Part shown: piece by piece, positions 1 through 64,000 of the stretch
Layout: the number at the start of each line of letters is the position of its first letter
Position numbering within the stretch: the stretch's first letter is position 1
Source of the DNA: Jiangella alkaliphila
GTDB taxonomy: Bacteria > Actinomycetota > Actinomycetes > Jiangellales > Jiangellaceae
Direction of reading: 5' to 3'
DNA: 64,000 nt
NCBI RefSeq assembly: GCF_900105925.1
Contig: NZ_LT629791.1
Span: 4,186,001 to 4,250,000 of the forward strand
The notes under the pieces: generated by a model
What the model saw: the letters and a program-made list of their open reading frames with translations, nothing else
Databases searched by the model: none
What the model was told of the DNA's origin: nothing
Program-made: the position numbers and the translations under genes

Positions 1-270
1 GCCGAGGATCCAGCCGCCGCCGTGGACGTACAGCACCGCGGGCAGCGGCCCGCCTGCGCCGGCAGGCCGGACGAGGCGCACGCGGACGTCACCGACGTCG
101 GCGGGGACGGTGATCCACTTCTCGTCGACGTCGGGCAGCTCGACGGGCGCGGCCTGGACGTCGTCGAGCACCTTGCGGGCGCCCTCGGGTCCGCGCTCGT
201 ACAGCGGGGGCGGGGTGGCGGCGGCGTCGGCGAATGCCTGAGCGGCCGGTTCGAGGACGGGGTTGCTCAT
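1..270 (-). CDS. alpha/beta hydrolase, N-terminal part (cut by window edge)
   Basis: The first 90 codons read leftwards from an ATG at 270 and run off the window. Near the edge the frame contains a VLYVHGGGW segment, the oxyanion-hole motif of hormone-sensitive-lipase-type esterases (alpha/beta hydrolase fold 3). The Gly-x-Ser nucleophile and the rest of the triad lie outside the window, so activity and substrate cannot be judged. The gene sits 29 bp behind the stop of the ECF sigma gene, on the same strand. It has its own TGTCACG-N16-GGTC element inside the 3' end of that sigma gene, so it is probably a target of the sigma factor rather than only read-through. Confidence 0.85.
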   Translation of the reverse strand, partial: MSNPVLEPAAQAFADAAATPPPLYERGPEGARKVLDDVQAAPVELPDVDEKWITVPADVGDVRVRLVRPAGAGGPLPAVLYVHGGGWILG

Positions 271-299
271 GGCTCTGTGCCCTTCTGCGAGAGATCGGT

Positions 300-1001
300 T
301 CACCGCGTACGACCGGGCAGCGGTGCGGGGCGTGACACCCGCGGGGCGTCGCGCCGTCCGCTTTCGACGGCGGCCTCCGAGACGAGGACGCCCTCCAGCA
401 CGGTGAGGTCGCCGGCCCGGGCGGCCGCGAGGAACGCCTCGACGAGGCGCCGCCGGCCGGCCGGGTCGACCGGCGCCGTCCGCCCGGACGAGAGCCGCTG
501 CCGCGCGCGCCGTACCAGCTGCCGGGCGTGGGCGACGCGGAGCTGCAGCACGTCGGAGATCCGGCGGTACGGGTAGGCGAACCCCTCGCGCAGCACGTAC
601 GCCGCCCGCTCGGCCGGCGTCAGACGTTCCATCAGCAGCTGGACCGCCAGCTCCACCGCCTCGCGCCGCTCCGCCTGGACGTCGGGGCCGTTCCGGTCGT
701 CGGGCGACTCCGGCGGCTCCGGCAACTCCGGGCCGACGTCCAGCTCGTGCCGCCTCCGGGCGGACTGGCGGACGTTGATGGCCAGCCGGACCACCGTGGT
801 GGAGAGGAACGCCCCGTGGTCGAGGACGACCGTCCGGTCGGTGCGCTGCCACCGGATCCAGGCTTCCTGCACGACGTCCTCCGCCTCGGGGGCGCTGCCG
901 AGGACCCGGTACGCGATCGTGAACAACCGCGGCCGCTGCCCCATGAAGATCGACGTCGCCCGGTCCAGGTCCCGACCGGCCTCCAGCAGCTGCGTGTCCA
1001 C
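300..1001 (-). CDS. ECF sigma factor (SigJ/ECF41-like) with truncated SnoaL tail
   Basis: 233-aa sigma-70 family protein. Region 2 is visible early (RPRLFTIAYRVLGSAPEAEDV, followed by QEAWIRW), an LPEP-type linker lies in the middle, and region 4 follows (LTPAERAAYVLREGF, then a helix-turn-helix ending VRRARQRL). SigJ/ECF41 proteins normally carry about 110 residues of SnoaL-like domain after region 4; here only about 45 residues remain, lacking the DGGGK and NPDKL motifs, so the domain is incomplete. I chose the GTG at 1001 because GGGGAGG lies 6 nt upstream; the open frame extends to 1127 without such support. Three neighbouring genes carry a shared ECF-like promoter. No such promoter is visible upstream of the sigma gene itself, and no anti-sigma gene is adjacent. 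Confidence 0.85.
   Translation of the reverse strand: MDTQLLEAGRDLDRATSIFMGQRPRLFTIAYRVLGSAPEAEDVVQEAWIRWQRTDRTVVLDHGAFLSTTVVRLAINVRQSARRRHELDVGPELPEPPESPDDRNGPDVQAERREAVELAVQLLMERLTPAERAAYVLREGFAYPYRRISDVLQLRVAHARQLVRRARQRLSSGRTAPVDPAGRRRLVEAFLAAARAGDLTVLEGVLVSEAAVESGRRDAPRVSRPAPLPGRTR
311..337 (-). promoter_or_regulatory. ECF-type promoter for the hydrolase at 270
   Basis: On the minus strand TGTCACG (337-331) is followed after exactly 16 nt by GGTC (314-311), about 40 nt before the ATG. The -35 matches the published ECF41 element TGTCACA with one change; the published -10 is CGTC. The same pair with the same spacing precedes two other nearby genes (1132-1158 and 1854-1880). Confidence 0.6.
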
Positions 1002-1131
1002 TGCGCCTCCCCGTGAGTGCCCCCGGCGCGCGTCGCGATGACGCCACCAGAACCAACCTCCCGGTCCGGACCGCGTGGCCGCGCCCTGGAAAGGCCGTGG
1101 GCCGGTCCGTGGTGGGTGCGTGGGCACGGGG

Positions 1132-1158
1132 TGTCACGGATCGCCGTCCCGCTCGGTC
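1132..1158 (+). promoter_or_regulatory. ECF-type promoter for the VOC gene at 1196
   Basis: TGTCACG (1132-1138), 16 nt, GGTC (1155-1158), ending 37 nt before the ATG. Motif and spacing are identical to 311-337 and 1854-1880. Confidence 0.6.
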
Positions 1159-1195
1159 GAAGGGGTGAGAACACCGGCGACCGGATGAGGTGACC

Positions 1196-1615
1196 ATGAG
1201 CGACGCAGACGTGCGGCTGCAGGCGGCGGTCCTGCACGTGGGCAGCGTGGACCGCGCGACCGCGTTCTACACGCGGCTGCTGGGCCTGGAGGTGGCGCGC
1301 CGTTCGCCGGACGCCGCACTCCTCGCCACCCCGGCCGGCACCTCGACCATCGCGATGCGCGAGCGCCACGTCCAGCACGTCACGGACCGCATCGTGCAGG
1401 CGCTGGTCTGGCGCCTGGCGACCATCGACCTGCTCGACGATCTCGAGCGGCGGGCGGAGGACCTGTCGGCGCAGACCACCAGGCACCTGCTCGCCGAGGA
1501 CGCCATCACGGTGCTGAACGTGTGGGATCCCGAGGGGCAGCGCCTGGTCTTCCTGCACCACGACGGCGAGAACGACGTGCCGGAGCGCATCCCGGCCGAG
1601 GTGTTCTGGTACTGA
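1196..1615 (+). CDS. VOC-family (glyoxalase/bleomycin-resistance fold) protein
   Basis: 139 aa. The beta-alpha-beta start (AAVLHVGSVDRATAFYTRLLG) and the closing VWDPEGQRLVFL strand are standard for vicinal-oxygen-chelate proteins, whose dimers bind metal or small ligands. No specific substrate can be named. I chose the ATG at 1196 with AGG 5 nt upstream; a GTG two codons earlier is possible. It is divergent from the sigma factor gene and has an ECF-like promoter just upstream, so it is probably a member of that regulon. Its stop abuts that of the convergent 68-aa gene. Confidence 0.85.
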   Translation: MSDADVRLQAAVLHVGSVDRATAFYTRLLGLEVARRSPDAALLATPAGTSTIAMRERHVQHVTDRIVQALVWRLATIDLLDDLERRAEDLSAQTTRHLLAEDAITVLNVWDPEGQRLVFLHHDGENDVPERIPAEVFWY

Positions 1616-1822
1616 TCAGGCGCCCGCCTGCTCGTCGTCGGCGTTCTCCGCCGCTGCGAGGACGCCGCGCAGCATCGTCTCGTACTCCTCGGCCTCGACC
1701 GGGTCGAACCGCCACTGCGCCATCGGCTCCTCCATGGCCTCCTCCGGGTGGCTCGACTCGACCTGCCTCAGCTCCTCACGGACCTCGCGTTCCAGCTCCG
1801 GCCTGTCCACGGACTCCGTCAT
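1616..1822 (-). CDS. small acidic hypothetical protein (68 aa)
   Basis: Starts MTESVDRPELEREV and is rich in Glu and Asp, predicted helical, with no signal peptide or membrane segment. I do not recognise a family. The open frame extends upstream to 1924, but the ATG at 1822 lies about 32 nt behind a TGTCACG-N16-GGTC promoter element, which supports this start. Being the third gene around the sigma factor with that element, it may act in the same response. Confidence 0.6.
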   Translation of the reverse strand: MTESVDRPELEREVREELRQVESSHPEEAMEEPMAQWRFDPVEAEEYETMLRGVLAAAENADDEQAGA

Positions 1823-1853
1823 CACCGCTCCGTTCGATCTGGATGTCAGGTAC

Positions 1854-1880
1854 GACCGGACACCGGCGCCGTCCGTGACA
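1854..1880 (-). promoter_or_regulatory. ECF-type promoter for the 68-aa gene
   Basis: Minus-strand TGTCACG (1880-1874), 16 nt, GGTC (1857-1854). This is the third identical copy within 1.6 kb around the ECF sigma gene. Confidence 0.6.
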
Positions 1881-1992
1881 GCGATCGCATGCAACGGTGG
1901 CTCGGCGCCGTAGCGGTGCCACACTCCCGCGCCGGAACAGTGGGCGATCGCTCCATGGCCGGCGCCCGGCGGCGTCCGGGAGCCTGGCGTAC

Positions 1993-3108
1993 ATGGAGAC
2001 GTTCGACGTGGCCGTCGTCGGCCTGGGCGCGCTGGGCAGCGCTGCCGCCTACCACCTGGCCCGGAAGGGCGCCGCCGTCGTCGCGTTCGAGCAGTTCGAG
2101 CTCGGGCACGTGCGCGGCGCCTCGCATGACACGTCGCGCATCGTCAGGACGTCCTACGGGGAGGAGCGGTACGTGCGCCTGGCGCAGTCGGCGTACCGCG
2201 ACTGGGCCGACCTCGAACAGGTCGCCGGCGAGCGGTTCCTCACCGTCACCGGCGGCGTCGTCTTCCTGCCGACGGACGGCCCGTACGACGCCGCCGACTT
2301 CAGCACCAGCCTCGACGCCGCAGGTGTGCCGTACGACCTGCTCGGCCCGGACGACGTGAGTGCGCGCTGGCCGCAGTTCACGCTCGCCGGGAACGTCGAG
2401 ACCGTCTACACGCCGGACACCGGCATCGTCCACGCCGCCCGCACGGTCGCGACGCTGCAGCTGCAGGCGCGCGTGCACGGCGCGGTCATCCGCGACCGCA
2501 CGCCGGTCGAGCGGCTCCGCCCGGACGGCGCCGGCGTCGTCGTCCACACCGCGACGGGCGACGTGCGGGCGCGCAAGGTGGTCGTGGCGGCCGACGCCTG
2601 GACGAACCGGCTGCTGGAGCCGCTGGGCGCGGCCATCCCGCTGGTCACGATGCAGGAGCAGGTCACCTACTTCAAGCCGGACGACCCGGCGGCCTTCGAC
2701 CCCGCGCGCTTCCCGGTCTGGATCTGGGAGGACACGCACTGCTTCTACGGGTTCCCGGCCTACGGCGAGCCGACGATCAAGGCCGCGCGCGACGTCTCGG
2801 ACCACCTGATGACGCCGGAGGAGCGCACCTTCGTGCCCGCACCCGAGCTGGTCGAGCAGCTCACGTCGTTCCTGGGCGGCATCGTCCCGGGCCGCGGCGT
2901 GCCGCTGCGCACTGTCACCTGCCAGTATGCGCTGACGCCGGACCGCGAGTTCGTCCTCGGGCCGCTGGACGAGCACCCGGACGTCCTCGTCGCGCTGACC
3001 GCCGGGCACGGGTTCAAGTTCACCCCGGCGATCGGGCGGATCCTCGCCGAACTGGCGATCGACGGCGGGACCGCCGACGACATCTCCGGCTTCGCCGCGC
3101 CGGCCTGA
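1993..3108 (+). CDS. FAD-dependent sarcosine oxidase / N-methyltryptophan oxidase-type amine oxidase
   Basis: 371 aa, the usual length of monomeric sarcosine oxidase and SolA. The N-terminus (VAVVGLGALGSAAAYHLARKG) is a GxGxxG Rossmann motif for FAD, followed by an acidic strand end (FEQFELGH). Near residue 310 a TVTCQYALTPDREFVLG segment matches the place where the family attaches FAD covalently to cysteine, and GHGFKFTP follows as in MSOX. It should oxidise a secondary N-methyl amine to an imine with release of peroxide. The true substrate is not visible. It starts at an ATG 171 bp from the divergent 68-aa gene and is apparently monocistronic. Confidence 0.9.
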   Translation: METFDVAVVGLGALGSAAAYHLARKGAAVVAFEQFELGHVRGASHDTSRIVRTSYGEERYVRLAQSAYRDWADLEQVAGERFLTVTGGVVFLPTDGPYDAADFSTSLDAAGVPYDLLGPDDVSARWPQFTLAGNVETVYTPDTGIVHAARTVATLQLQARVHGAVIRDRTPVERLRPDGAGVVVHTATGDVRARKVVVAADAWTNRLLEPLGAAIPLVTMQEQVTYFKPDDPAAFDPARFPVWIWEDTHCFYGFPAYGEPTIKAARDVSDHLMTPEERTFVPAPELVEQLTSFLGGIVPGRGVPLRTVTCQYALTPDREFVLGPLDEHPDVLVALTAGHGFKFTPAIGRILAELAIDGGTADDISGFAAPA

Positions 3109-3119
3109 CCCGGGCGCCC

Positions 3120-3554
3120 TCAGTCGAGGTCGAACTCGTTGCCCTCGATGTCCTGCATGAGGATGCACGACTCGTTGTCCTCGTCGGCGAGCAGGACCCG
3201 CACTTCGACCGCGCCGAGCGCGACCAGCCGGGCGCTCTCGGCCTGGAGGGCGGCGAGGCGCTCGTCGCCGACGAGTCCGGTGCCGACCCGCACGTCGAGG
3301 TGCACCCGGTTCTTGACGACCTTGCCTTCGGGGACGCGCTGGAAGTACAGCCGCGGGCCCACCCCGTTGGGGTCGACGCAGGCGAACGCCGAGCCCTGCT
3401 GCTCGGGCGGCAGCGTGCGCTCGAAGTCGTCCCAGCCGGCGTACCCGTCCGGTGGCGGCTGGACGACGTACCCGAGCACCTCGCACCAGAAGCGAGCGAG
3501 GCGCTCGGGTTCCGCGCAGTCGAAGGTGACCTGGACCTGCCTGACCGACGTCAT
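3120..3554 (-). CDS. VOC-family glyoxalase-like protein
   Basis: 144 aa. The opening (VQVTFDCAEPERLARFWCEVLGY), central HLDVRV strand and ending (CILMQDIEGNEFDLD) are those of the actinobacterial glyoxalase-like VOC branch. One subunit carries two beta-alpha-beta-beta-beta modules. Substrate unknown. It is convergent with the amine oxidase (11 bp between stops) and 43 bp behind the MFS exporter gene on the same strand, so it may be co-transcribed with it. Confidence 0.85.
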   Translation of the reverse strand: MTSVRQVQVTFDCAEPERLARFWCEVLGYVVQPPPDGYAGWDDFERTLPPEQQGSAFACVDPNGVGPRLYFQRVPEGKVVKNRVHLDVRVGTGLVGDERLAALQAESARLVALGAVEVRVLLADEDNESCILMQDIEGNEFDLD

Positions 3555-3597
3555 CGGCCCACCCTAACGGCGCGCGCCGGCCGCCGAGATCCCGAGG

Positions 3598-4830
3598 TTA
3601 GATCCGGGCGTGGCGGAACGGCGACGCCAGCAGCATCAGCACGGTACCGGCGAAGATCACCGCGGCGATCACCAGCGCGGACGCCAGCCCCAGCCGGTCG
3701 GCGAGCAGCCCCGCGAGCGGCGACGCGACCACGACCACGCCCCGGTTGAAGGACCGCATCGTCGTGTTCGTCCGCGCCTGCAGGGCGTCCGGAGTCAGCG
3801 CCTGCCGGAAGGTCATCTCGTGCGAGTTGCTGAGCCCCATCGCGAGGCCGTACAGCCCCTGGCCCACGCCGAGGAGCACCGGGGCGAGGACGGTCCCGGT
3901 CCCCGCCCCGGCCGTCGCCACCACAACGACGGCGACGGTGATGACGGCGTGGGCGGCGATGATCGCCCCGCCGGTGCCGAACCGGCGGCCGGCGGCCGTG
4001 CTCACCGACGCACCCAGCAGAGCGCCCACGCCGGCCGCGGCGGTCGTGAGGCCGAAGGTGGACGGGGACAGCCCGAGCTCCACCAACGCCCAGACGGGGA
4101 GCACCACCAGCACCATCGCGTTCGCGGCGAACCACACGTGGGTCGCGACGGCCAGCCGCGCCAGCCCGGACCCGCCGTACACCCAGCGGACCCCCTCGGA
4201 GATCTCACGCCGCAGGCTCGGCACCGGTCCGCCGGCCCGGTCGCGCGGCTCGTCCACCCGGGTCGTCGCGACCATGACCGCCGAGAACACGTAGGTGACA
4301 GCGTCGGCGAGGACCGCCAGCGGCGCCCCGATCAACCGGACCAGCAGCCCGCCGAGCGCGGGACCGGCCGTCTGCGCCACGGCATCGGCGCCGTCGATGC
4401 GCGCGTGCGCCCGTTGCAGGTGAACGCGCTGCACGAGCCGCGGCAGGAACGCCATCGAGGCGGCGTCGTTCACCAGGGAGGCAGCGCCGAAGCACGCCAC
4501 CAGGACCACGAGCAGCGGCAGCGTCAGCAGGTCGGCGGCCCACGCGGCCGGGATCATCAGCAGCACCGCGGCCCGGGCCAGGTCGCTGGTGATCATGACC
4601 GGCCGCCGCCGCACCCGGTCCACGAGCGCGCCCACCACCAGCCCGGCCAGGAGGTAGGGCAGCCAGCGGGCCGAGCTCACCCACCCGACCTCCGTGGCGC
4701 CGCCGTCCAGGTCGAGCACCACGAGCGTTTGCAGCGCCAGCAGCGTGACGTAGCTGCCGAGTCCCGAGACGGCCTCGCCGGCCCAGAACCGCCGGAACCC
4801 CGGCGGCGGGAACGGCGGCTCGGCACTCAC
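3598..4830 (-). CDS. MFS transporter (drug/siderophore exporter type)
   Basis: About 410 aa with roughly 12 hydrophobic segments, opening with FRRFWAGEAVSGLGSYVTLL and the family loop after helix 2 (GALVDRVRRRPVMI). It resembles the enterobactin/macrolide exporter-like branch of the major facilitator superfamily, using proton exchange at the cytoplasmic membrane. Substrate cannot be told. I prefer the GTG at 4830, just before SAEPPFPPPGFRRF; an in-frame ATG at 4896 would add 22 Arg/Gly-rich residues of little coding character. Confidence 0.85.
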   Translation of the reverse strand: MSAEPPFPPPGFRRFWAGEAVSGLGSYVTLLALQTLVVLDLDGGATEVGWVSSARWLPYLLAGLVVGALVDRVRRRPVMITSDLARAAVLLMIPAAWAADLLTLPLLVVLVACFGAASLVNDAASMAFLPRLVQRVHLQRAHARIDGADAVAQTAGPALGGLLVRLIGAPLAVLADAVTYVFSAVMVATTRVDEPRDRAGGPVPSLRREISEGVRWVYGGSGLARLAVATHVWFAANAMVLVVLPVWALVELGLSPSTFGLTTAAAGVGALLGASVSTAAGRRFGTGGAIIAAHAVITVAVVVVATAGAGTGTVLAPVLLGVGQGLYGLAMGLSNSHEMTFRQALTPDALQARTNTTMRSFNRGVVVVASPLAGLLADRLGLASALVIAAVIFAGTVLMLLASPFRHARI

Positions 4831-5382
4831 CCGCCCACTCTGCCGCACGCCACCAGCCTTGCCCCGCCGCCCCCAGCCCGCCGAGCGCTGCCCCACCCCA
4901 GCCGAGTGACGTGCACCTCAACCGAGCGAAGTTCCCTGCCGCACCACGTTCCAGCTGAGCTCTGCCGGACCCTGCCAGAAATGAGGCTCTCCTGCTGCTG
5001 ACGTTGGCGACGGGGACGAGTGCGGTCCCGTGATGGTCGTCGAACCGGCGGCTACCCGAGCATCCGTCGGATGCCGCCCGGATCGGGCCTGCGCTCGTCG
5101 GAATATCGGGTACTCGCCGTTGACCTGGGCATCGGCCGGTCCTGGGTGGTGTGTGGCGCTTTGCAATGAGCACCGTGACGCACCACCCGCGGCCGGGCGC
5201 AGCTTGGCACGGCTGGTCACCGCTCGGAACTGCGTATTTCGGGCGTCGGGGCGGTGACCAGCCGTGCCAAGGCGATGGTCAGCCGAGCCAAGGCCCGGCC
5301 CTGCCGCGGACGGGTGGTGCGTAGAGGTGCTCATTGCAAAGCACCGCGGACGGTTGGGTGGATCGCCAGCACCCCGGCGAAG
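4831..5382. other. intergenic region dominated by a palindromic repeat
   Basis: No gene is credible here; the open frames on both strands are shadows with no recognisable domain. The right half (5155-5345) is an imperfect palindrome, described separately. The left part, 4831-5150, holds nothing I can name. Confidence 0.6.
5155..5345. repeat. large imperfect palindrome (MITE- or REP-like)
   Basis: The outer arms are 5155-5174 and 5326-5345 (20 bp, one mismatch), followed inwards by a second pair 5179-5189 and 5311-5321 (11 bp, perfect) separated by short spacers. An inner perfect 21-bp pair, 5203-5223 and 5251-5271, encloses a 27-nt loop. The right side carries an extra near-copy of the inner arm (about 5275-5294). 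It lies between the 3' ends of two minus-strand genes' territory and could fold into a long hairpin. It resembles a small non-autonomous element; no transposase is near. Confidence 0.7.
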
Positions 5383-6222
5383 CTAGGTACCGCGGCGCGC
5401 GGTGCCCACGATCGCGGCGACGAGGTCCGGCCACAGCTCCCACGGGGTGAGGTGGCCCATGTCGGGGTACACCCGCAGCTCGGAGCCGCCGATCGCCGCC
5501 GCGATGTCCACCGCCGCGCACCAGTGCAGGACGTCGTCGTCGCGGCCGTGCAGCACGAGCGTCGGCACCGTCACGCTGCGCAGACGCTCGAGCCGCTCGG
5601 GCGCCCGGCGCAGCGCGGCCCACTGGCGCGCGAAACCCTCCGGCGCGTAGCCGCGGTCGTAGGCCAGCCCCGCCGCCCAGGCGTGCCACTCCACCCGCGG
5701 GTCGTAGCGCTGCGGGCGGTCCGGCGTCACCGCCTCGACGGCGAACACGACCGCCTGCTCGCGGGTCAGCCGCGGGGGAGCGGACAGCAGCTCCTCGCGC
5801 TCGCCGTGCAGGATGTACCGCGGGTCCTGCCCGGGGATCGTGCTGAGCAGCCCGAGGCTGCGCACCCGCTCCGGATGGTCGAGCGCGACCACTTGCGCCA
5901 TCATCCCGCCCATCGAGTGCCCGACGAGGTGGGCGGACGGCGCGCCGACGTGGTCGAGGACGCGGACGATGTCTTCGCCGAGGTCGGACAGCTCGTAGCC
6001 GCCGTCGACGTCCTCGGGCCCGCCGAAGCGCTGCGAGTAACCGGTGTCGCGGTTGTCCATCCGCACCACGCGGAGGCCCTCGGCGACCAGCAGCGCGACG
6101 AACTCGTCCGGCCAGGCGATCAGCTGCGCGCCGCCGCCGGCGACGAGCACGAGGACGGGGTCGTCCGGCGCGCCGGCGACCTCGTAGAAGATCTCGATCC
6201 CGTCGGTGTTCGCGTGCGGCAT
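5383..6222 (-). CDS. alpha/beta hydrolase, last gene of the catabolic operon
   Basis: 279 aa. An early LVLVAGGGAQ strand supplies the oxyanion hole, GHSMGG is the nucleophile elbow (Ser), PTLVLHGRDD supplies the acid and GHLTPWELW the catalytic His. This is the 3-oxoadipate enol-lactonase/haloperoxidase-like group. It ends a six-gene minus-strand operon, 11 bp after the MaoC-like gene. In that setting I infer cleavage of a lactone or ester, for example opening of a lactone form of the growth substrate, but nothing in the sequence fixes this. Confidence 0.85.
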   Translation of the reverse strand: MPHANTDGIEIFYEVAGAPDDPVLVLVAGGGAQLIAWPDEFVALLVAEGLRVVRMDNRDTGYSQRFGGPEDVDGGYELSDLGEDIVRVLDHVGAPSAHLVGHSMGGMMAQVVALDHPERVRSLGLLSTIPGQDPRYILHGEREELLSAPPRLTREQAVVFAVEAVTPDRPQRYDPRVEWHAWAAGLAYDRGYAPEGFARQWAALRRAPERLERLRSVTVPTLVLHGRDDDVLHWCAAVDIAAAIGGSELRVYPDMGHLTPWELWPDLVAAIVGTARRGT

Positions 6223-6233
6223 CGGGTCCTCCG

Positions 6234-7052
6234 TCAGTCGGCGTCGGGCGCGGCCCAGGCGGCCTCGCCGGTCGAGAGCACGTCGCCCTTGTCGTCGAGC
6301 GCCCAGACCCGGGCGCCGCCCGGTTGCGGCACGCCGGCCAGCCGGATCGGGGTGTCGACGTAGGCGGGCGCGATCGCGCGCATCGAGAAGCGGGCGACGG
6401 GGTGGTCAGGCGCGTTGCGGACGCAGAAGTCGAGCAGCAACAGCTCGAGCAGCGGCCCGTGGACGATGAGGTCCGGCTGTCCCTCGACGTCGCGCACCCA
6501 GTCGCGGTCGTAGTGGATGCGGTGGCTGTTGAATGTGAGCGCCGAGAACCGGAACAGCTGCACCGGGGTGACGGTCAGCTCGCCGGTCCACGTCCACTCA
6601 GCCTCGGCCGGACCGGCGACCGGCCGCGGCGCGCTGCCGGGCGGGGCCTCGCCGAGGAACACGTCGCGCTGCCGGATGGACGTCACGACCTCGGCGCCGG
6701 ACCGGATGGTGCTCTCCAGCGTGACGAACACCAGCGGCCCGCTGCCGCCGGTCTTCTCCTTCACGTCGCCGAGCGTCGTCGTCAGCTCGAGCGTCTCGCC
6801 GAACCGGATCGGCCGGTGGAAGGTCAGCTCCTCGCCGGCGTACAAGCGGCGCGGCAGCGCGATGTCCGGGACGACGCCGTCGCGGCCGGGGGTGCCGTCG
6901 GGGCGCAGCTCGTCCAGCCGCGGTGCGGCGGTGAAGTACAGCTTGTGCCAGCCCGGCGGCAGCGCGTCGGGCTCGGCGGGGTCGGAGGGCGCGAAGGTGT
7001 CGCGGTAGGCGCGGGCCGGCTCGCGCCGGATCGTGTCGGTGCGGCTGGTCAC
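6234..7052 (-). CDS. MaoC-like hot-dog dehydratase (mesaconyl-C4-CoA hydratase type)
   Basis: 272 aa from a GTG whose GTGA overlaps the stop of the amidohydrolase. Two hot-dog halves are visible: an N-terminal FAS1-like part with LYAGEELTFHRPIRFGE, and a C-terminal part with RFSALTFNSHRIHYDRDW, the usual R-x-S-x-x-T-x-N-x-H-x-I-H-Y hydratase signature with catalytic Asn/His region. The closest functional names are 3-methylfumaryl-CoA or mesaconyl-C4-CoA hydratase. Here it probably hydrates a branched enoyl-CoA made in the same pathway. The exact acyl group is inference. Confidence 0.85.
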   Translation of the reverse strand: MTSRTDTIRREPARAYRDTFAPSDPAEPDALPPGWHKLYFTAAPRLDELRPDGTPGRDGVVPDIALPRRLYAGEELTFHRPIRFGETLELTTTLGDVKEKTGGSGPLVFVTLESTIRSGAEVVTSIRQRDVFLGEAPPGSAPRPVAGPAEAEWTWTGELTVTPVQLFRFSALTFNSHRIHYDRDWVRDVEGQPDLIVHGPLLELLLLDFCVRNAPDHPVARFSMRAIAPAYVDTPIRLAGVPQPGGARVWALDDKGDVLSTGEAAWAAPDAD

Positions 7053-8503
7053 AGCGACCTCCAGGTCCAGCGGCCGCCGAGCAGCGTCGCGGCGACGGTC
7101 ATCCCGCGCAGGCCGGGCTCGTCCGGCGTCGATGGATCGGCCTCGACGACGACGAGATCGGCCGGTTCGCCGGCGGCGAGCGCGGTGCGGCCGCGGGCGC
7201 TCGCGGCCAGCGCCGCCTCGACCGGCAGCCGCTGCTCGGGATGCCACGCCGCGCGTCCGTCGCGGTGCCGGTGGACGGCTGCAGCGACCGACACCCACGG
7301 GTCCAGCGGCGCGACCGGCGCGTCGGAGCCCAGCCGGAGGACGGCGCCGGCGGCGTGCAGCGACCCGTAGGCGAAGGCGTGCTCCGCATGGCCGGCCCAG
7401 TGCCGGTCGGCGACGTCGCGGTCATCCATGGCGTGCTCGGGCTGGACGCTGGCGACCACCCCGAGCCGGGCGAACCGGGGCACGTCCTGTGGCCGGACCA
7501 GCTGCGCGTGCTCGATCGTACCGGGGACGCCCAGCTCCTCGAACGCGTCCAGGACCTCGGTGTTCGTGCGGTCGCCGATCGCGTGCACGGCGGCGTCGAT
7601 GCCGTTCCCCGTGGCCGAGCGCAGCAGCCGGCGCAGCTCGGCCGGGCCGACGCTCTGGACGCCGTGGTCGCCGGTGCCGGGGTAGGGCTGCCAGCAGTAC
7701 GCCGTGCGGGTGTTGAGCGAGCCGTCCGCGACGACCTTGAGCGGGCCGACGCGCACCAGGCCGTGCTCGTCCAGCATGTCGCCGGTGCGGTGCCCGGCGC
7801 GGATCGCGGCGTCGAGCCGGGCCGGCCAGACGGCCGCGTCGACCCGCAGCGACGTGACGCCCGCCGCGACCCGTTCGGGCCAGAGCGCGAGGAGGTCGTC
7901 GTTCTCGAAGTCGACGATGCCGACGACACCCCTCGCGGCAGCGGCGTCGGCGGACGCGCGGACGGCGTCGACGTCCTGCCCCGCCTCCGCGTCGATGCGC
8001 TGCAGCGTCCCGATCCAGTCCGTCTCGCGCAGCAGCCCCGACGGCGGCACCGGCAGACCGTACCTGCGCGAGGCGGCGGTGTTCAGCCAGCCGCAGTGCA
8101 GGTCGCCGCTGACCAGCACGACCGGGGTGCCGGCGGCGGCGTCGTCGAGCAGCGCGACCGACGGCTCGTCCGGCCAGAGCGCGTCGCGGAACCCGTAGCC
8201 GATCAGCACACCGGCCGCGGCGCCGGCGGCCAGCCGGGTGCGCACCATCGCGGCGGCGTCGGCGGCGCTCTTGGCCGCGGCCAGGTCGAAGCGGTCGCGG
8301 GCGGCGACCCACTGGGTGAAGTGGACGTGTGCGTCCCACAGGCCGGGGCCGACGAACCGGCCGTCCAGGTCGACGACCTCCGCGTCGCGCGGCGCCGGCA
8401 CCGGAGTGCCGGCCGGGGTGACCGCGGCGAGCCGGCCGTCCTCGACCAGCACGTCGACGGGCTCGCCGCCGTAGCGGCGCCCGCCGCGCAGCAGCAGCGC
8501 CAT
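7049..8503 (-). CDS. amidohydrolase family protein (YtcJ-like)
   Basis: 484 aa. The start is a short beta domain, then FVGPGLWDAHVHF, the HxH metal site of the amidohydrolase superfamily. Further on are DAAVHAIGDRTN, IEHAQLVRPQD and LGSDAPVAPLDPW, which fit the remaining metal and acid ligands of the YtcJ/amidohydrolase-3 branch. Such enzymes cleave amides, formamides or lactams. Its place in a CoA-thioester operon is unusual; it might release the carbon skeleton from an amide precursor. Its ATG overlaps the CoA-transferase stop (TGATG). Confidence 0.85.
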   Translation of the reverse strand: MALLLRGGRRYGGEPVDVLVEDGRLAAVTPAGTPVPAPRDAEVVDLDGRFVGPGLWDAHVHFTQWVAARDRFDLAAAKSAADAAAMVRTRLAAGAAAGVLIGYGFRDALWPDEPSVALLDDAAAGTPVVLVSGDLHCGWLNTAASRRYGLPVPPSGLLRETDWIGTLQRIDAEAGQDVDAVRASADAAAARGVVGIVDFENDDLLALWPERVAAGVTSLRVDAAVWPARLDAAIRAGHRTGDMLDEHGLVRVGPLKVVADGSLNTRTAYCWQPYPGTGDHGVQSVGPAELRRLLRSATGNGIDAAVHAIGDRTNTEVLDAFEELGVPGTIEHAQLVRPQDVPRFARLGVVASVQPEHAMDDRDVADRHWAGHAEHAFAYGSLHAAGAVLRLGSDAPVAPLDPWVSVAAAVHRHRDGRAAWHPEQRLPVEAALAASARGRTALAAGEPADLVVVEADPSTPDEPGLRGMTVAATLLGGRWTWRSL

Positions 8504-9723
8504 CAGATCGCCCCCGCCTCGCGCAGCGCCGCGACGGCGTCCGCGTCGTAGCCGGCCAGAGCCGTCAGCACCAGCTCGGTGTGCTCGCCGAGGCCGCCGG
8601 CCCGCAGCGTCGTGTCGGCCGGCGTCTCGCTGAGCTTCACCGGCTGGCCGAACATGCGCACCTGCCCGAACTCCTCGTGGTCGACGCTGACGACCATCTC
8701 GCGCTCGGCCGTGGCCGGGTCGTCGACGACCTCGCCGACGCTCTTGACGGCGGTGAGCGGGACGGTGTCGCCGGCCAGCGCCTCGAGCTCGGCCTTCGTC
8801 CGGTCGGCGAACCAGCCGAGGACGATCGGGCGCACCCGCCGCTCGTAGACGTCCTGCTCGAACCGCTTGCGCATCGAGTCGATCTCCGGGTCGGCCGCGT
8901 GTTCTGGCGTCCCGAACAGCTCGCAGCTCAGCCGCCAGAACTTGTCGGTGTAGCCGCCGAAGAAGACGAAGCCGTCGGCGCAGGGGAACAGCTCGTACGG
9001 CCGCACCCACGGGTGCTGGTTGCCGGTGTGCGTGGCGACGACGCCGTCGACGGTGTAGTTGACGACGGCGTTCTCGGTGAGCGCGACGACGCTGTCGACC
9101 TGGGCGACGTCGACCAGCTGGCCGGCGCCGGTGCGCTCGGCATGCCGCAGCGCCATGAGCGTCCCCGTCACCGCGAAGAGGGTGGCGGCGAGGTCGCCGA
9201 TCACGGTGCCGACCCGGACGGGGACGCCGCCGGGCGCGCCGTTCATCGACCACAGCCCGCCGGCGGCCTGCGCGGTGCTGTCGAACGCGGGCTTGGTGCG
9301 GTTGCGGCCGGTCTGCCCGTAGCCGGAGATCGCGGTGTACACCAGTCGCGGGTTGGCCTCGTGCAGCACGTCGTAGCCAACGCCGAGCTTGTCCATCGTG
9401 CCCGGGCGGAAGTTCTCGATCACGATGTCGGCGCGCTTCGCTAGGTCGATCAGCGCCTGCCGGCCCGCCTCGGTGGAGAGGTCGAGGGTGATGCCGAGCT
9501 TGCCGCGGTTGTACTGCGCGAAATAGCCGCTCAGCTCCTCGTCGCCGTGGCGCAGGTACGGCGGGAAGCCGCGGGTCACGTCGGGGTCGCGCGGGTTCTC
9601 GATCTTGATGACGGTGGCGCCGAAGTCGGCGAGGATCTCCGCGCAGTAGGGCCCGGCCAGGACCCGGGACAGGTCGAGGACGACCACGCCCGCGAGGGCG
9701 CCGGTGCGGTGCGGCAGCGTCAC
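8503..9723 (-). CDS. CaiB/BaiF-family (class III) CoA-transferase
   Basis: 406 aa with LDLSRVLAGPYCAEILADFG at the start, the classic opening of formyl-CoA transferase/succinyl-CoA:acid transferases, followed by VIENFRPGTMDKLGVGYD and a PAFDSTAQAAGGL segment holding the likely catalytic Asp. It should move CoA between an acyl-CoA donor and a free acid, activating the pathway acid. Start GTG at 9723 with GGGAG about 8 nt upstream; it overlaps the HMG-CoA lyase stop by 4 nt. The acceptor acid may be the product of the lyase branch or the substrate itself. Confidence 0.9.
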   Translation of the reverse strand: MTLPHRTGALAGVVVLDLSRVLAGPYCAEILADFGATVIKIENPRDPDVTRGFPPYLRHGDEELSGYFAQYNRGKLGITLDLSTEAGRQALIDLAKRADIVIENFRPGTMDKLGVGYDVLHEANPRLVYTAISGYGQTGRNRTKPAFDSTAQAAGGLWSMNGAPGGVPVRVGTVIGDLAATLFAVTGTLMALRHAERTGAGQLVDVAQVDSVVALTENAVVNYTVDGVVATHTGNQHPWVRPYELFPCADGFVFFGGYTDKFWRLSCELFGTPEHAADPEIDSMRKRFEQDVYERRVRPIVLGWFADRTKAELEALAGDTVPLTAVKSVGEVVDDPATAEREMVVSVDHEEFGQVRMFGQPVKLSETPADTTLRAGGLGEHTELVLTALAGYDADAVAALREAGAI

Positions 9724-10706
9724 GTGAGAACTCCCGAGGGTCGGTCGGTGTCGGCCGCCGCGGCGAGCAGGGCCGTGGCGACGCGGGAGGCGACGGCGGG
9801 CCGGCGCAGCCGCTCGGCCATCCAGGCGCTGGTGCGGACGAGGGCGTCGAGGTCGAGGCCGGTCTCGATGCCGAGGCCGTGCAGCATCCACACGAGGTCC
9901 TCGGTCGCGAGGTTACCGGTCGCGCCGGGCGCGTACGGGCATCGTCCCAGGCCACCGGTCGACGCGTCGAACTCGGTGACGCCGGCGAGCAGCGCCGCGT
10001 GCACGTTGGCCAGCGCCTGGCCGTAGGTGTCGTGGCCGTGCAGCGCGATCGACTCTCGCGGCACGCCGGCCGCCCCGAGCGCCCCGATGACCGTCCCGAT
10101 CTGGCCCGGTGTGGCGACGCCGATGGTGTCGCCCAGCGAGATCGTCGCGCACCCGGCGGCGTGCAGGTCGGCCGCGATCCCGGCGACGGCGGCGGGCTCG
10201 ACCCGGCCCTCCCACGGGTCGCCGAAGGCCATCGACACGTAGCCGCGGGCCGCCAGCCCCGCGCGCCGTGCCGCCGCGGTGACCTCGGCCGCCTTGCGCG
10301 CGGCGGCGTCGCGGCCGGTGTTGAGGTTCGCCCGCGCGAACGACTCCGTCGCGCTGGTGATGACGGCGACCTCGGTGACACCGGCCGCGAGCGCGCGGTC
10401 GAGCCCGCGCTTGTTCGGGATCAGGCAGACCGTGCGGACGCCGCCCAGGTCGCCGTCCAGCTCAGTCAGCAGGTCCTCGGCGTCGGCGAGCGCGGGGATG
10501 ACGCCGGGCGGCACGAAGCTGGTCACCTCCAGGTTCCGGACGCCGGCGGCGGCGAGGCGGCGGCAGAACTCCGCCTTCACCGCGGTCGGCACGACGGCGG
10601 ACTCGGCCTGCAGCCCGTCGCGCGGGCCGACCTCGTACACCGTCACCTTCGGCGGCAGCCCGCCCGCGCCGGCGACCAGCGGCCGCGGCGACCACCGGGC
10701 CGTCAT
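9720..10706 (-). CDS. hydroxymethylglutaryl-CoA lyase
   Basis: 328 aa. The DRE-TIM barrel is clear: VYEVGPRDGLQ near the start (catalytic Arg/Asp), LHGHDTYGQALANV (metal-binding His pair) and a flexible GGLGRCPYAPGATGN loop that carries the catalytic Cys. The family splits HMG-CoA into acetoacetate and acetyl-CoA. It overlaps mvaA by 4 nt, so the product of the preceding enzyme is its substrate. ATG at 10706. Confidence 0.93.
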   Translation of the reverse strand: MTARWSPRPLVAGAGGLPPKVTVYEVGPRDGLQAESAVVPTAVKAEFCRRLAAAGVRNLEVTSFVPPGVIPALADAEDLLTELDGDLGGVRTVCLIPNKRGLDRALAAGVTEVAVITSATESFARANLNTGRDAAARKAAEVTAAARRAGLAARGYVSMAFGDPWEGRVEPAAVAGIAADLHAAGCATISLGDTIGVATPGQIGTVIGALGAAGVPRESIALHGHDTYGQALANVHAALLAGVTEFDASTGGLGRCPYAPGATGNLATEDLVWMLHGLGIETGLDLDALVRTSAWMAERLRRPAVASRVATALLAAAADTDRPSGVLT

Positions 10707-11971
10707 GACGCCCTCAGCTCGCGGAGCACCTGCTCCGCGTGCTCGACCCGGATCCGGCCGTCGGCGACCAGCCGGCCGGCGACCGCCGTCACCTCGTGGG
10801 GGAGCGCGCCGGCGGAGGCGGCGATCGTGCGGGCGTGCAGCGTCATGTGGCCGCGCTGGATGCCCTCGGTGGCCAGCGCTCGGCAGGCGGCGAGGTTCTG
10901 CGCGAGGCCGACGGACGCGATGACGTCGGCCAGCTCGGTGGCGGTCTCGATGCCGAGGATCGCCAGGGCGGCGCGGGCGACCGGATGGGCCCGGGTTGCG
11001 CCGCCTACCAGTCCGACCGCGAGCGGCAGCTCGATCGACCCGGCGAGGTTGCCGTCGGCGTCCTTCTCGAACCGCGACAGCGCCGAGTAGCGGCCGTCGC
11101 GGACGGCGTGCGAGTGGCAGCCCGCCTCGACCGCGCGGGTGTCGTTGCCGGTCGCGAGCACCACGGCGGTGACGCCGTTCATGATGCCCTTGTTGTGGGT
11201 GGCGGCCCGGTACGGGTCGGCCTCGGCGAACGCGGAGGCGAGCACGATGCCGTCGACGACGCCGGGGCCGCCGAGCAGCTCGGCGTCGAACACGGCGCGG
11301 GCCCGGGTGAGGCGCAGCTCGGCCTTGTTGCTGAGGATGCGCAGCAGCGGGCGCCCGCCGGCCAGCTCGGCCAGCCGGGGCGCGACCGCCTCGGCCATGG
11401 TGTTGACGGCGTTGGCGCCCATCGCGTCGCGCACGTCGACCGTCAGATGGACGATCACCTGGTCGCCCAGGCGGGTGCCGAGCACCCGCGCGTCGACGCC
11501 GCGCATGCCGCCGCCGAGTGAGGCGAGCAGCGGGTCCTGCGCGTCGGCCAGCGTCATGATCTCCGGCCCGGCCTCGAGGATGCGCGCCCGGGCGCCATGC
11601 GGGTCGACGACGTCGACCAGCTGCACCTGGGCGATCATCACCGAGCCGGTGTTCGACGTGTGGAAGCCGCCCTGCCCGCGGGCCATCCGGGCGGCGTTGC
11701 TGGCCGCCGCGACGACCGACGGCTCCTCGGTGGCCATCGGAACCAGCCGGTCGCGCCCGTTGACGATGAAGTTCGTGGCGACGCCGACCGGGACGGCGAT
11801 GGCGCCGACGACGTTCTCGATCAGATGGTCGGCCTGGTCGAGGCCGAGGCCGCGAACGGGGTCGAGGACGGCCAGGTCGTCGGCGGCGACCTCGGCGTGC
11901 TCCGCCACCAGGCGGCGCCGGTCCTCGACGCTGTGATCCCGCAGGCCCGGAATCCGGCTCGTCACGGCCAT
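10703..11971 (-). CDS. mvaA: hydroxymethylglutaryl-CoA reductase, degradative (class II)
   Basis: 422 aa, matching the Pseudomonas mevalonii class II enzyme rather than the longer class I. ENVVG (residues 52-56) binds substrate, Glu83 (in EEPSV) and Lys216 (in SNKAEL) occupy the catalytic positions, DAMGAN (182-187) binds cofactor, and the C-terminal QRGHMTLHAR holds the catalytic His (about 375). Class II enzymes in organisms that grow on mevalonate run in the oxidative direction, mevalonate to HMG-CoA. First gene of the operon, with GGGAG before the ATG; the adjacent lyase gene supports a breakdown role. Confidence 0.93.
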   Translation of the reverse strand: MAVTSRIPGLRDHSVEDRRRLVAEHAEVAADDLAVLDPVRGLGLDQADHLIENVVGAIAVPVGVATNFIVNGRDRLVPMATEEPSVVAAASNAARMARGQGGFHTSNTGSVMIAQVQLVDVVDPHGARARILEAGPEIMTLADAQDPLLASLGGGMRGVDARVLGTRLGDQVIVHLTVDVRDAMGANAVNTMAEAVAPRLAELAGGRPLLRILSNKAELRLTRARAVFDAELLGGPGVVDGIVLASAFAEADPYRAATHNKGIMNGVTAVVLATGNDTRAVEAGCHSHAVRDGRYSALSRFEKDADGNLAGSIELPLAVGLVGGATRAHPVARAALAILGIETATELADVIASVGLAQNLAACRALATEGIQRGHMTLHARTIAASAGALPHEVTAVAGRLVADGRIRVEHAEQVLRELRAS

Positions 11972-12031
11972 GAACGCTCCCTCGCTCCCGGCGGGCGGCC
12001 ACCTCCGTCGGTCGCTGGTGTCCGCGCGTCC

Positions 12032-12037
12032 ACGCTA
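12032..12037 (-). promoter_or_regulatory. possible -10 box for the mvaA operon
   Basis: A TAGCGT hexamer on the minus strand, about 60 nt upstream of the mvaA ATG. The same hexamer lies 6-7 nt before three other starts in this window. No good -35 is visible, so this is weak. Confidence 0.35.
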
Positions 12038-12068
12038 GGGGCCGCCGTGTGGTGCGGGTATGGGACGA

Positions 12069-14012
12069 TCACCCACGATCACGCCCTGGGCGTGGGTGGT
12101 TAGCCTGTCCGCCGGCCAGGCCGTGGGCGAGCTCGTCCAGCCTGACGGCCAGCGAGATGCGGAACAGCCGCTCGTCGTCGCGCCAGTCCGCACCGAGGAT
12201 GGTCGCGATGCGGTCCAGCCGCTGGAGCACGGTGTTGGTGTGGAAGCGCAGCAGCCGCGCGGTCCGCGTCGGACTGGCGTTGCACCGCACGAACGCGCGC
12301 AAGGTGGCGAGCAGCTCGGTGCCCTTCTCGGCGTCGTAGGCGCGGACGGCGCCGATGGTGGCGTCGAGGAACGCCGTCAGCGTGGCGGCGTCGGCGTCGA
12401 ACACCGAGGCGTAGGGCAGATACTCGTCGGTGCTCACCGAGCGGCCGGTCACGCCGATCGCCTCCAGCAGCCGCGCCGTCCGCGTGGCCAGGGTGAACCG
12501 TCCGCCCAGCTCGGCCGGCGAGGCCGCCGGCGCGGCGGTGACGCCGAGCACCGGGTGCGCCGTGTGCTGGGCGATCCGGTCGCGCAGCGTGCCGGCGTCG
12601 ATCGCCGTCCGGGACGAGTCGACGATCGCGGTGACGTAGCCGCGGCACTCGCCGACCAGCCCGTGCCCGCGCAGCAGCCGCATGAGGACGCGCTCGGCAC
12701 CGGCGCGGGCGCCACCGTCGACGGCGAAGACGTGCACGGTGTCGAGGTCGGCGGGCACGACGTCGAAGGAACGGGCCCGCCGGGCGATGTCGTCGCCGCG
12801 CTCCCGCCACGCCTCGAGGATGTCGGCGACCAGCCCGGACTGGAGCCGTCGCTCGGTGTCGGCGACGGCCTTGAGCTGCAGCTCGACCAGCGCGCACACT
12901 TGGGCGGCCCGCTCGACGGTGCGCCGGTCGACCGGCCCGAGCTCGAAGTCGCCAGGCCCGAGGAGCAGCGCGCCGAGGTCCTCCGAGCCCGCGGTGACGG
13001 CTGCAACGGCGCCGTCTTCGACGACGACGCACGGGCCCGAGGCCCGGCTCCGTTCGATCGCGGCGGCGGTCTCGCGGCCCAGCGCGACGGTGGTGTTGGC
13101 GGCCGCGCCGGCCGAGTCGGCGACGACGCGCGCCTCGGCGTCGACGATCGTGACGGTGCGCGACAGCGCGGCCGCCAGCGTCCCGGCGATCTGGCTGACG
13201 CCGCCGCCGCGCAACACCGCCTGCACCAGCTCCTGGTGCACCGTGTTGGCGCGGTCGCGCTCGGCGAGGTGCTCGGTGAGCCGGCTGAGCGCCCGGCGCG
13301 CCTCGTCCTCGGATCGGCGCAGGTGGTGCAGCATGTCCGCCGTCTGCAGGACGACCGACGCGTGGTCGGCGAGCGCGGACAGCACCGAGATCTGCTCCGG
13401 CGTGAAGACCGACTCGCGCCGCGTCGCCACGAACAGCACGCCGAGCACGTCGTCGCCGGTGAGCATCGGCACGCCCAGCAGCGACACCAGCCCCTCTGCC
13501 TCGACGGCGCGGTCGACGGTGGGCTCGTGGCGGGGCTTCGGGTAGGTGCCGTAGCGGCCCACCCACCGGGCCGTGCGCGACTCGACGATCTCGCTGACCA
13601 GGCCGCGGCCGGCCGGCACCAGCAGGTGCTGGAACTCCGGGCTGACCGCCCCGATCGTCGTGCGCACCCGCAGCTCACGCGTCGCCGGGTCGAGCACCGA
13701 GAGGTACGTGACGTCGCACCCCATGATGTCGTGCGCGCGGTTCACCAGCCGGTCCAGCAGCAGGTCGCCGTCGCGCACCTCGGCCAGCTCGCGGGCGCTG
13801 GAGAACAGTGCGGCGATCTCGTGCTCGCGGCGGCGCAGCCGCACGCTCTCGCCGTGCGCCCGGTGCACCAGGTCGGCCGCCCGGGCCGACTCGTCCTCGC
13901 GCAGACCGAGCCGCTCGAACGCTTGCGTCAGCTCCCGCGGCCCCGCCCCGACGTCGTCGATGACCGCGGAGACGATGGTCGCCACCGCCTGCACCGTGGA
14001 GGATTCGTCCAC
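12069..14012 (-). CDS. GAF-domain PucR-type transcriptional regulator
   Basis: 647 aa. An N-terminal helical part precedes a GAF domain (about residues 80-230, with ILGVPMLTGDDVLGVLFVAT-like core), then a central CdaR/GGDEF-like region, and a C-terminal PucR helix-turn-helix ending LRAFVRCNASPTRTARLLRF, then HTNTVLQRLDRI. I chose the GTG at 14012 because GAGGAGGGG lies just upstream; the open frame continues to 14492 but that extension has no domain. It is transcribed in the same direction as, and upstream of, the mvaA operon (65 bp or more beyond its promoter), and probably senses a pathway acid and controls that operon. Confidence 0.88.
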   Translation of the reverse strand: MDESSTVQAVATIVSAVIDDVGAGPRELTQAFERLGLREDESARAADLVHRAHGESVRLRRREHEIAALFSSARELAEVRDGDLLLDRLVNRAHDIMGCDVTYLSVLDPATRELRVRTTIGAVSPEFQHLLVPAGRGLVSEIVESRTARWVGRYGTYPKPRHEPTVDRAVEAEGLVSLLGVPMLTGDDVLGVLFVATRRESVFTPEQISVLSALADHASVVLQTADMLHHLRRSEDEARRALSRLTEHLAERDRANTVHQELVQAVLRGGGVSQIAGTLAAALSRTVTIVDAEARVVADSAGAAANTTVALGRETAAAIERSRASGPCVVVEDGAVAAVTAGSEDLGALLLGPGDFELGPVDRRTVERAAQVCALVELQLKAVADTERRLQSGLVADILEAWRERGDDIARRARSFDVVPADLDTVHVFAVDGGARAGAERVLMRLLRGHGLVGECRGYVTAIVDSSRTAIDAGTLRDRIAQHTAHPVLGVTAAPAASPAELGGRFTLATRTARLLEAIGVTGRSVSTDEYLPYASVFDADAATLTAFLDATIGAVRAYDAEKGTELLATLRAFVRCNASPTRTARLLRFHTNTVLQRLDRIATILGADWRDDERLFRISLAVRLDELAHGLAGGQANHPRPGRDRG

Positions 14013-14711
14013 CAGCCCCTCCTCGATATGGGTGGCGCCACCATACGACGCGCGCTTGGTGTCGGCGACGGTTGCTGTCTGTGAGGCGGCTGAGCCGGTC
14101 CGCGGACTCGTCTCGTTCGCCAATGCCCCGGATACATCGCCAAGGACGGGGTTCTCGATCTTGCGGTTCAGCTCCCTGACCCACTCGCGCACCGCGGGTG
14201 GGGCCGGCATCTCGTCGCCCGCCGCCCCTGGCCGGCGGCTGGCCACGCCGCTTCGACGAAGGCCGCGATCCACTTGTCCAGACGCTCGCGGATCGTCTGC
14301 CTTGGTCGGATCGTCCTCCGGATGGCTGACGAGATCCGGTTGAGATCGACCGGTGTATGCCGCTTCGACACCCGTGCCGCCGCCCAACTGCGAGGCCCGG
14401 TGGTGTACCTCGGTGTTGAACCGCGATCCTCGCAGCGCAGCATCCCTACGGCGGGCCGGCCTCTGACTTGAGCACGACGTCAGTTCGCCCACGAAGACGC
14501 AGGCGAGACCGCTCGCATACTCGCGGGCCTCGGCCAGCCCTGGAGTAAAGGAAACTCGTTCGGCTGCTGCTCCCCGCGGCGGGCGGACGACTCAGTATTT
14601 CCCGGTGCGGCAGTGCCGACATGCGCCGAGACACTGGCACAGTCTTGCTTCTCATGCTGCCCTTACACTCGGTGTACTCTTGAGGTACATCGAAAGTATG
14701 AGGAGGTTCGC
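14013..14711. other. intergenic stretch, left border of the accessory island
   Basis: No gene can be supported. Minus-strand open frames at about 14170-14440 contain short protein-like pieces (IRERLDKWIAAFVEAAW; in another frame PPAVREWVRELNRKI) that could be the remains of a decayed coding sequence. I cannot name it. The right end holds the promoter region of the gene at 14712. Confidence 0.4.
14673..14689 (+). promoter_or_regulatory. inverted repeat, possible operator
   Basis: TGTAC-N7-GTACA, a perfect interrupted palindrome 23 nt upstream of the ATG at 14712. The downstream protein has a winged-helix-like C-terminus, so self-regulation is conceivable. Confidence 0.4.
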
Positions 14712-15248
14712 ATGAGCGACCCAGAGATCGACGCAATGTCGGCGGTGGCGACCGCGATCGCCGACCTGGAGGAGGACCAGCGAGGCCGAGTACTCCGCTG
14801 GGCGGCCGAGCGCTACAGCGTCGCGCTCCCGAAGGGAGGGGTCGGGCGCGGCTCCTCCGACGGGGCGGCCGAGGACAGCGGCGGCGATGACGAGGGCGTG
14901 ACCCAGGACGAGATCACGTCCGAGGACCCGGACTTCGCGGACTTCGGCGACCTCTTCGCGGCGGCGGACCCGAAGACCAACGAGGACAAGGCGCTCCTGG
15001 CTGCGTACTGGCGGCAGGTCCACGAGGGCGAGGAGAAGTGGCAGTCCACCGCGCTGCAGAAGGACCTGCGCAACCTCGGCCACGCGATCCCGAACATCAC
15101 GGACGCTCTGACAAGCAATATCCGGAAGCGCCCCCAGCGCGTCATTCAGTTGCAGAAGTCGGGCAGCGCACGGCAGGCGCGCAAGACGTACAAGGTGACT
15201 CGCGAGGGTCTCGTCTACGTGCAGGGCATGCTCGGCCACGGCGGCTGA
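14712..15248 (+). CDS. winged-helix-like hypothetical protein, first gene of a putative defence pair
   Basis: 178 aa, ATG with AGGAGG 5 nt upstream. The N-terminal helix pair (MSAVATAIADLEEDQRGRVL) is followed by an acidic Gly/Ser-rich linker (about 45-85). The C-terminal 90 residues read like a winged helix: a helix around WQSTALQKDLRNLGHAI, a second helix (NITDALTSNIRK), and a basic wing (RKTYKVTREGLVYV). I know no function for the family. It is 4 bp upstream of the HEPN-like gene and surely co-transcribed. It might repress the pair or guide the partner to nucleic acid. Confidence 0.7.
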   Translation: MSDPEIDAMSAVATAIADLEEDQRGRVLRWAAERYSVALPKGGVGRGSSDGAAEDSGGDDEGVTQDEITSEDPDFADFGDLFAAADPKTNEDKALLAAYWRQVHEGEEKWQSTALQKDLRNLGHAIPNITDALTSNIRKRPQRVIQLQKSGSARQARKTYKVTREGLVYVQGMLGHGG

Positions 15249-15252
15249 CGCC

Positions 15253-16026
15253 GTGGGACTGGCGCCCCAGGACGCGTTCTCCGTCCTGCCCACCACGCTG
15301 CGGGATGACCTCCTCGACGCCTTCAACGAGATCGTCAAGAATTACCGCGAGCACAAGTGGGAGCCGTCGGAACTGAACGGCGGCAAGTTGTGCGAGGCGG
15401 TCTACACGGTCGTCGTCGGGTGGCTGGATGGCGGGAAGTATCCGGCCCGCGCGAGGAAGCCCAACCGCTTCCCGCAGACCTGCCTGGGACTGGAGCAGAA
15501 GTACGCGCAGGTCCCCGACAGCCGGTCGCCCCGGATCCTGATCCCCCGCATGATGGTCGGCCTGTACGACATCCGGAACAACCGCGGGGTCGGCCACGCC
15601 GGGGCCGAGGTGGACCCGAACCACATGGACGCGACCGTCGTGCTCTATACGGCGAAGTGGCTCATGGCCGAGTTGGTCCGCCTGCTGCACACGCTGCACA
15701 TTGACGAGGCCACGGCCATCGTTGATGCACTCATCGAACGCGAGGTCGCCTGGGTGTGGACCCGGGGCAACAAGAAGCGGGTTCTGCGCACTGGCATGAC
15801 CTGGAAGCAGCAAGCGCTCGTGCTGCTGCTGACGGAGGCCGGGGAGGTCGCTGAGACCAACCTCTTCAGGTGGCTTGAGCACCCGGGGCTCCCGAGTTTC
15901 CGCAAGGACGTCCTGAAGGCGCTGCACAAGGCCCGCCTGATCGACTACGACGTCGATAAGCGCACTGTGACGTTGCTGCCCCCGGGCGTGACGGCTGCCG
16001 AAGAGCTGGTCCAGCAAGGTGCGTGA
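15253..16026 (+). CDS. HEPN-like protein with C-terminal winged helix, putative defence effector
   Basis: 257 aa from GTG. Residues 100-120 (GLYDIRNNRGVGHAG) contain R108-x6-H115, the Rx4-6H motif of HEPN ribonucleases found in abortive-infection and toxin proteins. The surrounding helices fit an all-alpha HEPN fold. Residues 185-255 look like a winged helix (MTWKQQALVLLLTEAG; FRKDVLKALHKARLIDYD; TVTLLPPG). HEPN proteins usually cleave RNA once activated. Whether this one is active, and what the upstream partner does, is inference from motif and context. Confidence 0.65.
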   Translation: MGLAPQDAFSVLPTTLRDDLLDAFNEIVKNYREHKWEPSELNGGKLCEAVYTVVVGWLDGGKYPARARKPNRFPQTCLGLEQKYAQVPDSRSPRILIPRMMVGLYDIRNNRGVGHAGAEVDPNHMDATVVLYTAKWLMAELVRLLHTLHIDEATAIVDALIEREVAWVWTRGNKKRVLRTGMTWKQQALVLLLTEAGEVAETNLFRWLEHPGLPSFRKDVLKALHKARLIDYDVDKRTVTLLPPGVTAAEELVQQGA

Positions 16027-16080
16027 CGTCTTCCGACCCGCGTCATTCCGCCGCGACAGCGGCAGCGTGTCTAGAGGCGC

Positions 16081-16100
16081 GAGCAGCGGCTTCGCTGCTC
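16081..16100 (+). terminator. hairpin after the HEPN gene
   Basis: Perfect 8-bp stem GAGCAGCG / CGCTGCTC with a 4-nt loop, 55 nt past the stop at 16026. No T-tract follows, as is common in actinomycetes. Confidence 0.45.
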
Positions 16101-16138
16101 AAGGTCAGGCGTTTCGTTCATCGGAGTAGCCGTGGAGA

Positions 16139-16330
16139 GTGAACCGCGAAGGTCGTGGGCGAGGCGACCGCCGTTTCGGGTGTCTAGGCCGGCGATCGCG
16201 AAGCGCCTGCGGGTGCTCGAGGAGCCGGCGTATGCGGCGTACGATCGAAGGTCAGACGCACCGGCTGTTGATCCAGCCCGGCGTGCTGAGCGAAGCGGCG
16301 GACTGGATGGATCGTATGCGCGCCCTGTAG
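16139..16330 (+). pseudogene. broken ArsR-family regulator
   Basis: Two frames together give an ArsR protein. One frame carries RPAIAKRLRVLEE (DNA-reading helix, about 16185-16225). A second frame continues with TIEGQTHRLLIQPGVLSEAADWMDRM (first half: TIEGQTHRLLIQ), the wing and last helix of ArsR proteins that pair with SRPBCC or DUF899 genes. The switch of frame lies at about 16225-16245, and the N-terminal helices are gone. It directly precedes the DUF899 gene, its usual partner, so it is a degraded former regulator of that gene. Confidence 0.65.
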
Positions 16331-16376
16331 GGCTGCCTGTGCGACGTCGTCGAGTTCCGAAGGAGGACCGGCCACG

Positions 16377-17072
16377 ATGAAGACTCCGCCGATTGTGTCA
16401 GCGCAGGAGTGGGATGCCGCCCGCGGGGAGCTGCTGGTCGAGGAGAAGAAGCTGACCCGCGCCCGCGATGCGCTGGCCGCCAAGCGCCGCCGGATGCCGT
16501 GGATGGCTGTGGACAAGGAGTACAGCTTCGACGGGCCGGAGGACCCGTTGAGCCTTCTCGACCTGTTCGAGGGTCGCCGCCAGCTGATCGTCTACCGCGC
16601 CTTCTACGCGCCGGACGTCACCACGTACCCGGAGGGGGGCGGCGGATACCCGGAGCGAGCCTGCGTGGGCTGTTCATTCCTCGCCGACCAGGTCGCGCAC
16701 CCCGCCCACCTGAACGCGCGCGACACCACGCTCGCGTTCGTTTCGCGGGCTCCCCAGCCCGAGATCCAGGGCCTGAAGGAGCGCATGGGCTGGGAGCTGA
16801 TCCCGTGGTACACGATCACCGACGACTTTGACAAAGACTTCGGAGTCGACGAGTGGCACGGAACCAACGCCTTCATCCGCGACGGCGAGCGCATCTACCG
16901 CACCTACTTCGTCGACAGCCGCGGCGATGAGGCGATGGGAAGCACCTGGAGCTACCTGGACATCACCGCACTCGGCCGCCAGGAGGAATGGGAGGACTCA
17001 CCGGAGGGCTATCCGCAGACCCCACCATACGGGTGGTGGAACTACCACGACGCGTACGGCAAACCCGCGTAA
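16377..17072 (+). CDS. DUF899 (thioredoxin-fold-like) protein
   Basis: 231 aa. The family signature is clear: an N-terminal helix with VSAQEWDAARGELLVEEKKL and TRARDALAAKRRRMPW, then YSFDGPEDPLSLLDLFEGR, and a central ACVGCSFLADQV around the thioredoxin-like CxxC position (C-V-G-C). It ends GWWNYHDAYG. The fold is thioredoxin-like; the reaction is unknown in the family. RBS AAGGAGG precedes the ATG. The usual ArsR partner upstream is broken, so expression may now be unregulated. Confidence 0.88.
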   Translation: MKTPPIVSAQEWDAARGELLVEEKKLTRARDALAAKRRRMPWMAVDKEYSFDGPEDPLSLLDLFEGRRQLIVYRAFYAPDVTTYPEGGGGYPERACVGCSFLADQVAHPAHLNARDTTLAFVSRAPQPEIQGLKERMGWELIPWYTITDDFDKDFGVDEWHGTNAFIRDGERIYRTYFVDSRGDEAMGSTWSYLDITALGRQEEWEDSPEGYPQTPPYGWWNYHDAYGKPA

Positions 17073-17423
17073 TCGCCGTCGTGGCAGTCTGCCGTTGCCA
17101 TGGCCGCGTCCTCGTGCCGCCGACAGCGTCGGGTTCCAGGGACGTGGACCCGTGGTACCCCGGACACGCGCGGCACGCCTCAGGGTAGGTCAGATTACAC
17201 CGAATCCGCTCGTCGGCCTGCGCCCTGATCATGCGACTCTCCCGCCGCGAGCGACGAGCCACGCACACCACGTGTCGTCACGGAACTCGGGACTCTGCGA
17301 CTGGCTGACTGTGCGTCATTCCGCCTCATGTGGACCCGATGGTGTGCGTCATCCGCCACTACACAGCGCCTTCGGGCGCTCGTGTGGTTTACAAATTAGG
17401 CGCGAAATGGAACATTATCTGTT
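17073..17423. other. intergenic gap upstream of the AbiE-like pair
   Basis: No gene visible. It holds one copy of the island's recurring motif (17315-17328) and a stem-loop at 17361-17385. It turns AT-rich just before 17424. Confidence 0.5.
17361..17385 (+). promoter_or_regulatory. stem-loop before the AbiE-like antitoxin
   Basis: ACACAGCGCC-TTCG-GGCGCT-C-GTGT: a 10-bp stem with a stable TTCG loop and one bulged C, 39 nt upstream of the ATG. It could be a terminator for upstream reading or an operator for the antitoxin. Confidence 0.4.
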
Positions 17424-18107
17424 ATGCCGTCGAGCGGAGAGTTCGTCAGCACCGAGGAGGCAGCACGCATCCTCGGCGTGACGGTCCAGCACGTTCGCAG
17501 GCTCGCAGACTCCGGTGAGGTGACCAGGATCGCTCGAGGCCTGATCGACCGGTCCTCCCTCGACCGCTTCCTCACCGAACGCCAGGGAGGCCGCACCCGA
17601 GTGTGGGCCGAGCACACCGCATGGGGGGCGATCGCGCTCCTGAGCGGGGACACCTCCTCCTGGCTTGGACGGGTGCAGGCCTCGCGTCTGCGCAGCGCGC
17701 TGCGTGCGGTCACCGATCCTGCCGATCTCGTCGTCCGTACCCGTGGCCGGGCCAAGGTACACACGTTCACTGGGCACCCCGCCGCAGTCAACCGACTGAC
17801 AGAGATGATGGCCGTCGCCGACCAGGCTGCGCTCGGGCTCGCGATCGGTCCGATCGAACCCGGCACCGCTGAGGGATACCTCGCCGCCGACACACTCGAC
17901 GCCACGGTCCGGTACCTCGGCCTGCGTAAGGACCCCGACGGCAACGTCGTCGTGCGCGCCACCGGGTTCGACTTCGACGTCGTCACCCACCTCGCTTCAC
18001 GCAGTGCGACCGTCGCTGCGCTCGACGCTGCCACGTCCCTCGATCCCCGCGTCCGCGGCGTCGGGGAGCGTGCAATCACTGAGATCCTGGACAGGTACCG
18101 CCGATGA
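17424..18107 (+). CDS. HTH antitoxin-like protein of an AbiE-type pair
   Basis: 227 aa. The first 50 residues are an excisionase-type helix-turn-helix (STEEAARILGVTVQHVRRLA, then SGEVTRIARGLIDRSSLDRF). The remainder is an alpha/beta region with no family I can name. The stop overlaps the ATG of the nucleotidyltransferase-like gene (ATGA), as in type IV AbiE systems where the first gene is the antitoxin and self-repressor. No classical AbiEi C-terminal domain could be confirmed by eye, so this may be a different antitoxin paired with an AbiEii-like toxin. Confidence 0.7.
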   Translation: MPSSGEFVSTEEAARILGVTVQHVRRLADSGEVTRIARGLIDRSSLDRFLTERQGGRTRVWAEHTAWGAIALLSGDTSSWLGRVQASRLRSALRAVTDPADLVVRTRGRAKVHTFTGHPAAVNRLTEMMAVADQAALGLAIGPIEPGTAEGYLAADTLDATVRYLGLRKDPDGNVVVRATGFDFDVVTHLASRSATVAALDAATSLDPRVRGVGERAITEILDRYRR

Positions 18108-18907
18108 CTGACCGGCCCTCTGAGCGGGCGCGCCCAACTATCGACGTCGACACCGCCGTCGGCGGCTGGCCGCCACCATGGCCCAACGTCGCTGAACTCG
18201 CCTCCGTGCTCCCCGCTGACAGGTGGACCCTCGTCGGCGGTCTGATGACACAGTTGCACACCGTGCACCACGGACTGGGAGTCGTCCGGCCGACCAACGA
18301 CGTCGACATCGTCCTGCATATAGAAACCGGCCGGGGCGTCCCTCACGCCACCGCGACAGCACTGGAGGCCATCGGCTACGAGCTCCAGGACACCATCGAC
18401 CCGCGCAACAACACCGCCCACCGATTCGTGCGCGGCACCAGCACAGTCGACCTGGTCACCGGTGCGGCCGACGATGAGATCGTCGACGTGCTCATCTCCG
18501 ACCACCCGGCCCCGAAGGTCGTCGAACGGCTCCGCGGACGCGACATGGTCCGCATCGAAGGCGGCACCCAGGCGCTGCGTCGCACCATCAACGCTCGCCT
18601 GGAGATAGAGCCCGGCACCGTCACCACCGTCTCGGTGCCTCGCCCATTCGGTGCACTCATCTTGAAGGCCGCCGCCTACACCACCGACTCCCGCGACCGC
18701 GACCGTCACCTGTTCGACGCGGCAGCCTTGCTGACCTGCATCACGGACCCATTCGCCGAGCGAGACAACTTCGCCGGCTCCGACCGCACCCGTCTCGCCA
18801 CGCTGGAAAGGGCACTGCCACGGCATCACCCGGCCTGGCGGCAACTCCCCGAACGCGGCCGTGCCAACGCCGCAGCGGCACTGCGAATCCTCTGCGCGCC
18901 CGCCTGA
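18104..18907 (+). CDS. nucleotidyltransferase-like toxin (AbiEii type)
   Basis: 267 aa. The nucleotidyltransferase core is visible: GG at 45-46 in WTLVGGLMTQ, the metal pair D66-x-D68 in RPTNDVDIVLH, and a third Asp near 116 (STVDLV). The later K-A-A-A-Y...R-x-K/R-D helix typical of AbiEii is present as GALILKAAAY then DRDRHLFDAAALL. AbiEii proteins transfer nucleotides to tRNA or similar targets and stop growth. It is co-translated with the HTH gene before it. Confidence 0.75.
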   Translation: MTDRPSERARPTIDVDTAVGGWPPPWPNVAELASVLPADRWTLVGGLMTQLHTVHHGLGVVRPTNDVDIVLHIETGRGVPHATATALEAIGYELQDTIDPRNNTAHRFVRGTSTVDLVTGAADDEIVDVLISDHPAPKVVERLRGRDMVRIEGGTQALRRTINARLEIEPGTVTTVSVPRPFGALILKAAAYTTDSRDRDRHLFDAAALLTCITDPFAERDNFAGSDRTRLATLERALPRHHPAWRQLPERGRANAAAALRILCAPA

Positions 18908-19326
18908 CTCGAATGACAGGCCGGCCGCCCCACTCCCGCTGCGACCCGCAGCCTCCTCGAGAACGTCGTACCGCCGCAAATAGCGTGCGCCGCGGGTCAT
19001 CCCGCGGCGGGTCCGCTCGCCTCGCGGCACCTTCGCGTCGACCTCCACCGAGGCAGGCGCAGATATGACGAGCCGCAAGTCGTCTCTGATCCGACTCAAC
19101 GCGCCTTCCCGGTCGATCGAAGCCTGCCATCGCGCAAGGCAGACAGGTCACTTCGGGCTACCTTGGACTCTTGAGCATTGGCGGTGTGCCGAGTCGCGTG
19201 ATCGCAGACAACTGGCCATTCGCTCCTGGTGCGCCGCGAAGCCACCCGGGAGGGACTGCGCCGGTATCGTGTCTCCAGATCTTCACAGACCAACGGTCCG
19301 CGCGGGCGGCGATCGGGATGGCAATC
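18908..19326. other. intergenic gap between AbiE-like pair and AbiH
   Basis: Apart from a hairpin at 18988-19009 I see nothing. In-frame codons upstream of the AbiH start (from 19171) have no family resemblance and are taken as leader. Confidence 0.45.
18988..19009 (+). terminator. strong hairpin after the nucleotidyltransferase gene
   Basis: Perfect 9-bp GC stem CGCCGCGGG / CCCGCGGCG with loop TCAT, about 80 nt past the stop. Its right half resembles the recurring island motif. Confidence 0.45.
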
Positions 19327-20454
19327 ATGGGTTTCCGACAGTTCACAACCAGCGAATATGAAATGCTGGCGGCGCAGCACAATATTATGGCGCTAGTTGG
19401 GAACGGGTTCGATATACAGGTCACCCGGCAACACCGGACCCGGTTCTCGCCTCGCTATGCCGCCTTTTTCCATTATCTTCGTGCACGCGAGTTCGACTCG
19501 ACCAACCTGATCGTTCAGCAGATGGCCACTCTTAAGGAGCAAGGGAGGAGCAACTGGAGTGACGTTGAGCAAGCCATCGAGATGCTGATATCTGGTTCTG
19601 GAACCTCAGCGGACCCAGAGGATATTTACAAGGCGACCGTGGCCATTCAAGCTACATTCTCCGAGTACCTGGAGCTCGTTGCTCCTCCGGATCTACTGGC
19701 CGCTGTCGGACGGGACTCATCCTCCCAGGCCCTCGCAATCACTTCAATGTCGAAATTCATTGGAGACGTCGCTAGGAGTTCGACCTTCGAAGGCTTCACA
19801 TTCCCGAAAGAAACAAACCACTACCACCTCTTCAACTTCTTTTTCGTTAATTTCAACTACACGCCGCTGCTGGACGACTATATTTACAGAGACCAAGAAC
19901 AGTGGCAGCCCCGCCAGCATAAGTGGGCGGATAGAAACTTCACATTCTACCCAAACCCGTCAGACCATCCTAGCGGTCACGGCAATAAGGACACCGGGTG
20001 GTCAACCTACCTCCGAACTGAGGTTGTCCACCCACACGGGCAGCAGGCCATTCCTCGCTCTTTGCTCTTCGGAATCGACGCTCCGGACAACTTCAATCCG
20101 GGAATACATCCTCATCGTAAGTTAATGAAGCCTTATTGGGCCATGAACAGCATCGAGTACGGTCATCTCTTCTCCGATGTGCGGCTGTTCATTATCTTCG
20201 GATGCTCCCTGGGCATCACTGACGGATGGTGGTGGCGTCGCATCGTATTGGGCCTAGGCGACCGTCTGGCGAGCGAGCTCGTCATATATTGGTGGAGCAG
20301 CGGGCATGCGACTACGTCGAGTGTCGATATCGTCGAAAAGTTCTTTCGTGGAGCAGGCGTCGATGTCGACGACCCCATTCGCCAGCGCATACAGGACCGC
20401 ATCCACGTCGTCGTATACACCGACCACGAGCCGCCGACCTGGCTGGCCACTTGA
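19327..20454 (+). CDS. AbiH-family phage abortive infection protein
   Basis: 375 aa from the ATG at 19327 (an ATG three codons earlier is equally possible). The family landmarks are in order: IMALVGNGFDIQV near the start, a middle FFFVNFNYTPLLDDY, a VVHPHGQ motif and LFIIFGCSLGITDGWWW near the end. These match the nucleotide-binding-like Rossmann features of AbiH. The gene is visibly richer in A/T than its neighbours, with codons such as TTT, ATA and AAT, pointing to transfer. AbiH acts alone against phage in lactococci; the mechanism is not settled. Confidence 0.85.
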   Translation: MGFRQFTTSEYEMLAAQHNIMALVGNGFDIQVTRQHRTRFSPRYAAFFHYLRAREFDSTNLIVQQMATLKEQGRSNWSDVEQAIEMLISGSGTSADPEDIYKATVAIQATFSEYLELVAPPDLLAAVGRDSSSQALAITSMSKFIGDVARSSTFEGFTFPKETNHYHLFNFFFVNFNYTPLLDDYIYRDQEQWQPRQHKWADRNFTFYPNPSDHPSGHGNKDTGWSTYLRTEVVHPHGQQAIPRSLLFGIDAPDNFNPGIHPHRKLMKPYWAMNSIEYGHLFSDVRLFIIFGCSLGITDGWWWRRIVLGLGDRLASELVIYWWSSGHATTSSVDIVEKFFRGAGVDVDDPIRQRIQDRIHVVVYTDHEPPTWLAT

Positions 20455-20733
20455 TGACACCCTCGGCTCACGACAGGCGTGGTTACGGATCTGATACATC
20501 GAGGCTTGTGAGCGCTCCACAACGAGCGTCGCCGTACGCGAATTCTCGCGGTTCTCGGGCTCGGGTCGTCGCGTTCGCCAACCGGACGGGCTCACCAAGA
20601 GGGCCGAGTGCGGTCTTCCTGTCACGGCGGCCTCAATGTCACGAGGAGTGAACTCTCAGTTGTCCTGTTATGGCTGACGCGTGTCTGCGGCCATAGCGAG
20701 GTTGCCTGCGAGGAGGCCCCACTCGTACGACAC

Positions 20734-20979
20734 TCACACTTCAGACAATTGGGGCTCTGGGGGTAACTGAAAGAAGGCATCCACTTCACCGACGCGGTCA
20801 TCGTCTGAGTGTGTTAGGACGAGGACGTTCGGATCGAATTCAGCAGCAATCGGCGCGGCACCGCCATTCGCCAGTCCGACGTCGACAACAACTGTCTGAA
20901 GTGTCTTGAGCCGAACTTGCCAAACGTGGCCCGCTTGCGCATGCAAAAAGGTCTCGTCCGGACCAAAGGTGACACTCAT
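20734..20979 (-). pseudogene. truncated metallo-beta-lactamase-fold fragment
   Basis: 81 codons starting MSVTFGPDETFLH. The pattern TVVVDVGLANGG followed by VLVLTHSDDDRVGEVDAFF is that of the MBL-fold proteins of bacterial conflict systems (VDVGxGN then LTHSDxDHIGG). The domain stops right there, and the metal-site DH is DR, so it cannot be a working hydrolase. It lies downstream of the EAD-like gene on the same strand. It could also be a short unrelated protein. Confidence 0.45.
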
Positions 20980-21165
20980 CGACGGTCTTGGCCTCGCGGT
21001 CTGCCTCCGTGTCGCCGATACAAATGAGGGGTCCCCACGGGGGCGACGATGTCAGGGACGCGTCACTGGCGTCTGGCCTCATCCCTTCGGCGACAGACCT
21101 TCGACGCAGACGAAGGCGCTGACTTTCGATCTACTCATGCGGTTTGGGATGCAGGCCGTGCCGTG

Positions 21166-21570
21166 TCATTCCGCCGCGTTCGCTATTTGACATTTAATGG
21201 CCGCCTCGAGTTTATCATTCGGGCCATTATCCAACGCCGACCCGGGCATGAGCATTTCGCCCAATCGGACTTGAAGATGGTGTGTCCATCCGCTCTCTTC
21301 TACATACGAACGCAAGCGTTCCTCGCAACCGTCTGCAAGTTGCTTCCTGTGCGCAGTCCATGCCACGAAGTCGCGAACAATGGTCGCGTGTGGGCCAGCA
21401 TCGCCTCTCGTGTAGTCCAGGCTACTTCCGGGCGACGCCCAACCGTGAAGACTTACGGAGGACACGGTCGACAGCAGGGCGGCGCCAATTAGGGCTAGAT
21501 CGCCGTATGTCACGTCGGTTACTTGCGAGACACGATCAACCAGCGTCGGCAGGGCAACTTCGTCTTCCAT
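21166..21570 (-). CDS. hypothetical protein, possible effector-associated domain (EAD1-like)
   Basis: 134 aa from the ATG at 21570; the frame reaches 21600. The first half, with YGDLALIGAALLSTVSSVSL followed by TIVRDFVAWTAHRKQLADGC, has the helix spacing of EAD1 adaptor domains (hydrophobic ALL-x-x-F, then V-x-x-LV-x-WA-x-x-x-x-L-x-x-L). These link conflict-system effectors to their activators. It is a resemblance by eye only. The rest is uncharacterised. Together with the MBL fragment downstream it may be what remains of a larger defence locus. Confidence 0.45.
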   Translation of the reverse strand: MEDEVALPTLVDRVSQVTDVTYGDLALIGAALLSTVSSVSLHGWASPGSSLDYTRGDAGPHATIVRDFVAWTAHRKQLADGCEERLRSYVEESGWTHHLQVRLGEMLMPGSALDNGPNDKLEAAIKCQIANAAE

Positions 21571-21712
21571 GGCTCGACTCTGCCGCTGCCGACTGCTCAT
21601 GGCCAGTGAGGTGCGTCTTCCCGCCGCGTGATGGCGTTGATGAAGCGCCTGGTTCTGCCGACGACTGCAGTCCTCCTGGTCACGTGCATCAGGCGCGGCT
21701 AGGTTGACGGTC

Positions 21713-22945
21713 GTGTTCGGAGCAAAACGAGGTGAGCGGACAGATCGGTACGACGAGTTGATGGCCCGCCAAGCCGCGCTTCGGGAGGAGATCCAGCGAC
21801 GGATCGACCAGCATCAACGCTCGATCATGGAGCAGCTACCAATCGGTGGGCCTGCACAGACGTTCGGAGGCTCCAGCGACGGCATCCTGCTGGGTCGTGA
21901 CGGAACACTCACCGCAACGATCAGGCTGCGCGATGCGCATGGAGTTGAGACACAGGTCGTCCTTCGCGCCGAGGCCGGCGGCAGTATCGAAGTCGTTCAG
22001 CCATCCGACAAAGGCTCCGCGGCCGCATCGCCGGCCCGGTCACTCGACGAGACCGAGGAACGCATCCGCCACGTGGCCGCGCTCGCTCGGGAGCATCTGC
22101 CAGCGCCAGCGGCAGAGGACTTCCTGGCCATGCTTCGCCCCGCTCTGAGGCTCGTCCACGCGGGCGAAGGCGACCCCGTGATCGCCCAGCTCGGCGGCTT
22201 GCCGACACTCCCGATCAACTCCTGGCCCGTCTGGGATGGCCATGGCACGCTCAGCCACGTGCTCAGTTTCGACTGTGCACCGGTCACGGAGCTGCTGCCT
22301 GAGCTGGGCATACCACACGATGGCCGCCTTGCCTTCTTCTACTTCGACGGCGCATACGACGACTACCAGAGCACCGTCGGCACCTGGGACCCCTCAACGA
22401 GCCCTGGATTCCGCGTCCTCCACCTGCACCCTGAGAACAGCACCCGTGCCCACATCACCGACGCCGCCACGCCCGTGCCGCCCGGCCTCACTCCCTTCGC
22501 GCCCATCGCGCCCATCGCGCTGACGGCGATACGCACCCTGACCTGGCCGTCGGACGAAACCCCGATGACACAGGCCGTGTGGATGAAGCACGGCCTCGTG
22601 AAAGAGGGAAGCGCGCGCCCGTCAGAACCAGTCCGAGCGCTCTACGACGCTCTCTGGAAACTGCCCGGCGCCGGATACAACACCCACCAGATCGGCGGCC
22701 ATCCATGCCCGCAGCAAGGGCCGGTCGAGATGGAGGTCGAACAACTGCGCCGCGGACTGGGTGGCGAGCCGTTCGCGTGGGACGACCCAGAGCTCCAATC
22801 AGCCGCCTCCACCTGGCAGCTATTGCTGCAACTCGCGTCCGACGACGACGCTAACATGATGTGGGGCGACGTCGGCCAGCTCTACTACCTGGTCTCCGAC
22901 GTGGAACGACCAGGCGAAGCGCTCTTCACCTGGCAGTGCGGTTAA
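21713..22945 (+). CDS. DUF1963 (YwqG-like) family protein
   Basis: About 410 aa. A charged N-terminal coiled segment (MARQAALREEIQRRIDQHQR) and a beta region precede the DUF1963 domain: LGGLPTLPINSWPVW, then LSHVLSFDCAPV, LPELGIPHDGRLAFFYFDG, and later GYNTHQIGGHPCPQQGPVE. The ending GQLYYLVSDVERPGEALFTW is typical. Family function is unknown. It is often found among toxin-immunity or defence genes. Start is uncertain: GTG at 21713 has AGG 9 nt upstream; a TTG at 21704 is the first codon of the frame. Confidence 0.8.
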   Translation: MFGAKRGERTDRYDELMARQAALREEIQRRIDQHQRSIMEQLPIGGPAQTFGGSSDGILLGRDGTLTATIRLRDAHGVETQVVLRAEAGGSIEVVQPSDKGSAAASPARSLDETEERIRHVAALAREHLPAPAAEDFLAMLRPALRLVHAGEGDPVIAQLGGLPTLPINSWPVWDGHGTLSHVLSFDCAPVTELLPELGIPHDGRLAFFYFDGAYDDYQSTVGTWDPSTSPGFRVLHLHPENSTRAHITDAATPVPPGLTPFAPIAPIALTAIRTLTWPSDETPMTQAVWMKHGLVKEGSARPSEPVRALYDALWKLPGAGYNTHQIGGHPCPQQGPVEMEVEQLRRGLGGEPFAWDDPELQSAASTWQLLLQLASDDDANMMWGDVGQLYYLVSDVERPGEALFTWQCG

Positions 22946-23080
22946 GCCGACACCGATCCGGCAGCGCTTCACACGGTCCCGACGTCAAGGAGCAACGTCT
23001 TACCGCGAATCATCGAGCGCCAGCGTCATACGGATCTGCCTGTTATGCCGGTGTGGGGTGCCCACAGATCAGAGGCCAGG

Positions 23081-23515
23081 CTAGGCGAGCGCCTTGAGCG
23101 CGGCCTCGTACTCCGGTCGATCGAACTCAAACGGGCCGAGCGCACTCAGGTCCCACTCGCGGTGACCGTTTCGGAAGCCATGCCAGCGAACCGTCGAACT
23201 GTTGACCTCGACCCGGACTGTGAGCGGCCAGCAACCCCACTCGCCGCAAGGGCAGCCCATCAGGACCGTGTCGCCGTCTTCGAACCATGTCGCAACTGGA
23301 TGGCCAAGGAAGTGATTCCGGTCTGAGTCGATGTCGGAGAGCGCAAGAGGCGCGTAATCGCCGGCCAGCTTCGGGTTGTTCTCAGCCACGGCGTGAGGCT
23401 TCTCGACGACCCGAGCCAGATCCTCGATGCGCTCGCCGTTGATCAGAATCCCGAGGGCCCTGTAGGTGTGCTGTCCGTATTGGATCTGCACGACATCCAG
23501 CGCAAGGCGGTCCAT
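23081..23515 (-). CDS. hypothetical protein with Cys-rich core
   Basis: 144 aa. A central VLMGCPCGEWGCWPLTVRV segment with three cysteines is its most striking feature, followed by RWHGFRNGHREWDLSALGPF. I have no family name. It is cytoplasmic by appearance, with no signal or membrane helix. It is convergent with the DUF1963 gene (135 bp between ends) and stands alone. Confidence 0.65.
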   Translation of the reverse strand: MDRLALDVVQIQYGQHTYRALGILINGERIEDLARVVEKPHAVAENNPKLAGDYAPLALSDIDSDRNHFLGHPVATWFEDGDTVLMGCPCGEWGCWPLTVRVEVNSSTVRWHGFRNGHREWDLSALGPFEFDRPEYEAALKALA

Positions 23516-23691
23516 GTCTGGACTCTACGAACAGCGCCGGGTCGAGCGACAGCGAATTGCACGCATCTGCCGCGATCCGCGCGGTCGCGGAGATGGGTCT
23601 TTCCGCCGCGACTGGACGCTGTCAGAACGGGCCCCCGGCGTGCCGCCCACCCGCCTAGACTGGATCGTGCTGGTTGATCACGGGAGGGATG

Positions 23692-23856
23692 ATGGCGACG
23701 CGCACGATTGACGCGACTGCGATCCGGCGGTGGGCTCTGCGTGCCGCTGCGGCCAGTGCGCGTCTCGAGCGTCGCGACGTGCCCGAAGGCCACGTCCGCT
23801 CACGCGAGGTCGAGGAGTTCTTGGAGTCGATCCAGCCGGCAGCGCCCAAGGCCTGA
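23692..23856 (+). CDS. short hypothetical protein upstream of the FitAB pair
   Basis: 54 aa starting MATRTIDATAIRRWALRAAA, with GGGAGGG directly upstream (an adjacent ATG one codon earlier is possible). It is basic and helical. It reads in the same direction as the toxin-antitoxin pair 85 bp downstream but is separated from it by the operator at 23908-23927, so it is probably not part of the same transcript. Function unknown. Confidence 0.5.
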   Translation: MATRTIDATAIRRWALRAAAASARLERRDVPEGHVRSREVEEFLESIQPAAPKA

Positions 23857-23907
23857 TGTTCTGGAGGCGCGTCGTAAGCGCGTCGGTGGTAGCCACATCC
23901 CTGGAGT

Positions 23908-23927
23908 GATATCATGGAGATGATATC
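23908..23927 (+). promoter_or_regulatory. operator of the FitAB/VapBC pair
   Basis: GATATCAT-GGAG-ATGATATC, a perfect 8-bp inverted repeat with a 4-nt spacer, 13 nt before the antitoxin ATG and overlapping the probable promoter. FitA-type ribbon-helix-helix antitoxins bind such palindromes to repress their own operon. Confidence 0.65.
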
Positions 23928-23940
23928 GGAGGTGGTCACC

Positions 23941-24168
23941 ATGGAGCAGATCTTGATCCGCAACCTTCCGGTCGGGACCAAGGCCGCGCTTCGCGCACGC
24001 GCCCAGCAGCATCACCGGTCGGTCGAGGCGGAGGCCCGCGAGATTCTCGCCGACGGCCTCGAGCGTGAGCCCGTCACGATTGTCGACCTGCTGGGCATGG
24101 ACGAGGGTGCCGATATCGAGTTCGAGCCCGAGCGCTTGGGCCTGGCCGCGCGGACTCCTGAGCTGTGA
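23941..24168 (+). CDS. FitA-type ribbon-helix-helix antitoxin
   Basis: 75 aa. [20 protein letters not shown] followed by [16 protein letters not shown] is the ribbon-helix-helix of FitA/VapB antitoxins: a short beta strand that reads DNA, then two helices. The C-terminus (acidic, [19 protein letters not shown]) should wrap the toxin. I chose the ATG at 23941 with GGAGG 8 nt upstream rather than an upstream in-frame ATG that lies inside the operator palindrome. The TGA overlaps the toxin GTG (GTGA). Confidence 0.88.
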
Positions 24169-24584
24169 AGTATGTCTTGGACACGAACGTGGTGTCCGCG
24201 CTGCGCGTCCGAGGACGCCATCGGTCGGTGGAAGCCTGGGCGGCGTCGGTGCCCGTGGCCGACCAGTTCGTGACGGCTACGACCGTCGCCGAGATCGAGC
24301 GCGGAGTCGTCGCCAAGGAGCGATCCGACCCAGCGCAAGGAGAGATCTTGCGCCGGTGGTTCGACGAGCAGGTGTTGCCCACGTTCGCGGACCGCGTGCT
24401 GCCGTTCGACCTGGCGGCCGCGCGGGTCCTTGCCACCTACCGGGTTCCCGAGCACGCGCCGTTCGATGACGCGCTCATCGCCGCCATCGCACTAGCTTGC
24501 GAGATGACCGTCGCGACGCGCAACACCAAGCACTTCGAACCCCTCGGCGTCGGATGCCTCAACCCATTCCTGGCCGCGGAGTGA
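24165..24584 (+). CDS. PIN-domain toxin (FitB/VapC)
   Basis: 139 aa. The acidic active-site residues are visible: D6 in [13 protein letters not shown]43 in [10 protein letters not shown], and D101/D102 in [13 protein letters not shown]. They are followed by [14 protein letters not shown] as in FitB. The expected activity is cleavage of RNA, restrained by the preceding antitoxin. Translationally coupled to it through a 4-nt overlap. It closes the accessory island on the right. Confidence 0.9.
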
Positions 24585-24661
24585 AGATGGCTGACGCCCG
24601 AGCTGGCAGGCGGGCTGTGCCCGGACCACAGTTCTGCCGCAAGCTCAGTGCCGCCGCCACA

Positions 24662-24690
24662 TTGTGAGTGGCCACCAACGCGCCTAGCGT
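24662..24690 (+). promoter_or_regulatory. promoter, apparently leaderless, for the MOSC fusion gene
   Basis: TTGTGA (24662-24667), 17 nt, TAGCGT (24685-24690), then 7 nt to the ATG at 24698. No Shine-Dalgarno sequence lies between. Transcription would begin at or next to the A of ATG. Confidence 0.6.
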
Positions 24691-24697
24691 CGGCGGC

Positions 24698-26452
24698 ATG
24701 CGGCTCCTCGGCTTCAACGCGGGCCGGATCCGCACCCAGCTGATCGACGGTGAACGGGTCCGCACCGCGTACGTGAAGGAGCCAATGCCGGAGCCGTGGG
24801 TGATCACGCCGACCGGCGCACGCGGTGACGAGGTCGCCGCGCACAGCGACCACCTGTACGCCTTCGACCGGGCGAGCTACGACCACTGGGCCGAGGAGTT
24901 GGGCGTCCCACGCGAGACCTGGACCGACGGCTGGTTCGCGGAGAACCTGACGCTCGACACGCTGGACCAGTCGGGGCTGCGGGTCGGCGACACCTTCCGC
25001 GTCGGCACCGCGGTCCTCGTGGTGACCGGCCCGCGGGTCCCGTGCTGGAAGCTCACCTGGCGGCTCGGGCAGCCGAAGACGTTCATGCGCCGGTTCCGGC
25101 TGTCCGGCCGGTCGGGCGCGTACTTCGGCGTGCTCGAGCCGGGCGTCGTGCGGCCGGGCGACCGGTTCACGCCGATCGGCCGGGACGACGGCGCTCCGAC
25201 CGTCGCGGCGCTGTCGCGACTGTGCGATTCGAGCACGCGCATCACCGCGGAGGAGCGGGGCCTGATCGACCGCGCGCTGGCGTCGGAGCACCTGAGCCCG
25301 ACCGCCCGCGGCGCGTTGACGCTGAAGGTCGCGAACCTGGAACGCGACGCGAGCGCGGCGGGCGGCGGCTGGCCCGGCTGGCGGCGCTTCGAGATCGACG
25401 ACGTCGTCGCGGAGACGGCCGAGGCGACCTCGTACCTCCTCCGGCCGGCCGACGGCGGCGAGCTGCCCGGGTTCCGGGCCGGCCAGCACGTCGTCGTCCG
25501 GCTGACCGAGCCCGGCGGGGAGCCGGTCGTGCGGACGTGGAGTCTGTCGAGCTACGAGCGCGACCCCGGCCGGTATCGGATCACGGTCAGCCGACGTCCC
25601 GGCGGACGGGGCGGCGCGGCGCTGGCGCGGGCGCCTGCCGGCAATCTGTCGGTCGAGCTGCGCGCGCCGGCGGGGGAGTTCCGCCTGGACCGTGGCACGT
25701 TCCGGCCGGTCGTGCTGGTCGCCGCCGGCATCGGGATCACGCCGATGATCGCGATGATCCAGGCCCACCTCGACCGCGACGGGCACGTGCCGCCGCTGTG
25801 GTTGCTGTACGGTGCGCCGGACCGCGACCGCACCGCCTTCCGCGGCTACCTCGACGACCTGTTCGCCCGGCACGACGACCTCCACCTGCACTACTTCCAC
25901 TCGCGGACGGGGTCGGCCGCCGGGCCGCCGGCGGGTGGCGCGACCGTCCACCACAGCCGGATCACCGCCGAGCGGGTCGTGGGCGTCCTGCGCGGCAACT
26001 ACCTCCGGACGGCGGACGGCCGGGCCGGCATCCCCTGGTTCGAGAGCGACGTCTACGTCTGCGGCTCCGCCGAGTTCACCGCATCGGTGCGCGGCGGCCT
26101 GATCGAGGCCGGCGCCAACCCCGACCTCGTCCGCGCCGAGGACTTCGCCGCGGCCGCCGCGCCGGGCCTGCCGACTCGCCGGACGGACGCGACGGTGCGG
26201 TTCGGCTCCCGCGACCTGGAGGTGACCTGGGTCGCCGAACGGGAGCGGAGCCTGCTCGAGCTCGCCGAGGACCACGGACTGGAGCTGCCCTACGACTGCC
26301 GTGCCGGCAGCTGCCGCACCTGCGAGTCGCGCCTGCTCTGCGGCGACGTCGACGGACCCGTGACGATGACGCCCGGCGGCGAGCGGCGGGTGCTGCTGTG
26401 CACGAGCTACCCGCGGTCGGACCGGGTGGAGGTCGAGCCGCCACCACCCTGA
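24698..26452 (+). CDS. MOSC domain - ferredoxin reductase - 2Fe-2S fusion protein
   Basis: 584 aa. Residues 1-200 are a YiiM-like MOSC domain with a conserved Cys in GPRVPCWKLTWRLG. Residues about 225-330 bind FAD (RTWSLSSYERDPGRYRITV). Residues 335-500 bind NAD(P)H (VVLVAAGIGITPMIAMIQ; VYVCGSAEFTASV). The last 80 residues are a plant-type 2Fe-2S domain, with cysteines in YDCRAGSCRTCESRLLCG and one near the end (LLCTSYP). Such fusions are read as electron-transfer proteins that may serve molybdenum-cofactor-linked reductions, for example of N-hydroxylated compounds. No partner gene is adjacent. Confidence 0.88.
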   Translation: MRLLGFNAGRIRTQLIDGERVRTAYVKEPMPEPWVITPTGARGDEVAAHSDHLYAFDRASYDHWAEELGVPRETWTDGWFAENLTLDTLDQSGLRVGDTFRVGTAVLVVTGPRVPCWKLTWRLGQPKTFMRRFRLSGRSGAYFGVLEPGVVRPGDRFTPIGRDDGAPTVAALSRLCDSSTRITAEERGLIDRALASEHLSPTARGALTLKVANLERDASAAGGGWPGWRRFEIDDVVAETAEATSYLLRPADGGELPGFRAGQHVVVRLTEPGGEPVVRTWSLSSYERDPGRYRITVSRRPGGRGGAALARAPAGNLSVELRAPAGEFRLDRGTFRPVVLVAAGIGITPMIAMIQAHLDRDGHVPPLWLLYGAPDRDRTAFRGYLDDLFARHDDLHLHYFHSRTGSAAGPPAGGATVHHSRITAERVVGVLRGNYLRTADGRAGIPWFESDVYVCGSAEFTASVRGGLIEAGANPDLVRAEDFAAAAAPGLPTRRTDATVRFGSRDLEVTWVAERERSLLELAEDHGLELPYDCRAGSCRTCESRLLCGDVDGPVTMTPGGERRVLLCTSYPRSDRVEVEPPPP

Positions 26453-26493
26453 CCGCGCCCGGCTCCGACGCCCGCCCGCCCGCGCCCGACCCT

Positions 26494-26554
26494 GTTGATC
26501 ATGGAGAAGGTCGGCCCTGAGCGCGATCCAGAGCCCACCTTCTCCATGATCAAC
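26494..26554. terminator. 18-bp inverted repeat between convergent genes
   Basis: Arms 26494-26511 and 26537-26554 are perfectly complementary over 18 bp, with a 25-nt loop. It lies between the ends of the MOSC fusion gene and the PucR gene and can serve both as terminator. The arms contain TGATCATGG, close to the TGATCA ends of the mobile elements elsewhere in the window. Confidence 0.6.
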
Positions 26555-26570
26555 TCGAAGGGGCGCGCGG

Positions 26571-28103
26571 TCAGTGGCGGCTGGCGCCGAGCAGCCGCAC
26601 CCGGCAGGCCAGCTCGACGGAGAACCGGGTGTCCGGGTCGTCGAGGTCGAGCTGCAGCACCTCGCGGATGCGCTTGAGCCGGTAGCCGACGGCGTTGGGG
26701 TGCAGGTTCAGCTCGCGGGCCGCCTGCGCGAGCGAGTTGCGGTGGGAGAGGTACGACAGCAGCGTCCGGACCGCCGTCGCCGAGCGCTCCGGGCCGAGCG
26801 CGTCGAGCGGCGCCAGGATGTCGCCCAGCAGGTTGCGGCTGATCGGCGACGCGTACAGGTCCAGCAGCACGCGGCGCAGGCCGGTCACGTCGGTGAGCTC
26901 GACGTCGCCCGGCCGGCCCGCGGCGACGGCCGACTCCGCCGCGATGCGCGCCTCGGCAGCCGATTGACGCAGCCCGGCGGCGCCGAGCTGCGGGGTGCCG
27001 AGGCCCAGCGTGTAGGCCCAGTCCGGCCCGGCCAGCGTGCCGGCGTGCCGCTGGATCCGGGTGGCGACCTCGCGCAGCCGGCGCTGGTGGTCGCCGGCGC
27101 CGTGCGACTCGGTGCTGACGATCAGCAGGTCGTCCTGGATGAACGCGATGTGCCACATCTCCTCGCGTGCGGCCACCAGCTCCAGCGCGAACAGCTCGAG
27201 CGCGGGCTCGACGCTGCGGGGCGGGCGCGCGTCGGGGTCGGTCAGGCCGGTCGGCTTGAGCCACCCGACGACGTGGGAGAGCTGCAGCGGGAACCCCAGC
27301 TGGGCCGCCTGCCCGACGAACCCGTCCACCCGGGCGGACTCCGCCAGGACGAGCTCCACGATCAGGTCGGCGCGCGACCGGGTCGGCGCGAACCGGTCGC
27401 GCACATGCCGCTGCGCCACCCGCGAGGCCAGCGACGCCACCACCGGCCCGACGAGGGCGGTCGCCCCGTCCGGCGCAGCCCCCTCCGGCGCCACGCCGTC
27501 CGGCGCAGCCACGCCGGACGGTGCCGCGGCCACCAGCCGGCCGATCGGCACCTCGCCGACGCACACGGCGTCGTTGTCGGCCCAGGTCACGGCCGGGTCG
27601 TCGACGAGGGAGAACGGCACGCCGAGCGCCTGGCTCGCGGCCAGCAGGACGTCGTCGACCGACGCGTCAGCAAGGCCCGCCGCCGCCGTCGCCCGCTCGA
27701 TCGCGTACGCGGCGCGGGTCATCGTCTCCGACGCACCGCCGGACAGCAGCCGGTCGATCGCGACGGCCAGGTCGGACAGCTTCGCCGCCGGCGCCGACAG
27801 GACGGCGACGCCGCCGCGCTCGGCCAGCGAGACCGCCGTCTCGGCGAGCGTGAGGTCGGTCGTGAAGACCAGGCCGGCCACCCCGCGCGCGCTCGCCCGC
27901 CGCAGCGCGACGTCCACCAGGTACGGCGCCGGGTTCTCGTGCGCCGGCACGATGGCGAGCGTGCCGGCCTCCAGCGCGTCGAGCCCGCCGAGCTCGGCGA
28001 TGTCCACGCGCTCGACGCGGGCGCCCGTGACGGGCCCGGCGATCGGGTGCAGCCCGAGCCGGTCGGCGTGAGCGAGGAGGTCGGCCACGGACCACTGTGC
28101 CAT
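26571..28103 (-). CDS. PucR-family transcriptional regulator
   Basis: 510 aa. An N-terminal purine-catabolism regulator-like domain (WSVADLLAHADRLGL through about residue 130) is followed by a linker with a low-complexity AAPDG repeat, a GGDEF-like/CdaR middle, and the C-terminal PucR helix-turn-helix (TLLSYLSHRNSLAQAARELN; LHPNAVGYRLKRIREVL). ATG at 28103; an upstream in-frame start at 28115 is possible. It is divergent from the DUF917/HyuA/ABC operon with 73 bp between starts, so it very likely controls that operon in response to its substrate. Confidence 0.88.
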   Translation of the reverse strand: MAQWSVADLLAHADRLGLHPIAGPVTGARVERVDIAELGGLDALEAGTLAIVPAHENPAPYLVDVALRRASARGVAGLVFTTDLTLAETAVSLAERGGVAVLSAPAAKLSDLAVAIDRLLSGGASETMTRAAYAIERATAAAGLADASVDDVLLAASQALGVPFSLVDDPAVTWADNDAVCVGEVPIGRLVAAAPSGVAAPDGVAPEGAAPDGATALVGPVVASLASRVAQRHVRDRFAPTRSRADLIVELVLAESARVDGFVGQAAQLGFPLQLSHVVGWLKPTGLTDPDARPPRSVEPALELFALELVAAREEMWHIAFIQDDLLIVSTESHGAGDHQRRLREVATRIQRHAGTLAGPDWAYTLGLGTPQLGAAGLRQSAAEARIAAESAVAAGRPGDVELTDVTGLRRVLLDLYASPISRNLLGDILAPLDALGPERSATAVRTLLSYLSHRNSLAQAARELNLHPNAVGYRLKRIREVLQLDLDDPDTRFSVELACRVRLLGASRH

Positions 28104-28141
28104 GAGCACAATCATGCCGGATTCTCTGGGCGATCAACACA

Positions 28142-28170
28142 TTGCGGCTCACTCACGTGCCCCCTAGCGT
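28142..28170 (+). promoter_or_regulatory. promoter, apparently leaderless, for the DUF917 operon
   Basis: TTGCGG (28142-28147), 17 nt, TAGCGT (28165-28170), then 6 nt to the ATG at 28177 with no Shine-Dalgarno sequence. Same arrangement as at 24662-24690. Confidence 0.6.
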
Positions 28171-28176
28171 CGGCAC

Positions 28177-29283
28177 ATGGTCACCCCCACGTCCGTCGCA
28201 CCGCCTCGTGAGGCGCTCGCGGTGGTCTCCGCAGCCGACGTCTCCGCGCTGGCCGCCGGCGCCGCCATCTTCGGCACCGGCGGGGGCGGCGCGGTGCAGA
28301 CCGCCCAGCTCGCCGCCGAGCACGCGCTCCAGCGGCACGGCCCGGTCCCGCTGCTCTCGCTGGACGACCTCACAGCCGACGACGCCGTCATCATGATGTC
28401 CGGCATCGGCGCGCCCACCGTGGGCATCGAGATGCTGTCGTCGGCGACGCAGGTCGAGGCGATCATGCGCGAGGCCGAGGTCGTGGCGGGCCGCCCGATC
28501 ACCGCGCTCATGCCGGCGGAGATCGGCGGCAGCAACGGCGTCAGCCCGATCGGCTGGGCCGCACGCCTCGGGCTCAAGGTGCTCGACGCCGACGGCATGG
28601 GCCGCGCGTTCCCGGAGGCGACGATGATCGCGCCGAACGTCGTCGGCGTGCCCTGCGACTTCTCGGTGATGGGCGACGTCATCGGCAACGTCGTCGTGCT
28701 CCGGACCGTCGACCTGCGCTGGCTGGAACGCCACGCAAGGGCCATCACGGTGTCCAGCGGCGGGGTCTGCCTCGGCGCCCACTACCTGCTCACCGCCGAG
28801 ACGGCGCCGGGCGCGGTCATCGCGGGCACCGTCAGCCGCGCCGTCGCGGTCGGCCGGGCGCTGCTCGCCGCGACCGAGCCGGTCGCCGCCGTCGCCGCCG
28901 AGTTGGCCGCCGCGGTGCTGCTCACCGGCAAGGTCGTCGACGTCGCCCGCCGCACCGAGGGCGGCTTCGTCCGCGGCTCGGTCACCATCGCCGGCACCGG
29001 CGCCGACCGCGGCCGGCTGCAACGCATCGAACTGCAGAACGAGAACCTCGTCGTGCTCGAGGACGGCGAGGTGCTGGTGAGCGTGCCCGACCTCGTCACG
29101 ATCGTCGACGCCGAGACCGGCCACGCGATCTCGACCGAGCTGCTCGCCTTCGGCCAGCGCGTCGCGGTGCTGGCCTGGGCCTGCGACCCGCTCTGGCGGA
29201 CACCGCGCGGACTCGAGCTGGCCGGGCCGCGCGCGTTCGGCTACGACCTGCCGTACGTGCCGTTCGAGGGCGGCCCGCGGTGA
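28177..29283 (+). CDS. DUF917 family protein
   Basis: 368 aa. The IFGTGGGGAVQTAQ loop near residue 35, the MPAEIGGSNGV segment and the C-terminal LVTIVDAETGHAISTELL are the family's hallmarks. Members (including the S-methyl thiohydantoin desulfurase group) are nearly always beside hydantoinase/oxoprolinase genes, as here. First gene of an eight-kb operon; its TGA overlaps the GTG of hyuA. It probably acts together with the HyuA protein on a cyclic amide or hydantoin-like substrate. Confidence 0.88.
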   Translation: MVTPTSVAPPREALAVVSAADVSALAAGAAIFGTGGGGAVQTAQLAAEHALQRHGPVPLLSLDDLTADDAVIMMSGIGAPTVGIEMLSSATQVEAIMREAEVVAGRPITALMPAEIGGSNGVSPIGWAARLGLKVLDADGMGRAFPEATMIAPNVVGVPCDFSVMGDVIGNVVVLRTVDLRWLERHARAITVSSGGVCLGAHYLLTAETAPGAVIAGTVSRAVAVGRALLAATEPVAAVAAELAAAVLLTGKVVDVARRTEGGFVRGSVTIAGTGADRGRLQRIELQNENLVVLEDGEVLVSVPDLVTIVDAETGHAISTELLAFGQRVAVLAWACDPLWRTPRGLELAGPRAFGYDLPYVPFEGGPR

Positions 29284-30860
29284 CGGCGGCCCGGGACCTG
29301 TCGGTCGGGGTCGACGTCGGCGGCACGAACACCGACGCCGTCGTGCTCGACGGCGCCGGCACCGTGCTGGCCAGCACGAAGCAGCCGACCACCCCGGACG
29401 TCACGGGCGGCATCCGGCACGGCATCGCGCACGTGCTGGACCGGCTCGGCGACGACCGCGCCCGGGTGTCGCGGGTGATGCTCGGCACGACGCACGCGAC
29501 GAACGCGATCGTCAGCCGCCGCGGCCTCGAACGCGTCGCCGTCATCCGCCTCGGCGCGCCGGCGGCGACCGAGTACCCGCCGGTCACGGGCTGGCCGGAC
29601 GACCTCACCGCGGCCGGGATCGCCGGCACCGCCATGGTGCGTGGCGGGCACATGGTCGACGGCGCCCCGATCGCGCCGCTCGACCGCGACGGCATCCTCC
29701 GCTTCCTCGACGGCCTCGGCGCGTTCGACGCCGTCGCCGTCACCGGGATCTTCGCGCCCTCGTACCCCGAGCAGGAGCAGGAGGTCGCCGCCCTGCTGCG
29801 CGACCGGCTCGGCCCCGACGTCCGGGTGTTCCTCAGCCAGGACATCGGCCCGGCCGGGCTGCTGGAGCGCGAGAACGCGACCGTGCTGAACGCCGCGCTG
29901 CACGGCATCGCGCGCGGCGTGACACGGGCGCTGCGCACCGTCGTCGACGAGCAGGGACTCGACGCGGTGACGTACTTCGCGCAGAACGACGGCACGCTGA
30001 TGTCGCTCGACTACGCCGTGCAGTACCCGGTGCTCACGATCGGGTCCGGCCCGGCGAACTCCATCCGCGGCGCCGCCTTCCTGTCCGGTGCGGACGAGGC
30101 GATCGTCGTCGACGTCGGCGGCACCACGTCCGACCTCGGCGTGCTCCTGAACGGGTTCCCGCGCGAGTCGACGCTGCCGCGCGAGATCGGCGGCGTCCGC
30201 ACGAACTTCCGCATGCCCGACATCCTGAGCCTGGGCATCGGCGGCGGCACCACCGTCGACCTCGCCACCGGCGCCGTCGGACCCGGCTCGGTCGGCTACA
30301 GCATCGAGCGGGAGGCGCTGCTGTTCGGCGGCGCGACGCCGACGCTGACCGACGCCGCGGCGCTGGAGGGCGCGTCGATCGACGGCCGGACGCTGCCGAG
30401 CCTGCCCGGCGCGGACAAGACGGCGCTGCGCCGGGCGCTCGACCACGCCCGCGAACGGCTCGAGGTGGCGGTCGAGCGGCTGTCGCTCGGCCGGGCCGAC
30501 CTGCCCCTGGTCGTCGTCGGCGGGGCCGGCTTCCTGGTGCCGGACGGGCTGCCCGGGGCCGGGGCGATCGTCCGGCCCGGCCACGGCGACGTCGCCAATG
30601 CCGTGGGCGCGGCCATCTCGCTCGCGGGCGGCCGCGCCGATCAGCTCAGCGACGTCGAGGACCGCGACGCCGCTCTCGACACCGCCTCCAAGGCGGCGAT
30701 CGAACGAGCCATCCAGGCCGGGGCCGACCCGCTGCGGGTCGACGTCGTCGACGTCGTCGAGACCCCGATCTCCTACACCACACGGCCCACCGTGCGGGTC
30801 TCCGTGAAGGCCGCTGGGCCACTCGCGGACCTGCGCGCGACGGCCGCCTCACGCACCTGA
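29280..30860 (+). CDS. hydantoinase/oxoprolinase family protein, HyuA subunit
   Basis: 526 aa. LSVGVDVGGTNTDAVVLDGA is the first phosphate-binding motif of the actin-like ATPase fold; VMLGTTHATNAIVSRRGLERV and IVVDVGGTTSDLGVL are further family motifs. The size fits the short HyuA-only form paired with DUF917, not the long fused oxoprolinase. No hyuB gene is in the operon, so ring opening would depend on HyuA with DUF917 alone. GTG start coupled to the previous gene. Confidence 0.9.
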   Translation: MTAARDLSVGVDVGGTNTDAVVLDGAGTVLASTKQPTTPDVTGGIRHGIAHVLDRLGDDRARVSRVMLGTTHATNAIVSRRGLERVAVIRLGAPAATEYPPVTGWPDDLTAAGIAGTAMVRGGHMVDGAPIAPLDRDGILRFLDGLGAFDAVAVTGIFAPSYPEQEQEVAALLRDRLGPDVRVFLSQDIGPAGLLERENATVLNAALHGIARGVTRALRTVVDEQGLDAVTYFAQNDGTLMSLDYAVQYPVLTIGSGPANSIRGAAFLSGADEAIVVDVGGTTSDLGVLLNGFPRESTLPREIGGVRTNFRMPDILSLGIGGGTTVDLATGAVGPGSVGYSIEREALLFGGATPTLTDAAALEGASIDGRTLPSLPGADKTALRRALDHARERLEVAVERLSLGRADLPLVVVGGAGFLVPDGLPGAGAIVRPGHGDVANAVGAAISLAGGRADQLSDVEDRDAALDTASKAAIERAIQAGADPLRVDVVDVVETPISYTTRPTVRVSVKAAGPLADLRATAASRT

Positions 30861-30868
30861 GGAGAGAG

Positions 30869-32461
30869 ATGAGACGCAGCACCACATCGGTGACCACGGT
30901 CATCCTCGCGATCACACTGGCCGTCGCGCTGGCCGCCTGTTCCGGCGCCGGCGACGACGGCGACGAGGCCAGCACGGACGTGGTCTCCGGCGGCACGTTC
31001 GTCAAGTCCATCGCCGGCGACCCGGGCGACCTGAACCCGATGCAGGCGGTCACGTTCGACACCTGGGAGGTCATCGGGATGGCCTACGAGGCGCTGGTGT
31101 ACGTCAACCCCGACGGCGAGCTCGAGCCGTGGCTCGCCGAGGAGTGGACGGAGACCGGCACCGAGGTCGTCTTCACCCTGAAGGACGGCATCACCTGCGC
31201 CGACGGCACGCCGTTCACGGCCGAGACCGCGGCGGCGAACCTCGCCTACAACACCGACCCGGCCAACGCGACCTTCTACTACGGCTCGCAGGTCACCGAG
31301 GCGGTCACCGCGACCGCCGACGGCAACACGCTGACCGTCACCAGCGCCGCCAACGACCCGTTCCTCGTCGCCAACGTCGGCACGATCCTCATGGTGTGCG
31401 ACACCGGACTGACCGACCCCACGGCGCTGTCCGAGACCACGGACGGCACCGGCCTGTTCCCGCTCACCGAGGCCGAGCCTGGCGCGTCGTACCGGTTCAC
31501 CAGGCGCGACGACTACACCTGGGGGCCTGACGGCGTCACCAGCGACACCGAGGGCCAGCCCGACGCCGTCGAGCTGCGGGTCATCGGCGACGAGTCGACG
31601 GCGGCCAACCTGCTGCTCTCGGGCGAGATCAACGCGTCCAGCATCAGCGGCGCCGACCGGGTCCGCGTCGACGCCGCCGGGCTCGAGTTCGCCGGCGTCC
31701 GCAACCCGGTCGGCGAGATCATGTTCAACGAGCGCGCCGACCGCGCCGTCGCCGACCCGCTGGTCAGAGAGGCGCTGGCCACCGCGATCGACCGCGACGA
31801 GGTGGGCACCGTCATCGCCGACGGCGAGGCGATCCCGTCGGTGTCGCTGGTCGTGCGCAACCCGCTGCTCTGCGTGCCGGACGAGGCGGGCTGGACGCTG
31901 CCCGAGACCAGCCTGGAACGGGCCGGCGAGCTGCTCGACCAGGCCGGCTGGGCGCTCGCGGAGGACAGGCTGCGGTACAAGGACGGTGAGCCGCTCACCG
32001 TCAAGTTCATCTACGACGCGCCGACCCCGACGCACGCACCCGCCGCGGAGCTGGTCAAGCAGACCTGGGACCAGCTGGGCGTCACGACCGAGCTGTCGGC
32101 GAACGACGCCGCCGCGTGGTCCGAGCAGCTCTACCAGACCTTCGACTGGGACACCGGCTGGGTGCAGGTGGCGCCCGGCGGGCCGGTGGTGCTGTCGACC
32201 TTCTTCGCCGGCGCGACGCCCGACGAGGGCGGCCTCAACTTCATGTTCGTCGACAACCCCGAGTACGAGGCGCTCGTCGCCCAGGCGAAGGAGGCGAGCC
32301 CGGAGCAGACCTGTGACCTGTGGCAGCAGGCGGAGGCGGAGCTGATCGAGCGGTTCGACGTGTTCCCGGTCGCCGACAACATCCTCCCGACGTACATGAG
32401 CGGGGCGACGTTCGAGATGCCGAACTTCATCATGCCGACGACCATCCGGATGCTGGGCTGA
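30869..32461 (+). CDS. ABC transporter substrate-binding lipoprotein, family 5 (oligopeptide type)
   Basis: 530 aa. The signal peptide ends in a lipobox (VALAAC, Cys about residue 24), so the protein is anchored outside the membrane. The body fits SBP_bac_5: GDPGDLNPMQAVTFDTWEV, EPWLAEEWTETGTEVVFTLK with DGITCADGTPFTAE, and EALATAIDRDEVG. It binds peptides, nickel complexes or other modest-sized ligands. The operon suggests the ligand is the compound processed by HyuA/DUF917. RBS GGAGAG precedes the ATG, 8 bp after hyuA. Confidence 0.92.
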   Translation: MRRSTTSVTTVILAITLAVALAACSGAGDDGDEASTDVVSGGTFVKSIAGDPGDLNPMQAVTFDTWEVIGMAYEALVYVNPDGELEPWLAEEWTETGTEVVFTLKDGITCADGTPFTAETAAANLAYNTDPANATFYYGSQVTEAVTATADGNTLTVTSAANDPFLVANVGTILMVCDTGLTDPTALSETTDGTGLFPLTEAEPGASYRFTRRDDYTWGPDGVTSDTEGQPDAVELRVIGDESTAANLLLSGEINASSISGADRVRVDAAGLEFAGVRNPVGEIMFNERADRAVADPLVREALATAIDRDEVGTVIADGEAIPSVSLVVRNPLLCVPDEAGWTLPETSLERAGELLDQAGWALAEDRLRYKDGEPLTVKFIYDAPTPTHAPAAELVKQTWDQLGVTTELSANDAAAWSEQLYQTFDWDTGWVQVAPGGPVVLSTFFAGATPDEGGLNFMFVDNPEYEALVAQAKEASPEQTCDLWQQAEAELIERFDVFPVADNILPTYMSGATFEMPNFIMPTTIRMLG

Positions 32462-32464
32462 CAG

Positions 32465-33544
32465 GTGGTTGACAGCCGACCGCGAGGTCTGACGTCAGTC
32501 CCGAATGGGGCAGCCGTATCCCCGCTCGCGCGGCCCGCGACCGACGGCGGAACACCGCCGCCGGCGCGGCCGCGCGACCGCCGCGACTGGCCGATGCTGT
32601 CGCCGCGGCTCGCCTTCCTGCTGCGCCGGCTGGGACGGCTCGCCGTGTCGCTCGCGGTCGTGGTGGTGGCGACGTTCCTCATCGTCCACCTCGTGCCGGG
32701 GGACCCGGTCCGGGCGGCGCTCGGGCCGAGCGCGACGCCTGAGCTGGTCGCGGCGACGCGCGCCGAGCTGGGGCTGGACCAGCCGCTGCTGCAGCAGTTC
32801 ACCGACTATGTCGCCGGGCTGCTGCGCGGCGACTTCGGCGTCTCCATCCGCACCCAGCGCCCGGTCGGCGAGACGATCGCGCAGCGGTTCCCCAGCACGC
32901 TGACGCTCGCGGTGCTGGCGTTCGTCGTCACCGTCGTCGGCGCGCTGCCGATCGGCGTCGCCGCGGCGATCTCGGCGCGGTCGGGCCGGCACGGGGTCGT
33001 CGACGGCGTCGTGTCGAGCGTGCTCGGCATGCTGATCGCGATCCCCAGCTTCCTGCTCGCCGTCGGGATGATCGCGGTGTTCAGCGTCTCGCTGGGGCTG
33101 CTGCCCGTCGCCGGCTGGGGGGATCCGCAGCATCTGGTCCTGCCGGTGCTCACGCTGGCGCTCGGGCCGATGGCGTACCTGGCGCGGATCGTGCAGGTCG
33201 AGATGTTCACCGTCCTCGACTCCACCTACATGACGACGGCGCGCAGCAAGCGGCTGCCCGCCCGGCTGGTGTACCTGCGGCACGCGCTGCCGAACATCGT
33301 CACCGCCTCGCTGACCGTCGGCGGCCTCATCCTCAGCGGGCTGACGGCCGCGACCGTCCTGGTCGAGATGGTCTTCGCCATCCCGGGGCTGGGCGAGGTG
33401 ACCGTCGCGGCGGTCGGCGGCAAGGACTACCCGATGATCCAGGGCGTCGTGCTCGTGTACGCCCTCACGGTGCTCGGCGTGAACCTCGTCGTCGACCTGA
33501 TCCTCATCACCGTGGACCCCCGTTCCTCGATCGCGGAAGGGTGA
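32465..33544 (+). CDS. ABC transporter permease (DppB type)
   Basis: 359 aa from GTG. After a 43-residue polar lead, RRLGRLAVSLAVVVVATFLI begins six membrane helices; HLVPGDPVRAALGP is the family signature after helix 1, and the permease-ATPase coupling region near residue 260-280 is TTARSKRLPARLVYLRHALP. A start at ATG 32594 (MLSPRLAFLLRRLG) would remove the polar lead and give a more usual length. Forms the import channel with the next gene's permease half. Confidence 0.9.
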   Translation: MVDSRPRGLTSVPNGAAVSPLARPATDGGTPPPARPRDRRDWPMLSPRLAFLLRRLGRLAVSLAVVVVATFLIVHLVPGDPVRAALGPSATPELVAATRAELGLDQPLLQQFTDYVAGLLRGDFGVSIRTQRPVGETIAQRFPSTLTLAVLAFVVTVVGALPIGVAAAISARSGRHGVVDGVVSSVLGMLIAIPSFLLAVGMIAVFSVSLGLLPVAGWGDPQHLVLPVLTLALGPMAYLARIVQVEMFTVLDSTYMTTARSKRLPARLVYLRHALPNIVTASLTVGGLILSGLTAATVLVEMVFAIPGLGEVTVAAVGGKDYPMIQGVVLVYALTVLGVNLVVDLILITVDPRSSIAEG

Positions 33545-33546
33545 CC

Positions 33547-35292
33547 ATGCCCGCCTCGAAGCGTTCCCGGCTGCGCACGCCGACCGCCGTCGCCGCCCTG
33601 GTGGGCACCCTCGTGCTGGCCGCGGTGGCCGTGCTCGGCCCGGTCGTGTGGGGGTCGCCGGCCGAGGCGACGTCGGTGGCCGACCGGATGCTGGGGCCGT
33701 CGGTGGCGCACCCGTTCGGGACCGACGAGCTCGGCCGCGACCTGTTCGCTCGCGTGCTGGCCGCGGCGCGGCTGTCGCTCGTCCTGACCCTCGGCGCGAC
33801 CGCGATCACGATGGCCGGCGGCGTCGTCCTGGGGCTGGTTGCGGCGGTGCTGCCGCGCGTCGCGCGCCGGCTGGTCACCGGCTTCATGGACATCCTGCTC
33901 GCGTTCCCGTGGCTGCTGCTGGTGCTGTTCTTCTCGGCGATCTGGGGCGCCAGCGCGGTCGGCGCGATGCTGGCGATCGGCTTCGCCGGTGTCCCGTCCA
34001 TCGCCCGGCTGGTCTACACGATGGCCTCGTCGCTGTCCGGACGCGACTTCGTCCGGGCCGCGCGCGTGGCCGGCGTCGGCCCGTTGGGGGTGCTGGGCCG
34101 GCACGTGCTGCCCAACATCCGCGGCCCGCTGCTGGTGAACACGGCGGCGACCGCGAGCGTCACGCTGCTGTCGTTCGCCGGGCTGTCCTTCCTCGGCCTG
34201 GGCGTGCAGGCGCCGGAGTACGACTGGGGGCGGCTGCTGCGCGAGGGCATCGCCCGCATCTACCTGAACCCGATGGCGGCGATCGGGCCGGGCCTCGCGA
34301 TCGTCCTCGCCGGCCTGGTGTTCACGCTGGCCAGCGAGGCGCTGGCGAGCCGGCGCGGTCACGGCGTACGCGCCCTCGCCCGGCTGGCGAAGGCCGCGGC
34401 GGGCATCCCGGTGGACGACGTCCCGGACGCCGCCCCCGCCCCGGACCGGGCGCGGCCGGTCGCCGAGGTGCGCGGCCTGCGGGTCGCGTTCCCCGACGGC
34501 GACGGCGGCCTCGTCGAGCGCGTCCGCGGCGTCGACCTGACCGTCGCGCCGGGCGAGACCGTCGGCATCGTGGGGGAGTCGGGCTCGGGGAAGTCGCTGA
34601 CGGCGCTGGCGCTGGCCGGGCTGCTGGCGCGGCCCGCCGTCGTCACCGCCGCCACGCGCACGTTCGACGGCATCGACCTGGCCCGCCCGCTGTCGCGCGC
34701 CGACGCCGGCCGGGTCGGCGCCGGGCTCGGCATGGTGTTCCAGGACCCGCTGACCTCGCTCAACCCCGCGCTCACGATCGGCCGGCAGTTGACCGAGGTT
34801 CCCGAGGTGCACCTCGGGATGTCGCGGTCCCAGGCCCGCGAGCGCGCCGCGGAGGCGCTGCGGGTCGTCAGCATTCCCGAGCCGGAGCGCCGGCTGCGCC
34901 GCTACCCGCACGAGTTCTCCGGCGGCATGCGCCAGCGCGCGATGATCGGCATGGCGCTGACCGGTCGGCCGACGCTGCTGATCGCCGACGAGCCGACCAC
35001 CGCGCTGGACGTCACCGTCCAGCGGCAGGTCATGGCCGTGCTGCGCCGGGCCCAGCGCGACTCCGGCGCGGCCATCGTGTTCATCTCGCACGACATCGCG
35101 CTGGTCTCGGCGTTCTGCGACCGCGTCGTCGTCATGAAGGACGGCCTGGTGGTCGAGGAGCTGGACGCCGGGCGGATCCGACAGGACGCGCAGCACCCGT
35201 ACACGCGGGCGCTGGTGGCCTGCCTGCCCGACATGAGCTCGGACCGCAGCCGGCCGCTGCCGGTGATCGCCGGGGACGGGAGCACGGCATGA
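33547..35292 (+). CDS. fused ABC permease (DppC type) and ATPase (DppD type)
   Basis: 581 aa. Residues 1-270 are the permease with HPFGTDELGRDLFARVLAAA, and the coupling loop SGRDFVRAARVAGVGPLGVL. After a Pro/Ala linker, residues 305-575 are an ATPase: Walker A GESGSGKS, Q-loop FQDPLTSLNPALTI, signature FSGGMRQR, Walker B LLIADEPTTALD and a His switch in ISHDIALV. The fusion ties one channel half to its motor. ATG at 33547 has GGAAGG 6 nt upstream; a GTG two codons earlier overlaps the previous stop. Confidence 0.92.
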   Translation: MPASKRSRLRTPTAVAALVGTLVLAAVAVLGPVVWGSPAEATSVADRMLGPSVAHPFGTDELGRDLFARVLAAARLSLVLTLGATAITMAGGVVLGLVAAVLPRVARRLVTGFMDILLAFPWLLLVLFFSAIWGASAVGAMLAIGFAGVPSIARLVYTMASSLSGRDFVRAARVAGVGPLGVLGRHVLPNIRGPLLVNTAATASVTLLSFAGLSFLGLGVQAPEYDWGRLLREGIARIYLNPMAAIGPGLAIVLAGLVFTLASEALASRRGHGVRALARLAKAAAGIPVDDVPDAAPAPDRARPVAEVRGLRVAFPDGDGGLVERVRGVDLTVAPGETVGIVGESGSGKSLTALALAGLLARPAVVTAATRTFDGIDLARPLSRADAGRVGAGLGMVFQDPLTSLNPALTIGRQLTEVPEVHLGMSRSQARERAAEALRVVSIPEPERRLRRYPHEFSGGMRQRAMIGMALTGRPTLLIADEPTTALDVTVQRQVMAVLRRAQRDSGAAIVFISHDIALVSAFCDRVVVMKDGLVVEELDAGRIRQDAQHPYTRALVACLPDMSSDRSRPLPVIAGDGSTA

Positions 35293-36065
35293 ACGCCCTC
35301 GAGATCGACGACCTCACGGTGCGGTACCGGCGCGAGCTGGCCGTCGACCGCGTGTCGCTGGCCGTGCCGCAGGGCCGGACCGTCGGGCTCGTGGGGGAGT
35401 CGGGCTCGGGCAAGAGCTCGATCGCGAACGCGGTCGTCGGCCTGGTGCGCCCCTCGTCCGGCGACATCCGCGTCGGCGGCGCGAGCGTCACCGGCCGCGG
35501 CGCCACCGTCACCCGCGCGCGGCGGCGCACGCAGCTGATCTTCCAGGACCCGTTCTCGGCCCTCGACCCGCTGATGCCCGTCGGCGCCTCGATCGCCGAG
35601 GCGACCCGGGCGACCGGGCGGCGCTGGTCGCGCGAGGCGAAGGCCGCCCGCGTCCGCGAGCTGCTGGGCCAGGTCCACGTCGACCCGGCCCGCGCGAACG
35701 AGCTGCCGGCGGCGTTCTCGGGCGGTCAGCGCCAGCGCATCACCATCGCCCGCGCGCTGGCCGGCGAGCCCGCCGTGCTGATCGCCGACGAGGTCACGTC
35801 GGCGCTGGACGTGTCGGTGCAGGGCGCCGTCCTCAACCTGCTGCGCGAGCTGCAGCGCGACCTCGACCTGTCGATCCTGTTCATCTCGCACAACCTCGCC
35901 GTCGTGCGCTACATCAGCGACGAGATCTGCGTCATGCGGCACGGGCGGATCGTCGAGGCCGGCGAGACCGAGGCGCTGCTGCGCGACCCGGCCGACCCGT
36001 ACACGCGGGAGCTGCTCAAGGCCGTGCCGGTGCTCGGCCGCCGGATGGAGTTCGAGGACGTCTGA
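35289..36065 (+). CDS. ABC transporter ATPase (DppF type)
   Basis: 258 aa; ATGA overlap with the previous gene. Walker A GESGSGKSS, Q-loop IFQDPFSALDPLMPV, signature FSGGQRQR, Walker B VLIADEVTSALD and FISHNLAVVRYISD are all intact. It pairs with the ATPase half of the fusion protein. Slightly short compared with 320-residue oligopeptide ATPases because it lacks the usual C-terminal iron-sulfur or zinc tail. Confidence 0.92.
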   Translation: MNALEIDDLTVRYRRELAVDRVSLAVPQGRTVGLVGESGSGKSSIANAVVGLVRPSSGDIRVGGASVTGRGATVTRARRRTQLIFQDPFSALDPLMPVGASIAEATRATGRRWSREAKAARVRELLGQVHVDPARANELPAAFSGGQRQRITIARALAGEPAVLIADEVTSALDVSVQGAVLNLLRELQRDLDLSILFISHNLAVVRYISDEICVMRHGRIVEAGETEALLRDPADPYTRELLKAVPVLGRRMEFEDV

Positions 36066-36078
36066 CCGGGAGGTTCGG

Positions 36079-36465
36079 ATGCTGGTGCAGCGCCGTGGCG
36101 ACGACCATCACGACTGGTCCCTCTACGAGGGCCGCGGTCCGGTCGGCGTCGAGTGGTATTTCCGCGAGCGGACCGAGCTGCCGACGTCGGTGATGCTCTA
36201 CCACCTCGAGCCCGGCGCCGAGGAGGGCTCGCACCTGCACCTGGCCGGCGACCCGGCCAGCTGCTCGGAGCTGAGCGAGGACGAGCTGTACCTGGTGGTG
36301 GCCGGCGAGGTCGTCATGACCGTCGCGGACGAAGAGGCCGTGCTGCGCCCGGGCGACGCCGTGTACGTCCCGCAAGGGGTCGCGCACGGGGTTCGGAACG
36401 AGTCCGACGCCCCGGCCGAGCTCGTCCTCCTCTTCGGCCCGCCCGACGGCAACCTGCTCCGATGA
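36079..36465 (+). CDS. cupin-domain protein
   Basis: 128 aa. EEGSHLHLAGDPASCSELSE then DELYLVVAGEVVMTVADEEAVLRPGDAVYVPQGVAHGVRN (first part: DELYLVVAGEVVM) are the two cupin motifs with His and Glu metal ligands. Last gene of the operon, 13 bp after the ATPase with its own GGGAGG. It may be an enzyme or a sensor for the imported compound. Its TGA stop lies within the TGATCAT that starts the adjacent repeat element. Confidence 0.85.
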   Translation: MLVQRRGDDHHDWSLYEGRGPVGVEWYFRERTELPTSVMLYHLEPGAEEGSHLHLAGDPASCSELSEDELYLVVAGEVVMTVADEEAVLRPGDAVYVPQGVAHGVRNESDAPAELVLLFGPPDGNLLR

Positions 36466-36470
36466 TCATC

Positions 36471-36699
36471 GGCGATTGCTGGCGCCCTGGAGCCTGTTGC
36501 TGAATGAGGCTCCGTCCAGGCGAGGTGGGGGGAACAACGCGAAAACGGGCTGAAAATAGGCCCAAGTGGAGGGCCCTTGATCAAATGGCGAAAGCCCACC
36601 TCGCTGACCAGCGCCTTTGCAGCGGCCAAGTTGCCCCGTGGATGAACATCGTTCTCATCTTTCAAAAAGCAACAGGCTCCCTGACACCAGCGATCGCCG
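36471..36699 (+). repeat. direct repeat unit, copy 1
   Basis: 229 bp, near-identical to 37104-37333. One G/A run differs by a base and a few positions differ (for example GCGCCCTGG against GCGCTCTGG). Confidence 0.85.
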
Positions 36700-36776
36700 G
36701 TGACCGGTGGTGTCCACAGGGGCGGGCAAGGGGTGGTCGGCTGCCGAGCGCTGAGTGGGCCGGTGGTGGTCTACTA

Positions 36777-37051
36777 CCGGCGATCGCTGGCGCCCCGGCG
36801 CCAGTGCGGAATGGCGCGGTGCGGGCGTTGCCGAAGAACCTTCGGCGGCCGCCGTTCTCGTCGCGACGCCCGCACCGCCTTGGCTAGCCTGGTCGCTGCA
36901 CCAGGTCGGGCATATCGGGCGCCGGCACGACGACCAGCCTTGCCAAGGGCGGCACCGGGTCGTCGGCGCGTGACGCGGGCAGGAAGATCTCCGGCTTCAG
37001 CGCGTCGACCGCCGAAAGCGCAACAGGCTCCCTCACGCCAGTGGTCGCCGG
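36777..37051. repeat. third MITE-like unit with captured coding remnant
   Basis: Ends resemble those of the two flanking copies, but the interior is unrelated. Minus-strand codons from about 37018 down to a TAG at 36884 read like the tail of a real protein (ALSAVDALKPEIFLPASR; then PLARLVVVPAPDMPDLVQRP), suggesting a captured gene end. Confidence 0.45.
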
Positions 37052-37103
37052 TGACCGGTGGTGGTCGCCTGGTGCAGCCAGCCTGTGGACAGTCAGGACT
37101 ACC

Positions 37104-37333
37104 GGCGATTGCTGGCGCTCTGGAGCCTGTTGCTGAATGAGGCTCCGTCCAGGCGAGGTGGGGGGAAACAACGCGAAAACGGGCTGAAAATAGGCCCAAG
37201 TGGAGGGCCCTTGATCAAATGGCGAAAGCCCACCTCGCTGACCAGCGCCTTTGCAGCGGCCAAGTTGCCCCGTGGATGAACATCGTTCTCATCTTTCAAA
37301 AAGCAACAGGCTCTCTGACACCAGCGATCGCCG
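37104..37333 (+). repeat. direct repeat unit, copy 2
   Basis: 230 bp, same orientation as copy 1 at an offset of 633-634 bp. It ends just before the stop of the siderophore-interacting protein gene. Confidence 0.85.
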
Positions 37334-37344
37334 ATGATCATGGG

Positions 37345-38184
37345 TCAGGCTGGGTCGAAGATCTGGCCGACGGGCTCGCGCTTCTCGGCCTGGAAGGTGT
37401 CCTCGGCGCGCCCGTGCGCCCAGTACGCCGACAGCGACAGCTGCGACCGGTCCAGGCCGCGCTCGGTCGTCAGGTACGGGCGCAGCGACTTCATCGCGCC
37501 GCGCTCGCCGTGGGCGAAGACCTGCACGTGACCGTCGCGCCAGGCGACGTCGCGGAGGGCATCGGCGAGCAGGGTCGTGGTGCCGGGATGGGCGCCGTCG
37601 CGGTGTAGCCACTCGACGCCGACGCCGGGCGGGGCGGTGAGCGGCAGGTGGTCGTCGTCGCCGTCGACCTCGATGAGGGCGACGCCGCGGGCGTCGGGCG
37701 GCATGGCCTCCAACGCCCGGGAGATGGCCGGGATCGCGGCGTCGTCGCCGGCCAGCAGGTGCCAGTCGGCCGCCGGGTCCGGCGCGTACCCGCCGCCGAT
37801 GCCCGACATCGCCAGCAGGTCGCCCTTCTCGGCCGTGGCCGCCCACGGGCCGGCGATGCCCTCGTCGCCGTGCACGACGAAGTCGATGGTGACCTGGCCG
37901 GCGGTCGGGTCGAGGCGCCGCACCGTGTACGTGCGCATGCTGGGCAGGCGCTCCGGCGGCAGCGTCAGGCGCAGCTCGGCGAGGTCGTACGGCGGCGTCA
38001 GGCCGGACTCGGGGTGGGCGAAGTACAGCTTCGTGTAGGCGTCGGTGAAGTCGTTGCCGACGATCGAGGCGTACCCCGGCCCACCGGCGACGATGCGGCG
38101 CAGCCGGGGACTGAGCCACCAGCCGTCCTCGACCGTCAGCACGGTCTGGGCGCCGATGCGGCGGCGGGGAGCGGGCGTGGTCAC
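37345..38184 (-). CDS. siderophore-interacting protein (ferric-siderophore reductase)
   Basis: 279 aa. MRTYTVRRLDPTAGQVTIDF carries the R-x-Y-T-x-R FAD motif of the SIP/ViuB family; HGDEGIAGPWAATAEKGDLL and LLAGDDAAIPAISRALEAM form the rest of the flavin and NAD(P)H sites. It ends with SAYWAHGRAED as in the family. It should release iron from imported siderophores in the cytoplasm. GTG start at 38184. Divergent from the sugar operon; not obviously linked to it. Its stop lies 4 nt from the end of the MITE composite. Confidence 0.92.
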   Translation of the reverse strand: MTTPAPRRRIGAQTVLTVEDGWWLSPRLRRIVAGGPGYASIVGNDFTDAYTKLYFAHPESGLTPPYDLAELRLTLPPERLPSMRTYTVRRLDPTAGQVTIDFVVHGDEGIAGPWAATAEKGDLLAMSGIGGGYAPDPAADWHLLAGDDAAIPAISRALEAMPPDARGVALIEVDGDDDHLPLTAPPGVGVEWLHRDGAHPGTTTLLADALRDVAWRDGHVQVFAHGERGAMKSLRPYLTTERGLDRSQLSLSAYWAHGRAEDTFQAEKREPVGQIFDPA

Positions 38185-38287
38185 GGTGCCGATGGTAGTC
38201 GCGCGATCGGATCGACCGGCCTCAGGCCGCCCTCAGCCCGTCCGGTCCGTGACCCTTGACACTCGCGCGAGGGAGGTCCATCCTACC

Positions 38288-38313
38288 TGACACGTGTCAC
38301 CTAACACGTGTCA
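38288..38313 (+). promoter_or_regulatory. tandem LacI-family operators
   Basis: Two 12-bp palindromic sites, TGACACGTGTCA (38288-38299) and TAACACGTGTCA (38302-38313), start-to-start 14 bp apart, 18 nt or more before the ATG at 38331. A third copy precedes the lacI-type gene at 43905-43916. Confidence 0.8.
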
Positions 38314-38330
38314 GGCCGGAGGGAGCAACG

Positions 38331-39728
38331 ATGCCCCGAATCGATGCCGAGATCAGCCGCCGCGCCGCGCTGGGGATCCTCGGAGCCGGGGGACTGGCGG
38401 GCCTCGGGTTCGCCTGGCCGCGGCTCACCGCCCAGGACATCCCGGGCCGCGGCGACGACGTCCTCACGATCGCGATCCTCGGGACGGCTCAGGACGAGGC
38501 GGCCCGCCAGGGACTGGTGGACGCCTTCCACGAGCGCCACCCCGGCATCCGGGTCCGCATCCAGGCGATCCAAGGGAACGACTGGGGCGACTTCTTCTCC
38601 AAGATCCTCACGATGATCGCGGCCGGGATCCCGCCCGACGTCGTCAACGTCGCCACCGAAGGCACGCAGCTGTTCGCGTCGCGCATGGCCGAGCCGCTGG
38701 ACGAGTACGTGCTGCGCGACGCCGACGAGCTGCGGGACTTCTTCGACGACGTCCACCCCACGCTGCTCGAGGCGTTCATGTACGAGGGCAGCCTGTTCCA
38801 GCTCCCGACCGACTTCAACGCCGCGAACATGTACTACAACACCGAGGCGCTGGAGCTGGCCGGGCTCGAGCGTCCGCCCGACGACTGGACCCGCGACGAC
38901 TTCGTGGCGATGCTCCGCGCGATGCGCTCGGCGAACACGGCGGACTTCGTCCCGTACTTCTGGACGAACCGGCTCTTCGGCGGCCTCGTCCCGTGGCTCT
39001 ACGTCAACGACACCAGCTTCCTCGTCGAGTCGAAGGCGGACGGCGGCCAGTGGTTCTGGGACCGCTTCTACCCGGGCGAGCGGCGCAGTGGCGGCTACCG
39101 CTGGCTGGAGCCGAACGCCGACGACCCGCAGGTCGCCGAGTCGGTGGAGTTCCTGCGCGAGCTGGTCGCCGAGGGTCTCGGCACCCGCCCGGAGGAGGGT
39201 GGCGGCGGGGCGCTGGTCGGCCTGTTCGCGTCCGGGCGCATCGGCACGACGCCGGCCGGCGGCTACTGGGTCCAGGGGCTCAACGACGCCGGGATGACGG
39301 CCGACGGCTTCGACGTCCAGTTCTTCCCGCGGTGGCGGACCCAGCGGCACCAGTTCGGCGCCGCCGGCTACGCGATCATGTCGACGTCGCCGCGCAAGGA
39401 CGAGGCGTGGGAGTGGGTGCGGTTCACCGCGTCGCGCGAGGCGATGGAGCTGGCCTATCCGCTGCCGACCACGACGCCCACCCGCCGGTCGATGCTGAAC
39501 GAGGCCCGGTACGGCACTACGGGACCGGCGCACTGGCAGGTCTTCTACGACACCCTCGACCGGTTCCCCACGACCGGTCCCATCCCGGCGCCGCCGCAGC
39601 AGGCCGCCGTCGAGACCGCCCTGATCAAGAACATCTCCGCCGCGGTGAGCGGCAGCGCCGGCGGCGTTCCGCGCGCGCTGGACACCCTGCAACGCGACCT
39701 CACTCAAGCACTGAGGAGGCAGCCATGA
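38331..39728 (+). CDS. ABC sugar transporter, substrate-binding protein family 1
   Basis: 465 aa. Starts with a twin-arginine-like signal (SRRAALGILGAGGLAGLGF), suggesting Tat export; there is no lipobox Cys. The body is SBP_bac_1: LTIAILGTAQDEAARQGLVD, FHERHPGIRVRIQAI, IPPDVVNVATEGTQLF and YAIMSTSPRKDEAWEWVRF. GGAGGGAG lies 5 nt before the ATG. First gene of a four-gene operon ending in a GH32 enzyme, so the ligand is probably a fructan or a sucrose-type sugar. Confidence 0.9.
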   Translation: MPRIDAEISRRAALGILGAGGLAGLGFAWPRLTAQDIPGRGDDVLTIAILGTAQDEAARQGLVDAFHERHPGIRVRIQAIQGNDWGDFFSKILTMIAAGIPPDVVNVATEGTQLFASRMAEPLDEYVLRDADELRDFFDDVHPTLLEAFMYEGSLFQLPTDFNAANMYYNTEALELAGLERPPDDWTRDDFVAMLRAMRSANTADFVPYFWTNRLFGGLVPWLYVNDTSFLVESKADGGQWFWDRFYPGERRSGGYRWLEPNADDPQVAESVEFLRELVAEGLGTRPEEGGGGALVGLFASGRIGTTPAGGYWVQGLNDAGMTADGFDVQFFPRWRTQRHQFGAAGYAIMSTSPRKDEAWEWVRFTASREAMELAYPLPTTTPTRRSMLNEARYGTTGPAHWQVFYDTLDRFPTTGPIPAPPQQAAVETALIKNISAAVSGSAGGVPRALDTLQRDLTQALRRQP

Positions 39729-40675
39729 CGACCACGGCCCACCCCGTGGCGCCGCCGGCCGAGGCGCCGCCGCCCCCGGCGGCCGGCGGGTCCGCGCGCG
39801 GCCCGGCCTGGCGGCGCCGCACCGTCGTCGGCCTCTTCCTCGCCCCGACGATCATCGGCATCGGCGTGTTCACGCTGCTGCCGATCGTCGCCTCGATCGT
39901 GCTGGCGTTCTTCCGCTGGGACATCATCACCGACCCCGAGTTCGCCGGCCTGAGCAACTTCGCCGACGTCGCCGTCGACCCCACCGTCCGCCGGTCGTTC
40001 GTCAACACCATCCTGTTCGTGTTCGCCGCCGTCTCGTTGCAGCTCGCGGTGTCGCTCGGCCTCGCCGTCCTCGTCGGCCAGCGGATGCCGGGCTGGGTGC
40101 GGACGTTCTTCCGGTCGGTGTTCTTCTTCCCGCTCATCCTGTCCGCGGCCAGCGTCTCCGTCGTCATGCGGTACCTGTTCAACGAGGAGTTCGGCGTCGT
40201 CAACTGGCTGCTCGGGCTGGTCGGGCTGCCCGCCGTGCCGTGGCTGACCAGCGGGTGGTCCGCGGTCGTCGTCGTGCTCGTCTATGTGTGGCAGCAGTTC
40301 GGCTTCACGTTCCTGCTGTTCATCGGCGGGCTGGCGAGCATCCCGAACGACGTCTACGAAGCCAGCGCGATCGACGGCGCCACCGGCTGGCGGCAGTTCC
40401 GCACGATTACGCTGCCGCTGCTGTCGCCGACGATGCTCGTCGCGTGCGTGATGAGCGTGATCTCCGCGCTGCAGGTGTTCGACCAGCCGTGGGTCCTGAC
40501 GCGCGGCGGCCCGGGCGACAGCACGCGCACGGCCGTCATGGTGATCTACGAGTCCGCGTTCCGGCAGCTCGAGTTCGGCCGCGCGAGCGCCGTCGGCGTC
40601 GTCCTCATGGCGCTGATCATGGGCGTCACCGCCCTCCAGTTCCGCCTGTCCCGGCGATTCGTCTTCTACCAGTGA
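39725..40675 (+). CDS. ABC sugar permease (MalF/UgpA type)
   Basis: 316 aa with a Pro/Ala-rich N-terminus then six helices from FLAPTIIGIGVFTLLPIVAS. The coupling EAA loop is YEASAIDGATGWRQFRTITL. Its ATG overlaps the previous stop (ATGA) and has GAGGAGG upstream. Forms the channel with the next gene. Confidence 0.93.
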   Translation: MTTTAHPVAPPAEAPPPPAAGGSARGPAWRRRTVVGLFLAPTIIGIGVFTLLPIVASIVLAFFRWDIITDPEFAGLSNFADVAVDPTVRRSFVNTILFVFAAVSLQLAVSLGLAVLVGQRMPGWVRTFFRSVFFFPLILSAASVSVVMRYLFNEEFGVVNWLLGLVGLPAVPWLTSGWSAVVVVLVYVWQQFGFTFLLFIGGLASIPNDVYEASAIDGATGWRQFRTITLPLLSPTMLVACVMSVISALQVFDQPWVLTRGGPGDSTRTAVMVIYESAFRQLEFGRASAVGVVLMALIMGVTALQFRLSRRFVFYQ

Positions 40676-40685
40676 GGAGGCCGCG

Positions 40686-41576
40686 ATGACCGCCACCACG
40701 CTCGATCCGGCCACCGCCCCGCCCACGCGCCGGCCGGCCCGCATCCGGCGCCGCCTCCGCCCGACGCCGTCCGGTTCGGCCCGCGGGTTCGTCCTGCTGG
40801 TCGCGGCCGCGCTGACCCTCGGCCCGGTGATCTGGACGCTGTCGACGTCGCTGCGCAGCCCGGCCGAGTCGTTCACGCTGCCGCCGCAGCTGATCCCGTC
40901 CGACCCCGACCTGTCGCCGTACCGGCAGGTGTTCGAGCAGGTCGACATGGTGCTGCTGACGCTGAACTCGGCGCTCGTGACCGGCATCATCGCCGTCGGC
41001 CAGATGCTGACGGCGGCGCTGGCCGGCTACGCGTTCGCCCGGCTGGAGTTCAAGGGCCGCGGGCTGTGGTTCGCCGTCGTGCTCGCCACGATGATGGTGC
41101 CGGTGCAGGTCACGATCGTGCCGGTGTTCATGCTGGTCCGCGGCATCGGGCTGTCGGACACGCTGCTCGCGCTGATCCTGCCCGCGATACCGACCGCCTT
41201 CGGCACGTTCCTCATGCGGCAGTACTTCCTCGGCCTGCCTGCCGAGCTGGGCGAGGCGGCCGCGATCGACGGCGCCGGGCTGTGGCGGACGTTCCGCTCC
41301 GTCTATGCGCCGCTCGCGCTGCCGGGGATGGCGATCGTCGGCATCCTCGCGTTCAACTTCCACTGGAACGAGTTCTTCCGGCCGCTGATCTTCTCGATCA
41401 GCGAGGAGAACAACACGCTTCCGCTGGGGCTCGTCTCGCTCCAGGGGAACCTCGGCACCGGCTCGATCTCGGTCGTGCTCGCCGGTGTCGTCCTGTCCAT
41501 GATCCCCGCGCTTATCGTGTTCGTGGTCGGTCAGCGGCCGCTGCGCGCGGGTCTCACCGCCGGAGTCAGCAAGTGA
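40686..41576 (+). CDS. ABC sugar permease (MalG/UgpE type)
   Basis: 296 aa. Helices begin GFVLLVAAALTLGPVIWTLS, and the EAA loop is GEAAAIDGAGLWRTFRSVYA. RBS GAGGAGG 5-6 nt before the ATG. No ATPase gene lies in the operon, so a shared MsiK-like ATPase encoded elsewhere presumably drives it, as is usual in actinomycetes. Confidence 0.93.
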   Translation: MTATTLDPATAPPTRRPARIRRRLRPTPSGSARGFVLLVAAALTLGPVIWTLSTSLRSPAESFTLPPQLIPSDPDLSPYRQVFEQVDMVLLTLNSALVTGIIAVGQMLTAALAGYAFARLEFKGRGLWFAVVLATMMVPVQVTIVPVFMLVRGIGLSDTLLALILPAIPTAFGTFLMRQYFLGLPAELGEAAAIDGAGLWRTFRSVYAPLALPGMAIVGILAFNFHWNEFFRPLIFSISEENNTLPLGLVSLQGNLGTGSISVVLAGVVLSMIPALIVFVVGQRPLRAGLTAGVSK

Positions 41577-41589
41577 ACGGAGCCAGCAC

Positions 41590-42882
41590 GTGAATCGACC
41601 TGTGGCGGATGCCGTCGCGCTCCACCCGTTTCCCCGGCTGCACATCCGCCCCGAGCGGGGCTGGGTGAACGACCCGAACGGCATCGGCCACTGGGACGGC
41701 CGGTGGCACGTCTTCTACCAGCACAACCCGGACGCGCCCGTGCACGACGCGATCTGCTGGGGGCACGCCAGCTCGGCGGACCTGCTGACCTGGCGCGACG
41801 AGGGCGTCGCGCTGCAGCCGCGGCCCGGCACGATCGACGCCGCCGGGGTGTGGAGCGGGGTCGCGACGACCGACGACGACGGCGCACCCGTCCTGGTCTA
41901 CACGGCGGTCCCGGACGACGCCGCGAACGCCGGTGTGGCCGTCGCGCGGCGGCGCCCCGGCGGCGAGTGGGCGCCCGGCGACCGGTTCGCCGCGCCGCCA
42001 CTGGGCATGGACCGCATCCGCGACGTCCGCGACCCGTTCGTGCTGCGGATCGGCGGGCGTCGTTACGGCATCCTGGGCTCCGGGCGGACGGACGGGTCGC
42101 CGCTCGTGCTGATCTACGACGCCACCGACCTCGATCGCTGGCAGTTGCTCGGGCGGCTGCTCGACGGCGCCGACCCGGCCGTGCGAGCGCTCGCGCCGGC
42201 GGGGATCTGGGAGTGCCCGTCGCTGGTCCGGCTCGGCGGCGACTCCGACTCGTCGTGGGCGCTGATCGTCTCGCGCTGGCAGTCCGGCGGCGACCACCAG
42301 CTGCGCGGCGTCACCGCCCTGGTGGGCGAGCTGGACGTCACCGGCGACCACCCGCGGTTCGTGCCCCGCTCCGGCCACCCGCTCGACGACGGCCCCGACT
42401 TCTACGCGCCGCAGGCCTACGACGCCGGCGACCGCGTCCTGCTGTGGGGCTGGACGTGGGAGGGCCGCGGGCGCTCCACCGCTGACGTCGCGGCCTCGGG
42501 CTGGGCCGGTGCGCTGACGTTCCCGCGCGAGCTGGCGCTGCGCGACGGACGGGTGACGTCGGCGCCGGCCCGGGAGCTCGTCGGACTCCGGCGTGCGGAG
42601 TGTGTCGTCGACGGCCCGGTGCTGCGCCTGGCGGTGCCGGCCTGGGAGGTCGTCGCCGAGGGCGCGGTCGTCGTGTCGCTGGACGGGCCGGACGGGTCGC
42701 GCGAGATCTGGCGCGCCGCCGGCGACGTCCGCGTGCTGGTCGACGGTTCGGTCGTCGAGGCGTTCGCCGGGGGAGCGGCGAGCACGCTGCGTGCGTACCC
42801 GGCGCCGGGGGAGACCTGGACCGTCCGGGTGGACGACGGTGTGCCGGTCAGCGCGTGGGAGCTGGGCCCACCGAGCCCCTGA
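41590..42882 (+). CDS. glycoside hydrolase family 32 (fructosidase: sucrase/inulinase/levanase type)
   Basis: 430 aa from a GTG. The three catalytic motifs are present: WVNDPNG (nucleophile Asp, about residue 26), RDPFV (transition-state Asp, about 144) and WECPSL (acid/base Glu, about 200). A C-terminal beta-sandwich ends the protein (VDGSVVEAFAGG). There is no signal peptide, so it works in the cytoplasm on imported fructose-ended sugars. It overlaps the 3' end of the convergent lacI-type gene by 35 bp. Confidence 0.93.
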   Translation: MNRPVADAVALHPFPRLHIRPERGWVNDPNGIGHWDGRWHVFYQHNPDAPVHDAICWGHASSADLLTWRDEGVALQPRPGTIDAAGVWSGVATTDDDGAPVLVYTAVPDDAANAGVAVARRRPGGEWAPGDRFAAPPLGMDRIRDVRDPFVLRIGGRRYGILGSGRTDGSPLVLIYDATDLDRWQLLGRLLDGADPAVRALAPAGIWECPSLVRLGGDSDSSWALIVSRWQSGGDHQLRGVTALVGELDVTGDHPRFVPRSGHPLDDGPDFYAPQAYDAGDRVLLWGWTWEGRGRSTADVAASGWAGALTFPRELALRDGRVTSAPARELVGLRRAECVVDGPVLRLAVPAWEVVAEGAVVVSLDGPDGSREIWRAAGDVRVLVDGSVVEAFAGGAASTLRAYPAPGETWTVRVDDGVPVSAWELGPPSP

Positions 42883-43891
42883 CGATCAGTTCGCACGGGA
42901 CCAGCTGGTCGCGTTCGGGCAGCGGGTCGCCGTCGACGACGCGGGCGAGCAGCAGCTCCATCGCCCGCTCGCCGATGCGCCGGTGCGGGAGGTCGACGGT
43001 GGTGAGCGGCGGCGACATCTCGGCGGCGATCTCGCTCTCGTCGTCGTAGCCCACCACCGAGACGTCGTCCGGCACCCGCAGGCCGAGCCGGGCCGCGCCG
43101 AGGACGACGCCGACGGCGACCCGGTCGCGCGCGCACACGATCGCCGTCGGCCGGACGTCGGAGGGCGCGGAGAGCAGGTCGAGCGCGTACTCGACCCCGG
43201 TGTCGATGTGCCACCCGGCGTCGACGACGCGCGCCTCGCCGGCCCCGGCCTCCCGCGCCGCGCGCTCGAACCCGGCGACGCGGCGCCGGGTCGCCGGGAT
43301 GTACTCGACGTCGCGCGCATTCCGGCCCGCGAGCATGACCACCCGGCGGTGACCGCGGTCGAACACGCAGCGCGCCGCCGCATAGCCGCCCGCCTCCTCG
43401 TCGGCGAGCACGCCCGCCGGGCCGGACGGCGCGTAGCAGTTCGCGAGGACGGTCGGGACCTCGACCATGGCCGGGTCGGGTTCGACCTCGCGCATCGACA
43501 TCGCGGCGTGCAGGAAGCCGTCGACCTGGCGGGCCCGCAGCACGCGGACCATCTCGCGCTCGCGGTCGTCGTCGAGCCCGTAGTCGGCGACGATGGTGAC
43601 GAACCCGCGCGCCAGCGCGACCGCCCGCGCCCCCTCCAGCAGCTGGCCGGCGAACGGGCTGGTCGTGATCTCGTCCGTCACCACCCCCACCGTCGACGTC
43701 GACCGCCGGCGCAGGTTGACCGCCGCATGGTTGGGGAGATAGCCGAGCTCGCGCGCGGCCGCCCGGATCCGGTCCGCGTTCTCCGTCGAGATGTTGCCGT
43801 CGCCGCGGCCGTTGAGGACGAGTGACACGGCCGTGCGTGACACGCCGGCCCGCCGCGCCACGTCAGCACTCGTCGGACGATGGTCGACCAC
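42848..43891 (-). CDS. LacI-family transcriptional regulator of the GH32 operon
   Basis: 347 aa. N-terminal helix-turn-helix and hinge (SADVARRAGVSRTAVSLVLN), then a periplasmic-binding-protein-like domain with VGVVTDEITTSPFAGQLLEG and VSVVGYDDESEIAAEMSPPL. GTG start at 43891, 14 nt from an operator copy matching the tandem sites before the transporter operon, so it represses both itself and the operon. The inducer is probably the imported sugar. Confidence 0.93.
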   Translation of the reverse strand: MVDHRPTSADVARRAGVSRTAVSLVLNGRGDGNISTENADRIRAAARELGYLPNHAAVNLRRRSTSTVGVVTDEITTSPFAGQLLEGARAVALARGFVTIVADYGLDDDREREMVRVLRARQVDGFLHAAMSMREVEPDPAMVEVPTVLANCYAPSGPAGVLADEEAGGYAAARCVFDRGHRRVVMLAGRNARDVEYIPATRRRVAGFERAAREAGAGEARVVDAGWHIDTGVEYALDLLSAPSDVRPTAIVCARDRVAVGVVLGAARLGLRVPDDVSVVGYDDESEIAAEMSPPLTTVDLPHRRIGERAMELLLARVVDGDPLPERDQLVPCELIVRGSVGPAPTR

Positions 43892-43904
43892 GGCCCCTCC
43901 CGCC

Positions 43905-43916
43905 TGTCACGTGTCA
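43905..43916 (-). promoter_or_regulatory. LacI-family operator, autoregulatory copy
   Basis: TGTCACGTGTCA, one base different from TGACACGTGTCA at 38288-38299; lies just upstream of the regulator's start codon. Confidence 0.75.
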
Positions 43917-43973
43917 GGCCAGTGTACGGCCGTTGGCGCGACGCGTGCGGCACCACGCCGGGGCGTCAGCCCT

Positions 43974-45810
43974 CATGATCATCCAAGAAACGGGGGGTCC
44001 GGGAGCCCGTTGCTCTTTGCGGGTTGTGGGTGGCGGGCGTGGTTCTGGCTGATGGGCGCGGCTTCGTGGGCGTGTCGGGTCGGTGCTGGTGGCCTGTCAG
44101 GCGGTGGCAAGCTGGGTGGTGGTGATGCCGTTGGTGGCGATCTTGAGCAGGTTGGTGACGGCGGCGGCGAGGGAGAGTTCGGCTTGGACGGCGTCGATGC
44201 CGCGGCGGGCGAAGCCACGTCGTAGTCCGCGGCGGTCTTTGAGCCAGCCGTTGGGGGCTTCGACCATCGGGGCGCGGCGGGCGTAGAGGGCGTGCCCGTC
44301 GTCGGTGCGCAGCCGGTGGTCCATCTGTTCGCGGGTGGTGGCGTCGGGTGGTGGTGGGCCGGTGGCCGGGTCGGTGGCGGCGGCCTGGTTCAGGTCGCGT
44401 CGGGTGGCGTTGGCGATGAGCCGGTCCGGGCCGGGCGCGGTCAGGTTGGCGTGGCTGTCGTAGCCGGCGTCGCCGATCATGGTGCCCACGGCGAGGTCGT
44501 CACGGCCGGTGTGCTCGGCCAGCATGCCGGCGGTGGCGGTGACGTCGTTCATGGTCGGGACGAACTGGTGCACGTCGTTGGCGTCCTGGGTCGCGCGGGC
44601 GGAGATGATGAACCCGTCGGCGCTGGTCGCGGTCTGGCAGTTGTAGCCCTGCATCCAGCCGTTGCGGGTCTTGAGCAGCCGGGAGTCCGGGTCGGTCAGG
44701 TTCGCCCGGTGAGCGCTGGTGGTGGTGTCCGGGCCGGGTGTGGCCGGTTCGGCCTGGCGGGCCAGGGCGTCCTGGTAGGCTTGGCGCAGCCGCATCACCG
44801 TGGGGTGGTCGTCCGGTGCCGCGGTCGGGGTGCCGGGCAGCCGGTGTCCTCGTGCGGCCGCAGCGGCGGCCTTGACCTGGTAGGCGTCGAAGCGGGCCTG
44901 GGCGCGGTCGTGTTCACGCTGCCAGCGGGCCCGAGCCACCGCCACCGGGTCCGCGGCCTTCGGTGCCTGCCCCGTCGGAGCCCGGCCGGCCGGGTCACCG
45001 GCCTTCGCGACGTATTCCGCCGCCGCGGCCCGCTCGGCCTCGGTCCCGGCCTGCTCGGCGGCCCGGCGTCGTTCGATCTCGGCCAGCGCCTGGCTGATCC
45101 GCTCACCGCGGCGGGACCGGTCGGTCAGGTCCTCGGGCAGCTCGTCCCCGCGCTGGTCCTCGCCGAACAGCTCATCTTCGGCGTCATCGGTGGCCGCGGC
45201 CCGACCCAGATACTGCCGGGCGAGTTTGCGCAGGTGCGCCTCGGACCGGTTCGCTCCCATCGACGCGTTCGCGGCGATCTTGGTGCCGTCGAAGGCCACC
45301 GTCCCGAGCCGGACCATGCCCAGTTCCGTGGCCAGCAGCAGCGACGCGGTCAGCAGGTCTTCCAGCGCCTGCCCGTGGTCGCGGCGGAACCGGGCCAGCA
45401 CCGTGTGGTCGGGCACATCGGAGGCGCAGATGATCCGGAACGCCACATCGGTGCCGCACAACCGTTCGATCTGCCGCGACGAGGACACCCCGTGCGCCAT
45501 CGCGTAGATGAACAAGGTGAGCAGCATGTCCGGGTCGAAGCCCCGCCGGCCCACCGAGCCGAGCCTGGCCCGGGCGTGGAACGCGGTCGTGTCCATCCGC
45601 TTCACCGCCGCGATCACGAACCACACCAGATGATCACCGGGCAGCCAGTCCGTCATCGACGGCGGCAACAGAAACGCCTGGTCACGATCGACCGGCCGGT
45701 ATCCCTTCGCCATGACCCGCACCATTCCAAACCATGATCAACCAGGCCAGACGCCACGCCGAGACAAAAAGCAACAGGCTCCCGGACGCCCCATTTCTTG
45801 GATGATCATG
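43974..45810 (-). mobile_element. IS1182-like insertion sequence
   Basis: About 1.84 kb. The terminal inverted repeats of about 45 bp start CATGATCATCCAAGAAA at both ends (43974 rightwards, 45810 leftwards), differ at few positions, and enclose a single transposase gene. The inner part of each end, GGAGCC(C/T)GTTGCT, is shared with the MITE-like units at 36.5-37.3 kb. No clear target duplication is visible. The right end supplies the stop codon of the SDR gene. Confidence 0.85.
44097..45713 (-). CDS. IS1182-family transposase
   Basis: 538 aa from the ATG at 45713 (an ATG at 45725 is possible). The N-terminal DUF772 part (YRPVDRDQAFLLPPSMTDWL; DPDMLLTLFIYAMAHGVSSS) is followed by the DDE domain: first Asp in FDGTKIAANAS, second in MIGDAGYDSHAN, Glu in PMVEAPNGWLKDRRGL. 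A long charged insertion lies between the first and second catalytic parts. The frame is intact, so the element may still be active. Confidence 0.93.
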   Translation of the reverse strand: MAKGYRPVDRDQAFLLPPSMTDWLPGDHLVWFVIAAVKRMDTTAFHARARLGSVGRRGFDPDMLLTLFIYAMAHGVSSSRQIERLCGTDVAFRIICASDVPDHTVLARFRRDHGQALEDLLTASLLLATELGMVRLGTVAFDGTKIAANASMGANRSEAHLRKLARQYLGRAAATDDAEDELFGEDQRGDELPEDLTDRSRRGERISQALAEIERRRAAEQAGTEAERAAAAEYVAKAGDPAGRAPTGQAPKAADPVAVARARWQREHDRAQARFDAYQVKAAAAAARGHRLPGTPTAAPDDHPTVMRLRQAYQDALARQAEPATPGPDTTTSAHRANLTDPDSRLLKTRNGWMQGYNCQTATSADGFIISARATQDANDVHQFVPTMNDVTATAGMLAEHTGRDDLAVGTMIGDAGYDSHANLTAPGPDRLIANATRRDLNQAAATDPATGPPPPDATTREQMDHRLRTDDGHALYARRAPMVEAPNGWLKDRRGLRRGFARRGIDAVQAELSLAAAVTNLLKIATNGITTTQLATA

Positions 45811-46645
45811 CTCCAGTCGGGGTGGAGGTGTTGGCGAGAGCGGCGATCCGGTCGTCGTCGGCCTCGCTTCGCAGTTCGATGCCACCGGCCAGCCAGCCGC
45901 CGTCGATGGTGAAGACGCTGCCGGTGATGAACGAGGCGTTCTCGCCGGCCAGGAACGCGACCAGGTGGGCGACCTCGTCGGCCTGCCCGGGCCGGCCCAG
46001 CGGGAACCGGCTGCTGACGTCGAGCTCCTCGCCCATCCTCCGTAGCAGCTCGTTGCTGGCGATGAAGCCCGGGCAGATCGCGTTGACCCGGATTCCCACC
46101 GGCCCCAGCTCCAGTGCGGCCGACTTCACCAGCCCGATCACGCCGTGCTTGGACGCGGAGTACGCCGCCGACATCCGCACACCGGTCAGTCCTGCCGCTG
46201 ACGCCGTGACCACGACGGAGCCACCGCCCGCGGCGCGCATCGCCTGTCCCGCCGTCTGCAGACCGAGCAGCACACCACGCAGATTCACCGCCATCGTGTG
46301 GTCCCACTCCTCCAGCGGGTAGTCCAGGACGCCGGCCCAGTGCCCCGTCGCGGCGTTGAGGTGCGCGATGTCCACGGCGCCGTAGCGGGCCACCGTCTCG
46401 CGCACCATCGCCGCGTTGTCCTCCGGCGACGCCACGTCGACGCGCAGCCCGAAGGCCTCGCCGCCCGCGGCCGTGATCCGCTCGGCCGTCCGCTCGACGC
46501 TGTCGGCACGACGTCCGGCGCAGCACACCCGCGCGCCCAGCGCTGCCAGCGTCACCGCCGTCGCCGCGCCGATTCCGGACCCGGACCCGGCCCCGGTCAC
46601 GACCGCGACCCGTCCCGCCAGCGAGGCCGGCCCTGGCTCCGTCAT
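45806..46645 (-). CDS. short-chain dehydrogenase/reductase, stop codon supplied by the IS end
   Basis: 279 aa. VAVVTGAGSGSGIGAATAVT is the TGxxxGxG cofactor motif, YSASKHG (Y-x-x-x-K) the catalytic pair with Ser in ASAAGL, and FTIDGGW the family ending. The reading frame continues for about 25 residues past the usual end and stops at a TGA inside the IS terminal ATGATCAT, so the natural C-terminus was changed by insertion. ATG at 46645 with GGAG 7 nt upstream; a TGTCACA-N16-CATC promoter precedes it. It fits the oxidoreductase partner of ECF41 sigma factors. Confidence 0.88.
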   Translation of the reverse strand: MTEPGPASLAGRVAVVTGAGSGSGIGAATAVTLAALGARVCCAGRRADSVERTAERITAAGGEAFGLRVDVASPEDNAAMVRETVARYGAVDIAHLNAATGHWAGVLDYPLEEWDHTMAVNLRGVLLGLQTAGQAMRAAGGGSVVVTASAAGLTGVRMSAAYSASKHGVIGLVKSAALELGPVGIRVNAICPGFIASNELLRRMGEELDVSSRFPLGRPGQADEVAHLVAFLAGENASFITGSVFTIDGGWLAGGIELRSEADDDRIAALANTSTPTGA

Positions 46646-46685
46646 CCGTCACTCCGCTCGTCGCCGTTGTCATTGCCGGTCATGA

Positions 46686-46712
46686 GATGCCCGCACCCGG
46701 CCGGGTGTGACA
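46686..46712 (-). promoter_or_regulatory. ECF41-type promoter for the SDR gene
   Basis: Minus-strand TGTCACA (46712-46706), exactly 16 nt, CATC (46689-46686), about 40 nt before the ATG. The -35 is identical to the published ECF41 consensus; -10 CATC differs by one base from CGTC. Confidence 0.75.
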
Positions 46713-46748
46713 GGCACGGCACTGTGACGCGGGTCATCGCCGCGGTGA

Positions 46749-46775
46749 TGTCACAAACCGATGGCGCGCGGCATC
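46749..46775 (+). promoter_or_regulatory. ECF41-type promoter for the sigma factor gene
   Basis: TGTCACA (46749-46755), 16 nt, CATC (46772-46775), 38 nt before the ATG at 46814. It mirrors the promoter of the divergent SDR gene exactly, indicating autoregulation and co-regulation. Confidence 0.75.
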
Positions 46776-46813
46776 TTGTGAGTGATGGCGAAGCGCGGCG
46801 AGACGGGAGACCC

Positions 46814-47710
46814 ATGGGCGACGACGGCGGGGCGGACGCCGCGACCGAGGTGTTCGTCGCCCACCGCAACCTGCTCTTCACCGTCGCCTATGAGCTGCTC
46901 GGCTCGGCCGCCGACGCGGAGGACGTGCTGCAGGAGACGTGGCTGCGGTGGGCCGGCGTCGACCTGAGCACGGTGCGGGACCAGCGCGCCTATCTGGTCC
47001 GGATCGCCGCCCGGCAGGCGCTCGCCCGGCTGCGCGTCGTCGGCCGGCGCAAGGAGACCTATATCGGCCCGTGGCTGCCCGAGCCGCTGCTGACCGCGCC
47101 CGACGTCGCCGACGACGTCGAGCTGGCGGATAGCCTGTCGATGGCGATGCTGCTGGTCCTGGAGACGCTCACCCCGACTGAGCGGGCCGTGTTCGTGCTG
47201 CGCGACGTGTTCGACCTGGCCTACGACGAGATCGCTGCGGCCGTCGACAAGAACCCCGCCGCGGTGCGCCAGATCGCCCACCGCGCGCGGGCGCACGTCG
47301 CCGCGCGCCGGCCGCGCGGAACGGTCAGCTCCGCCGAGACCCGGGCCGCGCTCGCAGCCTTCCAGCGTGCGATCGAGACGGGCGACCTGCGGATCCTGTT
47401 CGACATCCTCGCGCCGGACGTCGTCGCTATGAGCGACGGCGGCGGCGTCAAGCAGTCGATGCAGCGGCCCACGGTGGGTGCTGACAAGGTGGCTCGCCTG
47501 TGGGCGACCGGCCTGAACCGGCTCGGTGCCGCCATGTCGGCCGAGCCGGCGCAGGTCAACGGCTACCCCGGCCTGATCGTGCGGGTCGACGGCGAGCTCG
47601 ACGGCGTCGTCGCGGTGCGGGTCGAGGACGGCCTCGTCACCGGGCTCTACTACGTGCGCAACCCCGACAAGCTCTCGCGGGTGGAGCGCGAGACCGCGGT
47701 GAGCCGCTGA
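46814..47710 (+). CDS. ECF41-type sigma factor (SigJ-like) with full SnoaL domain
   Basis: 298 aa. Region 2 (FTVAYELLGSAADAEDVLQE, then TWLRWAG), the WLPEPLL linker, region 4 (LTPTERAVFVLRDVFDLAYD and the HTH ending RQIAHRARAHV) and a SnoaL-like C-terminal domain with MSDGGGVK and the final YYVRNPDKL are all present. These three motifs define ECF41. The C-terminal domain replaces an anti-sigma factor and tunes activity. ATG at 46814 with GGGAG upstream. Divergent from its likely target, the SDR gene. Confidence 0.93.
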   Translation: MGDDGGADAATEVFVAHRNLLFTVAYELLGSAADAEDVLQETWLRWAGVDLSTVRDQRAYLVRIAARQALARLRVVGRRKETYIGPWLPEPLLTAPDVADDVELADSLSMAMLLVLETLTPTERAVFVLRDVFDLAYDEIAAAVDKNPAAVRQIAHRARAHVAARRPRGTVSSAETRAALAAFQRAIETGDLRILFDILAPDVVAMSDGGGVKQSMQRPTVGADKVARLWATGLNRLGAAMSAEPAQVNGYPGLIVRVDGELDGVVAVRVEDGLVTGLYYVRNPDKLSRVERETAVSR

Positions 47711-47828
47711 AACAGCCATCGGCCGCCGAACCATCGGCCACCTGGCAGATGTTCTGGACGGCGGGCTGGTCGACGCTGGTCGCAGCGACCTCGAGAACCC
47801 GTCTCGAGTCCGTGCCAAGGAGCATCCG

Positions 47829-49337
47829 ATGACCGCCGAACCCCCGACCACCCGAATCGGCCCCGGCCCGCTCGTCGTGTCGTCCAGAAACCCGCGGTAC
47901 TTCGCGCACCGCGATGACGACACCGGCCGGGCCGTCTATCTGACCGGATCGCACATCTGGAACAACCTGCAGGACGGCATGGGGCCGGGCCCGGACGCCC
48001 CCGACGAGCCGGAGCGGCTGGACTTCGAGGCGTACCTGCGCTTCCTCACCGAGCGCGGCCACAACCTGATCCGGCTGTGGCGCTGGGAGCAGTTCCGGTC
48101 CCAGGCGGCCGGCGGGAGCTACCACCTCGACATGTCGCCGCAGCCGTGGGCCCGCACGGGGCCGGGCGCCGCCAAGGACGGCAGGCCGCGGTTCGACCTC
48201 GAGCGGTTCGACGAGGCGTTCTTCGCCCGGCTGCGGCAGCGGGTCGAGCAGGCCGGTGCGGCCGGCGTCTACGTCGACGTGCTGCTGTTCGACGGGTGGG
48301 CACTGCACCTCAGTCCGGCGCCGGACCACATCGAGGGGCACCCGTTCCACGCGCTCAACAACGTCAACGGGGTGTCCGCGACGTCGATCGACGACCTGCA
48401 GGTACTGCCGCTGGACCCGCAGGTCGAGGCGATTCAGCGGGCGTTCGTCACCAAGGTCGTCGACACCCTGCACGAGCTGCCGAACGTGCTGTGGGAGGTG
48501 TCCAACGAGTCCACCGGCGACGGCGCGGTGAGCCAGGAGTTCGCCGACTTCCTCGGGATGGACGAGCCGCCGTCGTGGGGTGACTCGACCGCCTGGCAGT
48601 ACTGGGTGATCGACGTCGTCCAGCGGCACGAGCGGGAGCGAGGCTACGACCCGCACCCGATCGGGATGACCATGCAGTTCCCGGTCCGCGACCAGACGAA
48701 GGTCAACGAGCCGCTGCTGGCCAGCCGGGCCGAGTGGATCTCGCCTGGCTACGACGACGAGCGGTTCGCCGGCGGCGGCCACCCGATGGCGCCCGGCGCC
48801 GAGCCGTCGCGCTGGCTCGCCGACCCGCCGGTCGCCGACGGGCGCAAGGTCGTGATCAGCGACACCGACCACTACGCGCCCGGCAGCGCCGACCCACTGT
48901 GGGCGTGGAAGTCGTTCCTGCGCGGCCACCACCCGATCCTCATGGACTTCGGCCTGATCGCCGGCCTCGAGCCGACCGGCGTCGCCGACCCGGAGGCCGG
49001 CGTCCCGCCGTTCGAGCACTACGAGGCGGCCCGCTACGCGATGGGTGACACTCGCCGCTACGCCGAACGGCTCTCGCTGGCCGACACCGAGCCGCGCGCC
49101 GACACCGCGTCGACCGGGTACGCGCTGGTCGACGAGGGCCGCGAGGTGCTCGTGCTGGACGCCACCGGCGGCGCCCCGTTCACCGTCGACCTCACACCGG
49201 GCCGCTGGCGGGTGGAGTGGTTCGACGTCCAGCAGCGGGTCGCGGCCGACGCGCCCGCGGCCCAGGTCGACGAGGCCGGACCCGTCACCTTCGCCGCACC
49301 GTTCGACGGCCCGGCCGTGCTGTACCTGACGGTGTGA
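47829..49337 (+). CDS. apiosidase-like (DUF4038-type) TIM-barrel glycosidase-like protein
   Basis: 502 aa. AVYLTGSHIWNNLQDGM and YLRFLTERGHNLIRLWRWEQ are typical of the apiosidase-like/DUF4038 barrels; PNVLWEVSNEST places a candidate acid/base Glu after strand 4, and KVVISDTDHYAPGSADPLWA a likely second site. A small beta domain closes the protein (GREVLVLDATGGAPFTVDLT). No signal peptide. Exact glycosidic activity unknown. ATG with AAGGAG 6 nt upstream, 118 bp after the sigma gene; no ECF promoter seen before it. Confidence 0.8.
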   Translation: MTAEPPTTRIGPGPLVVSSRNPRYFAHRDDDTGRAVYLTGSHIWNNLQDGMGPGPDAPDEPERLDFEAYLRFLTERGHNLIRLWRWEQFRSQAAGGSYHLDMSPQPWARTGPGAAKDGRPRFDLERFDEAFFARLRQRVEQAGAAGVYVDVLLFDGWALHLSPAPDHIEGHPFHALNNVNGVSATSIDDLQVLPLDPQVEAIQRAFVTKVVDTLHELPNVLWEVSNESTGDGAVSQEFADFLGMDEPPSWGDSTAWQYWVIDVVQRHERERGYDPHPIGMTMQFPVRDQTKVNEPLLASRAEWISPGYDDERFAGGGHPMAPGAEPSRWLADPPVADGRKVVISDTDHYAPGSADPLWAWKSFLRGHHPILMDFGLIAGLEPTGVADPEAGVPPFEHYEAARYAMGDTRRYAERLSLADTEPRADTASTGYALVDEGREVLVLDATGGAPFTVDLTPGRWRVEWFDVQQRVAADAPAAQVDEAGPVTFAAPFDGPAVLYLTV

Positions 49338-49343
49338 CGGCGC

Positions 49344-50210
49344 TCAGCCGCAGGCCGCCGCGAACGTGAAGTCGTTCGTGACGACGCGCTGGCCGAGGTC
49401 CTTCAGGGCGTGGTCGGCGTCGATCTCGAAGACGTCGAGCAGCGGGCTGGTGTTGAGGTCGAACTGCAGCCGCTCGATGTCCGTCGTCCAGGAGAACTGC
49501 CCGTAGCGGCCGTCGGTCACCTCGACGAGGCGGACGTCGTCGAGGTACTCGCGGCCGGTCGGGTTCGCCATGGTGAACGTCCGGCTGACCCGGGTGCCGT
49601 CGGCGAGCGTCAGGTCGACGGTCGTCGCCGGGTCCTTGGACGGCAGGACGTAGTGCAGGCCGCTGGTGTGGGCGCGCAGCCGGCCGTCCTCGACCGTGAA
49701 CACCGCGTCCATGAACAGCGGCTCGTCCCCGGCGCCCGGCTCGACCAGGTCGTAGGCGCCGCCGGACATCCGCACCCGCAGTTCGCCATCGTCCATCGCC
49801 ACCGTGACGTCCTCGATGACGTGGGTGTCCGGCTCGAGGATCGGATAGAGCAGCGGCGTGGTCGAGCCCCAGAACCGGCCCTCCATCGGGCCGCAGCCGG
49901 TGTCGGGCGAGATGCCGGCGGCGTGCCGGTCGTCGCCGGGGTCGTCGTAGTCGATCGCGACGGTGATCCCGCTTGGGGCGTGGGTGGCGAGGACGGAGTT
50001 CGCGGCGCCGTCGTAGCGCGTCAGCTGCCACTCCGACCTGGCCTGCCGCGAGTACGTCACCTCGGCGGGCGCGGCGTCGACGAGGACCGGCCTGGGCATG
50101 ACCGCGGCGGGCGGGATGCGACGGTCCAGCAGCGGGCTCGCCACCGCGGGAGCCGACGCGGCGAGGACGCCGAGAGCGCAGAGGGTGCTCACCAGCACGC
50201 GAGGCTTCAT
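49344..50210 (-). CDS. secreted hypothetical protein
   Basis: 288 aa with a clean Sec signal (MKPRVLVSTLCALGVLAASA, cleavage after AVAS). The rest is Asp-rich and beta-strand-like, with WQLTRYDGAANSVLATHAPS, and an ending with two Cys-free strands and ACG. I do not recognise a family. It is convergent with the apiosidase-like gene, 6 bp between stops. A TAGCGT hexamer 6 nt before the ATG points to a leaderless transcript. Confidence 0.75.
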   Translation of the reverse strand: MKPRVLVSTLCALGVLAASAPAVASPLLDRRIPPAAVMPRPVLVDAAPAEVTYSRQARSEWQLTRYDGAANSVLATHAPSGITVAIDYDDPGDDRHAAGISPDTGCGPMEGRFWGSTTPLLYPILEPDTHVIEDVTVAMDDGELRVRMSGGAYDLVEPGAGDEPLFMDAVFTVEDGRLRAHTSGLHYVLPSKDPATTVDLTLADGTRVSRTFTMANPTGREYLDDVRLVEVTDGRYGQFSWTTDIERLQFDLNTSPLLDVFEIDADHALKDLGQRVVTNDFTFAAACG

Positions 50211-50216
50211 GGGGCG

Positions 50217-50222
50217 ACGCTA
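50217..50222 (-). promoter_or_regulatory. -10 box, apparently leaderless
   Basis: TAGCGT on the minus strand, 6 nt before the ATG at 50210, as at 24685 and 28165. No -35 match is clear. Confidence 0.45.
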
Positions 50223-50308
50223 GGGCGGCCGGGCGAACGCAGGGTGGGCCGGACATGACGGCTCGATTGCCGATGCTCCAACGCCGGCCGGCGCAGAGCC
50301 GGCAATGA

Positions 50309-51073
50309 TCACGCCTGCGTGACGGCGGTCCTCCGGTGCCGGAGCCAGTCCGCGAACCGCGTGGGGCCCAGCCGCACGCCGTCATCGGGGAGGAGCGAAC
50401 GTTCGCTCAGCAGGGCGCCGTAGTGGCGGGCTCGCTCGTCGGTGACCACCGTGCGCGGATCGTCGCGGGCGGACAGGTCGTCCCAGACGAGCTCGTCGAA
50501 CCGGAACCGTTGCGGCCCGGCGATCTCGACGACGCCGTTCGCCGGCGGCCCCGCCGAGAGCCGTCCGACCTCCGCGGCGACGTCGTCGGCGGCGACGGGC
50601 TGGATCAGCACCGGAGCGACCCGCACCGCCTCGTCGTCGGTCGCGGCGTCGACGATGCGCATGAGGAACTCGAAGAACTGCGTCGCCCGGACGATGGTGA
50701 AGGGGATCGACGAGCTCGAGACGAGGTTCTCCTGCGCCAGCTTGGCGCGGAAGTAGCCGATGTCGGCGAGCCGGTCGGCACCCACGACCGACAGGGCGAC
50801 GTGATGCCCGACGCCCGCGGCCGCCTCCGCGGCGACCAGGTGGCGCGTGGACGTCTCGAAGAAGCGCAGGGCCGCGTCGCCGTCGAACGACCGCGCATCG
50901 GCGACGTCGATCACCACCGACGCGCCGGCGAGCGCACCGTCCAGGCCCGCGCGCGTGAGGGTGTCGACCCCGGTCGACGGCGACGCCGGTACGGCATCGT
51001 GGCCCTGCCGCTGCAGCAGGGCGATGGCCGCGGTCCCGATCAGTCCGGTGCCGCCGATCACGACGATCCTCAT
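50309..51073 (-). CDS. NmrA-like NAD(P)-binding protein (SDR a-type)
   Basis: 254 aa. RIVVIGGTGLIGTAAIALL holds the GxxGxxG cofactor motif of atypical SDR/NmrA proteins; the middle HHVALSVVGADRLADIGYFR supplies the substrate-side tyrosine region (Y in GYFRAK, Y-x-x-x-K form), and IPFTIVRATQFFEFL is a family hallmark. Its promoter has ECF41-like elements (51112-51138), and such epimerase-like proteins are common ECF41 targets. Substrate unknown. Confidence 0.88.
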   Translation of the reverse strand: MRIVVIGGTGLIGTAAIALLQRQGHDAVPASPSTGVDTLTRAGLDGALAGASVVIDVADARSFDGDAALRFFETSTRHLVAAEAAAGVGHHVALSVVGADRLADIGYFRAKLAQENLVSSSSIPFTIVRATQFFEFLMRIVDAATDDEAVRVAPVLIQPVAADDVAAEVGRLSAGPPANGVVEIAGPQRFRFDELVWDDLSARDDPRTVVTDERARHYGALLSERSLLPDDGVRLGPTRFADWLRHRRTAVTQA

Positions 51074-51092
51074 GGCCGGCCTCCGCTCTCGG

Positions 51093-51302
51093 TCAACGTT
51101 CTGCTCCAGAGGACCGGGCCAAGGCGCCGGTTGTGACAGCCGGCAGCAGGAACCAGTGCCGGTGGACGCAGAGGACGCGGACGTGTTCGACTGGGCCGTC
51201 GCTGCTCTCCATGACCAGGCGCCACTGGACCTCGGCGGCCGCGCCGCACTCGGGGCACGAGGTCAGGTCCAGCGCGCCTGCGCCCAGTAGTCGCGTCGTC
51301 AT
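51093..51302 (-). CDS. small zinc-ribbon-like protein
   Basis: 69 aa from the ATG at 51302 (the open frame reaches 51548 but is featureless there). TSCPECGAAAEVQWRLVMES gives a CxxC knuckle, and VLCVHRHWFLLP gives Cys and two His later, together a plausible zinc ribbon. The following gene's ECF-like promoter overlaps its 3' end. Function unknown. Confidence 0.65.
   Translation of the reverse strand: MTTRLLGAGALDLTSCPECGAAAEVQWRLVMESSDGPVEHVRVLCVHRHWFLLPAVTTGALARSSGAER
51112..51138 (-). promoter_or_regulatory. ECF-type promoter for the NmrA-like gene
   Basis: Minus-strand TGTCACA (51138-51132), 16 nt, GGTC (51115-51112), 39 nt before the ATG. It combines the -35 of the 46.7-kb circuit with the -10 of the first circuit. 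Confidence 0.6.
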
Positions 51303-51463
51303 GGTCGCCTCCACGGTTCGGATCGCTGCCCCCGGCGGCGCCGGTGACAGCACCCTCCCGTCCCCGTGAGCGGTGCCGCACCGTTGAGAGTGCGTGGCCG
51401 TTGCGTGGCGACGTCCGTGGCCGGCCGGGGTGCCCCGGTGGCGCCCCGTGGCGACGTGCCTCG

Positions 51464-54265
51464 TCAGGGGGCGGGCCGCGCCAGGGCGGTGCGCAGCTGC
51501 CGGCGGCTGGTGACGTCGAGCTTCGTGAAGACCTTGCGCAGATGCCACTCCACGGTGTGGCGGCTGAGGTAGAGCTCGGAGCCGATCTCGGGATTGGTGC
51601 GTCCGTCTGCCGCCAGACGGGCGATGTGCAGCTCCCGGGCGGTGAGCTCCTTGCGGGTGTCGGCCGTCAGCCTGCGCACCGTCTCGCCGGTGGCGGCCAG
51701 CTCACGGCGGGCCCGCTCGGCGAACGCCTCGACGCCCATGGCCGTGAGCGAGTCGTGGGCGTGCCGAAGATGCGGGCGTGCGTCGGCGCGGCGATCGGAC
51801 CGGCGCAGCCACTCGCCGTAGAGCAGCTGCGCCCGCGCCAGCTCGACGCGCAGGCCGACGCGACCGAGGCGGTCGATCGCCTCACGGTAGAGCTCCTCGG
51901 CCCGGCTGCCGTCCCGCAGCAGCGCCTCGGATCGGGCCGCGACGCCCAGCGCCCAATCGGTGCCGCAGATCTCGGCCGTCTCGGTGAGCAGTTCGGCCGC
52001 GGCGACCGCGGTCGCGAGGTCGTCACACCGCGTCGCCGCCTCGACCAGCTCGGCCAGCGTCCAGCCACCCGGCTGGGTCCCGACGGGAAGCAGCGTCATT
52101 CGCCCGTCGTCCTCGACCGGTCCGAGAAACTCCCGGCAGTGCGCGAGCGCCGCCGCATAGTCGCCGTTGCCGTTGCACAGCACCGCGTTCGCCCAGGACG
52201 TCAGCGCGATGACCAGCCCTTCGCCACGGGCGACGGCATCGGCCTTCGCGGCCGCGATCAGCGGTTCGCCGTGTTCGACGTCGCCGCGCAGCGCTGCCAG
52301 GCCGATGGCGGCGTACGGATGCAGCGTCGTGCCGGCCACTTCGGCCAGTGCGTCGGCCTCGTCGAGCAGGGCGCCGGCAGTGACGAGATCGCCGCCGAAG
52401 ATGTGCGGGTAGACCACGCTGTTCAGCGCGAACTGGAGGGCGTTCAGAGCGCCGGCCTCGCGCGCGAACTCGAGGTGCCGGCCGGCCAGTGCGCTCCAGC
52501 CGGGCAGGTCCCATCCGTCGCAGGCGAGCGCGCCGGCGAGCACCAGGAACCGCAGCCCTTCCTCGACCGGGAGCTCTTCGGCTCGGTACGTCTCGACGAC
52601 CCGTCTCATCAACGGCGCGGCGGCGGCGAGGCCGTCCACCTGCAGCACTGCCATGCACTGCAGGAGCAGGTCGCTTCGACGCGGGCGGAGCGGAACCGGC
52701 GCGTTCCGGGCCGCCCGCGCGACCTCGACCGCCCCGGGCTCGCCCACGCGCCGTGCGGCGAACAGGGTGGCTTCGAGCGCCGTCACGTAGGTGTCGAGCG
52801 CGAGCTCGAGATCGAGCGGCTCCAGCCGGCGAGCGGCGGCCAGCAGCAGCGGCACGGCTTCGTGGCCGCGGTTCGAGGCGAAGGCGATCTGGGCCCGGAG
52901 CACTTCGGCGCGAGCGCGTTGCAGCTCGCTCAGTGGACGGCGCCCGGCCAGTGCGAGCAGCTGCAGAGCGCGCTCGAACGCACCGGCGTGCACCATGGTC
53001 TGCGCCGCCTTGAGCTCACGCTCGACGCGCTCGGCCTCGTCCGGGGTCAGCCTGGCCGCCCGTTCGAGGAACGCGGCCGCGGCGGCGAGGCCACCGTGTG
53101 CCAGCGCTCGGTCGGCGGAGCGCTCCAGCTCCGCGGCCACCGTCTCGTCCGGGCCGGAGGCGGCGTGCGCGCGGTGCCACGCCAGCCGGTCCGGGTCGCG
53201 GTCCGCGTCGGTGGCGTCGGCGAGGGCCAGGTGCGCCGCCTGCCGGTCCCGTTGCCCGGCCGAGCGGTAGACCGCGGAGCGGACGAGCGGGTGACGGAAC
53301 CGCACCGTGTCCCACACGTCGATCAGCTCCGCCGCCTCGGCCGGGCTGGCCGCGTCCATGCCGAGGCCCAGGCGCTCGGCCGCGCGCCAGAGCAGACCGG
53401 CGTCGCCGAGCGGCTCGGCCGCCGCGATCAGCAGGAGGCGCCGGGTCTCGTCGGGCAGCGGCTCGAGCCGGCGCCGGAACCGTTCCTCGATGCGGCCGGA
53501 CACGCTGCCGCCGGCTGCCTGCTCCGGCCCGAACGTCAGCTCCGCCGACGACAACCACCGCGGCAGCTCCACCAACGCCAGGGGGTTCCCGCGGGTCTCC
53601 GCGAGGATCCGTTCGCGCACCCGGCTGTCCAGCGGCGTTGTGACCACCGACTCCAGCACCGCCACGGCGTCGGCCTTGTTCAGCCCGTGCACCGTCAGCA
53701 GCGGCAGGCCGGCCCAGGCCTGCTCGTCCTCGCTCGCCCGGGCCGCGACGACCATGACGATCGACTCCGCGGCCAGCCGGCGCGCGACGAAACTGAGAAT
53801 CTGCGCGGAGGCCTGGTCGAGCCACTGCGCGTCGTCGATCACGCACACCAGGAGCTGATCGCCCGCGTGCTCGGAGAGCAGGGTCAGGACGCCCAGCCCG
53901 ATCATGAACCGATCCGGCGGCCTCCCGGTGCGTAGGCCGAACGCCGTGCCCAGGGCCTCGGCCTGCGGCGCCGGCACCCCTTCCAGCCCGTCGAGCAGGG
54001 GCGCACACAGCTGATGGAGGCCGGCGAACGCGAGCTCCATCTCCGACTCGACACCCGCCACCCGCAGGTCCCGCCAGTCCGACGCCGCATCGACGAGGTA
54101 GTCCAGCAGCGCCGTCTTGCCGATGCCCGCCTCACCCTGCATCACGAGCACGGCGCTATGGCCCGACCGCGCCGCTCGGAGCAGGTCGAGCAGTACTCCG
54201 CACTCCTTGTCCCGCCCTCGTAACCACCGTGGAGGGCGCGGCCCGAGCTGCACGACTGCCTCCAT
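51464..54265 (-). CDS. LAL-type LuxR-family regulator with AAA ATPase domain
   Basis: 933 aa, the usual length of large ATP-binding LuxR (LAL/MalT-like) regulators. The N-terminal STAND-type ATPase has Walker A GEAGIGKT (about residue 45) and Walker B LLVCVIDDAQWLD (about 138). A long TPR-like helical region follows. The C-terminus is a LuxR helix-turn-helix (LTARELHIARLAADGRTNPE; then LYLSRHTVEWHLRKVFTKL). Often found with secondary-metabolite or maltose-type genes; target not evident here. Confidence 0.93.
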   Translation of the reverse strand: MEAVVQLGPRPPRWLRGRDKECGVLLDLLRAARSGHSAVLVMQGEAGIGKTALLDYLVDAASDWRDLRVAGVESEMELAFAGLHQLCAPLLDGLEGVPAPQAEALGTAFGLRTGRPPDRFMIGLGVLTLLSEHAGDQLLVCVIDDAQWLDQASAQILSFVARRLAAESIVMVVAARASEDEQAWAGLPLLTVHGLNKADAVAVLESVVTTPLDSRVRERILAETRGNPLALVELPRWLSSAELTFGPEQAAGGSVSGRIEERFRRRLEPLPDETRRLLLIAAAEPLGDAGLLWRAAERLGLGMDAASPAEAAELIDVWDTVRFRHPLVRSAVYRSAGQRDRQAAHLALADATDADRDPDRLAWHRAHAASGPDETVAAELERSADRALAHGGLAAAAAFLERAARLTPDEAERVERELKAAQTMVHAGAFERALQLLALAGRRPLSELQRARAEVLRAQIAFASNRGHEAVPLLLAAARRLEPLDLELALDTYVTALEATLFAARRVGEPGAVEVARAARNAPVPLRPRRSDLLLQCMAVLQVDGLAAAAPLMRRVVETYRAEELPVEEGLRFLVLAGALACDGWDLPGWSALAGRHLEFAREAGALNALQFALNSVVYPHIFGGDLVTAGALLDEADALAEVAGTTLHPYAAIGLAALRGDVEHGEPLIAAAKADAVARGEGLVIALTSWANAVLCNGNGDYAAALAHCREFLGPVEDDGRMTLLPVGTQPGGWTLAELVEAATRCDDLATAVAAAELLTETAEICGTDWALGVAARSEALLRDGSRAEELYREAIDRLGRVGLRVELARAQLLYGEWLRRSDRRADARPHLRHAHDSLTAMGVEAFAERARRELAATGETVRRLTADTRKELTARELHIARLAADGRTNPEIGSELYLSRHTVEWHLRKVFTKLDVTSRRQLRTALARPAP

Positions 54266-54375
54266 GCGGTCGAGGTGCGGCCGGGCCGATGCGGGCGCGC
54301 GGCCAGAGCCGATCCATCAGACTCGCACTCGCGGTTCCCTCCGGACAAGACCTGGGCGCCGGTGCCGGAGGGCGA

Positions 54376-54492
54376 TCATGGCGTCAGAGCGAACACCGCC
54401 AGGCCGATGAGAACCAGGAACAGCACTCCGAGGATGATGAAGTACGAGCGCATCCGGCGGAATCCGTTCGGGCGTGCGGGCGGCGTATCCAT
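54376..54492 (-). CDS. 38-aa single-pass membrane peptide
   Basis: Reading from the ATG at 54492 to a TGA at 54376 gives MDTPPARPNGFRRMRSYFII and then a hydrophobic stretch to FALTP. The basic RR-MR segment before an about 19-residue hydrophobic helix predicts one membrane pass with the N-terminus inside. It is too short for routine gene finding but has clear coding logic. It lies between the TetR gene (28 bp upstream on the same strand) and the LAL gene. Function unknown. Confidence 0.65.
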   Translation of the reverse strand: MDTPPARPNGFRRMRSYFIILGVLFLVLIGLAVFALTP

Positions 54493-54520
54493 ATCGTCTC
54501 CGTGGCATCGGCGGACTGCA

Positions 54521-55135
54521 TCATGGGTGGCAGACGCGTTGTACGAGGTCCTGCCAGCTCTGCGCGAGTCGCTGCTCGGTCCCGGCGGCGCCGGGCTCGA
54601 GGTCCGCTGCCGACAGGTAGAGCAGGAGCGGGCCGTCCAGGGCCGCGGTGAGTTGGATGGACAGGATGTCGAGGTTGACGGATCCGAGGTCCAGCCGGCC
54701 GAGCAGCATGCGGATGTGCGTCTGGGAGAGGGGCGTCTGCGCCCCCGCCGGTATGGGCTGGCGGCCGTCCAGCGCGGCCCGGGCGACCTCGCGGTACTCC
54801 AGCATGAAGCCCACCCGGGCCCGGCCGTAGGCGATCAAGCGCTCCAGTGGTGCGGCGCCCGGGCCCAGCGGTGGCGGCCCGGCCAGCACCCGCTCCTGGA
54901 AGGCGCGCTCGCCATCGTCCAGCAGCGCCTGGAAGATCCCCGCGCGGGTGCCGAACCGCCGGAACACCGTGCCCTTGCCCAATCCCGACCGTTCTGCCAA
55001 CGCGTCCATGGTCAGCCGGTCGACGCCGAGCTCGGCGATCATCTCGCGGGCCGTGGCCACCAGGTGCAGCCGGTTCCGTGCCGCGTCGGCGCGCTCGGTG
55101 TGCGGTGCTCCCCACGACACGACGGGCTGGTCCAC
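54521..55135 (-). CDS. TetR/AcrR-family regulator
   Basis: 204 aa from GTG. The helix-turn-helix (GVDRLTMDALAERSGLGKGT, then VFRRFGTRAGIF) is standard TetR; the C-terminal ligand domain is unspecific. It is divergent from the LUD-domain gene with 81 bp between, including an interrupted palindrome, so it probably represses that gene and itself. Confidence 0.92.
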   Translation of the reverse strand: MDQPVVSWGAPHTERADAARNRLHLVATAREMIAELGVDRLTMDALAERSGLGKGTVFRRFGTRAGIFQALLDDGERAFQERVLAGPPPLGPGAAPLERLIAYGRARVGFMLEYREVARAALDGRQPIPAGAQTPLSQTHIRMLLGRLDLGSVNLDILSIQLTAALDGPLLLYLSAADLEPGAAGTEQRLAQSWQDLVQRVCHP

Positions 55136-55169
55136 GGAGATTCACTCTACCGGCGTGGAATTAAGCGGG

Positions 55170-55184
55170 GTAAAGTCCGGTTAC
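55170..55184 (+). promoter_or_regulatory. possible TetR operator
   Basis: GTAA-N7-TTAC in the TetR/LUD divergent spacer, overlapping a candidate -10 TACGCT. Short and weakly supported. Confidence 0.4.
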
Positions 55185-55216
55185 GCTATCGACAACCCCA
55201 TGAACGAGGAGCAGCT

Positions 55217-55843
55217 ATGACCACGACCGAGACAACGGAGCGCTTCACCGCGCTGCCTGATGAGGCGACGCTCGCGGCGACCGTCGTCGCTCTCGAGGAG
55301 CACGGATTCAGCGTCGAGATCGTCGACGACCTCGCCGACGCGCGCCGGGCGGCCCTGGCCCGCATTCCCGAGGGCTCCACGGTGATGACGAACACGTCGG
55401 TGACGCTGCAGGAGACCGGTATCGAGGACGCGGTCAACGGCGGTGGTCCGTACGAGTCGGCGCGCAACAAGATGCTGGCGCTCGACTTCCAGACGCAGGC
55501 GCAGGACATGAAGGTGATCGCCGGTCAGCCCGACTACGCCCTGGGCAGTGTCCACGCGGTCACCGGCGACGGAACGCTCGTCATCGCCTCGGCCTCCGGC
55601 AGCCAGCTCGCCACCTACGCCTGGGGTGCGGCCAACGTCATCTTCGTCGTCGGCGCGCAGAAGCTCGTCCCCACGCTGGACGCGGCGCACGAACGCGTCT
55701 ACCAGCACAGTCTGAAGCTCGAGGACGCCCGTGCCCAGGCTGCCTACGGCCAGCACAGCTACGTCGGAAAGGTCCTCGAGATCCACCAGGAACTCCCCGG
55801 CCGCATCCACATCATCCTCACCCGGCAGCCGGTCGGCTTCTAG
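55217..55843 (+). CDS. LUD-domain (LutC/YkgG-like) protein
   Basis: 208 aa. EGSTVMTNTSVTLQETGIED and the central GSVHAVTGDGTLVIASASGS, followed by VIFVVGAQKLVPTLDAAHER, are the LUD family core seen in LutC and YkgG lactate-utilisation proteins. No LutA or LutB gene is adjacent, so it is a stand-alone member. Likely controlled by the divergent TetR regulator. ATG with GAGGAG upstream. Confidence 0.9.
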   Translation: MTTTETTERFTALPDEATLAATVVALEEHGFSVEIVDDLADARRAALARIPEGSTVMTNTSVTLQETGIEDAVNGGGPYESARNKMLALDFQTQAQDMKVIAGQPDYALGSVHAVTGDGTLVIASASGSQLATYAWGAANVIFVVGAQKLVPTLDAAHERVYQHSLKLEDARAQAAYGQHSYVGKVLEIHQELPGRIHIILTRQPVGF

Positions 55844-55855
55844 CCCGCGTACGCC

Positions 55856-58579
55856 TCAGGGCGCCGGCGGCTGGTCCACCCGGGCCTGGGCCGCGGCCGC
55901 GCGTACCCGCGCCGCCGCGGCGCCGTTCCCGTCGCCGGCGTCGTCGAGGCAGTCCGCCAGGCTGGTCAGCGACACCGCCTGGTCGTAGAACCCGCCGACT
56001 GACGCGAACAGCCCGGCCGCCTGCTCGTACGCCTCGACGGCGGCCGGCCAGTCGCGCAGGCCGCGGTGGGCGGCGGCCATGCTGTCCCAGGTGACGGCGC
56101 GGTAGAACGTGTCGTCGAGGGCGGTCACCAGCTCCAGCGCCTCCCGGCAGCAGACCAGTGCCTGCTCGTACTCGCCGCGCAGGACGTGGGCCCAGCCGAC
56201 CGCGTTGAGCGCGTCCGCCACGCCCGGAGGGTCGCCCGCGGCCCGGAACAGCGCCAGCGCCTCACGGTTGTGCGCGAGCACCTCGTCGGCCCGTCCGAGG
56301 TCCTCGAGGATGATCGCGATGCTGCGCAGCGCCCGCGCCTGGCTCGGCCGGTCGCCCGCCCGCGCCCACAGCTCCAGGGCCGCCCGCAGCTCGGCCAGCG
56401 CGTCGTCCGGGCGGCCCTGCCGGCCGAGCGCGCGCCCGAGCCAGCGGTGTGAGGCCGCCCTGAGCCCGTCGTCGCCGAGCCGGTCGGCGATCCGCAGGCA
56501 CGTGCGGGCCAGGTGTGCGGCGTCGGGCCAGCGGCCCTGCCGGTCCACGAGCACCATGACGGCCGCGGCCAGCTCCCAGACGATCCCGGCCGGTCCGGTC
56601 GTCGCGGCCGCCTCGACGGTCGCGAGCAGCGCGTCCCGCTCGGAGTCGAACCAGGCCAGCATCTCGGCCTCGGACCCGAACGCGTGGCCGTCGTCGGCAT
56701 GGGCCGCGCTCAGGCGTGGCGCCTCGTGGGCCGGGCGGAACGTCGTCACCGCGGCGACGGCCGAGCGGGCCCGATGCTCCACCAGGCGGTCCGCGGCGGC
56801 CGCGACATCCGCCGGGTCGTCGCCGGCGGCCAGCTCCGCGGCGTACTCGCGCAGCAGGTCGTGCAGGCTGAAGCGGCCGGGCGTGCGCTCGACGACGAGG
56901 TGGGCTCGGGTGAGCTCGCCGAGCAGGCCACCGGCCTCCACCCGCCCCACGCCGCCGAGCGCCGCCGCGGCGGGGACGTCCAGGTCCGCTCCGGGCGCCT
57001 GGCCGGCCCGCCGGAACAGCAGCGCGGCCGCCGGGCCGAGCCCGGCATACGACCACGAGAACACCGAGCGCAGGTCGATGGCCTGGTCGTCGTCGGCGAG
57101 GGCGTCCAGCCGGGTGCGCGCCACGCGGAGGTCGGCGGCCACCGTTCGCGGCGAGCCGGGCGTCGTGTTGATCCGGGCCGCGACGACGGTGAGCGCCAGC
57201 GGCAGCCGGGCGCACGCCTCGACCAGCTCGTCGACCGCGGGCTCGACGTCCCCCGTCACCCGGGCGTCGAGGCGGCCCAGCAGCAGCCGGCGGGCCTCCT
57301 CGGCCGAGGGCAGGTCCAGCGCGAGCAGGTGCGCGCCCGCCGTCGCGTTCAGGCCCGTCAGCCGCCGGCGGCTGGTGACCAGCGCCGCCGAGCCCGGTGA
57401 CCCGGGCAGCAGCGGCCGCACCTGCGCGGCGTCGAGGGCGTTGTCGAGCACGACGAGCATCCGGCGGCCGGCCAGCAGGCTCCGGTACAGCCCGAGCTGT
57501 GCGTCGGCCGTCGCCGGGATGCGCGCCGCCGGCACCTGAAGCGCTTCGAGCAGCGTGCGCACGGCGTCCTCGGGCGCCAGCGGGCGGCCGCTGGGTGCGA
57601 AGCCGCGCAGGTCGAGGAAGAGCTGCCCGTCGGGGAACCGCGCGGACGCCGACCGCCGCGCCCACTGCACGGCCAGCGCGGTCTTCCCGACGCCCGCGGT
57701 CCCGGTGATCGCCACGCAGGCCGGCGGGTCTCCGTCGGGCACCAGCCGCCGGTCCAGTTCGGCGAGCGCCTCGTCGCGGCCGGCGAACCCGGCCGCGGCC
57801 GGCGGGAGCTGGTGCGGGACCGGCGGGGCGACGTCGCGGTCGTGGGCCGGTCGTTCCCGGAGCAGGGCGGTGTGGACGGCGCGCAGTTGCGGCCCGGGGT
57901 CGGCGCCCAGCTCGTCGGCTATCCGGGAACGGACCCGCTCGTACTGTTCCAACGCCTCGGCGCGCCGGCCGGATCGCTCCAGCGCGGTGAGCAGCAGGGC
58001 CCACAGCGGCTCGCGCAGCGGATGGCGCGCGGTGAGCTCACGCAGCTGAGGGAGGAGCTCGGCCTGCCGCCCGGCCTCGAGGTCCAGCCGGATCCGCCGC
58101 TCCAGCGCGCCGGCGTACCGCTCGCTCAGCCGGTCCCGTTCGGCCTGCAGCCCCGACGTCTCGACGTCGTCGAACGGGATGCCCCGCCAGAGCGCGAGCG
58201 CCTGCTCGAGCGCGGCGCGCTCGTCCGGCGCGCCCGCCAGCTCGTCGGCCCGGTCCAGCGTCCGCTCGAACCTCCGCACGTCGACCTCGTCGTCGCCGAG
58301 GCGCAGCGCGTAGCCGTGCACGGTGGTGGCGATGGCGTCGCGGCCGAGCACCTGCCGCAACCGGACGACGTAGGTCTGCAGGCTGCGTCGCGGATGCGCC
58401 GGTTCCTCGTCCGGCCAGAGGACCAGCGCCAGATCCTCGACGGACGCACCGCGCTCGCCGGCCACGGCCAGCGCGGTGAGCAGAGCCCGCAGCCGGCCCG
58501 TCGCCGGCTCGACGCGACGGCCGTCGATCTCCAGTTCCAGGGGCCCCAACAGCCGGAGGGCCGGCCGCGATGTGCTCAC
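55856..58579 (-). CDS. AfsR/SARP-family regulator with BTAD and NB-ARC ATPase domains
   Basis: 907 aa. The N-terminal OmpR-type winged helix (LRLLGPLELEIDGRRVEPAT; LVLWPDEEPAHPRRSLQTYV) and bacterial transcriptional activation domain (BTAD) occupy residues 1-250. An NB-ARC ATPase follows, with Walker A GTAGVGKTAL (about residue 305) and MLVVLDNALDAAQV as Walker B. A TPR-rich C-terminus completes the AfsR architecture. GTG at 58579 lies 6 nt behind a TATGGT -10, suggesting a leaderless transcript. Targets unknown; divergent from the secreted pseudoprotease gene. Confidence 0.93.
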   Translation of the reverse strand: MSTSRPALRLLGPLELEIDGRRVEPATGRLRALLTALAVAGERGASVEDLALVLWPDEEPAHPRRSLQTYVVRLRQVLGRDAIATTVHGYALRLGDDEVDVRRFERTLDRADELAGAPDERAALEQALALWRGIPFDDVETSGLQAERDRLSERYAGALERRIRLDLEAGRQAELLPQLRELTARHPLREPLWALLLTALERSGRRAEALEQYERVRSRIADELGADPGPQLRAVHTALLRERPAHDRDVAPPVPHQLPPAAAGFAGRDEALAELDRRLVPDGDPPACVAITGTAGVGKTALAVQWARRSASARFPDGQLFLDLRGFAPSGRPLAPEDAVRTLLEALQVPAARIPATADAQLGLYRSLLAGRRMLVVLDNALDAAQVRPLLPGSPGSAALVTSRRRLTGLNATAGAHLLALDLPSAEEARRLLLGRLDARVTGDVEPAVDELVEACARLPLALTVVAARINTTPGSPRTVAADLRVARTRLDALADDDQAIDLRSVFSWSYAGLGPAAALLFRRAGQAPGADLDVPAAAALGGVGRVEAGGLLGELTRAHLVVERTPGRFSLHDLLREYAAELAAGDDPADVAAAADRLVEHRARSAVAAVTTFRPAHEAPRLSAAHADDGHAFGSEAEMLAWFDSERDALLATVEAAATTGPAGIVWELAAAVMVLVDRQGRWPDAAHLARTCLRIADRLGDDGLRAASHRWLGRALGRQGRPDDALAELRAALELWARAGDRPSQARALRSIAIILEDLGRADEVLAHNREALALFRAAGDPPGVADALNAVGWAHVLRGEYEQALVCCREALELVTALDDTFYRAVTWDSMAAAHRGLRDWPAAVEAYEQAAGLFASVGGFYDQAVSLTSLADCLDDAGDGNGAAAARVRAAAAQARVDQPPAP

Positions 58580-58585
58580 GCGGGC

Positions 58586-58615
58586 ACCATAGAGGGCCGG
58601 TATTTGCGTGCGCAA
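58586..58615 (-). promoter_or_regulatory. promoter, apparently leaderless, for the AfsR-like gene
   Basis: Minus-strand TTGCGC (58615-58610), 18 nt, TATGGT (58591-58586), then 6 nt to the GTG. No Shine-Dalgarno sequence. Confidence 0.5.
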
Positions 58616-58753
58616 CAGCCATGGCGATTTGTGCCGAAATGGCCTGCTACGTGCGATGACGCCGGAGTGAAGACGTTGTGAAGACGTCCGCTGTGATCAT
58701 TCGCCCAACTGGGGACCCCAGGGTGACGGTTCTGCTAGGCCGAAGGGGCGGGT

Positions 58754-61219
58754 ATGGCGGACTACGGCGATTTCAGGGTTCTGCGGCTGCGAGGCGTTTG
58801 CGCCGCGATCATCGCGTCAGTCGTTGCCGGGGCGGGTCTGGCCCTACCGGCGCCGGCGGTGACCGGTGGCGGGACGGTGAGCCCGGACTGGGCGCGACCG
58901 CAGGTCCGGATCGAGGTGGGCGAGGAGCAGGCGTGCTCCGGGGCTCTGGTCGCACCGCAGTGGGTGCTCACCGCGGCGTCCTGCTTCACGGCCGATGGTG
59001 CTTCCGACGAGGTGCGTACGGGTGCGGCTCCAGCAGGAACGACGGCGACCGTGGGGCGGCCGGACCGGTCCACGGCGGACGGGTTCGTGCGCGGTGTCGA
59101 CTGGGTCGTGCCGCACCCGGACCAGGACGTGGCGCTGGCGCGGCTGACGCTGGGTGTGGACATCGCGCCGTGGCCGATCGCCGACGCTCCCGCGTCGGCC
59201 GGCGAGGCGCTGGCGATCAGCGGCTTCGGCCGGACCGAAGGCGTGTGGGCACCTGACGACCTGCAGGCGGCCACCGTGACGGCGAGTGAGGTCACCGACG
59301 TGTCGATCGGGCTGAGCGCTCCCGCCGAGTCGTCGGCGGGGGCATGCGAGGGCGACGCCGGCGCCCCGGTGACCCGGTCCGTGAACGGCGCGGTGCAGAT
59401 CGTCGGCGTCGTCGTCGGCTCGGCCAAGAACGGCTGCCTCGTCGCCCCGGGCGACGGGGAGAGCACGGCGCGGGCCGTCCGCGCCGACGTCCTGGCGGAC
59501 TGGATCGACCGGAACACGGTCTGGTATCGCAACGCGTTCGTCGCGTCGTACACCACCTCGGACGCCGACGGCGACGGGCACCTCGACGGCATCGGCGGCT
59601 ACAACCTCGCCGACCCCAACGATCAGATCGTCGCCGTCGACTACGAGGGCACCGGGCGACTGGATCATCTGCTGATCTACCGACCGGGTGCACAGAAGAA
59701 GTACTGGGTGGTCAAGCGTCGTGCCGACGGGTCGTTCGAGCGGGTGTTCCAGAACGCCGACGCCGGCATCGGGCCGGTGCCGACCGGCGGGACCGTGATG
59801 CTCGGCCAGGCCCGCGACCGGGTCTTCGCGTTCGACTGCCATCGGTCCGGCAAGCAGGACTGCATCGTCGTCTACCGCCCGGGTGTGGTCAGCGGCGACA
59901 GCGAGAGCGGTTCGTACAGCGTCTTCGAACGCGATCCGGACGGCGGGTACGAGGTGGTCTTCCGCCACAAGCCGGCCCGGCTGAACGCGGCGTCAACCCA
60001 GATGCTGGCGCTGGACGACCACGGAGCAGCGGCGGGCCAGCACCTCGTGTTCTACCGGCCCGGTGCCGGCCTGGTCACGATCCGCTCCTGGATCTTCGAC
60101 GACGACACCGAGGCGTGGACGTCCGGGCCGGACGTCTACACGACGGAGAGCGCGGGGATCGGCGGCTTCGGCGTCAACCAGGCGCGGGACCGGATGATCG
60201 CGTTCGACTGCCACCGCTCCGGGCGCGAGGACTGCCTCGTGGGCTACCGGCCGGGTGTGGTCGCGTCGGACGGCGAGAGCTCGGCCTACCGGGTGATCGA
60301 ACGGGCCGCCGACGGCACCTACCGCACCGTGTCCCGGCAAGTGCTCGGCCAGCTCAACGCGACCTCCGACCAGCTGATCGCCTACGACTACGACGGGTCC
60401 GGGCTCATGGACCACCTGGTCTTCTACCGGCCCGGCGGACGCCTGGTGACGGTGCTGCCCTGGCGCAGCGGTGCGGGCGGTACCTGGGCGGCGGGCCCGG
60501 CCGTGTACTCCAGCACGGTCGGGATCGGCGGCTACAACCTGGCCCAACCCCAGGACCGGCTGGTCGCCTACGACAACAACCACCGGGGTTCGCCCACCGA
60601 TCTCGTCGCCTACCGGCCGGGGTCGCGCACCGCCTGGGTGCTCGGACGCCAGGTCGAACGCGGTGACGCCGCCATCACGGTCACCCGGCCGGCCGGCGCC
60701 GACTCGATCGTGGAGACCTTCGACTATCCCGTGGACTTCCAGCACGAGTTCACCGGTACGTCCGGTCGCGTCGACTGGGGCACGGACGAGGCCGAGGCGA
60801 TGAACTTCGAACTGCTCTCCGGCGACGGCGGGATCATCTGGGTCTCGTGCAGCACGGCCCCGGAGGACGGAGTCGGCGTGGTCAAGGTGTTCCCACGCTT
60901 GTTGAACGGTGAGGACGAGGTCGGTGAGCCGCACCTCGGCCAGACGGCGGTGTGCTTCAAGGTGCTCGGATCATCGGGGTACGTGAAGCTTCGGGTCCCG
61001 AGCGTCCTCGAGGTCCAGGGCGACAGCCGCTCACCGGGGGCCGGCCATGACCTGGACGCGACGGTGGTGAACCTGACGTCCGGCGATGAGCGGACCGAGC
61101 GCGTCGAGCGGGACCAGAGCGAGCAGTTCGGACACGTGGACGCGAACTGTGATGAGAGCCATCCGGACTTCCCCGACGTCTGCAACGAGACCCTGCTCGA
61201 ACTGCGGATCGTCGACTGA
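58754..61219 (+). CDS. secreted trypsin-fold pseudoprotease with FG-GAP-like repeats
   Basis: 821 aa. A signal region (about residues 10-38) precedes a trypsin-like domain (40-250). At the catalytic His position the motif reads WVLTAASC (Ser76 instead of His), the Asp is kept (D125 in HPDQDVALARL), and the catalytic Ser motif is CEGDAGAP (Ala202 instead of Ser). Both the base and nucleophile are lost, while both disulfide Cys and the fold remain. Residues 255-640 contain about five FG-GAP/VCBS-like blades with a repeated GIGG(Y/F) ... D-x-x-G-x-x-D-x-L-x-x-YRPG pattern. A beta-rich C-terminal domain (640-821) is unidentified. Probably a secreted binding protein. It is 13 bp upstream of the ALF protein gene, likely one transcript. 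Confidence 0.85.
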   Translation: MADYGDFRVLRLRGVCAAIIASVVAGAGLALPAPAVTGGGTVSPDWARPQVRIEVGEEQACSGALVAPQWVLTAASCFTADGASDEVRTGAAPAGTTATVGRPDRSTADGFVRGVDWVVPHPDQDVALARLTLGVDIAPWPIADAPASAGEALAISGFGRTEGVWAPDDLQAATVTASEVTDVSIGLSAPAESSAGACEGDAGAPVTRSVNGAVQIVGVVVGSAKNGCLVAPGDGESTARAVRADVLADWIDRNTVWYRNAFVASYTTSDADGDGHLDGIGGYNLADPNDQIVAVDYEGTGRLDHLLIYRPGAQKKYWVVKRRADGSFERVFQNADAGIGPVPTGGTVMLGQARDRVFAFDCHRSGKQDCIVVYRPGVVSGDSESGSYSVFERDPDGGYEVVFRHKPARLNAASTQMLALDDHGAAAGQHLVFYRPGAGLVTIRSWIFDDDTEAWTSGPDVYTTESAGIGGFGVNQARDRMIAFDCHRSGREDCLVGYRPGVVASDGESSAYRVIERAADGTYRTVSRQVLGQLNATSDQLIAYDYDGSGLMDHLVFYRPGGRLVTVLPWRSGAGGTWAAGPAVYSSTVGIGGYNLAQPQDRLVAYDNNHRGSPTDLVAYRPGSRTAWVLGRQVERGDAAITVTRPAGADSIVETFDYPVDFQHEFTGTSGRVDWGTDEAEAMNFELLSGDGGIIWVSCSTAPEDGVGVVKVFPRLLNGEDEVGEPHLGQTAVCFKVLGSSGYVKLRVPSVLEVQGDSRSPGAGHDLDATVVNLTSGDERTERVERDQSEQFGHVDANCDESHPDFPDVCNETLLELRIVD

Positions 61220-61232
61220 GGGAGTGACGGCG

Positions 61233-64000
61233 ATGAAGGCGATGCGCGTGTGGCGCGAGCGGGCGCCATGGCAGACGATGACGGTGGCCGGTGCTGTGCT
61301 CTCGTTGCTTCTCGTGGGCAGCCCCACGGCCGACGACCGGGCCGCGGCGGCCGAGGCGGATCCACCCGCCGCCCCGGCCTGCGAACGCCAGGTGGTACTG
61401 GACGCCTGGGTCACAGGCGGTCTGAACGTCGCTCCGGCGGCGGAGGAGGCCCTGCTCGGAGATGACGCGGCGATCTGCGCCTTCCTCGACCGGCTTCCCC
61501 GGCTCGCGGCGCAGGACGACCGTGAGCAGGTCAACCGCGTCAAGTCCGGCGGAGGCCCTGAGGTGGCCGCCGCCGCCAACGCGGCTCTGAGGTCGGACGA
61601 CGAGGGCGCCGTGGAGGCGTTTCTCGATGGCGGCTGGGAGCTTGCTCGCCAGATCGACCTGCGCGCCAGGGTGAACGAGATGAAGTCGGCGGGTGGACCG
61701 GAGGTCCGGGCCGCCGCGAACGCGGTGCTGCGCAACGGCTCGCGTGAAGCGCTGGGGCAGTTCGTCGATTCGGGCTGGCTGGTGCCGTACCGGATGGATC
61801 TCCGGGCGACCGTCAATCGTGCGATGTCCCAAGGTGGCCCGCAGGTGCGGGCCGCGGCGAACCGGGCGCTCCAGGACGGCAGTCAGGAGATGCAGGAGCG
61901 GTTCGTCCAGATCGACTGGGGCGTGGCCCAGGCCCGCGACAACGAGGCTCAGACGCTGAACGATCTCCGGGCGAGCGCCACCGAGGCGACCCGCCTGGCG
62001 GCCTTCGAGACGATCTCGGCGGTCGCACAGGCCGACCGGGCGGAGGCCGAGTCCCTGGCGGCCAGGAACGATGCGGAAGAGGCACAACGTCTCGCCCTGG
62101 CGGCCGGACGGGAGTCCGCAGCTGCCCGGACTTACGCGCAACAGGCCGCCGAGGCTGCCGACCGCGCCGCGGCGGCCGCCAACGTCGCTGTCCAAGCGGC
62201 GCGGGCCGCGGCCGACGCCGCGCGCGCCGCCGCGGGGGCCGCCGGACGCGCGGCGACCGCGGCAGCGCGGGCCCACACGTCCTCTGACGAGGCGTGGGCG
62301 GCCGCGACGGCGGCAGAGCTGGACGCCGGCGCTGCTGCCGCGGCGCTGGCTCACAACCGGCGAATGCAGGAGGTCGGTGCGCAGATCTCTGACTGGCGCG
62401 CACCCATCGATCAGATCGCGGCAGTCGCCGCTCGGGCGTTCGCCGCGGCCGACGCCGCCGAGTCGGCGCGGGCGAACACCGAGGTCGCCGGGCGCGCGGC
62501 TGAGGCTGCCGGCCATCATGCCGGGGACGCGAGCGCCGAGGCCAGGGCCGCGTTCGCCGCGGCCGGGCGGGCACGAACCAGCGCTGAACGGGCGCGGCGC
62601 GCCACTGCGGAGACGGTCCGGCACGCGAACGTCGCCCAGGACGCGGCCGGCCAGGCGCGCGACGCCGCCACGCGGGCGGTGTCCTATGCGGAGGCGGCGG
62701 GGAGGGCGGCGGCGAGTGCGGCCGAGCACGCCGGCAGTGCCGTCAACGCGGCCCAGCTGGCGACCGAGCACGCGAACAACGCCTACCGCGCGGCGGAGGA
62801 CGCGTTGGATGCGGCGGAGCTCGCTCAGACCATCTATACGTCGGCGCGGTTGGCCGACGCCGAACGGCTCCAGGACGAGCTGGAGACCGAGTTGTCCTTG
62901 GCCCGGCATGTCAGCGCGGAAGCGGCCGAGGTCCGCTGGGAGGACGTTCGCAGCTTCGACGTGCCGATGCGCGACTATCACGATCCGCAGGTCGATGCCC
63001 TGATCGCCGAGGCCGTCGACGATGAGACCGACCGGGCGGTGGCGGTGGGCCATGCGCGGGAGGTCGCACGGTACTTCGCGGTCGTGCCCGGCACGTGGAC
63101 CAGCTCGGCGGCTGTGGCCGCTCTCGGCGAGGACGACGACCGTGTGCTCGAGTTCGTCCGCAGCGGGCTGGCCCTCGCCGAGGAACAGGACGATCGCACG
63201 ACGCTGACGGGTCTCATGGTCACCGGCACCCCGGCCATGAAGGCCGCCGCGCAGGCCGCCCTCGACGCCGGCTGGCCCGACGTCATCGCGTTCCTCGACG
63301 ACCCGGACTATCCCGAGCGAGCGGCCGAAGAACGCGCGCGGGTCAACCGAATCCTGTCCGAGGCCCGCAGCGCCGGGAACGTCGAGACCGAGGAGGCGGC
63401 GAACATCGCCCTGCGCTCGGAGGATCCGGCCGCACTCGAGGTGTTCCTGGCGACGACACACAACACCGCTCGCACGATCGACGTCCGGGCGAAGGTCGGC
63501 GCGATCGCCGGCGACGAGTCCTACGGCACCGAGGTGCGCAACGGCGCCCAGGTCGCTCTCGCGGGCACGACGTCCATGCAGGTCGACTTCCTGGAGGTGG
63601 AGCAGCACCGCGCGGCCGAACGCGACTACGCGACCGCGACCCACAACTACATCGCCACCTCCTTGGTGATCGAGACGGCGCAGATCGCCGAGAAGGCCGT
63701 CCAACTGGCGCGCACCGCGCAGGCCGCCGCGGCGGATGCCCGCGGCGCGGCGGAGCAGGCCGTCGGTTACGCGAACGACGCCGGTGCGGCGGCCGGACGG
63801 GCGCAGGCGTTCGCCACCCAGGCCGTCGCCCACGCACAGGACGCCGCCGGATCCGCCGAGCGAGCGGCGCAGTCCGTCCGCACCGCTGCGGCCGCCACGC
63901 AGCAGGCCCAGCTGTCGGCCCGGCGGGCGTCCCTCTCGGCCGGCGCGGCACGCGCCTCGGCCGTGGCGGCGGCGCAGGACGCGGCCAGCGCGTTCGCCGC
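61233..64000 (+). CDS. large secreted ALF-repeat/alanine-rich coiled-coil protein, 5' part (runs off the window)
   Basis: 922 codons from the ATG at 61233 (GGGAG 8 nt upstream) to the edge without a stop. Residues 1-45 are a signal peptide (hydrophobic VAGAVLSLLLVGSPT, then AAAAEA). Three ALF repeats of about 47 residues follow (about 105, 152 and 199; consensus GGPxVxAAANxAL...FxxxG). An alanine-rich heptad region (240-560) predicts a long coiled coil. A second ALF set appears at about 665, 712 and 761, then a second coiled coil from 790. Such proteins in actinomycetes are often several thousand residues and may end in a toxin domain outside this window. Confidence 0.85.
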   Translation, partial: MKAMRVWRERAPWQTMTVAGAVLSLLLVGSPTADDRAAAAEADPPAAPACERQVVLDAWVTGGLNVAPAAEEALLGDDAAICAFLDRLPRLAAQDDREQVNRVKSGGGPEVAAAANAALRSDDEGAVEAFLDGGWELARQIDLRARVNEMKSAGGPEVRAAANAVLRNGSREALGQFVDSGWLVPYRMDLRATVNRAMSQGGPQVRAAANRALQDGSQEMQERFVQIDWGVAQARDNEAQTLNDLRASATEATRLAAFETISAVAQADRAEAESLAARNDAEEAQRLALAAGRESAAARTYAQQAAEAADRAAAAANVAVQAARAAADAARAAAGAAGRAATAAARAHTSSDEAWAAATAAELDAGAAAAALAHNRRMQEVGAQISDWRAPIDQIAAVAARAFAAADAAESARANTEVAGRAAEAAGHHAGDASAEARAAFAAAGRARTSAERARRATAETVRHANVAQDAAGQARDAATRAVSYAEAAGRAAASAAEHAGSAVNAAQLATEHANNAYRAAEDALDAAELAQTIYTSARLADAERLQDELETELSLARHVSAEAAEVRWEDVRSFDVPMRDYHDPQVDALIAEAVDDETDRAVAVGHAREVARYFAVVPGTWTSSAAVAALGEDDDRVLEFVRSGLALAEEQDDRTTLTGLMVTGTPAMKAAAQAALDAGWPDVIAFLDDPDYPERAAEERARVNRILSEARSAGNVETEEAANIALRSEDPAALEVFLATTHNTARTIDVRAKVGAIAGDESYGTEVRNGAQVALAGTTSMQVDFLEVEQHRAAERDYATATHNYIATSLVIETAQIAEKAVQLARTAQAAAADARGAAEQAVGYANDAGAAAGRAQAFATQAVAHAQDAAGSAERAAQSVRTAAAATQQAQLSARRASLSAGAARASAVAAAQDAASAFA

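Follow-up and report, generated by a model that had tools for sequence, protein, structure and literature searches.

The spacer between a short-chain dehydrogenase/reductase (SDR) gene and a divergent ECF41 sigma factor gene of the actinomycete Jiangella alkaliphila, found in a 64,000-nucleotide stretch of its genome (the window), contains two mirror-image ECF41 promoters and, midway between their -35 elements, a 16-bp palindrome that resembles actinobacterial Crp operators. From the sequence evidence we lean towards the view that this is an autoregulatory two-way ECF41 promoter, which would be co-controlled by a centrally bound dimer of the Crp type. The recurrence of the central palindrome in many relatives suggests that a second regulator may help to work the switch. 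Three features make the locus worth following up, namely the conserved mid-promoter palindrome, its helical phasing and the exchangeability of the driven gene.

The sigma factor (298 aa; 46814..47710, plus strand) scores above the cut-offs of two family models, TIGR02957 (357.1 bits against 323.25) and the SigJ model NF007214 (302.3 against 271), displays the Pfam domains Sigma70_r2 (3e-11) and Sigma70_r4_2 (6.1e-13), and aligns to SigJ (PDB 5xe7) over residues 12-288 (6.3e-43). The family models and the SigJ alignment together bear out its proposed membership of ECF41. ECF41 proteins carry a SnoaL-like C-terminal extension of about 100 aa; that of the present protein can be aligned to 5xe7 through residue 288, and no Pfam SnoaL domain is detected in the protein at E <= 0.001. 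An earlier note, made from the sequence alone, had credited the protein with three ECF41 motifs: both WLPEP, in the linker that joins regions 2 and 4, and NPDKL are indeed present in the translated protein, and the motif described as DGGGK-like reads DGGGVK. WLPEP is a named feature of ECF41 (PMC3426412); the names DGGGK-like and NPDKL were not found in a term search of the main text of that article. The protein has in common with the published group (PMC3426412; SigJ of M. tuberculosis) the sigma family, the WLPEP linker and the long C-terminal extension. ECF41 genes are expected to have no anti-sigma gene as a neighbour but one of the COE type (carboxymuconolactone decarboxylase, oxidoreductase or epimerase); a Pfam scan of the seven neighbouring proteins revealed no anti-sigma family among them. 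The driven gene (45806..46645, minus strand) codes for an SDR of 279 aa, with Pfam matches to adh_short_C2 (5.1e-57) and adh_short (7.9e-48).

The spacer separating the two genes spans 168 bp (46646-46813). The promoter on the SDR side, TGTCACACCCGGCCGGGTGCGGGCATC (46712-46686, minus strand), has the -35 element TGTCACA at 46706..46712 and the -10 element CATC at 46686..46689; the promoter on the sigma side, TGTCACAAACCGATGGCGCGCGGCATC (46749-46775, plus strand), has its TGTCACA at 46749..46755 and its CATC at 46772..46775. Both are exact instances of TGTCACA-N16-CATC, just as had been claimed for the two strands of this spacer, and their -35 elements are identical to that published for ECF41. 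They are placed back to back with the -35 elements facing inwards and 36 bp between these, and the ends of the CATC elements lie 40 nt (SDR) and 38 nt (sigma) from the respective ATG codons. Shuffled versions of the window are expected to hold 0.07 matches to TGTCACA-N14..18-CATC, and two matches were reached in 1 of 100 shuffles. Across the whole 7.7-Mb genome the pattern TGTCACA-N15..17-CRTC occurs 23 times as against 4 for its reverse, and the exact TGTCACA-N16-CATC occurs 4 times, two of them forming this pair and two its counterpart at a second copy of the locus. The window promoters are very likely real, and autoregulation by the sigma factor is predicted. It is conceivable that the mirrored motifs are products of chance or relics and that the genes start elsewhere. 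We regard this as highly improbable in view of the confinement of all four exact genomic copies to the two copies of this locus, the identity of the spacer between those copies although their SDR genes differ at 31 positions, and the recurrence of the same architecture beside ECF41 genes in many genera.

The cassette comprising the SDR gene, the two-way promoter and the sigma factor gene (45854..47779) has its second copy near 5.651 Mb in the same genome (locus L009), with 97.7% identity over 1.93 kb. The differences between the copies number 31 in the SDR gene, 6 in the sigma gene and none in the 168 bp of the spacer. Since the spacers are identical and the sigma proteins 99% identical, the same sigma factors should control both copies, making them one regulon with two SDR and two sigma genes. 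Sigma orthologues of 69-77% identity are encoded in seven congeneric genomes; a tblastn search with the SDR in the stretches around these sigma genes gave 32% identity at best, and the best SDR match outside this genome, among 20 other genomes searched at E <= 1e-40, had 45% identity. An IS1182-type transposase gene (44097-45725; NCBIfam score 266, just below the cut-off of 270) adjoins the 3' end of the SDR gene, and such a transposase may have moved the cassette.

Much of this architecture is known. Wecke 2012 (PMC3426412) defined the ECF41 group, its motif TGTCACA-n16-CGTC and its divergent gene order. Of 373 loci, 55 were divergent; a promoter preceded the sigma gene in 36 and the target in 41 (Table 4 of that article). 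Hence, we discarded the idea that mirrored promoters are new in themselves: two-sided divergent ECF41 loci were published in 2012 (PMC3426412), the two-way arrangement is known, and the window's pair adds one more member. The -35 element TGTCACA, the 16-bp spacer, the divergent target and, in many loci, promoters on both sides are likewise shared with the published group (PMC3426412). The window departs from it in three respects. Its -10 element is CATC on both sides, whereas the -35 element and the spacing agree exactly with TGTCACA-N16-CGTC. Its driven gene, the neighbour of the sigma gene, codes for a classical SDR-family oxidoreductase, whose domain (adh_short) is outside the Pfam domains listed in PMC3426412. 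Finally, a palindrome lies centrally between its promoters. The activation of ECF41 sigma factors was ascribed in the same work to "some unknown signal" (PMC3426412).

For comparison we assembled 113 loci: the window, 80 named loci with sigma factors 68-80% identical that were picked by protein alone, 7 from the same genus and 25 from scans with DNA patterns; removal of 5 duplicates left 108. By the strict pattern, 58 of the 108 have a promoter on both sides, and these consist of the window, 39 of the 80 named loci, none of the 7 congeneric ones and 18 selected by pattern. On the target side of the 58 loci the -10 element is CATC in 40, CGTC in 13, GATC in 4 and TGTC in 1; on the sigma side it is CGTC in 34, CATC in 10, TGTC in 8 and another form in 6. 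The window is one of 10 loci with CATC on both sides. The CATC that was taken for a departure from the known CGTC is therefore no exception within the subfamily, being its commonest target-side form; variation of the -10 element was already known, because that of B. licheniformis is TGTT and that of R. sphaeroides CGTC (PMC3426412). The second -10 base (target/sigma) is A/G in 30 loci, A/A in 14, G/G in 14 and G/A in none, and among the 40 loci that were not selected by DNA pattern (39 named and the window) A/G stands against G/A as 20 to 0. We rejected the notion of CATC as a private specificity switch, given the A on the target side with G on the sigma side in 30 of 58 loci and the reverse in none; presumably, one sigma factor reads both the CATC and the CGTC forms. 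In many loci conservation extends downstream of the -10 element as GG-CRTC-T-N-GTG, on the target side as GTGTTCGTC.

Scans of wider genome sets differed in their yield. A phylum-wide promoter scan that left out the palindrome (hereafter also the box) was weak, with matches in 6 of 396 genomes, that of the window included, against 2 control matches. A looser pattern, run across the order, matched in 30 of 121 genomes and once in the control; of 30 loci fetched from that run, 24 lie next to an ECF41 relative. A scan for target -35, box and sigma -35 over 393 genomes from the class to which Amycolatopsis xylanica belongs matched in 15 genomes against 0 for the reversed control; an ECF41 gene lies beside 17 of the 18 loci fetched, which are not an independent sample because several are the same as earlier loci.

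The central palindrome of the window, TGTGACGCGGGTCATC (46723..46738), is 10 bp from each -35 element. It represents a 16-bp element with the consensus TGTGACGTGCGCCACC that lies between the -35 elements of related loci, 9-10 bp from each in most loci with the standard gap. We used the named loci to assess this box, because its first half had itself matched the order-scan pattern in some loci. It was recovered in 36 of the 39 named two-promoter loci (p <= 0.006, leaving out one genus at a time, against shuffles of each locus's own spacer), in all 36 at an offset of 9 or 10 bp from the target-side -35. In the remaining 3 the gap is 24 bp, too short to contain the whole element, which there touches or overlaps a -35 element. 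With a weight matrix trained without this locus, the window's own palindrome scores 17.4 (p=0.002) at an offset of 10 and a right-hand gap of 10. The model correlates with its own reverse complement at 0.78, a value reached by 2 of 2000 column permutations. The same model finds no palindrome upstream of the promoter in L034, the nearest row to the window on the sigma tree, in the congeneric L010 and L016, or in L043, L062, L069, L071 and L072. As to the earlier note's proposal of a single shared switch, the two-sided promoters stand and are conserved in relatives, but the description is probably incomplete because of the conserved palindrome midway between both -35 elements.

The placement of the box is informative. 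In 46 of the 58 loci the -35 elements are separated by 33-36 bp, in 3 by 24 bp and in 4 by 43-45 bp, with gaps of 49, 53, 70, 84 and 129 bp found once each. Among the nine changed gaps of up to 60 bp, eight differ from 34 by roughly one or two helical turns (-10, 9, 10, 11 or 19 bp) and one by 15 bp; the three gaps over 60 bp (70, 84 and 129) being left out, the departures are phased at 10.5 bp when compared with uniform ones (p=0.0017, n=9). Four gap classes call for at least 12 changes on a tree of 106 sigma proteins (2 loci with a broken or short sigma translation were dropped), which points to largely separate events, although strong support is confined to 13 of the 103 inner branches. Moreover, in L068, L074 and L041 the box is 9 bp from the target -35 despite a distant sigma promoter, which lies 45, 59 and 104 bp from the box, respectively. 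The helical phasing and the retention of the box 9 bp from the target -35 favour a protein that shares one face of the helix with the polymerase.

These observations also bear on whether the sigma factor works the switch on its own, with the conserved centre having a structural role as a spare -35-like or upstream element. One half of the box, GTCACA, does resemble the -35 TGTCACA; the box is absent from the sigma promoter of L034, the relative nearest to the window; and in the published assays of target promoters only the sigma factor was supplied, expressed from a foreign promoter, the abstract speaking of ECF41-dependent regulation (PMC3426412). However, the palindrome model disfavours the box as a second -35, since it lacks the leading T of that element (the complement A has only 0.10 at position 7) and its other half, GCCACC, makes a poor -35. 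A 16-bp element that is strongly palindromic and keeps a helically phased distance is better accounted for by a dimer, and the fixed 9-bp placement in L068, L074 and L041 likewise speaks against a purely structural centre; accordingly, we give this alternative a rather low probability.

The palindrome resembles the sites of the Crp family. The strongly conserved Crp motif of S. coelicolor is GTG(N)6GNCAC and that of C. glutamicum GTG(N)8CAC (PMC10033298). Of the 58 spacers, 45 contain an exact GTG(N)6GNCAC, whereas shuffles predict 0.26, and 29 of the 39 named loci have it; like the actinobacterial Crp/GlxR operators, the element is a palindrome of the form GTGAC-N4-GYCAC. The candidate site of the window differs from such operators in that it has one mismatch to GTG(N)6GNCAC, with 7 of the 8 specified bases in place and the exact consensus thus missed, and in being set between two putative ECF promoters. 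Among 116 N16 promoters in 85 loci, the exact matches that fall up to 70 bp upstream of a -35 element are concentrated at 9-11 bp from it (47 of 53 on the sigma side, 28 of 29 on the target side); no exact match occurs within 70 bp in 25 of the 85 loci, one of which is the window. A different layout is that of 12 operon-type loci, chosen by a fixed rule, in which the promoter precedes the sigma gene by 1.2-1.5 kb: 9 of these (L038, L058, L059, L060, L066, L077, L079, L081 and L089) have GTGA-N6-[TA]CA ending 3-4 bp upstream of the -35 and 3 are without the site, and they are not independent cases because all 11 in the tree fall in one clade.

The genome of the window itself encodes a close Crp homologue: one protein matches PF13545 at 1.3e-17, and three others just pass the cut-off. 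The best PDB matches of this homologue are the Crp/Fnr-family regulators 3i54 and 3d0s (E about 1e-78), both of which we take to be CRP of M. tuberculosis. We infer that a protein of this family would bind the palindrome and would activate transcription from it. Sites of other palindrome-binding regulators can look similar, and purified Streptomyces Crp failed to shift a promoter in which a site had been predicted (PMC10033298). In the literature searched, a search that was not exhaustive, we found no mention of a Crp-like site in ECF41 promoters; the terms "Crp" and "inverted repeat" do not occur in the main text of PMC3426412, nor does "Crp" in PMC8999054.

The palindrome could also be real and serve some other global dimeric regulator, for example of redox or nitrogen metabolism, by which both promoters would be repressed or activated. 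Redox-type enzymes are the products of many driven genes, as would suit a redox sensor, and a constant box beside changing neighbours indicates some global regulator without singling out Crp. Against this, 45 of 58 spacers contain the published Crp consensus exactly, and the operator of one candidate, Rex (TGTGAA-N4-TTCACA), differs at the conserved C/G pair (model positions 6 and 11). We therefore judge another regulator to be unlikely, if deserving of serious attention.

Under the Crp-type reading that we prefer, RNA polymerase with the ECF41 sigma factor would initiate at both promoters, and the sigma factor would feed back on its own gene while driving that for the enzyme. A Crp-family dimer would bind at the central palindrome, centred 17-18 bp upstream from the first -35 base on either side, and might touch the polymerase at both promoters. 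Two inputs would then be required to operate the switch: the C-terminal domain of the sigma factor would have to release it, and a global signal, for instance cAMP, would have to be present. The phased Crp-like site thus offers a concrete and testable candidate for the second input of ECF41. If true, this would tie the ECF41 sigma group to a global regulator and provide a compact two-way promoter for actinomycete genetics.

The driven gene would, in the same scheme, be exchangeable cargo, in this case an SDR. By sequence signatures it is a homologue of carboxymuconolactone decarboxylase (CMD) in 36 of the 58 loci; the others include an MFS transporter, an FAD-linked oxidase, a DoxX-like protein, an epimerase-type protein, a cytochrome b and SDRs, of which there are three further cases beside the window. 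Pfam scans of ten example partners bear out these families. For the 50 loci whose partner was labelled, the sigma tree requires at least 8 partner switches; the other 8 of the 58 partner genes, which include the window's SDR, carried no label. Extending the argument, we tentatively propose, as a possibility that we would not yet call probable, that actinomycete ECF41 promoters are two-input gates: the central Crp-type dimer would co-activate the sigma gene and the target, requiring both the ligand of the fused domain and a global signal of the cAMP type, and the sigma factor with its two-way promoter would constitute a portable cassette, whose cargo has been swapped in evolution and which has sometimes been duplicated whole.

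The box is not a trait of all ECF41 paralogues, a notion that we rejected, as other sigma relatives of this genome are without it at this spacing. In 5 of the 13 loci of such relatives (L106-L118) a TGTCAC-type promoter lies no more than 480 bp from the start of the sigma gene, and an upstream GTG-N8-CAY is present in L106 alone, at another spacing (22 bp). One of them, L108 (G000:C1 7189868-7189927), is a second, different mirrored pair of ECF41 promoters in the genome of the window, with CGTC elements, -35s 6 bp apart and no box. The window also contains an ECF41-like sigma remnant (264-968, minus strand; 37% identity) with two TGA stops inside.

Repeated loci were observed elsewhere in the sample. 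In one genome, L136 and L145 (G352:C1, 4.230 and 5.313 Mb) present a mirrored CGTC pair together with 687 bp twice at 99.4% identity, and only one of the two has an ECF41 match in the fetched flanks. In another, L190 and L198 (G451:C12, 92317 and 158978) share an identical 48-bp promoter core 67 kb apart, around which 1.1 kb aligns at 85%. Within the window, a 235-bp direct repeat is found at 36470-36703 and 37103-37337, its copies 98.3% identical.

What the first reader, a model, noticed from the sequence alone, without database searches (positions are those of the whole stretch)
58754..61219. Secreted trypsin-fold protein with both His and Ser replaced
Ser76 takes the place of the catalytic His and Ala202 that of the catalytic Ser, while Asp125 and the disulfide cysteines are kept. 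It is fused to about five FG-GAP-like blades and an unknown C-terminal domain. This seems a deliberate binding protein made from a protease scaffold rather than a decayed enzyme, since the long frame is intact.
Basis: partly seen in the sequence, partly recalled or inferred. Interest (0 to 1): 0.6.

Follow-up and report, generated by a model that had tools for sequence, protein, structure and literature searches.

The report
Umbrella-toxin lectin arm, fused UmbA-UmbB
The inactive protease is the target-binding arm of a known kind of antibacterial particle, the umbrella toxin: its dead active-site groove has become a docking slot for an adaptor domain, which in this soil bacterium (genus Jiangella) is fused to the same chain instead of being a separate protein.

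Summary
The 821-aa frame has Ser76 in place of the catalytic His, Ala202 in place of the catalytic Ser, and keeps Asp125 and the cysteines. The loss is old and family-wide: all 24 related UmbA-type domains tested have Ser/Thr at the His position and a conserved Arg160, and nearly all have lost the Ser. Ten ordinary trypsins keep His and Ser and lack that Arg. The protein is UmbA of an umbrella toxin particle (PDB 8W20/8W22). Its 'unknown C-terminal domain' is the adaptor UmbB: model versus UmbB1 gives Z 15.2, rmsd 1.6 Å over 113 residues. The gene is therefore an UmbA-lectin-UmbB fusion. The next gene, starting 13 bp downstream and running off the window, is umbC, with 8 ALF repeats and a DddA-like deaminase toxin domain. 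UmbA-UmbB fusions are already published, so this is a new member of a known kind. Two points are additional. The genome has no other UmbA or UmbB, so all five spokes should carry the same lectin. And the fused gene is a mosaic: the UmbA part groups with Myceligenerans, the UmbB part with Nonomuraea, with the switch at the UmbB docking motif, and UmbB follows the UmbC ring.

The parts
58754..61219 (+). umbAB: UmbA-lectin-UmbB fusion, 821 aa
58754..58858 (+). hydrophobic N-terminus (residues 1-35), presumed Sec signal peptide; by eye only, no predictor run
   Evidence: inference
58865..59515 (+). trypsin-fold domain without catalytic His and Ser (residues 38-254)
   Evidence: PF00089 E 1.4e-17; 8w20_C UmbA1 E 1.7e-34
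58979..58981 (+). Ser76 codon, catalytic His position
59126..59128 (+). Asp125 codon, catalytic Asp kept
59231..59233 (+). Arg160 codon = UmbA1 Arg156, published salt-bridge partner of UmbB's Glu; invariant in the UmbA domains, absent from the active trypsins compared
59357..59359 (+). Ala202 codon, catalytic Ser position
59537..60649 (+). six FG-GAP-like repeats, probable six-bladed beta-propeller lectin (residues 262-632)
   Evidence: six motif repeats; PF13517 E 3.5e-5, below cut-off; strand pattern of a low-confidence model
60695..61216 (+). UmbB adaptor domain (residues 648-821) with docking motif SIVET, Glu654
61233..64000 (+). umbC, 5' part; runs off the window, stop at window-equivalent 65318 (1361 aa)
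   Evidence: 8w20_A UmbC1 E 5.7e-41; PF03752 ALF, 8 stretches
61386..61925 (+). ALF repeats 1-4 of UmbC
63060..63614 (+). ALF repeats 5-8 of UmbC (start approximate)

Best explanation
The protein is the spoke of an umbrella toxin particle with UmbA and UmbB in one chain. It is exported. The trypsin fold has lost its catalytic His and Ser and uses its substrate groove to hold the extended N-terminal peptide of the UmbB domain (motif SIVET, Glu654 against Arg160). The UmbB beta-sandwich docks on ALF repeats of UmbC, encoded just downstream, so up to five spokes sit on the UmbC ring. The six-bladed propeller between the two domains binds sugars on a target bacterium, and the UmbC stalk tip carries a DddA-like deaminase toxin domain. 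Shown here: the family assignments, the family-wide loss of the triad, conservation of the two salt-bridge residues, the UmbB fold, the gene order, and the absence of any other detected UmbA or UmbB in the genome. Shown by others for S. coelicolor: assembly, groove binding without cleavage, lectin targeting and killing. Inferred: that the Jiangella particle assembles the same way, with the groove filled in cis, and kills actinobacterial competitors.
For: Best PDB hits are umbrella UmbA chains: 8w20_C E 1.7e-34, 9oee_A E 3e-22. UmbC next door: 8w20_A E 5.7e-41 over residues 22-955, 8 ALF repeats. UmbB: hhalign 96.4% to stand-alone UmbBs of a genome that carries umbA and umbC beside them; the UmbB profile's only match in the window's genome is this domain (E 5.9e-9); the Myceligenerans fused domain and the stand-alone UmbB match 8w20_B (2.3e-13, 1.1e-17); model Foldseek E 6e-8, Z 15.2 to 8w22_B with the next best unrelated fold at 8.4. 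Arg160 and the motif Glu invariant or nearly so. No other UmbA in the genome, 56 of 56 candidates scored. Published biochemistry: PMC11062931, PMC13274773. The mosaic fits: UmbB follows UmbC.
Against: Nothing is shown by experiment in Jiangella. The full-length model is poor (mean pLDDT 45.5), so the cis docking is not modelled. UmbC lacks an evident twin-arginine signal, unlike S. coelicolor UmbC (by eye). No immunity gene lies beside umbC. In this strain the toxin domain has Gln where three relatives have His in the presumed zinc-binding motif, so this strain's particle may not be toxic.
Confidence: 0.95

Rival explanations
1. A secreted serine esterase like FusH of Streptomyces (inactivates fusidic acid), or a recently decayed copy of one.
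For: NCBIfam FusH matches residues 8-278, E 6.9e-24; PDB UmbA chains are deposited as 'secreted esterase'.
Against: Score 84 against a cut-off of 999. Both His and Ser positions are lost, and lost across the family. The UmbB domain and the adjacent umbC are explained only by the umbrella system.
Confidence: 0.02
2. A true protease that lost its activity by chance in this strain.
For: Asp125 and the disulfide cysteines are kept.
Against: S76 and A202 are shared with species of other orders, and Arg160 is conserved with them. UmbA and active domains separate with 97/88 support.
Confidence: 0.01
3. The protein acts apart from UmbC, as a lone secreted glycan-binding adhesin.
For: Six propeller repeats suited to sugar binding; UmbA4-UmbB complexes are secreted without UmbC in S. 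coelicolor umbC deletion strains.
Against: umbC starts 13 bp after its stop codon, with the same gene order in J. muralis (two loci), Myceligenerans and Nonomuraea; UmbB and the ALF repeats share one history.
Confidence: 0.02

Closest known systems
UmbA1-UmbA6 of Streptomyces coelicolor (umbrella toxin spoke; PDB 8W20/8W22, 9OEE)
   Same: Triad-less trypsin fold with Ser at the His position, conserved Arg, C-terminal propeller, encoded beside umbC.
   Different: UmbB is covalently attached at the C-terminus; trypsin domain only distantly similar to the best Streptomyces UmbAs (roughly 40% identity); no additional orphan UmbA in the genome.
UmbAB fusion proteins noted in PMC11062931 (Fig. 5c)
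   Same: UmbA and UmbB in one chain; the published models place the UmbB N-terminus in the trypsin groove in cis.
   Different: Supplementary tables could not be read, so it is not known whether this protein or this domain order is among those listed. Another genome has the opposite order, UmbB-UmbA-lectin.
UmbC1 of S. coelicolor
   Same: Eight ALF repeats in two sets, alanine-rich stalks, deaminase toxin at the C-terminus.
   Different: No adjacent Imm1-type immunity gene; no evident twin-arginine signal; Gln for His in the presumed zinc motif in this strain.
FusH fusidic acid esterase (NF000157)
   Same: Homologous N-terminal region, secreted.
   Different: Scores far below cut-off; catalytic Ser and His positions lost.

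Membership tests
UmbA | N-terminal trypsin-like domain | tested here: met
   PF00089 64.8 bits, cut-off 20.6; 8w20_C E 1.7e-34
UmbA | incomplete catalytic triad | tested here: met
   S76 and A202
UmbA | conserved Arg that pairs with UmbB's Glu | tested here: met
   R160 aligns with UmbA1 R156
UmbA | C-terminal lectin domain | tested here: inconclusive
   six FG-GAP-like repeats and propeller-like strand pattern; sugar binding untested
UmbA | trypsin groove binds UmbB without cleaving it | not testable with these tools
   published for S. coelicolor
UmbB | disordered N-terminus, short helix, ten-stranded beta-sandwich like UmbB1 | tested here: met
   model pLDDT 73.6; 8w22_B Z 15.2, rmsd 1.6 over 113; Foldseek E 6e-8
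UmbB | docking motif A-V-E-D with conserved Glu | tested here: met
   I-V-E-T here; Glu654 aligns with the near-invariant Glu of 33 UmbB sequences
UmbB | encoded as a separate secreted protein (usual, but not required: fused UmbAB proteins are published) | tested here: not met
   fused C-terminal to the propeller; a published variant, so not treated as exclusion
[quoted passage not shown]
   umbC starts 13 bp after the umbAB stop
[quoted passage not shown]
   8 ALF stretches, alignment to 8w20_A over 22-955
UmbC | C-terminal polymorphic toxin domain | tested here: met
   PF14428 DddA-like 27.7 bits, cut-off 25, on the last 220 aa
UmbC | TAT secretion signal | tested here: inconclusive
   no adjacent Arg pair near the N-terminus by eye; no predictor run
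FusH esterase | catalytic serine | tested here: not met
   Ala202 at the Ser position; score 84 against cut-off 999

The most novel reading that the evidence does not exclude
The fused gene records a module exchange. The UmbA part and the UmbB part of one open frame have different histories, and the switch lies at the UmbB docking motif: UmbB stays with its UmbC ring while the lectin arm is swapped between orders of actinobacteria. Fusion should also fix one lectin per particle, which would remove the lectin mixing that gives Streptomyces umbrella toxins part of their bet hedging.
Probability: 0.6. Interest if true: 0.45.

Novelty: new member of a known kind. Interest (0 to 1): 0.35.

Why it matters
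It gives the strange dead protease a concrete role and places a two-gene umbrella toxin in Jiangella. The conflicting histories inside one gene are an independent natural check of the published model: the UmbA-UmbB contact is generic and exchangeable, while UmbB and UmbC co-evolve. A one-lectin, two-gene particle could be a simpler system for learning what a given propeller recognises.

Tried and rejected
Direct phmmer and profile searches of the Jiangella UmbB domain against the PDB found nothing meaningful; the link came through Myceligenerans and Streptomyces-type relatives and then the fold. The full-length AlphaFold model from four sequences was too poor to use for docking. Imm1 search: one family member in the genome, about 37 kb from the end of umbC and in an unrelated setting, none in J. 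muralis. FusH esterase rejected. No papers on FusH in the library. More fusion members were sought in 394 genomes across the phylum; besides the window's own gene, strong matches appeared in one other genus only and were of the UmbA or propeller part. The genome search could not be centred on the Nonomuraea or Myceligenerans loci.

Full report
Observation. The frame 58754-61219 (+) is real: 821 aa, ATG start, no stops, GC3 90%. Pfam Trypsin matches residues 41-228 at E 1.4e-17. In alignments with two genuine trypsins of the same genome, Ser76 stands at the catalytic His, Ala202 at the catalytic Ser and Asp125 at the catalytic Asp; the cysteines are kept. The propeller has six FG-GAP-like repeats rather than five.

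What it is. The best sequence matches among solved structures are not proteases but chains of the umbrella toxin particle: 8w20_C (UmbA1, E 1.7e-34) and 9oee_A (E 3e-22, taken here to be the UmbA4 of PMC13274773 from its annotation and length). The next gene, starting 13 bp after the stop and running off the window, encodes 1361 aa with eight ALF repeats and matches UmbC1 (8w20_A, E 5.7e-41). The Nature 2024 paper on these particles (PMC11062931) states that no S. coelicolor UmbA keeps the full triad, that purified UmbA trypsin domains have no detectable activity, and that the groove holds the N-terminal peptide of the adaptor UmbB through a Glu-Arg salt bridge.

The 'unknown' C-terminal domain is UmbB. 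Residues 648-821 match stand-alone secreted proteins in a genome (G391) where one such gene is followed by two umbA genes with a umbC nearby, and the other lies next to a umbC (hhalign 96.4%). A profile of those proteins and the Myceligenerans fused domain finds one place in the window's whole genome, this domain (E 5.9e-9). The fused domain of Myceligenerans pegani and the stand-alone protein both match UmbB1 in the PDB. A 33-sequence alignment shows the shared docking motif (AVED in Streptomyces, IVET here) and the invariant Tyr-Pro, Gly, Cys and Phe columns. The AlphaFold model of the domain (mean pLDDT 73.6) superposes on UmbB1 with Z 15.2, rmsd 1.6 over 113 residues; the next unrelated fold scores 8.4.

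The lost triad is ancient. Among the UmbA-type rows (the window and its kin), the His position is Ser or Thr in every one; where the Ser position can be read it is Ala, Thr or Met in all but one row (L102); Arg160, the published salt-bridge residue, is present in all. The ten ordinary trypsins in the same table keep His and Ser and have no Arg there. In the tree of 24 UmbA-type and 10 active domains the two sets are separated by one branch with 97/88 support. S76 and A202 are invariant in all four Jiangella copies and shared by Myceligenerans and Nonomuraea.

Organism and spread. Close relatives lie in Jiangella rhizosphaerae and J. muralis (two loci), which match the 'same genus' genomes G002 and G009, so the window is from a Jiangella genome. 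Only 2 of 11 other Jiangella genomes have the gene, so the locus is patchy.

Mosaic history. The trypsin and propeller parts of the window protein are 69% and 67% identical to Myceligenerans but 45% and 45% to Nonomuraea gerenzanensis. The UmbB part is 33% and 76%, and the UmbC ALF repeats 34/31% and 81/81%. The change falls at residues about 650-660, the docking motif. Trees of the two parts conflict, each at 100/100. UmbB thus follows UmbC, and the lectin arm is exchangeable, as the published binding data would predict. This rests on two distant relatives only, and the donors are not known.

One lectin per particle. The window's genome has no other UmbA (56 of 56 candidates scored) and no other detected UmbB (not every first-look candidate was scored there). 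With UmbA fused to UmbB, every spoke should carry the same propeller. This is an inference; in S. coelicolor several UmbAs share the particles (PMC11062931; PMC13274773).

Caution on toxicity. The UmbC C-terminus is a DddA-like deaminase. Residue 1270, beyond the window end, is Gln where both J. muralis copies and Nonomuraea have His. From general knowledge of deaminases that His is a zinc ligand, so the toxin of this strain may be inactive, or the base may be an assembly error. No immunity gene is adjacent.

Verdict. Observation confirmed, interpretation right, but the protein belongs to a published family and fused UmbAB proteins are published too: new member of a known kind. The module exchange at the fusion point is the part I did not find described in the sections of the two papers that I read; the supplementary tables were not available.

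Noticed in passing
window-equivalent 65040 (UmbC residue 1270; L025, past the window end): The deaminase motif reads QLE (codon CAG), while both J. muralis copies and Nonomuraea read HLE. The toxin domain of this strain may be inactive, or the base may be an assembly error.
   Followed up: partly
L117 6934-13388 (Nonomuraea gerenzanensis NZ_LT559118.1, filed as a plasmid of 11.85 Mb, no annotated features in this stretch): An UmbAB fusion and a umbC whose reading frame is split between two frames in its 5' part; UmbB and the UmbC ALF repeats are about 76-81% identical to Jiangella while UmbA is 45%.
   Followed up: partly
L083 (genome G182): A fusion in the opposite order, UmbB then UmbA then a lectin-like region, so UmbA-UmbB fusions probably arose more than once.
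   Followed up: no
window 51464-54265 (-) and L025 8468-11284 (+): Two LuxR-family AAA_16 regulators, 73% identical over 936 residues, flank the umb locus in opposite orientations.
   Followed up: partly
window 55856-58615 (-): Divergent neighbour of umbAB is a BTAD/NB-ARC/TPR regulator of the AfsR/SARP type; possible regulator of the locus.
   Followed up: partly
L025 7319-7402, L028 and L029 downstream of umbC: No evident immunity gene follows umbC in the window's genome or at either J. muralis locus; how the producer protects itself is unexplained.
   Followed up: partly
L102 (genome G384): One UmbA-type domain keeps the catalytic Ser (GDSGGP) although the His position is Ser.
   Followed up: no
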